IMG/VR virus record: IMGVR_UViG_3300009008_000260
Coordinates: 1-23,400 of that record
Reading direction: 5' to 3' (one strand)
DNA from: a virus
DNA length: 23,400 bases
Position 1 is the stretch's first letter. Every line of letters starts with the position of its first letter. The notes beneath the pieces were generated by a model, which saw only the letters and a list, made by a program, of their open reading frames with translations, did not search any database and was not told where the DNA came from. Shown in pieces: positions 1 through 23,400 of this stretch. The position numbers and the translations under genes were made by a program.

Positions 1-1596
1 AAATATAGTCCTAGCATTGTCGGCGGCATCAAATGCGGCTTCTTTGTATTCCTTGAATGCGTCAGTCCATCCTTCGGCCCATGTTTTTGCTGTTTCTACT
101 TGTTCATCGGCTTCGTCGTCCATAAATTCAAGTGCATTAGCGGCCTTAACATATTCATCTTGTAAGTACGAAATAAATTCAGATGCTTTTTCTTTATTGA
201 TAACGCCTTTATTCGATGCTTCTATAACTCTAGCAACTTGTTTGTTGTAATCATCCCACAACTTAATAGATGGGTCTATCACACCTTCTAATTCTTTCAT
301 TTCCTTTTTAAGTTCTTTGATTTCAGCAGTATCAACTTTAATTGGGTCTTTTAATAAGTTTCTAAAAAAGTCAAGTGTTTCTGTATCAATGTCAGGCGGT
401 GTTGTGTCTATTAAGTCTTTTAGTTTTACATGCTTGAACCTTCCAATAACCGACTGTGTTTTATCTAATTCTGCGGTTATCTGTTTAATATCGGTTGCTG
501 TGTTTTTTAAATCATCCTCAGTTGTTAATAGCCATTTAACACCTTCGTAAATCCCCCAAATAGCAGTCGCTATAAGTGCCGCTTTTCCTGCAAATAAAGC
601 AAGAGGTGCTACTGCTAATCTTGCCCATTTACCAACCTTCATAAACCAACCACCCATATTTGCTAATTTAACTGTCCAATTACCGCGTAACACTTCTGCA
701 AGTCCTCGCCAAGCCTTCATTTGGTCTAAAATCTTCAGCGTTCCAAATGCTATTGCAAGACCTTTGATATTTTCGACAATTCTCGATAACGCAACACCAA
801 ACCCTTCGATTGAATCTGCAAGTTTTTGTATATTTTTCTCGTTAGCCGCCCAGCCCGACAGAGATTCGGAAATCTCTTTAATCTTTGGTGCTAACTTACC
901 TGCAACTTCTATTGATATTGCTTCAAACTGTTTTCTAACTTTAAGCCAAGCGTCGTTTGCTTCTGTTGCGGTTTGAATTGTAGATTCATCAACTATAATG
1001 CCCAATGCTCGTGCTTCTTTACGCCATTCTCTAAACCCACCAATACCATCTGTTAGCATGTTCACCATTTGCGCACCTTCCATGTCGAAGGCGGCTACTG
1101 CTAGTCTTAGTTTTTCTTGTTCACTACTAGCGCCAGCAATTGCAGTCATGTAATCCATGAATACAGAATTAATGTCACGCATACTACCGTCTTGGTTCTT
1201 GAATTCAATACCAAGTGCTTCTAAGTCTTTTGCTAATACACCAGAACCGTTACTTGCTTCACCAACTCGTCTACTGAATCGCTGTAATGATGTGTCTAAC
1301 TGCATAGCTGACATACCTGCTAACTCAGCGGCATATCTAATTTCTTGTAATGCACTTATAGCAAAACCTGTTTTGTTTGCTACTTTACCTAATGCATCGG
1401 CGGCAGCAATATTGTTTTTAACAAAATTTACTGCTAATGCGGCACCTGCACCTGTTATTGCGGCTTTAAGTGCTGTAAACGATTTACCTGTTTTTTTGGC
1501 TTGTTTGTGTGTATCGTTTAGTTGTTTTTTTGTGTTCTTTAATGTCTTTAGTGCGCTGTTCGCTGAGAGACTTAACTTATATTTTATATCAGCCAT
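1..1596 (-). CDS. Tail tape measure protein, N-terminal 532 residues (runs off left edge)
   Basis: The frame is open without a stop from ATG at 1596-1594 to base 1. The protein begins MADIKYKLSLSANSALKTLK and continues with an Ala/Lys-rich, helical N-terminus, then a typical tape-measure segment (GFAISALQEIRYAAEL, LQRFSRRVGEA, FMDYMTAIAGA at about residues 80-160). A hydrophobic stretch lies at about residues 320-355 (LAVAPLALFAGKAALIATAI), followed by a charged region rich in Lys, Glu and Asp. Tape measure proteins set tail length, fill the tail tube and help DNA cross the host envelope. The position just after the chaperones G/GT is the standard siphovirus order. The start overlaps the end of the upstream gp10-like gene by 8 bases. 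The matching C-terminus appears at 23187-23400; the middle is absent from the window. The function call is firm, the total length unknown. Confidence 0.9.
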   Translation of the reverse strand, partial: MADIKYKLSLSANSALKTLKNTKKQLNDTHKQAKKTGKSFTALKAAITGAGAALAVNFVKNNIAAADALGKVANKTGFAISALQEIRYAAELAGMSAMQLDTSLQRFSRRVGEASNGSGVLAKDLEALGIEFKNQDGSMRDINSVFMDYMTAIAGASSEQEKLRLAVAAFDMEGAQMVNMLTDGIGGFREWRKEARALGIIVDESTIQTATEANDAWLKVRKQFEAISIEVAGKLAPKIKEISESLSGWAANEKNIQKLADSIEGFGVALSRIVENIKGLAIAFGTLKILDQMKAWRGLAEVLRGNWTVKLANMGGWFMKVGKWARLAVAPLALFAGKAALIATAIWGIYEGVKWLLTTEDDLKNTATDIKQITAELDKTQSVIGRFKHVKLKDLIDTTPPDIDTETLDFFRNLLKDPIKVDTAEIKELKKEMKELEGVIDPSIKLWDDYNKQVARVIEASNKGVINKEKASEFISYLQDEYVKAANALEFMDDEADEQVETAKTWAEGWTDAFKEYKEAAFDAADNARTIF

Positions 1597-1900
1597 GCTT
1601 CTTTACCCATTTTTTTACACGTTTATTGATGTAGTCTGTTGTAGGATCAGTCATACCTAATGGTGCTTGACTGCTTCGTCCTTCATCTAGTCCTTCATCG
1701 GGTCCACTAAACGTTGCATAGTCATAATCTAGATGAATATCATCACCTATTTGTTTAGTGTTTCTTCGTGCATTACCTGTTTTATAAGGTGTTATTGATT
1801 TTAAATAGTCGTAAGCATCATCAAGAATGTCTGGAAGTTCTTTGATCATTCTATCTAGATTTTTGTCGAAGTTATCTTTATATACAACTTTACTCGCCAT
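1589..1900 (-). CDS. HK97 gp10-like tail/neck protein
   Basis: This 103-residue protein has the segment DYLKSITPYKTGNARRNT at about residues 32-49. It resembles the hallmark of HK97 gp10-like tail-completion proteins (helix, then 'P..TG.LR'). Those proteins sit at the head-tail joint and help tail completion. A basic C-terminus follows (NKRVKKWVKKHG). The ATG at 1900-1898 has an AGGTT Shine-Dalgarno-like stretch a few bases upstream. The gene overlaps the T-frame of the chaperone by 11 bases and the TMP start by 8, so it is translationally coupled. Its place between GT and TMP is unusual: gp10 homologues normally sit between the capsid and tail tube genes. The assignment rests on one motif and gene context and is therefore moderate. 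Confidence 0.6.
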   Translation of the reverse strand: MASKVVYKDNFDKNLDRMIKELPDILDDAYDYLKSITPYKTGNARRNTKQIGDDIHLDYDYATFSGPDEGLDEGRSSQAPLGMTDPTTDYINKRVKKWVKKHG

Positions 1901-2434
1901 GTTTAACCTGCTTAACTATTGACTCAAGTGTATTTATATCATACTGATCACTAACATTCTTTGAGTCCTTTTTATGCTGGTATTGCTCAAAACTTAATGC
2001 AACATCCATTACATATAAGTCAAGAGTATTAGCATTTTCTAAAATATAACTGGGTAATTTACTATATCGGGTAGCTAATGTGTCCAACATTAAAACAGCA
2101 CTTAACTCCGGACTTTCTGGAGTTAATTCCGATTTGGTTACTTTCCCAAAGTTTCAACAACCCTACTGATTACTTGTATCATTACTGCATTCGGTAATGT
2201 TGCGCCATCATCGAGAATCTTGTTGCCATCTTCGTCGAATATTAAATCCGAAACTGTATCCATCATTAGTTCGAAGTTCTCTGCATCTGCATTTGCAAGT
2301 TTTACAAAGTTTTTAATAGGTTGTCTATCCCATGTGTAAAACTCTAATGGTTCATCATATAATTCAATAATTTCTTTTGAATCTACTTCTACTTTTACTA
2401 GTTTTGGTTTATCTGCTAAGTCTGCTAATTTCAT
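1890..2434 (-). CDS. Tail assembly chaperone GT fusion made by -1 frameshift
   Basis: This is the frameshift product of the G gene. At codons GGA AAG just before the TAA at 2140-2138, the heptamer G GGA AAG (2147-2141) allows a -1 slip. The -1 frame then reads GTA ACC AAA TCG and continues without a stop through VTKSELTPESPELSAVL into MLDTLATRYSKLPSYILE, ending KQVKHGE at 1890. The predicted fusion is 181 residues: 98 of G, 17 linking residues and 66 of the T domain. In lambda, G and GT form at a fixed ratio from the same heptamer; GT binds the tape measure and recruits tail tube subunits. The T frame has an internal ATG at 2090 with no convincing Shine-Dalgarno sequence, which favours the fusion. 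It overlaps the next gene by 11 bases. Confidence 0.8.
2102..2147 (-). promoter_or_regulatory. Programmed -1 ribosomal frameshift signal (GGGAAAG plus stem-loop)
   Basis: On the minus strand GGGAAAG occupies 2147-2141 in the phase G GGA AAG, directly before the zero-frame TAA. This is the same heptamer lambda uses for G/GT. Fourteen bases downstream, TTAACTCC (2126-2119) pairs perfectly with GGAGTTAA (2109-2102) around a nine-base loop. The stem lies inside the T frame and could stall the ribosome, though the spacer is longer than the usual 5-9 bases. Confidence 0.8.
2138..2434 (-). CDS. Tail assembly chaperone G
   Basis: The 98-residue acidic protein starts MKLADLADKPKLVKVEVDSK and carries a central FYTWDRQPIKNFVKLANADA segment. 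Size, composition and position between the major tail protein and the TMP fit the lambda gpG type of tail assembly chaperone, which keeps the tape measure soluble while the tube polymerises around it. Its ATG overlaps the stop of the preceding small gene (ATGA). The gene ends ETLGK-TAA, and the last codons contain the slippery heptamer that yields the GT fusion. The function is inferred from synteny and the frameshift signal, not from sequence similarity I can verify. Confidence 0.75.
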   Translation of the reverse strand: MKLADLADKPKLVKVEVDSKEIIELYDEPLEFYTWDRQPIKNFVKLANADAENFELMMDTVSDLIFDEDGNKILDDGATLPNAVMIQVISRVVETLGK

Positions 2435-2601
2435 CTGTTAATCCTTTCTTTTAAAAAATGTACAAGTGCAAGTCCAAATCCTAATCTAGATGTTATTTTG
2501 TCAACTGTTTTTTCAACATCATCTAGTTCGTTCTTTGACTTTGCTATTTCTGCTTCAAGTGACTGAAGCAATTCTTCATCTGTTAAATCTTCAAATCTCA
2601 T
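2431..2601 (-). CDS. Small protein between major tail protein and chaperone G
   Basis: This 56-residue protein begins MRFEDLTDEELLQSLEAEIA, followed by a Glu/Lys/Asp-rich helical and probably coiled-coil segment (KSKNELDDVEKTVDKITSRL) and the tail FGLALVHFLKERINR. I place the start at 2601. A longer reading from 2619 would begin inside a terminator-like hairpin. The stop overlaps the G start (ATGA), indicating coupling. I do not recognise the family. Its position, where a chaperone pair normally sits, suggests a tail-assembly accessory or an extra chaperone module. That is inference only. Confidence 0.6.
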   Translation of the reverse strand: MRFEDLTDEELLQSLEAEIAKSKNELDDVEKTVDKITSRLGFGLALVHFLKERINR

Positions 2602-2604
2602 CAC

Positions 2605-2628
2605 TCGAAAAGGGGACATGTAGTCCCC
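2605..2628 (-). terminator. Hairpin terminator/attenuator after the major tail protein gene
   Basis: On the minus strand GGGGAC-TACAT-GTCCCC is followed by TTTT. The stem is six G/C-rich pairs (2623-2628 with 2612-2617). Just upstream lie further palindromes (CCCTCGAGGG; GGTTTATAAACC at 2634-2645). It follows the major tail protein stop by 24 bases and would lower expression of the downstream chaperones relative to the abundant tube protein. The short T run suggests partial termination. Confidence 0.55.
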
Positions 2629-2651
2629 TCGAGGGTTTATAAACCTAAGGT

Positions 2652-3122
2652 TTACGAACCTGCTGTAAAGCTACCTGAAATATCAATAGTAACTGGTGTT
2701 ACCCAAACTGGTGCATCAGGATTAACAGTTGGCGAAAGCCCTGTAATATAACCTGTTGCAGTTATATAGTTTCCTGAAGTACCTTGGTACCACACTTTAA
2801 TATCGATTTCAGTTTTATCATTACTAAGTTTCCAAACACCATCTGCTACTGCTTCTGATCCACCTGAATCACCATGCCAGTCATCTGGGTCAAGTACCAT
2901 ATTAAATGTTACTTGGTTTGTTGCTGTAGTTGATACTGCGTATTCACTTGTTGAGTCTAGTTGTTTCCAACGAAACTGTCCATTACTATTATTGATAGTG
3001 ATATCTTGCAAACCTGCAATTCTGATAATGTCTGTTCCAACAGTACCAGTTGATAGTTCGCCAGCATATGCGATATCAATAGTAGCAAAGTTACCTGTGC
3101 CTGCTACATTTATATAAGCCAC
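2652..3122 (-). CDS. Major tail (tube) protein
   Basis: This 156-residue, beta-rich protein has ITINNSNGQFRWKQLDSTSE near residues 41-60 and ends in a Thr/Ser-rich strand (TPVTIDISGSFTAGS). Size, composition and position between the tail terminator and the chaperones fit the tube-forming major tail protein of siphoviruses. The start codon is GTG (3122-3120), six bases after AGGAG. An out-of-frame ATG overlaps it (ATGTGG) and would stop after four codons. Downstream is a strong hairpin, as expected after a highly expressed gene. A tube protein is much the likeliest reading, but no diagnostic motif is visible. Confidence 0.75.
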   Translation of the reverse strand: MAYINVAGTGNFATIDIAYAGELSTGTVGTDIIRIAGLQDITINNSNGQFRWKQLDSTSEYAVSTTATNQVTFNMVLDPDDWHGDSGGSEAVADGVWKLSNDKTEIDIKVWYQGTSGNYITATGYITGLSPTVNPDAPVWVTPVTIDISGSFTAGS

Positions 3123-3131
3123 ATTATTCTC

Positions 3132-3524
3132 CTATGTTATTTGCGCAAAACGATACAAAATATTTGTAACAATTGCATCATCGTTAAATGATGTTTTAAC
3201 ATCAACTTCTCTTTCGTAAGCATCTGTTATCAATGCAGTGTTCTTTGCATCAATTAAAATATCTTTAACTGTATCGTAGTCTTGCGGTAAAGTTTTAGCA
3301 TCGTTAACGACATATAAATTAACTTCAGTGATCTTTCTAACAACATCGCTGCCATTTAAAATCTCTACTAAAGTTTCTTCATCTGTTTGTGCTTCGTCAA
3401 CATATATTACCTTTGGATTTAGTTCGTAAAGTTGATTATCATCTTCTGACCAAGGTAGTCTCTCACTTAGTTTGTAAGCTCCTAAGTCCTGTGTCTTTAG
3501 ATGTTGTATAATCGAATCTCTCAT
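3132..3524 (-). CDS. Tail terminator/tail completion protein
   Basis: This 130-residue alpha/beta protein starts MRDSIIQHLKTQDLGAYKLS and has alternating charged helices and strands (KVIYVDEAQTDEETLVEILN; ITEVNLYVVNDAK). The layout fits the minor-tail U/tail terminator type, which caps the tail tube and joins it to the head. The gene lies between the connector and the tube protein, the usual place. It overlaps the upstream gene by ATGA. The assignment is by size, fold impression and synteny. Confidence 0.6.
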   Translation of the reverse strand: MRDSIIQHLKTQDLGAYKLSERLPWSEDDNQLYELNPKVIYVDEAQTDEETLVEILNGSDVVRKITEVNLYVVNDAKTLPQDYDTVKDILIDAKNTALITDAYEREVDVKTSFNDDAIVTNILYRFAQIT

Positions 3525-4003
3525 CGTTCTAAATGCAAGTTTGGTAATGTTTGATTATGTATTTCAGTAGCTTCAATTGTACCATCGTCATCTTTGTCAT
3601 ACCAATCAGCATCAACTAATAGTTCTTCAAAAATGTCGTTGTACAAACTTCTGTAGTACCTAATCTTGTTAAGTCCGTCACTACCTTCTTCAAAGTGAGA
3701 TAATCTAGGTAAAATGTATGTGTACATTGCAAAGTAAACACACATATCACTAAAATCGTCTTGTCTAGCTATAATTTTATCTTTGTCTAGATCTGGACGC
3801 AGTACAGAATACCCACTAACTGTTTCCCACCAATCAGTGGCTTTAAGTTTTGTAAGTATTCTGTCTGTACTTCTCTTAAGAAAGTTTATTATGTCGTATT
3901 GCGAAATGCCTTCATGTTTAGCAAACAAACGTTCATCCATGTTTACAACATCTTGATAGTTTGCAAAACTTGTGATTGTACTGTTCTCTGTTATGAAGGA
4001 CAT
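3521..4003 (-). CDS. Head-tail connector protein with an EF-hand-like loop
   Basis: This 160-residue, mainly helical protein follows the capsid gene, the usual position of the head-tail adaptor that docks on the portal. Residues 35-110 (SQYDIINFLKRSTDRILTKL ... YFAMYTYILPRL) look like helical connector segments. Residues 136-147 read DKDDDGTIEATE. This matches the canonical 12-residue EF-hand calcium loop: Asp at 1, 3 and 5, Gly at 6, Ile at 8, Glu at 12. A metal-binding loop could stabilise the neck in seawater, which is an inference. The gene overlaps the tail terminator by ATGA. Confidence 0.65.
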   Translation of the reverse strand: MSFITENSTITSFANYQDVVNMDERLFAKHEGISQYDIINFLKRSTDRILTKLKATDWWETVSGYSVLRPDLDKDKIIARQDDFSDMCVYFAMYTYILPRLSHFEEGSDGLNKIRYYRSLYNDIFEELLVDADWYDKDDDGTIEATEIHNQTLPNLHLER

Positions 4004-4017
4004 ATCTATATACCTAA

Positions 4018-4833
4018 TTAAACGTTAACTAACTGGATACCACGAGTTGCGTCAACAACACCAGCGCCACCAGCCATGTGTGCTACTAAGTCGTAACCCA
4101 TAGCCGCTAAACGAGGCTCAGCATCAATGCGTAAAGTTTGACCAATTGCTAAACGAGCCGCGTCTTTACCAAAGATGAAACCTGAATGTCCACTAGGAAC
4201 TAAAGCTGATTGGAACATTTGCACACCTGCAAAAGTACCTACATAACCGTTACGCAATGCTTCAGTTTGGAAGTCACCACCTGCAAGGTTGCCATCACCG
4301 TAGATTGCTTTCATTAAAGCAGTAGCTTCTGAAGTTGAAAGGATACCGTATAATTGACCCATTTCACCAGCACTTCTAATTTGCTCAACACTATCAAACA
4401 CTGAGTCTGCTGTCATTGGAACTGAATCAGTAGTTGAATCAGTAAAGTCAGTTGCCATTGCAGTTAGTACTACTGTATCAAACTTCTTAGCAACAGCGTT
4501 ACCAAGTACACGACCAAGCTCTTGTGGGTCCAAACCGTGTGCATTTCTAACTACAGAACGAGAACCAATTGGGTTAACTGCAATTGAGTTGTTAGTATCT
4601 GTAATTACTTGTGCTGGAAGGTCTGTGGTTGCCGAATCATCTGTGTATTCAGTTGCATCTACTTCGCCTAGTAATGGAACTTGTGCTGATGCAGAACCTG
4701 CGCCAACATTAATAATTGGTACTAATTGACCAGAAAGAAAAAGACTTTGTTCTTGTGCAGTATACAAAGCCGCTGCCTTTGTAGGTGTCACTAGTGATTC
4801 TAGTGAAAAACCTGATAGATATTCATTTGCCAT
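4018..4833 (-). CDS. Major capsid protein
   Basis: This 271-residue protein lies directly after the scaffold gene and before the connector. It has a compact capsid layout: an N-terminal arm (MANEYLSGFSLESLVTPTKA), strands (ASAQVPLLGEVDA), a long helix with NAHGLDPQELGRVLGNAVAK at about residues 97-116, and a C-terminal domain ending GAGVVDATRGIQLVNV. The HK97-type fold is inferred. The ATG follows AGGAG with a seven-base spacer, consistent with strong translation. The protein carries no obvious long cleaved N-terminal delta domain, which agrees with a separate scaffold gene. Confidence 0.8.
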   Translation of the reverse strand: MANEYLSGFSLESLVTPTKAAALYTAQEQSLFLSGQLVPIINVGAGSASAQVPLLGEVDATEYTDDSATTDLPAQVITDTNNSIAVNPIGSRSVVRNAHGLDPQELGRVLGNAVAKKFDTVVLTAMATDFTDSTTDSVPMTADSVFDSVEQIRSAGEMGQLYGILSTSEATALMKAIYGDGNLAGGDFQTEALRNGYVGTFAGVQMFQSALVPSGHSGFIFGKDAARLAIGQTLRIDAEPRLAAMGYDLVAHMAGGAGVVDATRGIQLVNV

Positions 4834-4851
4834 GATATTCTCCTATTAAAT

Positions 4852-5532
4852 TTAAATTAAACCCCTAACACGAGCTTCTTTATATTTTGCTCTATCTTCG
4901 GGATTGTTCATATCTAAAGCTTCAAGGTCGAACCCATTACTTACTGGTTGTTGTGCGCTCATTGCATTTGATGTTCCAGCTCCTTTTGGACCTGCTTGTA
5001 CAAAGTGAGGGTTTGATTGTAGGAACTCTCCTACTAATTCATGGACTCCCATTAAATCACCTGCCTCTGTGTATCTAGGTTTACCAGTATCATCTAATAC
5101 TTCAACCTGACCATCTTCTGCATTAAGTTTAACCCTATCACCAAGTAGTCTTACTACTTGCTCTGGGCTAATTGCTTTTCTAGCACTTGCTTCGTTTAAC
5201 AAAGCACCATTAACCTTAATGTTTCTAAGTTCTTGCTCTAAGTTTGAAATAACTGCATCTTTCTTTGTTACAGTTTCTTTCAAGATAGAATCGAACTCAC
5301 CTCTTGCTTTCTTTTCATTTAAAGCCTTCTTCTCTTCTTGAGCTATAAGTTTCTCATAATGTTCAACATCGATGCTACCGTACTTTTTGTCGTACTTGTT
5401 GCGTTCTCTGTCTACTCTTTGAGTAATTAACTTATTAACCTCGTCTTGAGTAAAAGTCTTCTCTACCTGATTTTGTTCTAAAGAAGTTTCAGTATCTTCT
5501 ATTGCGGCCTCATTTACTGTCGGTTCAGTCAT
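4852..5532 (-). CDS. Capsid scaffold protein
   Basis: This 226-residue acidic protein is rich in Glu, Lys and Gln. It has FTQDEVNKLITQRVDRERNK near residues 27-46 and a long helical, coiled-coil-like middle (LIAQEEKKALNEKKARGEFD, then KDAVISNLEQELRNIKVNGA). A Gly/Ser/Gln-rich linker (GPKGAGTSNAMSAQQPVSNG) precedes a short C-terminal helix (NNPEDRAKYKEARVRGLI). This organisation and the place between portal and capsid are typical of phage scaffolds, which guide procapsid assembly through a C-terminal capsid-binding helix. The start has AAGAGGT upstream. Confidence 0.75.
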   Translation of the reverse strand: MTEPTVNEAAIEDTETSLEQNQVEKTFTQDEVNKLITQRVDRERNKYDKKYGSIDVEHYEKLIAQEEKKALNEKKARGEFDSILKETVTKKDAVISNLEQELRNIKVNGALLNEASARKAISPEQVVRLLGDRVKLNAEDGQVEVLDDTGKPRYTEAGDLMGVHELVGEFLQSNPHFVQAGPKGAGTSNAMSAQQPVSNGFDLEALDMNNPEDRAKYKEARVRGLI

Positions 5533-5573
5533 TTGTTTTACCTCTTAATGAATTGAGTTAATAAAAACCTCCT

Positions 5574-6953
5574 TTACGGAGTAGTCGTTGTATTTAGCGA
5601 TTGTTCTTCCTGCACTAGAGTATCTTCGTCAATATCGTCTAAAATACCTTGTAAGTCCTCTGTATCAATCATAAGCTTCGCTAATTTCTCTTCTAGCTTT
5701 CCTAATATCTTAGTATTGCTAGTAAGTGTTTGTGCTTTTTCAATAAGCAACAAATCGTTTTGTGTGTCGTGTGCATCAAATGAATCTGGGTACTGTATAT
5801 TAATATCTTCGTTTGAATAACCCATCATTGTTGCGATGCATTCCCACACTTGTTCTTCAGCTAATTCTAAATTATCTGCTTTCTCTGCTAGTCTTGCATT
5901 TAATAAACGGAATTCTGTTTCCATTGCAACACCAGACATGCGACTAACTTCTGCAGTTCTAATTGAACCTACATTTGCCATCTTGTTAATTGAATCAACT
6001 TTGTCTTTAATACTTGCTCTAATACTATCAAGTGATTGTGCATTAGGTTGTAGTAAGTAAGGCTTTGTTTCTGAAGAGATGTCATCTGGTATTTGGATAA
6101 TTGCACCAGCACCAGCACCTGCTTGTGTTTCTGCTGTTTTAACAAGTGATGGGTGTGAACTTAATCTAACAATTTGTTCAATCTCACTATTCTCGTTGAA
6201 TATTGCTTTTTGCATATCTGCAATATCGTTAATATCACTTACTCCAATACCGGGCACACTATCTCTTTGTGCGTACACACAAACAGCATTAATCTTCATG
6301 TATGGATTCTCAACAGTTTCGACAAATACTTGTTCTTCCTGCCCATCGTATTCTTCAACACGAATTGTATCTGTATGTGTTGGGTAATAGCACTTGTACA
6401 AGTTTTCAGCTAGTTTTACTTTTAAGTGAGTTAACATCTTGGATCCATTATCCATTGCTGTATATTCCCAATCAATTACATTAAGTGGGTTCATTACACT
6501 AACATAAGGTCTTACATCTTGGTCTAATTCGTCTTGCCTAGTTGTTAACTCTACTGGTGGTCTATCAACTATAATCCACGAATGTCCAACAATACTTGCT
6601 AATATAGATGCTTCTTTCATGAAGTTATTAAAACCTCTACCTTCTCTATCTGCATCTTGCAAGAACTTGTCTACTACTGGGTCATTAGCTAATGGGCCTA
6701 ATTCTCTTACTGGTTCGTTTTGGAATATAAATGAGTTGTAAATTTGTACAACTGATTTACAATGATTATCTAGTGGTGTTTGTTCTTTTCTCTTGTTGTA
6801 CTGGTCGCCAGTTTCAAACACATATCTTGCCAAATAGTCTTGTGACTTATATGCATATCCGCCTCTGTAACTATTGTAATAAAACAGCCATTCCTCAGCG
6901 AGATGTTGATACATCTCATGTGTTTGTTCTAAACTTTCTTTTGTATATGCCAT
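5574..6953 (-). CDS. Portal protein
   Basis: This 459-residue protein follows the large terminase, the usual place of the portal. It begins MAYTKESLEQTHEMYQHLAE. Portal-like elements include an N-terminal region on nucleocapsid entry (RYVFETGDQYNKRKEQTPLD; HCKSVVQIYNSFIFQNEPVR), a central GHSWIIVDRP strand, a PYVSVMNPLNVIDWEYTAMD stretch, and a late helical stem (IRTAEVSRMSGVAMETEFRL). The dodecameric portal forms the DNA entry vertex and binds the terminase. The length is typical for siphoviruses. The ATG has AGGTAG upstream. The residue pattern looks like the portal family with a DUF4055-type architecture, which I recall rather than verify. Confidence 0.85.
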   Translation of the reverse strand: MAYTKESLEQTHEMYQHLAEEWLFYYNSYRGGYAYKSQDYLARYVFETGDQYNKRKEQTPLDNHCKSVVQIYNSFIFQNEPVRELGPLANDPVVDKFLQDADREGRGFNNFMKEASILASIVGHSWIIVDRPPVELTTRQDELDQDVRPYVSVMNPLNVIDWEYTAMDNGSKMLTHLKVKLAENLYKCYYPTHTDTIRVEEYDGQEEQVFVETVENPYMKINAVCVYAQRDSVPGIGVSDINDIADMQKAIFNENSEIEQIVRLSSHPSLVKTAETQAGAGAGAIIQIPDDISSETKPYLLQPNAQSLDSIRASIKDKVDSINKMANVGSIRTAEVSRMSGVAMETEFRLLNARLAEKADNLELAEEQVWECIATMMGYSNEDINIQYPDSFDAHDTQNDLLLIEKAQTLTSNTKILGKLEEKLAKLMIDTEDLQGILDDIDEDTLVQEEQSLNTTTTP

Positions 6954-6980
6954 AATAAACTACCTGTTTGTGTATTTATG

Positions 6981-8222
6981 TTAATAAGTCTGCACGCCCC
7001 ACACCTCATTGGGTCTTAGCACTGGTATATCCCTTTTAATAGGATATATAAACTCAATCATATAACCTATAGCGTCGTTCATATGATCGTAGCCCGAATC
7101 CTTATCAGGAATTTGTGTACCTTCTTTGTATGTTTGTTTTTGTAAACCATCGATAATCTGTTTACATTTAGGGTCAATAGTAATCTTTACTACATTACCA
7201 CTGCTTTTCAATGCCGAGTTAACTGCATTAATTCTGTCTCTTACTGCTGGATGTTTCTTTCTGTGTTTAACTATAAATCCAGCATTTTGTAATATTGAGA
7301 TATCTGTTCTACCATTAGCCGAAGTCTTTCTTTGTGCTCCAGCTGGGTCTGGGTATATTAGTATCTTTTTATCTGGGTATCTGTTTTTAATTTCTTCAAC
7401 TAATTCGTCTGTATTACTACCGTATATAACAATCTCATCAATGAAATGCATACCATTATCTTTTAATACAGCAACACCTGCTGATATTGGGTTAACGTTA
7501 AAGTCGCATCCAATGTACAGTACTTTGTGTTTGTCTAAGTCATCTGTAAATGGTTTAACATTTACTTTAGTATCAAAGTTGTAGTATATCTGCCCCGAGT
7601 ATGTTTCAAAAGATGCTTCGTACTCTTGTCTAAATGTGCGCTCATCCAAGTCCTTACGAGCTTGTTCTATTTCATGTTCTGATACTCTTCCACCTTGTAT
7701 AGTAGTGAACTGCCATGATTTCCATTCGCTTTCGTGTTCTTGTTGCCCACGCTGATATAAATCATAACTCCAGTTACCTTGTCCTGCTGGTGTTGTAATG
7801 AATAATGCACTGCCGTTCTTATCAGATAATGTTGGACGCAGTACTTCAGTCCATGCTTCTTCTTTCATATAAGAGAACTCATCCATAACAATGAAGTCAA
7901 GTCCGATTCCACGCAAGCCATCGAAGTCATTTGCACCACCTAATGATATAGTTGAGTCATTTACTAAAGTAATGGTTAAGTCTTGCTCGTTTGTACTTGC
8001 AATCCAATTTAACTTGTTGAGTTTCTCTTTTAGTTCTTTCCAAACAGTTCGCTTTGCTTGTTTATATGTTGGGGCAACATAAAATGCTTTTTTGTTTGGC
8101 TCTCTACAGTTTTTAGCAAGTTCTCTCATTGCTAAGTATGTTTTTCCGAAACGACGCCCACATACAGCAACTTTAAATCTGCTGTCGTCTGCTGTTATTG
8201 TTTCTTGTCCTTTACTTAACAT
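6981..8222 (-). CDS. terL: Terminase large subunit
   Basis: This 413-residue packaging ATPase and nuclease shows Walker A CGRRFGKT at residues 21-28 and Walker B FIVMDE at 110-115 with the catalytic Glu at 115. The coupling motif ITTPAG is at 142-147. The nuclease domain opens with YIGCDFNVNP around the metal-binding Asp240, and a late acidic motif HMNDAIGY lies near the C-terminus. It cuts concatemers and pumps DNA through the portal. The start overlaps the small terminase stop by one base (TAATG). All key motifs look intact, so I expect a working enzyme. Confidence 0.95.
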   Translation of the reverse strand: MLSKGQETITADDSRFKVAVCGRRFGKTYLAMRELAKNCREPNKKAFYVAPTYKQAKRTVWKELKEKLNKLNWIASTNEQDLTITLVNDSTISLGGANDFDGLRGIGLDFIVMDEFSYMKEEAWTEVLRPTLSDKNGSALFITTPAGQGNWSYDLYQRGQQEHESEWKSWQFTTIQGGRVSEHEIEQARKDLDERTFRQEYEASFETYSGQIYYNFDTKVNVKPFTDDLDKHKVLYIGCDFNVNPISAGVAVLKDNGMHFIDEIVIYGSNTDELVEEIKNRYPDKKILIYPDPAGAQRKTSANGRTDISILQNAGFIVKHRKKHPAVRDRINAVNSALKSSGNVVKITIDPKCKQIIDGLQKQTYKEGTQIPDKDSGYDHMNDAIGYMIEFIYPIKRDIPVLRPNEVWGVQTY

Positions 8223-8590
8223 TAGAAGTTATCATCATCCCAAGGTAGCGGTTGTTTGTTGTCTTCCACTTTAGGTCCTTGGTCTGTTTGTCCTAGCATG
8301 TTTTTACCTAGCCATATTAACAACGGAACATTTCCATTCATAGCTTCTTCTAATTGTTTAGCACGAACCTTTTGTTTTGTTCTTTCTTTCTCGCTATCAA
8401 TAACACCTCTAAAGACATTGCGGAACGTTGAATAGTTAACACCAAAGTATCTTGCCATCTCTGATGCTGGACAATGTAGTCCTGCTAACATTCTAACTTC
8501 TTTTTCTTCAATCACAACAGTACGCTTTTCACGGACATGTCTAAATTCATATCCTTTTTTAGTGACTTTGTACTCTTCTTCTTTAGGCAT
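8222..8590 (-). CDS. Putative terminase small subunit
   Basis: This 122-residue, charged protein lies immediately upstream of terL and overlaps it by one base. A helix-turn-helix-like segment (CPASEMARYFGVNYSTFRNV, about residues 40-59) suits the DNA-recognising domain of small terminases. An acidic/Pro tail (NKQPLPWDDDNF) ends the protein and could contact the large subunit. Small terminases bind the packaging site and load the large subunit. The call rests on the HTH and synteny. It also overlaps the upstream gene by one base (TAATG). Confidence 0.75.
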   Translation of the reverse strand: MPKEEEYKVTKKGYEFRHVREKRTVVIEEKEVRMLAGLHCPASEMARYFGVNYSTFRNVFRGVIDSEKERTKQKVRAKQLEEAMNGNVPLLIWLGKNMLGQTDQGPKVEDNKQPLPWDDDNF

Positions 8591-8919
8591 TATGCTGATT
8601 TATCAACAATGTTAATCCTGAAATATCTTTCTTCGGTAAGACCTTCATCTGTTGTTATACGATTTGTTACAGTGTATTGTCCATGCGGTGTTCCACCCGA
8701 TACAATTATCTGTGTGTATTTTGTATCAGTATCAATTGAACTTGTACTTTCTGTTAATGGGTCTGTGTCACCACTTATTGTACTAATAGTCCAAGTACTT
8801 GATGCAATGTTGTCTCCGGTTGTTAACCATTCCGACCAATCAATTGAATAATCAATTACAGCTTCGCCATCTTTTTCTGCATAACTTCCAATTGTATCTG
8901 TTGTAAAACCTTTTATCAT
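8590..8919 (-). CDS. Small Ig-like structural protein, possible fibre-tail adaptor
   Basis: This 109-residue beta-rich protein contains VIDYSIDWSEWLTTGDNIAS (about residues 21-40), ASSTWTIS, and HGQYTVTNRITTDEGLTEER near 79-98. That pattern matches a small virion protein family of marine and alphaproteobacterial phages, often labelled fibre-tail adaptor. I recall the pattern and cannot check it here. It would be a decoration or adaptor subunit. Its ATG follows AGGAG with good spacing. It sits between the fibre genes and the terminase genes and probably belongs to the late transcript. Confidence 0.6.
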   Translation of the reverse strand: MIKGFTTDTIGSYAEKDGEAVIDYSIDWSEWLTTGDNIASSTWTISTISGDTDPLTESTSSIDTDTKYTQIIVSGGTPHGQYTVTNRITTDEGLTEERYFRINIVDKSA

Positions 8920-8928
8920 TGTTTACTC

Positions 8929-9690
8929 CTATGCGGCTATTCTATTATTGTCTGTTCGTTTTGCAATCAACACTCTGTCTTCTTGAGCAATTGTTAATGT
9001 TCTTTTAACACTCGGGGTTACTGCTCGTACTACAGTTGCTATTGTTGATACAACAGTTTCGATATTTATATTGGCTGTTGCTTGCTTAGTAGATTGTCCA
9101 ACTGCTGTAGTTGAACTAGCTAAGGTAATGTTGGCACTAACTTTTCTTATAGGAGATGCCTGTGCGGCTATTGATGTTAGTAATCCTATTTCTGCATTAC
9201 CTTGCGATTGGACTGCACTTGCTACTGTAACTGAAGTAGTTAAAGCGATACTACTACTTGGGTATACTATACGCTGATATGCTAAACTTAATCCATTTAA
9301 AATAGATATCGAAGCTGTTGCACCTACAGTTAAACTACCCGATGCTGTAACAGAAGTAGTTAACGCAACAGATGCTGATGCGGATATTTGTCCTTCTGTT
9401 GATATCGAAACTCCAAAACTACTTGCAATCGAAGCTGTTGCACCTACAGTTAAACTACCCGATGCTGTAACAGAAGTAGTACTTGCAATCGATGCTGTTG
9501 CACCTAGTGTTAAACTACCTGATGCTGTAGTTGTTGTAGTTAACGCAACCGATGCTGAACCTGTAACTATGTTTTCGGCAGACGCTACAACAGTTACTTC
9601 TGTAGCTAATTCTATTCCGTCTTTTACATACCCTGATTCAACATATCCTTCTTGGACATATCTTCTTACATGTGCGTTAACTGTAGCCAT
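8929..9690 (-). CDS. Repetitive Ala/Ser/Thr/Val-rich structural protein
   Basis: This 253-residue protein starts MATVNAHVRRYVQEGYVESG. Residues 40-190 are almost entirely Ala, Ser, Thr, Val, Ile and Gly, with repeats of the type ASVALTTSVTASGSLTVGAT. It then ends with a basic segment (RAVTPSVKRTLTIAQEDRVL, KRTDNNRIAA). The alternating small polar and hydrophobic residues suggest a beta-solenoid or fibrous rod. It lies among fibre and adaptor genes, so a head fibre, tail fibre shaft or decoration protein is plausible. The family is unknown to me. The DNA under it contains 60-base repeats, described separately. Confidence 0.6.
   Translation of the reverse strand: MATVNAHVRRYVQEGYVESGYVKDGIELATEVTVVASAENIVTGSASVALTTTTTASGSLTLGATASIASTTSVTASGSLTVGATASIASSFGVSISTEGQISASASVALTTSVTASGSLTVGATASISILNGLSLAYQRIVYPSSSIALTTSVTVASAVQSQGNAEIGLLTSIAAQASPIRKVSANITLASSTTAVGQSTKQATANINIETVVSTIATVVRAVTPSVKRTLTIAQEDRVLIAKRTDNNRIAA
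9301..9540. repeat. 60-base repeats encoding a 20-residue protein repeat
   Basis: The 51 bases at 9310-9360 recur exactly at 9430-9480. A diverged third copy follows in tandem at 9481-9540. Between the two exact copies lies an unlike 60-base segment (9361-9420). All are in frame with the repetitive structural gene and encode variants of the VTASGSLTVGATA unit. Exact identity between non-adjacent copies suggests recent duplication or gene conversion. Confidence 0.85.
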
Positions 9691-9695
9691 CTATA

Positions 9696-10088
9696 TTAGT
9701 CTAATGTAATATCTAGATCACCAGTTGCTATCGTGAACACATCATTTGTAGTAATTGCCTTCGATGTATCCAAGGCCGCCCACATCAGTTGATTTCCTGC
9801 ACCATGTGTGCTTGAATCTACTAGCGCCATTGCAACTACTGTACCCCAAGAGCCAGTTGCTGTATCAAACGTTACTGTACCTGAGTTTGAAGTTGCTCCG
9901 CCTGATGCCGCTGAAAATGAAACTGCTTTTCTTGTATATCCATTTGCATTTGTTACTTCAGTACCAGCAGTACCATCAGTTGGTGCTACTGTGTATAAAG
10001 CTACATACACTGTTGGTGCTGTATAAGCAGTTGTACCTAACGCGTGGTCAAGTAGTTTGTTTTCTAAATAATCCGTTGCTGAACTCAT
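9696..10088 (-). CDS. Small virion protein, tail fibre-associated family
   Basis: This 130-residue protein starts MSSATDYLENKLLDHALGTT, followed by YVALYTVAPTDGTAGTEVTN and KAVSFSAASGGATSNSGTVT. The order (short helix, APTVYVALYT strand, ASGGATSN loop, ATGSWGTV, late VFTIATGDLDITLD) is a pattern I recall from many marine-phage virion proteins of unknown function near fibres. It is a beta-rich monodomain structural protein, perhaps a fibre tip or capsid decoration. Its ATG follows GGAG with a nine-base spacer. It is followed five bases later by the repetitive gene. Confidence 0.65.
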   Translation of the reverse strand: MSSATDYLENKLLDHALGTTAYTAPTVYVALYTVAPTDGTAGTEVTNANGYTRKAVSFSAASGGATSNSGTVTFDTATGSWGTVVAMALVDSSTHGAGNQLMWAALDTSKAITTNDVFTIATGDLDITLD

Positions 10089-10151
10089 TTGTTATATCTC
10101 CTATATTAAAAATTAATTGTAGCATTTAACCCTGCTACGGGGGTTCCCCTC

Positions 10152-12518
10152 TTAGTCTTCTTCGATAAATGTTTCACCAGTGAAGTCTTCAAGTGTTCGA
10201 ATCATCTTTTCCATGTTGATTCTTACAGTCTTACCTGTGTTCTTATTCACTGAGTAGTATTCCCATTCACCTGCGTCATTATGCGGTGATATCTTAGTAG
10301 CATTTCCTGCTTCGTCTTGTACATATACTTCTGATGAACCTGCATCGTCTTTAGCGTATATGTGCGAACCATCACTACGAGTACTAGGGTCACTACTAAT
10401 GTTCTGTAAGAAGATTTCATTAAGTCTTGATTGTCCTGCATCTCTGTCTGCTACAAATGCTTGTTCATAACTGTGTCCTTGTCCTACAGCATGAAAATGT
10501 CTGCACACATCTGGATTATGTGTTCCACTGCCGTTTGCAGTATATCCACGACTACTGTATATGTCTAAATCATTTGCTGTGAATGTAGTTCCACTAGCGG
10601 CATTCACTTCAATTGTTGCCGAGTGTGCTGCCGCCTCTGTAATGGTTAAATTACCTGTGCCGGTTGTTCTCATATCTAGAACATTCTGTGCTCCATTAGC
10701 ATTACCTAATGTTGAGTTCGATGACCCAGAGTTTATTACTTTAGTAAACAATGCATTCTGTGGACCTCTTGATAGTGCTGATGATGTGTTAGTTGAATCT
10801 TTTCCATTTAAGTCCAAGTTAACAATCATTTGATTTCGCCATCTATCACTACTACTACTTGAGTCTGATTCACTGCCATCAATCGTTACATCCAAGTACA
10901 TTGAATTAGCATATTGTCTTGTCCCAAATACTGCTGTTTGGTCTACCCAATGCATAAGGTTTTTAGGATTGTTTGATGGGGTTACTGATGTATCTGAATC
11001 ATGTGCCAACATTGCAATACCTGTGCCGTTGGCTGTAAGTTCTAAATTATCATCTGTAGTATCTACAGTTAGTACATTGTTTGTAACAGATAAATCACCC
11101 AAGTCTGCACCACTGCCTCCGCTTTGTGCAACCCAAGCATAGTCTCCGCTTGTCCAACTTAATACATAACCATCAGTTGGGTTTGATTGATTTAAATGTG
11201 TATCGACATCACTATTACTATAAGTTGTTCCATTCGATGCTGATGTAATTCTTCCTTTTGCATCAACTGTGATATTTGCATTAGTATATGAACCTGCCGA
11301 AACTGCTGTATTTGCTAATGTTAATACTGCACTACTATCAATGGTAGCATCACCACTTAATGTTTGTGCTGTGCTTTGATTTGATGCATTACCGACAAAC
11401 ATATTGCCTGCATCTAAGTTAGGTGTTGCATTTGTTCTTCCTGCTCCACCAACTTTAATACTACCTGCACTAGCATGTACTCGTTGTACACGACCAATGT
11501 TTTGTAGGAGAGAACTTTCGCCTGTTGGTGCTGTGGTTGTTAATGTACCCGGTGAAGTCGACACATATAAAGTATCGCCTTCTGCCCATCCTGTGTGGTC
11601 TGTTTTAACATCATACAATGTACCGAATGTAACAATCTCTACACTAGCATTATCATTAGCATCTGCGTACACAATACCAAATGCTGGCATCTTACTACTA
11701 TCATTGGCATCTGCTAATGCTACTGTTGGTGTGTTTCCGTCAACACCTGAGATGTAAACTACTTCGCCTTTAGTAATTGTCGCGCCTTCATCATTCGTAG
11801 CAGTAAATCTAACAGCACCATTTAAATCCCCAATGAAGTCATCTGCTGTAATAGTATATCCTGACCCATCTAAGTTACCACCTAGTTCTGGTGTAGTATC
11901 TTCTGATAATTCTGTTGTAACAGCACTAGTTTGTGTATCAACATATGATTTGGTTGCCGCATCTTGTGCTGATGTTGGATCAACTAAGTTATTAATTCTA
12001 TATGTAGACTGTGCATCTAAGTTACCACTTAGTTGTGGTGAAGTATCTTCACTAACATTTTGTAAAACGTTTGCTAAGTCAACACCATCTACTGTTCCAG
12101 TTACAGCAATGTTACCCGTAACAGATACACCCGAACTATCTGTTGCCAATTTAGGTGAGTTGTCGTAATAAACAGTTACAGCACCATTTGTTGCAGTTGT
12201 TAAGTATGTCTCGGATCCATCATATGTCTTTAAGTTAACTTCTTGTGCTTGTATGTTTAGGTTACCTGTTCCAGTTTCTGAAATATATGAATTTGATCCA
12301 TCGTGGTATATTTCTAAATCATTACCAGCACCGAACTGTGCTTTATCATTGTCTTTAAATGATATATTGTTTGAATTAGTGTCTAAGTTACCGCCTAACT
12401 GTGGGGTTGTATCTTCTGATACATTCTCTAACTTATCTGTGTTTAAATTCGTGAAGTTTGCATCGACATCTGTTGCCGTTAATATAGTTCCATCACTTCG
12501 AAGTGTTATTGTTGACAA
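10152..12518 (-). CDS. Long tail fibre/appendage protein
   Basis: This 788-residue protein has tail-fibre hallmarks. The motif SEDT(T/S)P(Q/E)L(G/S)GNLD occurs at residues 34-46, 156-168 and 205-217. The element YRINNLVDPTSAQDAATKSY (173-192) is the collar-like strand common in fibre shafts. Long Gly/Asn/Ser/Thr-rich beta stretches follow, then a compact C-terminus (EWEYYSVNKNTGKTVRINME). Such fibres bind the host surface. The start is TTG at 12518-12516, six bases after a perfect AGGAGG, followed by TCAACAATAACA; no nearby in-frame ATG competes. It is the first gene of the late block leading to the terminases. The exact receptor is unknown. Confidence 0.8.
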   Translation of the reverse strand: MSTITLRSDGTILTATDVDANFTNLNTDKLENVSEDTTPQLGGNLDTNSNNISFKDNDKAQFGAGNDLEIYHDGSNSYISETGTGNLNIQAQEVNLKTYDGSETYLTTATNGAVTVYYDNSPKLATDSSGVSVTGNIAVTGTVDGVDLANVLQNVSEDTSPQLSGNLDAQSTYRINNLVDPTSAQDAATKSYVDTQTSAVTTELSEDTTPELGGNLDGSGYTITADDFIGDLNGAVRFTATNDEGATITKGEVVYISGVDGNTPTVALADANDSSKMPAFGIVYADANDNASVEIVTFGTLYDVKTDHTGWAEGDTLYVSTSPGTLTTTAPTGESSLLQNIGRVQRVHASAGSIKVGGAGRTNATPNLDAGNMFVGNASNQSTAQTLSGDATIDSSAVLTLANTAVSAGSYTNANITVDAKGRITSASNGTTYSNSDVDTHLNQSNPTDGYVLSWTSGDYAWVAQSGGSGADLGDLSVTNNVLTVDTTDDNLELTANGTGIAMLAHDSDTSVTPSNNPKNLMHWVDQTAVFGTRQYANSMYLDVTIDGSESDSSSSSDRWRNQMIVNLDLNGKDSTNTSSALSRGPQNALFTKVINSGSSNSTLGNANGAQNVLDMRTTGTGNLTITEAAAHSATIEVNAASGTTFTANDLDIYSSRGYTANGSGTHNPDVCRHFHAVGQGHSYEQAFVADRDAGQSRLNEIFLQNISSDPSTRSDGSHIYAKDDAGSSEVYVQDEAGNATKISPHNDAGEWEYYSVNKNTGKTVRINMEKMIRTLEDFTGETFIEED

Positions 12519-12585
12519 GGATTACCTCCTGGGGTTGTATATACTGTTGTATTTAGTATTTATAATACCAACTTGGGGTTTTACC

Positions 12586-12990
12586 CTAATCTATTTTAAA
12601 GAACTTGTGTATGTTTGATGTTGATGTTTGCGTGTCTAATTGATCTTCCATTACAATATCAAAGTCTGTATTGTTAAACAACCTATTCCATCTTCCTAAC
12701 ATTCCGCTCGGTACATCATTACCTTTCATTAATTGTTCTAACATATCTGCAACTATTTCTTCTAACGTGTAATGTGGTTTACGACCTTTCTTTGGAAACT
12801 TACTTAATGGAACATATATCCAATTATGTGCTGGGTTGTTATTAACACATCGAGTAATGTCTGAAGCTACATCTCTTACATGAATTAACAAACGTTTTTG
12901 TTCTTTAGCCGACATCTTATAATACACTGTGCCCTTTTTAAACCCAGGTCTAGCGGACATCTCTTTGGTTTCATAGTAATGGAATTTCAT
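12586..12990 (-). CDS. Unknown 134-residue protein
   Basis: The protein starts MKFHYYETKEMSARPGFKKG and is basic in its first half (KKGTVYYKMSAKEQKRLLIH), with a Cys at about residue 48 and a Trp-containing WIYVPLSKFPKKGRK segment. Its second half is acidic-helical (TLEEIVADMLEQLMKGNDVP), ending in DTQTSTSNIHKFFKID. I see no known domain or membrane segment. It follows a terminator and a TATAAT element at 13042-13037, so it probably starts its own transcript, and it precedes the late fibre gene. A regulator of late transcription or a DNA-binding protein is possible, but nothing in the sequence proves it. Confidence 0.7.
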   Translation of the reverse strand: MKFHYYETKEMSARPGFKKGTVYYKMSAKEQKRLLIHVRDVASDITRCVNNNPAHNWIYVPLSKFPKKGRKPHYTLEEIVADMLEQLMKGNDVPSGMLGRWNRLFNNTDFDIVMEDQLDTQTSTSNIHKFFKID

Positions 12991-13036
12991 TTTTTTTATA
13001 CTCTATTCTAGTTATTTTATTATATTTATATTTATG

Positions 13037-13042
13037 ATTATA
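13037..13042 (-). promoter_or_regulatory. Putative -10 box upstream of the 134-residue gene
   Basis: The minus strand reads GTGATTGTATAATC just after the terminator T-run, with a perfect TATAAT 47 bases before the ATG. No good -35 box exists at 16-18 bases. The nearest candidate, TTGGGG, lies 14 bases away inside the terminator stem. Confidence is low. Confidence 0.35.
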
Positions 13043-13049
13043 CAATCAC

Positions 13050-13075
13050 AAAAAAACCCCAACTTAATGGGGTTT
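13050..13075 (-). terminator. Rho-independent terminator
   Basis: On the minus strand AAACCCC-ATTAAGTT-GGGGTTT forms a seven-pair stem (13069-13075 with 13054-13060), followed directly by a T run and GTGA. It ends the structured RNA described at 13050-13205. Confidence 0.9.
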
Positions 13076-13205
13076 AGGGTGTAACAGTTGTTTTTATGGA
13101 GTATACGAACAAGCTATAAGAGCAACTGTTACAGTGAGTGCAATATAATAAATTTTTTATATAAGGAAGACCATATGGCTGTATAGTCTGGGGCTATTGC
13201 ACTCA
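13050..13205 (-). ncRNA. Candidate structured RNA with three hairpins and terminator
   Basis: The stretch after the 61-residue gene is not coding and folds into consecutive perfect stems on the minus strand. P1 is TGAGTGCAATA with TATTGCACTCA (11 pairs, 13195-13205 with 13135-13145, named on the plus strand). Inside P1 is AGACTATA-CAGCCA-TATGGTCT (eight pairs with one G-U, 13168-13189). P2 starts just after P1 and is TGTAACAGTTG with CAACTGTTACA (11 pairs, 13080-13090 with 13123-13133) around a 32-base loop. P3 is the terminator. No anticodon arm or tRNA ends are present. It could be an independent small RNA or a 3' UTR-derived one; no clear promoter lies right upstream. Confidence 0.65.
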
Positions 13206-13212
13206 AAGTTAT

Positions 13213-13398
13213 TTATGAAAAGTCTTCTTCGAACTGTTTTTCTTCAATGTAATTAACTAAATCGTTATCAAGTGTTTTTGGAACTTGTATTAGTTCTTTT
13301 GTTTTGTTATTAAAGTAATAGTCATGCCCAGTTACTTGTAAATGTGTTAGTAGTTGTCCTAAGTCGTAAGGGGTAAGTTTTTTAGTACTAAATTTCAT
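13213..13398 (-). CDS. Unknown 61-residue protein
   Basis: The protein reads MKFSTKKLTPYDLGQLLTHL, then a Tyr-rich turn (GHDYYFNNKTKE) and an acidic end (NYIEEKQFEEDFS). I do not recognise it. The start at 13398 has almost no leader: a terminator (13415-13438) lies 17 bases upstream and there is no Shine-Dalgarno sequence. It may be translated from read-through or a leaderless transcript. Its stop lies eight bases before the structured RNA, so that RNA may be its 3' UTR. The mixed helix/strand composition looks like a real small protein rather than a random frame. Confidence 0.5.
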   Translation of the reverse strand: MKFSTKKLTPYDLGQLLTHLQVTGHDYYFNNKTKELIQVPKTLDNDLVNYIEEKQFEEDFS

Positions 13399-13414
13399 AC
13401 TATTAATTAGTCAC

Positions 13415-13438
13415 AAAAAACCCCAATTAAGGGGTTTT
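13415..13438 (-). terminator. Rho-independent terminator
   Basis: AAAACCCC-TTAATT-GGGGTTTT forms an eight-pair stem, with the T run continuing to GTGACTA on the minus strand. It ends the transcript of the 76-residue gene 19 bases after its stop. It could act weakly in the plus direction too because TTTT also ends the stem there. Confidence 0.9.
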
Positions 13439-13456
13439 AATGTTACGCTGTCTCTT

Positions 13457-13687
13457 CTACAAGTTACCTACATCGTTGCCCCATTCAGCAACAGTTACAC
13501 CGTCTTTTTTAATATATGCTTTATATGCCATAACATCACGGTCAAGATTAGCAGTGCGACGGAAAATCTTTGCTTCTGCTTCTTCTAGTGTTTTACACCA
13601 ATTATTTGAATACCAGCCATTGTAATCTGACTCAATATCTTTTAACAATCTACTGTATATGTTAAGTTCAACTTGATACTTGCTCAT
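13457..13687 (-). CDS. Unknown 76-residue protein with its own promoter and terminator
   Basis: The start at 13687 follows AAGGAG with an eight-base spacer, which decides against a longer reading from 13732. The protein begins MSKYQVELNIYSRLLKDIES and continues with DYNGWYSNNWCKTLEEAEAK, a Trp/Tyr-rich middle and a C-terminus AEWGNDVGNL. No known domain or membrane segment is visible. It is a complete single-gene unit: promoter at 13721-13748, one gene, terminator at 13415-13438. That layout is typical of small early genes or moron-like cassettes that modify the host. The function is unknown. Confidence 0.75.
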   Translation of the reverse strand: MSKYQVELNIYSRLLKDIESDYNGWYSNNWCKTLEEAEAKIFRRTANLDRDVMAYKAYIKKDGVTVAEWGNDVGNL

Positions 13688-13720
13688 CACGCTGTCTCCT
13701 TGTTTAATTAATGTGTGTAT

Positions 13721-13748
13721 ATTATAACACAACTAAATCAGCAGTCAA
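13721..13748 (-). promoter_or_regulatory. Sigma70-type promoter for the 76-residue gene
   Basis: The minus strand has TTGACT (13748-13743), 16 bases, then TATAAT (13726-13721). The start would fall near 13714, giving a short leader before the AAGGAG site. Both boxes are near consensus. Confidence 0.85.
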
Positions 13749-13762
13749 CCTTCTTTAGTCAC

Positions 13763-13810
13763 AAAAAATCCCTCTAGGATATTTGAATAGGAAAAGACTC
13801 TAGAGGGATT
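13763..13810 (-). terminator. Rho-independent terminator with an 11-pair stem
   Basis: AATCCCTCTAG (minus strand 13810-13800) pairs perfectly with CTAGAGGGATT (13777-13767) around a 22-base loop. A T run and GTGACT follow on the minus strand. It ends transcription coming from the 96-residue gene and insulates the next promoter. The plus-strand side lacks a T run, so it acts one way. Confidence 0.85.
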
Positions 13811-13906
13811 AGGGTAGGTTTATTTTGCACTTCTGGAAAACCTTAAAAACCAGAACGGAACGAGCCTTATGAAATACCCGTTTGTGCTATATGAAGTCCC
13901 TTTTAA
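13763..13906 (-). ncRNA. Candidate structured 3' UTR or small RNA
   Basis: The 96 bases between the gene stop and the terminator are not coding. They hold TTCTGG with CCAGAA (13850-13855 with 13831-13836) around a 13-base loop, with TTTTT and TTTT runs, before the 11-pair terminator. A TATAAT at 13912-13907, preceded by GATTGTG, overlaps the gene stop and could start a separate RNA of about 140 bases, but its -35 region is poor. It is either a long 3' UTR or a small RNA. Confidence 0.35.
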
Positions 13907-14197
13907 TTATACACAATCTTTTTGGGTTGTGTTATTTTTTCTCCTTAATGCATGTATTTTTGAAAGTACTATTTGTTTATTAATCAATTCATCTTTAGTA
14001 GTCCACCGTATTCCATGGGCGTGCATTAGTTTACCTTGTTCTCTTTTAACAAATGTAATGTACTCGGCTGTATCTTCGTTGTAAACTCCACTGTGCATAC
14101 TCGAAGGTATTAAAACTATATTAGAGTTATCTGCATCTTTCTCTTTAAGTTTTTCTTCAAGTCTCTTAATTGTTATTCCTGTATCTTTGAATTTCAT
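13907..14197 (-). CDS. Unknown 96-residue protein
   Basis: The start at 14197 follows GGAG five bases upstream, better than the longer reading from 14251. The protein is MKFKDTGITIKRLEEKLKEK, then DADNSNIVLIPSSMHSGVYN, EDTAEYITFVKREQGKLMHA, a helical KDELINKQIVLSKIHALRRK and a Cys near the end. It looks like a small mixed alpha/beta cytoplasmic protein. I do not recognise it. A promoter with a palindrome across its -35 box lies upstream (14241-14268), so it is probably an early, regulated gene transcribed apart from the 287-residue gene. Confidence 0.7.
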   Translation of the reverse strand: MKFKDTGITIKRLEEKLKEKDADNSNIVLIPSSMHSGVYNEDTAEYITFVKREQGKLMHAHGIRWTTKDELINKQIVLSKIHALRRKNNTTQKDCV

Positions 14198-14240
14198 GTT
14201 ATCTCCGTTATTATTAAAATTCGTTGTTGTATTAAGTTGA

Positions 14241-14268
14241 ATTATACACACGTTAATCTAGGTTGCAA
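14241..14268 (-). promoter_or_regulatory. Promoter with palindromic -35 region
   Basis: TTGCAA (14268-14263), 16 bases, TATAAT (14246-14241) on the minus strand. The -35 box is the core of the ten-base palindrome GGTTGCAACC (14261-14270), a possible operator. The preceding gene ends only a few bases upstream. Confidence 0.75.
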
Positions 14269-14273
14269 CCGTT

Positions 14274-15137
14274 TTATCTTTTTTGATTTAACTTGCGTTG
14301 TTCAGTCCATGAGAGTGCTCTTTCGGTATCATGTTTTGGATTTGTATATAAGTCTTGTCCTTTACATCCTCTTGCTTTTTGCCTTTCCGAAAGTGTGCCG
14401 TTTAATATAAAAGAGTAAGTCCAATCCTGAAACATTATTGCACCTTCCCATGATTTTTCTTGTGGGTCCCACCAAACTGCTACTGCTGTTCCAGGCTCGA
14501 TTGATTTCTTTTCGTTATTTGAATTTGCTTTTAATCTGCACTTACCTAAGTACGGCACTGTATCAATCCCTTTGCAGTGGTTAATTATTTCTTTTCTGAA
14601 TTGTAGCACTTCTGCTTTGCCTTGCTCCGGTATGTGCTTGTAGAAATTAGAACGGTCTTTTGTAACAGGTGCAATAAATTCAACATTCTCGCCATCAACT
14701 AAATTAAATCTAATTGTGAACTTGTGTTTTCTAAATCCTTCATCATTAACCCAGAAGTGCATGATTGCTCGTTTGATTTCGTCTGCAAATCCACCGGGTT
14801 CGGTTTCTTGCGCCGCGCTACAACTAACCCTCTCTGTCCGAGAACATAATGCTTTTAAAGACGAAGTCTCACAAGAAGAAGAAGAAGTACAACTTCTGTC
14901 GGTGAGTTGCGAAGCAAATTCATCGACTTTATTTTCTTTATTATCTTTGTTTTCTTTATTATCTGTATTATCTTTATTATAATAATCTACGACACTTTTT
15001 TTATCAGCGGTATTATCTGTATTATCTTTATTATAATAATCTACGACACTTTTATCATCTGGTTTTGTTTGCTGTACTAGTTCTTGCTGTCGTTTTTGTA
15101 TTTGGTTAAAAATATGTTCGGGGTTGTCTATTTTCAT
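14274..15137 (-). CDS. Unknown 287-residue protein, candidate replication protein
   Basis: The N-terminus MKIDNPEHIFNQIQKRQQEL is followed at about residues 28-65 by low-complexity repeats (SVVDYYNKDNTDN twice, then NKENKDNKENK). A Ser/Cys-rich stretch (SCTSSSSCETSSLKALCSRT) comes next. A folded-looking domain covers about residues 115-287 (KRAIMHFWVNDEGFRKHKFT; YLGKCRLKANSNNE; AVAVWWDPQEKSWEGAIMFQ; a basic C-terminus QRKLNQKR). I find no helicase, primase or polymerase motif. It is the largest non-structural gene, divergent from the plus-strand pair, and carries iteron-like DNA repeats. A replication initiator in the style of lambda O is therefore conceivable but unproven. The ATG has AAGG upstream. 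Confidence 0.6.
   Translation of the reverse strand: MKIDNPEHIFNQIQKRQQELVQQTKPDDKSVVDYYNKDNTDNTADKKSVVDYYNKDNTDNKENKDNKENKVDEFASQLTDRSCTSSSSCETSSLKALCSRTERVSCSAAQETEPGGFADEIKRAIMHFWVNDEGFRKHKFTIRFNLVDGENVEFIAPVTKDRSNFYKHIPEQGKAEVLQFRKEIINHCKGIDTVPYLGKCRLKANSNNEKKSIEPGTAVAVWWDPQEKSWEGAIMFQDWTYSFILNGTLSERQKARGCKGQDLYTNPKHDTERALSWTEQRKLNQKR
14957..15053. repeat. Two 43-base direct repeats in the 287-residue gene, possible origin iterons
   Basis: The 43 bases at 14957-14999 recur exactly at 15011-15053, a 54-base (18-codon) period. They are very AT-rich and themselves contain TATTATC/TTTATTAT sub-repeats. The flank 14936-14956 has further TTATCTTTGTTTTC-like sub-repeats. They encode the in-frame VVDYYNKDNTDN repeats. 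The reading of these as an origin is inference. Confidence 0.85.
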
Positions 15138-15226
15138 CTTGTAGCCTTGTTCGTAATTTATAGATATTTATTATATATTATTAAATACACTAAATATTAC
15201 TACATTTATAACCAAAAAGGTAAAGT

Positions 15227-15556
15227 ATGACAAGAGATGAAGCTAAAGCATTAGGATTAACAGAGTATGTTCCAGACAAGCCGTGCAGGCGTGGACACTG
15301 GCACAGAAATACAAAAGGTGGGTACTGTATTCCGTGTTACAAAGAATCAGTTAAAAAATACAATGCAAAACCTGAGGTTAAAAAGTACCACGCTGAAAAA
15401 CAAAAGAAAAGGCGTGCAGAGCAGGGCGATAAGTACAGAGAATATATCAATGCTTATATGCGTGAGTACAACAAAACTGAAAAAGGCAAAGCTTATCGTG
15501 CAGAACTCAAACGAAGAAACAAACAGAAAAAAAATCTTGGAAGCACTAAAGAGTAG
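15227..15556 (+). CDS. Zinc-finger DNA-binding protein, HNH-nuclease-associated N-terminal type
   Basis: This 109-residue protein begins MTRDEAKALGLTEYVPDKPC. Cys20, His24, Cys34 and Cys37 (CRRGH and CIPC) form a likely zinc site. I recall this N-terminal module from phage HNH or endonuclease VII-like proteins ('GKPCRRGH...CxxC'). The rest is a highly basic helix (KQKKRRAEQGDKY, NAYMREYNKTEKGKAYRAEL) fit for nucleic-acid binding. No HNH catalytic residues are present, so cleavage is not claimed. The ATG follows AAAGG with a seven-base spacer. It is the first plus-strand gene in an otherwise minus-strand genome. The next zinc-binding frame starts by overlapping its end in another frame. Confidence 0.7.
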   Translation: MTRDEAKALGLTEYVPDKPCRRGHWHRNTKGGYCIPCYKESVKKYNAKPEVKKYHAEKQKKRRAEQGDKYREYINAYMREYNKTEKGKAYRAELKRRNKQKKNLGSTKE

Positions 15557-15593
15557 TTACGAGTTTAAAAATGGGCATACTGCTAGTCACTCA

Positions 15594-15776
15594 ATGAAGT
15601 ACATGAATATCTATGTACATAATGATGTGTACATTGCTTTAGAGGGAAAGAGCTTTCCCTGCCCACATTGCGATGAAGTTTCGTCAGAAAGACCTTATTT
15701 AACCCATACTTACAACAAGTTCAAGAAACGGTGGCGGGGGAAATGCAACCACTGTAGTAAGAAGTTTACTTATTAA
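15594..15776 (+). CDS. Zinc-ribbon protein, possibly the second half of the upstream gene
   Basis: The clearly coding end of this frame reads MKYMNIYVHNDVYIALEGKS, then FPCPHC, then RWRGKCNHCSKKFTY: two CxxC pairs make a zinc ribbon. From the ATG at 15594 it is 60 residues. The open frame extends upstream in phase and could begin at TTG 15537 or be joined to the preceding gene by a frameshift in an eight-A run at 15527-15534. Neither start has a Shine-Dalgarno sequence, which favours coupling or fusion. It ends 11 bases inside the 3' end of the opposite-strand gene. A DNA or RNA binding role is inferred from the ribbon. Confidence 0.6.
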   Translation: MKYMNIYVHNDVYIALEGKSFPCPHCDEVSSERPYLTHTYNKFKKRWRGKCNHCSKKFTY

Positions 15777-16098
15777 AAGCTTTTAGGTAATGCTTTACAG
15801 CCGGTATAGCAATACACATTACTGCTTCAACATCAATTACAACATCAATTGATACTATATCCTTTTTTTGTTCTTGTATAGCAACATCAAGAATATATTC
15901 TAGATCATCGATATCGTCGTAAAAATTCATTCCTTTTAGTCTTTTAACATCAATTGTTTTTGCATTAGGACTATCTGTTTTATACAAATGTATTTTGTCA
16001 AGGAAGGTTGCTTCAAACTCGGTTTTATTTTCAACTGAGTTTATTATTCTGGACCACTTATTAAATAACTTGTCGTACTCAGTGTTTGACAAATACAT
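15766..16098 (-). CDS. Unknown 110-residue protein
   Basis: The protein MYLSNTEYDKLFNKWSRIIN is helical in its first half. Then come KTIDVKRLKGMNFYDDIDDL, an acidic DIVSIDVVIDVEAVMCIAIP strand and AVKHYLKAFNK. No membrane segment or motif is recognised. It starts with a one-base overlap of the upstream stop (TAATG) and is the last gene of the late direction before the opposite-strand pair. A 12-base palindrome (TAAAAGCTTTTA, 15774-15785) covers the junction of the converging genes. Confidence 0.65.
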   Translation of the reverse strand: MYLSNTEYDKLFNKWSRIINSVENKTEFEATFLDKIHLYKTDSPNAKTIDVKRLKGMNFYDDIDDLEYILDVAIQEQKKDIVSIDVVIDVEAVMCIAIPAVKHYLKAFNK

Positions 16099-16301
16099 TA
16101 TCTTTTTGTTCTTGATCTTGATTTAGGTACAGACATTCCTAAAAATAATCTCATACCTCTATTGAAACTTTTGCTATGCGAGCTAAAATCTCTTCCACCA
16201 CGACGAGCATAATTGTATCCTTTTCTGTGTCCAGCACACGTTGATTTGCAATTAGCACCCCTAAAGGTAAGTGGTTTTGCTGTTTTTCTTATTTTAGCCA
16301 T
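16098..16301 (-). CDS. Small basic Cys/His protein of marine-phage type
   Basis: This 67-residue protein is very basic: MAKIRKTAKPLTFRGANCKS, then TCAGHRKGYNYARRGGRDFS, a SHSKSFNRGMRLFLG segment and a KSRSRTKR tail. The NCKSTCAGHRKGY motif recurs, from memory, in small unnamed proteins of marine phages. Cys and His could bind zinc; the basic tail could bind DNA. It lies after the tail-tip and holin-like genes, so it may be a minor virion protein or a DNA-binding protein. It is coupled to the next gene by a one-base overlap. Confidence 0.65.
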   Translation of the reverse strand: MAKIRKTAKPLTFRGANCKSTCAGHRKGYNYARRGGRDFSSHSKSFNRGMRLFLGMSVPKSRSRTKR

Positions 16302-16369
16302 TGCTCATACTCCCACTTACATATAGATCGTTCAAATTTGATACGGTTTTGTTTTGATTTGATAGCATA

Positions 16370-16612
16370 TTAACCTCCGTTAATTAGAATGATTACAATA
16401 GTACTTAGCAATCCTGCAATAACTGTTCCTGCTGTGCCTATCAAAACTTTAGTCATTGAACTATTACCCTTGGTAATTTCTTTAAACAATTGATCTAAGC
16501 CAGTTTCGATTTTATCTAATCTAGCATTAATAGATTGGTATCGAAGTTCGCACTTCTCAACATGTATTGCTAGGTTTTCGTGTTCTGCTTCTGTTGTATC
16601 TGAATGTGACAT
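16370..16612 (-). CDS. Holin-like single-pass membrane protein
   Basis: The 80-residue protein starts MSHSDTTEAEHENLAIHVEK. It has a coiled-coil-like middle (ELRYQSINARLDKIETGLDQ) and one strong C-terminal membrane segment (KVLIGTAGTVIAGLLSTIVI, then ILINGG). This order (soluble helix, then one transmembrane helix) resembles XhlA-type or phage lysis-associated membrane proteins. I choose ATG at 16612, with GGAG nine bases upstream, over the GTG at 16627. Its place after the tail-tip gene is a common lysis position, but no endolysin neighbour is visible. Confidence 0.6.
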   Translation of the reverse strand: MSHSDTTEAEHENLAIHVEKCELRYQSINARLDKIETGLDQLFKEITKGNSSMTKVLIGTAGTVIAGLLSTIVIILINGG

Positions 16613-16650
16613 ACCCTTACACTCCACTTGTCTTTTAATTTAATTGCCAT

Positions 16651-16824
16651 TTACTTTGCTTGTGTATCGCATTTGCACACACAAGGTTGTTGTGGGCTCA
16701 TCATATGCATCATTTGTTGTGGCATTTGCATCATTTGTTGAAAGAACGCATATGTGCTAACACTTACAATCATTAATGTAAGAAATACAACGGTACACTT
16801 TGACCACTTTGATTTTATTTTCAT
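16651..16824 (-). CDS. Met-rich secreted or membrane peptide, 57 residues
   Basis: The frame runs from ATG 16824-16822 to TAA 16653-16651. The protein begins MKIKSKWSKCTVVFLTLMIV with SVSTYAFF, a clear signal-peptide or anchor pattern: basic N-terminus, hydrophobic core, and a small-residue site near Ala26. A Met/Gln-rich stretch follows (QQMMQMPQQMMHMM) and then CVCKCDTQAK with three Cys. GGAAAAG lies nine bases upstream. The DNA repeat GCATCATTTGTTG occurs twice, 21 bases apart, giving a seven-residue repeat. The gene is short and unmatched. A lysis accessory, spanin-like or envelope protein is possible; Met and Cys clusters also suggest metal binding. Function unproven. Confidence 0.65.
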   Translation of the reverse strand: MKIKSKWSKCTVVFLTLMIVSVSTYAFFQQMMQMPQQMMHMMSPQQPCVCKCDTQAK

Positions 16825-16855
16825 TTTAACTTTTCCACGTTAAGTAATTCATATT

Positions 16856-19800
16856 TTATGGACAGTTTGAATTAGTGTAATTTAGTCCGCTACAAGCAAT
16901 CGTTTGTTGCTGTGTAGCTGTTGGCTGTGTTAAACTAGTACATCCTTGAAACATAGTGTTTAAACTACTAGAACATGTAACTGAGTTATCCGGTGTGCCA
17001 ATAACGTTAGAAGTATTAATACCAGCTAAACATTCCAGATTCGCACAATCTCTTACAAAATTAGCAAAACTACCAGTAGCAGTTGCGTTGCTTGTATCAT
17101 ATGCTGGCAAATATTCTAAATCGTCGCAACTGTAAAACATTCCGATAAAATTACTAATATTACTAGTGTCGAATGCTGGAAAAGTTGTACAACTATCACA
17201 ATCTCTAAACATATATTCGGCTGTTATACCACTTGATAAATCAAACGAAGGGAAAGATGTGACAGAATTATTACCATAAAATGTTCTATAAAAATTAGTA
17301 CCATTCGACAGATCATATGTAGGATAACTTGTAATACTCGAACAAGATATAAACATATTAGAAAAATTTGTGCCGCTACTAGTATCAAGTGAAGGTCCAG
17401 TAGTTAAACCCGAACACTGTCCGAACATACCGCTAAAGTTTGTACAATTTGCTAGTTTGTATCCATTCAATCCTGTAACTGTAGTTAAACTCGAACATTG
17501 GTTAAGCATCCAAGATGCGTCTGTTATATACATTCCAGTAACATCAGTTGATGCAACAAAATTAATTTGTTGTAAATTAGCATTGTTCATAAATGCTTGG
17601 TACCAGTTTTGAATACCCTTAAATGCGCCAATATCAACTCTAGTAACACTAGTATTAGAATTAATATTAAAAAGTTGCGGATAACTGCCGTTAGCAGAAT
17701 ACAATCTTGCTGGCGATGATGATACATCATACACATTAATAGTTAACGGCGACGATGATGAGGTATATGTTGTAAAACCGCTTCCGTCGCCTGTGTCAAC
17801 AGCAATATCAAAATCATAATCGATACTAAAAGTTCCACCATGTATTTCGGCTGTAAATCTTATGTCATAAATAGAAAACGTTACAAGCGAAGTGCTTGTA
17901 TTTTCTAAAATATCAAAATTGTAAGTAGTTTCTTCAACAACACTAGCATCCCAAGTTATATAATAGCTGTTTCTATTGGTTATGTTTGTAAAATTTGTCT
18001 CAGTATAATCGAAGCTCAAAGTATCATCTACAATAGTTGTAGTAGTAACATCAATAGTTGCTTTTAAATTGTCTGCAGAATCATATAGATATAAATTTCC
18101 AGTATTTGCTGAAATATTTTTGTTAAAGGTAATATCTATAGACCATTGAATTTCGTCTGCATATATGTCTTCCGTTGCAGTTATAGAATCAAAAGAAACA
18201 CCCGATGCTGTATCGAATGTGTATGCCGATGGTGTTGTTGTATCGTCCATACCGCCATAATACCAACCGCTATTATTAGCTATTTCAAATGCATTGCTAT
18301 CGATAAAAATTTTATAATCACTGTCGCCGTCTAATTCGTCAGTGGTAAAAGTTGCAACATTATCTTGGATCGTAACATCTGTTGTAACATCATATGTGCT
18401 ATGCAAAACTGCTGATGCACCAGTAATATCATAAATTTCAATATTACCTGTGGTAACTGCCAAATTGTAATTAAATGTTATAGCAATTTCGGCTATTGAA
18501 TCAACATTACTCGACGAAGTAGACGAATCGTATGTTATTGATTCAGGCAATAACGCAGTTTTTGTTGTAAATGTATAAGGTGTTTCGCCACTTGAATCGC
18601 TCATACCCTGGTATAACCAATCACCGGTGCTATCGCCGAAAGTACCAGAATCAATAAAAATTTTATAATTGCTTGTTTGGTCAAGTCCTGTTACATCAAA
18701 ACTTACATCTGCCCCAGATAATGTTATATCTGTTGTAACATCATATGTGCTGTGCAATACATCACTTCCACTAGTGGTATCATAAATTTCAATATCGCCT
18801 GTGTAAACTACTAAATCATCACGATTAAAAGTAATTTTAATAGTTGGATTTTTATTAACATCTGTGTTATCAGAGATATCGTCGTAAGTTATAGTATCAG
18901 CTGTTGGATATTCTCCAGTGCCGAAAATTAAATCAGTATCTGCTGAAATACCGGACCATGGATGTCCGCATCTATATGTTAAGCTACCAGAATCGGCTAG
19001 TATGTAATACATACTATCTTCATCTAATTTTATCGTTGGATTTAATACTAAAGTATTTCCTTCGATGTAAACTATTCTATTAGTATTATCGTCATCAAAT
19101 GTTGTTTCGACATCAAACGTTTGATGCAGTGTATCATCGTCTTTGTAAATGTGTATATTTCCAGTGCCTAGCGCAATAGATTCATCAGCTTCGAAGAAAA
19201 TGTTTGACATTACATCTATTTCGAGGTTGTTATGTAATGATACTCTTGAACTAGAGTCTTTGTCGCCACCTTTTGCGACAGGAGCCAGTTCTTCAACAGT
19301 AAATCTTAGTTCGTTAACATCAGAAACAGCTGGATTCGACACTGACGAAAGCCCACAGTTATGTGCTTCAAATGTTACTACACCAGCATCCATTGTAACA
19401 AAATAATCATACCCAGTATCAAGTGTTGAGCTATAGTCTTTAGTAAGATTACTACCGCTTATTGTTGCTGTAGTAACATCAAATTGCTGAACACTTGTAG
19501 TTGATCCATCGCCGTTATCTTTGTGCAATGTAATATTACCAGTGTTGGCAGTAATCGGATGATTAAATGTAAGTTTTAATTGTGTATAGCAACTATCGTC
19601 TAAAGTAATAGTAAAAGTTGGTGCTGTTTCTAATGTAGCAGTAGGTTGTGTTATAACACTTGTACTAGGATTTTCTATAGTTGTAAAATTCCAAGTAGTT
19701 GGTAATTCAATGGCCTCGTTTACACAATCATCGCAATATTCGATAACCCCTTCATCCATTAAAATATAATAGTTTACTCCTTCATCTCTTGTTGCAAATG

Positions 19801-22237
19801 GTAATTCAACAACATTTTTATCAATAACAATCGATGACTCAGTTAACGTTTCGACAAGCGTACCGTCGCTTTTATACAAATGAATATTGCCCATGCCGGC
19901 TGTTAAGTCTTCATACAAATAATCATCGTACTCAAATCTTATGTAGTAACTTCCGTGAGTTGATGCTTGTGCAACAGATTGTTCTTTTGATAAAGTTGGT
20001 GTAGTTTCTTCTTCGTCGTCAGTGTATAAACCAGAAACAGTCAAATAGCATGTCTCTGGGTCTGGGTCTGGGTCGGGTTCAGCTGGCTCGCCTGTGTCTG
20101 GGTCTATTGTATTTGGAACCCAGTTAGTACCATCCCAAAACAGTACAGAGTTAAGTGCGGGCGCATCAGTTGTTGTATCAACATCTGTTAAATCATCAAT
20201 TAATGTTGGTGCTACAACTGTTGCTCCTTGTGTTGCTGTAACTAAATCATCAATAAAGTCTTGGTCTGCAACTAGTGCTTCAGCCATTTGTTCTGTTGCT
20301 GATCCGCCGGTGCTACTTGGGAAGAAGTCATTAAGTATTGCATCAACAAGTGATGTACTATCGTCGCCGTCAAACAACACATCTAAGTTATTTAAAAGTG
20401 TTAACAAACCTAATTGTAATAGACTATCGCCGATAGAAACATCATCAGGTAAGTTATCTGGTTCTTGTACTGGAACATATGCTATTAACCCACTCACAGC
20501 ACTAAATGGACCTGTTGTTATGTTGTTTAGCCCTCTTACTTTAACATATAAATCTGTCTGTGATAATCCAGTAACAGTTAAACTAACTGCATCATTTTCA
20601 GTGTAAGCACTTCCATCTGTATTTGATTGTGTGCCTATCAATCTGTATGTTCTATCTTCGTCGTTGCCGACACCAGTATCTGTTGTGTACCAAAATTCCA
20701 TTGCATCAACAATACCACTTGGAACAACAGCATCAATAACAATGTTTGGTGTTGCTCCTCTACTATTATTAGTTACTGTTGGTGTGTTTGGTGTTCCGAT
20801 ACTACCGATAGTTAATAATCCATCGTCTGTTTCAATATCAAATTCTTCAATATTGTATGTGTAAACATCTGCATCATATTCGATACATTTAAAATTAAGA
20901 ACTATAGCATCGTTTGTATCAATTTCGCTAACACTTACAACTCTAAACAGTTTATTTGTGTAGCTATACACACTTGAAGTTACATCAATAATCTCACCAG
21001 CTTTGATGTGCATGTAACTGTAATCAGCTTTGAAACTTATAATCTTATCGACTCTACTTTGTTTTAAGTCTAATAACCCAACATACAATGCAGTTGATTG
21101 TTTATTAGTAAATGGTAATACCATTTGTAATTGATTGTTTGGTTCATAATCAAACAAATCAGCTTCTGGTATTTCTATTTTTACAAAGTCTGTTTGGTCT
21201 AATATATCTGTGTTTTGGTATTGTACTTCGGCAACGTTAAACAAGTTACTTAATGAACTTCCAGTAACATCGATATTGGCTATAATATTACTATCGTCAA
21301 ATGAAGCTACACTACTGCCTGCTTCGTTAATTACTGTTTTCCAAACACCATCGTGTATGTCGTACGACAACCATGCACCTGCGGCTTTTGTAAATGCTTG
21401 CATGTTGTTTAATACATTGGTGCTAGTATTAACCAATCCATTAATTTTTGCTTGTCCTACTTGTGATGTGCCACTGGCATCTGTGTACGAAAATCCAGTG
21501 GTGACATGTGTGTTTAAATCCGAAAGTCCACTAATGTCACTACTTGATATTCCAGCACCATAAACTGTATTAGTCATGTAGTCGTTAAGTACATCGCCCG
21601 GTAAATCCATACTATTAGTAATATGGAATACACATTGTGGGAGTCCTGTAACATTTTTAGCTCTGTTGTAATTTACTTCAACAATAGCATATATCAATCC
21701 TGTCATTGGATGTGTAGTTGATGTCCAATCATCCATTAATGTATCAGGTGCTGGACCACTATTAAGTGCTGTGTATTCTTTGTATAAGTAGACTTTTATA
21801 AGTCCATTAGCACTTGGGTCCTGATTACCATTACTATCTATAGTTTCATCAACAGTAAAGCCATCGGTATCGAAAACTACGCGGTTATTGTTAAGATAAA
21901 CGTTGTTTAATGTGTAACTTGATGCAGTGCCGCCAATTGTATCGCCGGTTATTTCACTAAGTGTTAATACAAAACGCATTTGTTTATAATCAGAACTTAA
22001 TTGTGCATCTGTGATGTTACCACTAAAATATGCACTACCGTACAATACTGGTATTTTGTTTTCTGGGCTAGGGTCTAGTTGTAAGCGAACGCCTTCGTCG
22101 ATTGTTTCGGTACTTGTAGTATCATTTACATTATCGCTTAATAAACGACTAGTGTATCCTAATATTGCAGTCTTAGCAATTGATGCTCCTAAACTGTCGC
22201 CACTTAAAAACCCAACTATACTACTAAAAAAACTCAT
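16856..22237 (-). CDS. Giant tail-tip/central fibre protein with Ig-like and BspA-type repeats
   Basis: The 1793-residue protein starts MSFFSSIVGFLSGDSLGASI with a tail-hub type N-terminus (LDPSPENKIPVLYGSAYF, about residues 52-69). A fibronectin III-like domain spans about residues 480-585 (GTPNTPTVTNNS to LIAYVP). An acidic linker EPDPDPDPETC sits near 725. Six Ig-like domains at about 735-1450 each hold a variant of 'ITFN...TGNIEIY' (for example TFNHPITANTGNITLH, TFNKNISANTGNLYLY). From about 1540, BspA-type (DUF285-like) leucine-rich repeats recur every 23-24 residues (NFSGMFGQCSGLTT, NFSNMFISCSSITSYP, TAEYMFRDCDSCTTFP). It overlaps the previous gene by one base. The C-terminal repeats are the likely host-binding end. 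Lambda J is the functional analogue. Confidence 0.85.
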   Translation of the reverse strand: MSFFSSIVGFLSGDSLGASIAKTAILGYTSRLLSDNVNDTTSTETIDEGVRLQLDPSPENKIPVLYGSAYFSGNITDAQLSSDYKQMRFVLTLSEITGDTIGGTASSYTLNNVYLNNNRVVFDTDGFTVDETIDSNGNQDPSANGLIKVYLYKEYTALNSGPAPDTLMDDWTSTTHPMTGLIYAIVEVNYNRAKNVTGLPQCVFHITNSMDLPGDVLNDYMTNTVYGAGISSSDISGLSDLNTHVTTGFSYTDASGTSQVGQAKINGLVNTSTNVLNNMQAFTKAAGAWLSYDIHDGVWKTVINEAGSSVASFDDSNIIANIDVTGSSLSNLFNVAEVQYQNTDILDQTDFVKIEIPEADLFDYEPNNQLQMVLPFTNKQSTALYVGLLDLKQSRVDKIISFKADYSYMHIKAGEIIDVTSSVYSYTNKLFRVVSVSEIDTNDAIVLNFKCIEYDADVYTYNIEEFDIETDDGLLTIGSIGTPNTPTVTNNSRGATPNIVIDAVVPSGIVDAMEFWYTTDTGVGNDEDRTYRLIGTQSNTDGSAYTENDAVSLTVTGLSQTDLYVKVRGLNNITTGPFSAVSGLIAYVPVQEPDNLPDDVSIGDSLLQLGLLTLLNNLDVLFDGDDSTSLVDAILNDFFPSSTGGSATEQMAEALVADQDFIDDLVTATQGATVVAPTLIDDLTDVDTTTDAPALNSVLFWDGTNWVPNTIDPDTGEPAEPDPDPDPETCYLTVSGLYTDDEEETTPTLSKEQSVAQASTHGSYYIRFEYDDYLYEDLTAGMGNIHLYKSDGTLVETLTESSIVIDKNVVELPFATRDEGVNYYILMDEGVIEYCDDCVNEAIELPTTWNFTTIENPSTSVITQPTATLETAPTFTITLDDSCYTQLKLTFNHPITANTGNITLHKDNGDGSTTSVQQFDVTTATISGSNLTKDYSSTLDTGYDYFVTMDAGVVTFEAHNCGLSSVSNPAVSDVNELRFTVEELAPVAKGGDKDSSSRVSLHNNLEIDVMSNIFFEADESIALGTGNIHIYKDDDTLHQTFDVETTFDDDNTNRIVYIEGNTLVLNPTIKLDEDSMYYILADSGSLTYRCGHPWSGISADTDLIFGTGEYPTADTITYDDISDNTDVNKNPTIKITFNRDDLVVYTGDIEIYDTTSGSDVLHSTYDVTTDITLSGADVSFDVTGLDQTSNYKIFIDSGTFGDSTGDWLYQGMSDSSGETPYTFTTKTALLPESITYDSSTSSSNVDSIAEIAITFNYNLAVTTGNIEIYDITGASAVLHSTYDVTTDVTIQDNVATFTTDELDGDSDYKIFIDSNAFEIANNSGWYYGGMDDTTTPSAYTFDTASGVSFDSITATEDIYADEIQWSIDITFNKNISANTGNLYLYDSADNLKATIDVTTTTIVDDTLSFDYTETNFTNITNRNSYYITWDASVVEETTYNFDILENTSTSLVTFSIYDIRFTAEIHGGTFSIDYDFDIAVDTGDGSGFTTYTSSSSPLTINVYDVSSSPARLYSANGSYPQLFNINSNTSVTRVDIGAFKGIQNWYQAFMNNANLQQINFVASTDVTGMYITDASWMLNQCSSLTTVTGLNGYKLANCTNFSGMFGQCSGLTTGPSLDTSSGTNFSNMFISCSSITSYPTYDLSNGTNFYRTFYGNNSVTSFPSFDLSSGITAEYMFRDCDSCTTFPAFDTSNISNFIGMFYSCDDLEYLPAYDTSNATATGSFANFVRDCANLECLAGINTSNVIGTPDNSVTCSSSLNTMFQGCTSLTQPTATQQQTIACSGLNYTNSNCP

Positions 22238-22797
22238 TACTTAGGTGCTCCGAAGTTATAATTTGATTTTGATAAAGCATAAACTCTATCCATGCTGTTT
22301 TCGTCACTAAAATCATTAGGGTTTGTTCTACGACCACTTACTTTCTTGCTTAGTAATTCAACAATACTATTGCAGTTAAGTGTAATAATTGTTTCTGCTG
22401 TTCTTGTAGTGTTGTTTACAGCATCCGAAATACCATAATTTGTAACAATACCTTTAAACTTCATTGTTGGATTTGATGGTAACGTTAATAAAGTACCAGT
22501 TGTATCAAATAATCCTCTGTAAACTTCTATTGTGCTACCCTTAATATCGTTGTCAAGTAATGTTGATACTTCGCTACTTGGTATCCCACTTAATGTAATT
22601 GTTAATTTACTTGGACTTGCTTGTAGTTCATTAACAGTTTGACTAATGTTTAATAAATTTCCTATACTAGTGTATGTTGTACTATCAAATGTTACCGAAG
22701 AACTATAATCACTAATAGCTTCAGTACCATGATCTGGAATAACCCATTTTACAAACATAGCGGTTTCTACACCGTGGTAAGAACTTAAATCTATCAT
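22237..22797 (-). CDS. Minor tail protein (tail-tip assembly)
   Basis: The 186-residue protein starts MIDLSSYHGVETAMFVKWVI. It has beta-rich middle parts (LQASPSKLTITLSGIPSSEV, STIEVYRGLFDTTGTLLTLP) and a C-terminus LSKKVSGRRTNPNDFSDENS followed by YALSKSNYNFGAPK. The order 'SGRRTN...' near the end recalls distal tail proteins of the DUF2163/BR0599 region. It lies between the tape measure's small neighbour and the central fibre, the place of tail-hub subunits. It overlaps the giant gene by one base and the upstream gene by four (ATGA). Confidence 0.65.
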   Translation of the reverse strand: MIDLSSYHGVETAMFVKWVIPDHGTEAISDYSSSVTFDSTTYTSIGNLLNISQTVNELQASPSKLTITLSGIPSSEVSTLLDNDIKGSTIEVYRGLFDTTGTLLTLPSNPTMKFKGIVTNYGISDAVNNTTRTAETIITLNCNSIVELLSKKVSGRRTNPNDFSDENSMDRVYALSKSNYNFGAPK

Positions 22798-23177
22798 ACT
22801 AAATTCTCATGGAAAACAAATGGCCCACTCCAACTAACTTGGTTTCTAGCATTAATAGTCCAAGTAGGCATTTGAATACATATCACATCCCATGTCTGCC
22901 CGCTTGTAAATTGCCCATTATGTAACCAACTAGTATAACCACTGTTACTAAGTGCAACTGTTTCTTCAGTATAACGGTTCTTTGTTTCAATTGTTTCAAT
23001 GTAGTCAGCAACATCATCCCATGGCATACCGTCTGGTAATTTAACTGTAAACGTTGTACCAGTACTACCTCTACTTGTTGCTCTAACTGTTCCATTTCTT
23101 GAAACAGTTTGTCCTACTATATTTTTAGTGTCAGCACTAATACTTTGTGCTGTGTCGAAAATCCATTGGAAACTCAT
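22794..23177 (-). CDS. Minor tail protein, tail-tip
   Basis: The 127-residue protein starts MSFQWIFDTAQSISADTKNI and is beta-rich with TTFTVKLPDGMPWDDVADYI and a Trp-rich end (SGQTWDVICIQMPTWTINAR, WSGPFVFHENLV). It directly follows the tape measure and precedes the hub protein, the position of lambda gpM-type tail-tip proteins; that role is inferred. GGAG lies seven bases before the ATG. The stop overlaps the next start (ATGA). Confidence 0.65.
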   Translation of the reverse strand: MSFQWIFDTAQSISADTKNIVGQTVSRNGTVRATSRGSTGTTFTVKLPDGMPWDDVADYIETIETKNRYTEETVALSNSGYTSWLHNGQFTSGQTWDVICIQMPTWTINARNQVSWSGPFVFHENLV

Positions 23178-23186
23178 AAGTTACTC

Positions 23187-23400
23187 CTAAGCAAATCTTG
23201 GTAAACTCTGTCTACCTTGTTCAGTTACTGCAAATATAAACTCTGGGTCCTGTGCTATTAGCGATTGGAAACTAGGTGCATCAACTGCATTAATATTGTA
23301 AGTAATGTTTCCTGGTTGCATAGGTGTTATCTCTGCTGGTCCACGAACAATCTCAGGTCCAGCTTCGCCAGCAATTCCATATCTGCCTTGAGGTATAATT
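23187..23400 (-). CDS. Tail tape measure protein, C-terminal 70 residues (enters from right edge)
   Basis: The frame is open from the window end to TAG at 23189-23187. It reads IIPQGRYGIAGEAGPEIVRG, then PAEITPMQPGNITYNINAVD, APSFQSLIAQDPEFIFAVTE and QGRQSLPRFA. GEAGPE is the C-terminal signature of many lambda-type tape measures, and INAVDAPSFQSLIAQDPEFI is a further tape-measure tail pattern I recall. The gene is cut by the window. Its N-terminus is almost certainly the 532-residue piece at 1-1596. Confidence 0.85.
   Translation of the reverse strand, partial: IIPQGRYGIAGEAGPEIVRGPAEITPMQPGNITYNINAVDAPSFQSLIAQDPEFIFAVTEQGRQSLPRFA

Follow-up and report, generated by a model that had tools for sequence, protein, structure and literature searches.

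To our knowledge, few regulatory RNAs have been described from lytic phages, and a literature search on pelagiphages and noncoding RNA returned only unrelated work and no relevant report. DicF, StxS and AsxR are trans-acting antisense sRNAs of phages and prophages; they are short and noncoding, end in a 3' terminator and carry an antisense segment that can pair with a translation start or with some other regulatory site (PMC12197685). PAK_P3 sRNA1 and sRNA2 and the T4 band C and D RNAs are noncoding RNAs of virulent phages, known from RNA data and of unknown function, and for the PAK_P3 sRNAs 11-nt pairings to phage genes have been predicted (PMC4933390). CisR, a host RNA that acts on a phage gene, is one of the bacterial sRNAs derived from 3' UTRs, which lie directly past a stop codon and use the terminator of the gene itself (PMC13250501). 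The element described here (13050-13205) is a structured stretch at the 3' end of a predicted phage transcript. The leading reading, held tentatively, is that its minus-strand RNA, either as a 3' end or as a processed sRNA, represses a 287-aa and a 67-aa gene of the same phage by base-pairing.

The window, that is the whole stretch of DNA analysed, comprises 23,400 bases and is a single virus record of IMG/VR. Its genes for terminase, portal, scaffold and capsid resemble those of marine phages, and the earlier note's reference to a phage is correct: the window belongs to a tailed phage with relatives among the Pelagibacter phages. By TerL its closest named matches are HTVC112P, 111P, 026P and 202P (53-55%) as well as phage DSL-LC06 (51%). 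Both contig ends (1-1586 and 23178-23400) code on the minus strand for portions of a single tape-measure protein, and the record therefore looks like a nearly complete circular genome of ~24 kb that was opened in this gene; its Pelagibacter relatives are roughly 32 kb. No replication gene is recognisable in the window phage. The one large non-virion region of the window spans 12.6-16.8 kb; it harbours the element and small genes that belong to no known family. Within it, the plus strand carries genes only at 15227-15776, a 109-aa ORF (phrog_1081) and an overlapping frame that ends in a zinc-ribbon-like CPHC...CNHC sequence; these could be two genes or a frameshift. Three minus-strand terminators, at 13046, 13411 and 13759, have in common the tail TTTTTTGTGA(CTAA), which is absent elsewhere in the window, and they look like parts of duplicated cassettes. 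A second noncoding stretch of ~150 nt (13757-13906, minus strand) is preceded by a promoter-like site (13935-13906) and contains a terminator stem of 11 bp with a 22-nt loop (13767-13810). Its fold is weakly better than that of shuffles (z -1.5) and it is possibly another small RNA. DSL-LC06 also has a noncoding stretch, of ~750 nt (572-1328), on the late side of its genome; it contains several short, perfect palindromes, among them GGACAGCTAGCTGTCC and GGCGGATGTCATCCGCC, and is not homologous to the element.

The element itself had been described in the earlier note as two perfect 11-bp stems that abut each other, one of them enclosing a further hairpin, with a terminator at the end, and all of these parts are present on the minus strand (Table 1). 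Stems A and B are separated by a single base, 13134. An intrinsic (Rho-independent) terminator is recognised by a G+C-rich stem of at least five pairs followed by a U-tract, and here four of the eight pairs are G-C and TTTT follows. When the upstream ORF is included in the fold, the interior pairs of the stems have probabilities of >0.9 and the end pairs of 0.67-0.9. The absence of a coding frame, also claimed earlier, is borne out by stops and negative codon scores in all six frames. The element is not a tRNA either, as the note had said: ARAGORN detects none, and the lack of a cloverleaf rules out both a tRNA and a tmRNA. Rfam 15 searched at the gathering threshold matched no family anywhere in the window, and at E values up to 10 the best sub-threshold scores in the region were at chance level; the element lies outside every described Rfam 15 family and would join the phage small RNAs.

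Table 1. Coordinates of the element, its surroundings and the predicted targets of loop B
Feature	Position	Strand	Details
61-aa ORF, directly upstream of the element	13213..13398	-	Stop codon 7 nt before stem A
Best promoter-like site of the region	13721..13748	-	TTGACT-16-TATAAT with TG before the -10; 11/12
Stem-loop A	13135..13205	-	11-bp stem; encloses GCCCC, an 8-pair hairpin and a 22-nt A/U-rich strand
Stem A arms	13205-13195 / 13145-13135	-	TGAGTGCAATA / TATTGCACTCA; 11 Watson-Crick pairs, 49 nt enclosed
Inner hairpin of A	13168..13189	-	13189-13182 AGACTATA, loop CAGCCA, 13175-13168 TATGGTCT; 8 pairs, one G-U
Stem-loop B	13080..13133	-	11-bp stem, 32-nt loop
Stem B arms	13133-13123 / 13090-13080	-	TGTAACAGTTG / CAACTGTTACA; 11 pairs, loop 32
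Loop of B, candidate antisense segment	13091..13122	-	CUCUUAUAGCUUGUUCGUAUACUCCAUAAAAA
Intrinsic terminator	13050..13075	-	8-bp stem and U-tract; arms 13075-13068 AAACCCCA / 13061-13054 TGGGGTTT, loop 6, then TTTT
Predicted target 1, start region of 287-aa ORF (14274-15137)	15136..15156	-	UUACGAACAAGGCUACAAGAU; duplex -19.5, about -18 after target opening
Predicted target 2, start region of 67-aa ORF (16098-16301)	16286..16317	-	Duplex -22.3, about -13 after target opening

The density of long stems had been judged to be beyond chance, and this judgement is upheld. The minimum free energy of the minus strand is -45.1 kcal/mol compared to -23.5 +/- 3.2 for dinucleotide shuffles (z -6.8), none of 200 shuffles being as good. 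Stems A and B are two of just four perfect inverted repeats in the window that reach 10 bp with a loop of no more than 60 nt. Repeats of 11 bp or more number 0.63 per shuffled window, and none of 30 shuffles has an adjacent pair; an adjacent pair is likewise absent among the 55 repeats (at least 10 bp with at least 3 G/C) in ~1 Mb of related or fetched viral DNA. In a sliding 150-nt scan of 17 related loci the plus strand of the element reaches a z of -4.9, the best value elsewhere being -4.2, and the minus strand scores -3.1 on the same scale. It is very unlikely that stems A and B arose by chance, and the structured element at the 3' end of the predicted phage transcript is real and unusually strong. 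The fold, the absent coding signal and the minus-strand U-tract support the earlier proposal of a noncoding structured RNA with its own terminator, which would be read from the minus strand.

Such a transcript would start near 13748, run through the 77-aa and 61-aa ORFs into the element and stop at the terminator. The 61-aa ORF has a positive codon score, the sole one among the minus frames. The promoter-like site at 13721..13748 is likely to be the start of this transcript, a prediction from a consensus match of a kind that is no more frequent in the region than chance would give. Between the start of the 61-aa ORF and the element no sigma-70-like promoter exceeds chance, and the element is therefore more simply seen as the 3' UTR of the small-gene transcript, perhaps processed to a small RNA. 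The structured 3' end would either be left in place or be cut to a stable RNA of ~150 nt, and stems A and B together with the terminator hairpin would protect the 3' end; both the production and the stability of this RNA are putative.

The proposed function comes from the unpaired segments of A and B, which were compared to all predicted start regions in a test that was chosen after the loop had been seen. For the 22-nt strand of A there was no signal (85 of 200 shuffles were as good). Loop B, which would be kept exposed by stem B as an antisense segment, has complementarity to the start regions of both the 287-aa and the 67-aa ORF. The former duplex includes ten contiguous pairs (UACGAACAAG/CUUGUUCGUA) immediately 5' of the AUG, and the latter, at -22.3 kcal/mol, covers positions -16 to +15. 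Two of the five best sites for loop B on the 23.4-kb minus strand cover start codons. When the cost of opening the target is included, the 287-aa start ranks first on the whole minus strand (-18.0) and the 67-aa start second (-13.2), a site just past the 16098 start ranks fourth, and the plus-strand gene start at 15227 is second among the plus-strand sites; opening loop B itself costs 3.1 kcal/mol. On energies alone, loop B is matched on the best, second-best and top-three measures by 0.5-1.6% of dinucleotide shuffles, by 0-0.4% of GC-matched 32-mers from the minus strand and by 0.7-2.1% of 32-mers from the plus strand. A start-site energy equal to its best was reached by one of the 120 shuffled loops and by none of the 130 GC-matched 32-mers, and none of these 250 controls (0/120 and 0/130 from the same strand) had its top two sites both at starts, a measure that was framed post hoc. 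By base-pairing around the ribosome-binding site and start codon of these two phage genes at least (starts at 15137 and 16301), loop B would lower the translation of both ORFs.

Several observations count against repression by loop B. The match emerged from a post hoc search with two loops, and a chance match of loop B is not as unlikely as chance stems. Co-folding of the whole element with its targets gains only -6.1 kcal/mol for the 287-aa and -0.5 kcal/mol for the 67-aa ORF, the gain being small because stem B has to be opened in a nested co-fold. The 67-aa ORF has a start region that is structured in its own right and takes 9 kcal/mol to open, the start region of its homologue in locus L009 is not conserved, and a promoter is not evident just upstream of the element. 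It is doubtful, although conceivable, that this one RNA with one antisense loop controls a cluster of non-virion genes (the 287-aa and 67-aa ORFs and perhaps the starts at 16098 and 15227) in a compact phage that has no recognisable repressor or replication gene.

The antisense-loop RNA is closely trailed by a passive 3' UTR, which is nearly as plausible and in which the hairpins have no target and block 3' exonucleases, act as processing sites or back up the terminator of the 77-aa and 61-aa ORFs. This requires no additional assumption, since the element begins 7 nt past a stop codon and finishes in a terminator, and other small genes in the region also end in terminators with the TTTTTTGTGA tail, one of them with the 11-bp stem and 22-nt loop at 13767-13810. 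It leaves unexplained, however, why the two best accessible sites for loop B on the strand are start regions and why stem A encloses an inner hairpin.

A function at the level of the DNA is unlikely. The paired inverted repeats would in this case be a protein-binding, replication or recombination site, either as double-stranded DNA or as extruded cruciforms. The perfect arms of both stems are symmetric as DNA and also fold as DNA (z -6.7), and the lack of a recognisable replication gene makes an unusual origin conceivable. The A arm (TGAGTGCAATA) moreover resembles a palindrome, GAGTGTAATCATTGCGCTC, upstream of an XRE-family regulator gene of HTVC112P, where the same stretch (4264-4350) contains a further half-site, TTGCACTC, that also resembles it. 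The idea of an operator half-site was dropped, as the half-site is missing from the corresponding regions of the relatives HTVC111P, 026P and 202P. The arms of the two stems are 32 and 49 nt apart, which is far for an operator, and the A arm has no second copy in the window within one mismatch. An attachment site was likewise rejected, there being no integrase among the scanned proteins; a 96-aa ORF scores 14.7 bits with Pfam Phage_integrase, below the cut-off of 27.1.

It is highly improbable that the functional product is the plus-strand RNA, which would be antisense to the 61-aa ORF region. The plus strand does fold more stably (-55.7, z -7.4) and extends stem B to 20 pairs, three of them G-U, and folding energy alone can for this reason not assign the strand. 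For the inner hairpin of A the minus strand is the better match, having a G-U pair where the plus strand has a C-A mismatch; the four G-U positions are not decisive, because any transition in an inverted repeat gives a G-U pair on one strand or the other. No U-tract terminator follows on the plus strand and its promoter-like sites are at chance level, and three features favour the minus strand: it carries the U-tract, the flanking genes run in its direction, and on it the element follows a stop codon. Least probable of all are functionless hairpins, due to chance or left by gene-cassette recombination with an inverted copy of a leader in loop B: the plus strand of the loop looks like a leader (GGAGTATACGAACAAGCTATAAG), for which reason such a remnant would match start regions equally well, and the shared tail of the three regional terminators suggests cassette duplication, but two perfect 11-bp stems would decay fast without selection and the fold is far beyond chance.

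Relatives of the element were sought in viral contigs, genome contigs, phages and plasmids, and none were found in these collections. The exact-arm pattern of stem A had no match in IMG/VR; that of stem B hit six contigs, all of them chance or coding repeats, five sharing one coding repeat, and these were discarded. A loop-anchored pattern that allowed any stem sequence gave 17 contigs, about the chance expectation, and none of those put to a covariance search scored. A 17-mer of loop B occurs in two contigs, the match being confined to the 17-mer itself, and a 19-mer of A had no match in genome contigs. The single-sequence covariance model, run against 86 sources (0.81 Mb) and 16 records, returned only the element itself and chance matches. 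The neighbouring 134-, 287- and 61-aa proteins have no relatives in IMG/VR or phages, and a search of genome contigs with TerL gave no match.

If the leading reading of an antisense loop is true, the locus provides a concrete and testable RNA-target pair inside a phage genome of ~24 kb, and a long-looped perfect stem beside a terminator becomes a pattern to be sought in related phages. Like CisR and other sRNAs derived from 3' UTRs, the element lies directly past a stop codon (that of the 61-aa ORF, 7 nt away) and uses the gene's own terminator; unlike CisR, a host RNA directed at a phage gene, it is phage-encoded and its processing is putative (PMC13250501). With DicF, StxS and AsxR it shares a short, noncoding, phage-borne and structured form, a 3' terminator and an accessible segment complementary to translation starts, which in the element exceeds chance in a post hoc test. 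It differs from these three in having no similarity to any Rfam family, in that its candidate targets are the phage's own genes, and in being known here from sequence alone (PMC12197685). Like the PAK_P3 and T4 RNAs it is a candidate noncoding RNA of a phage, and whereas those are known from RNA data, the element has been read from its DNA letters only and combines a tighter structure with a start-site antisense loop (PMC4933390).
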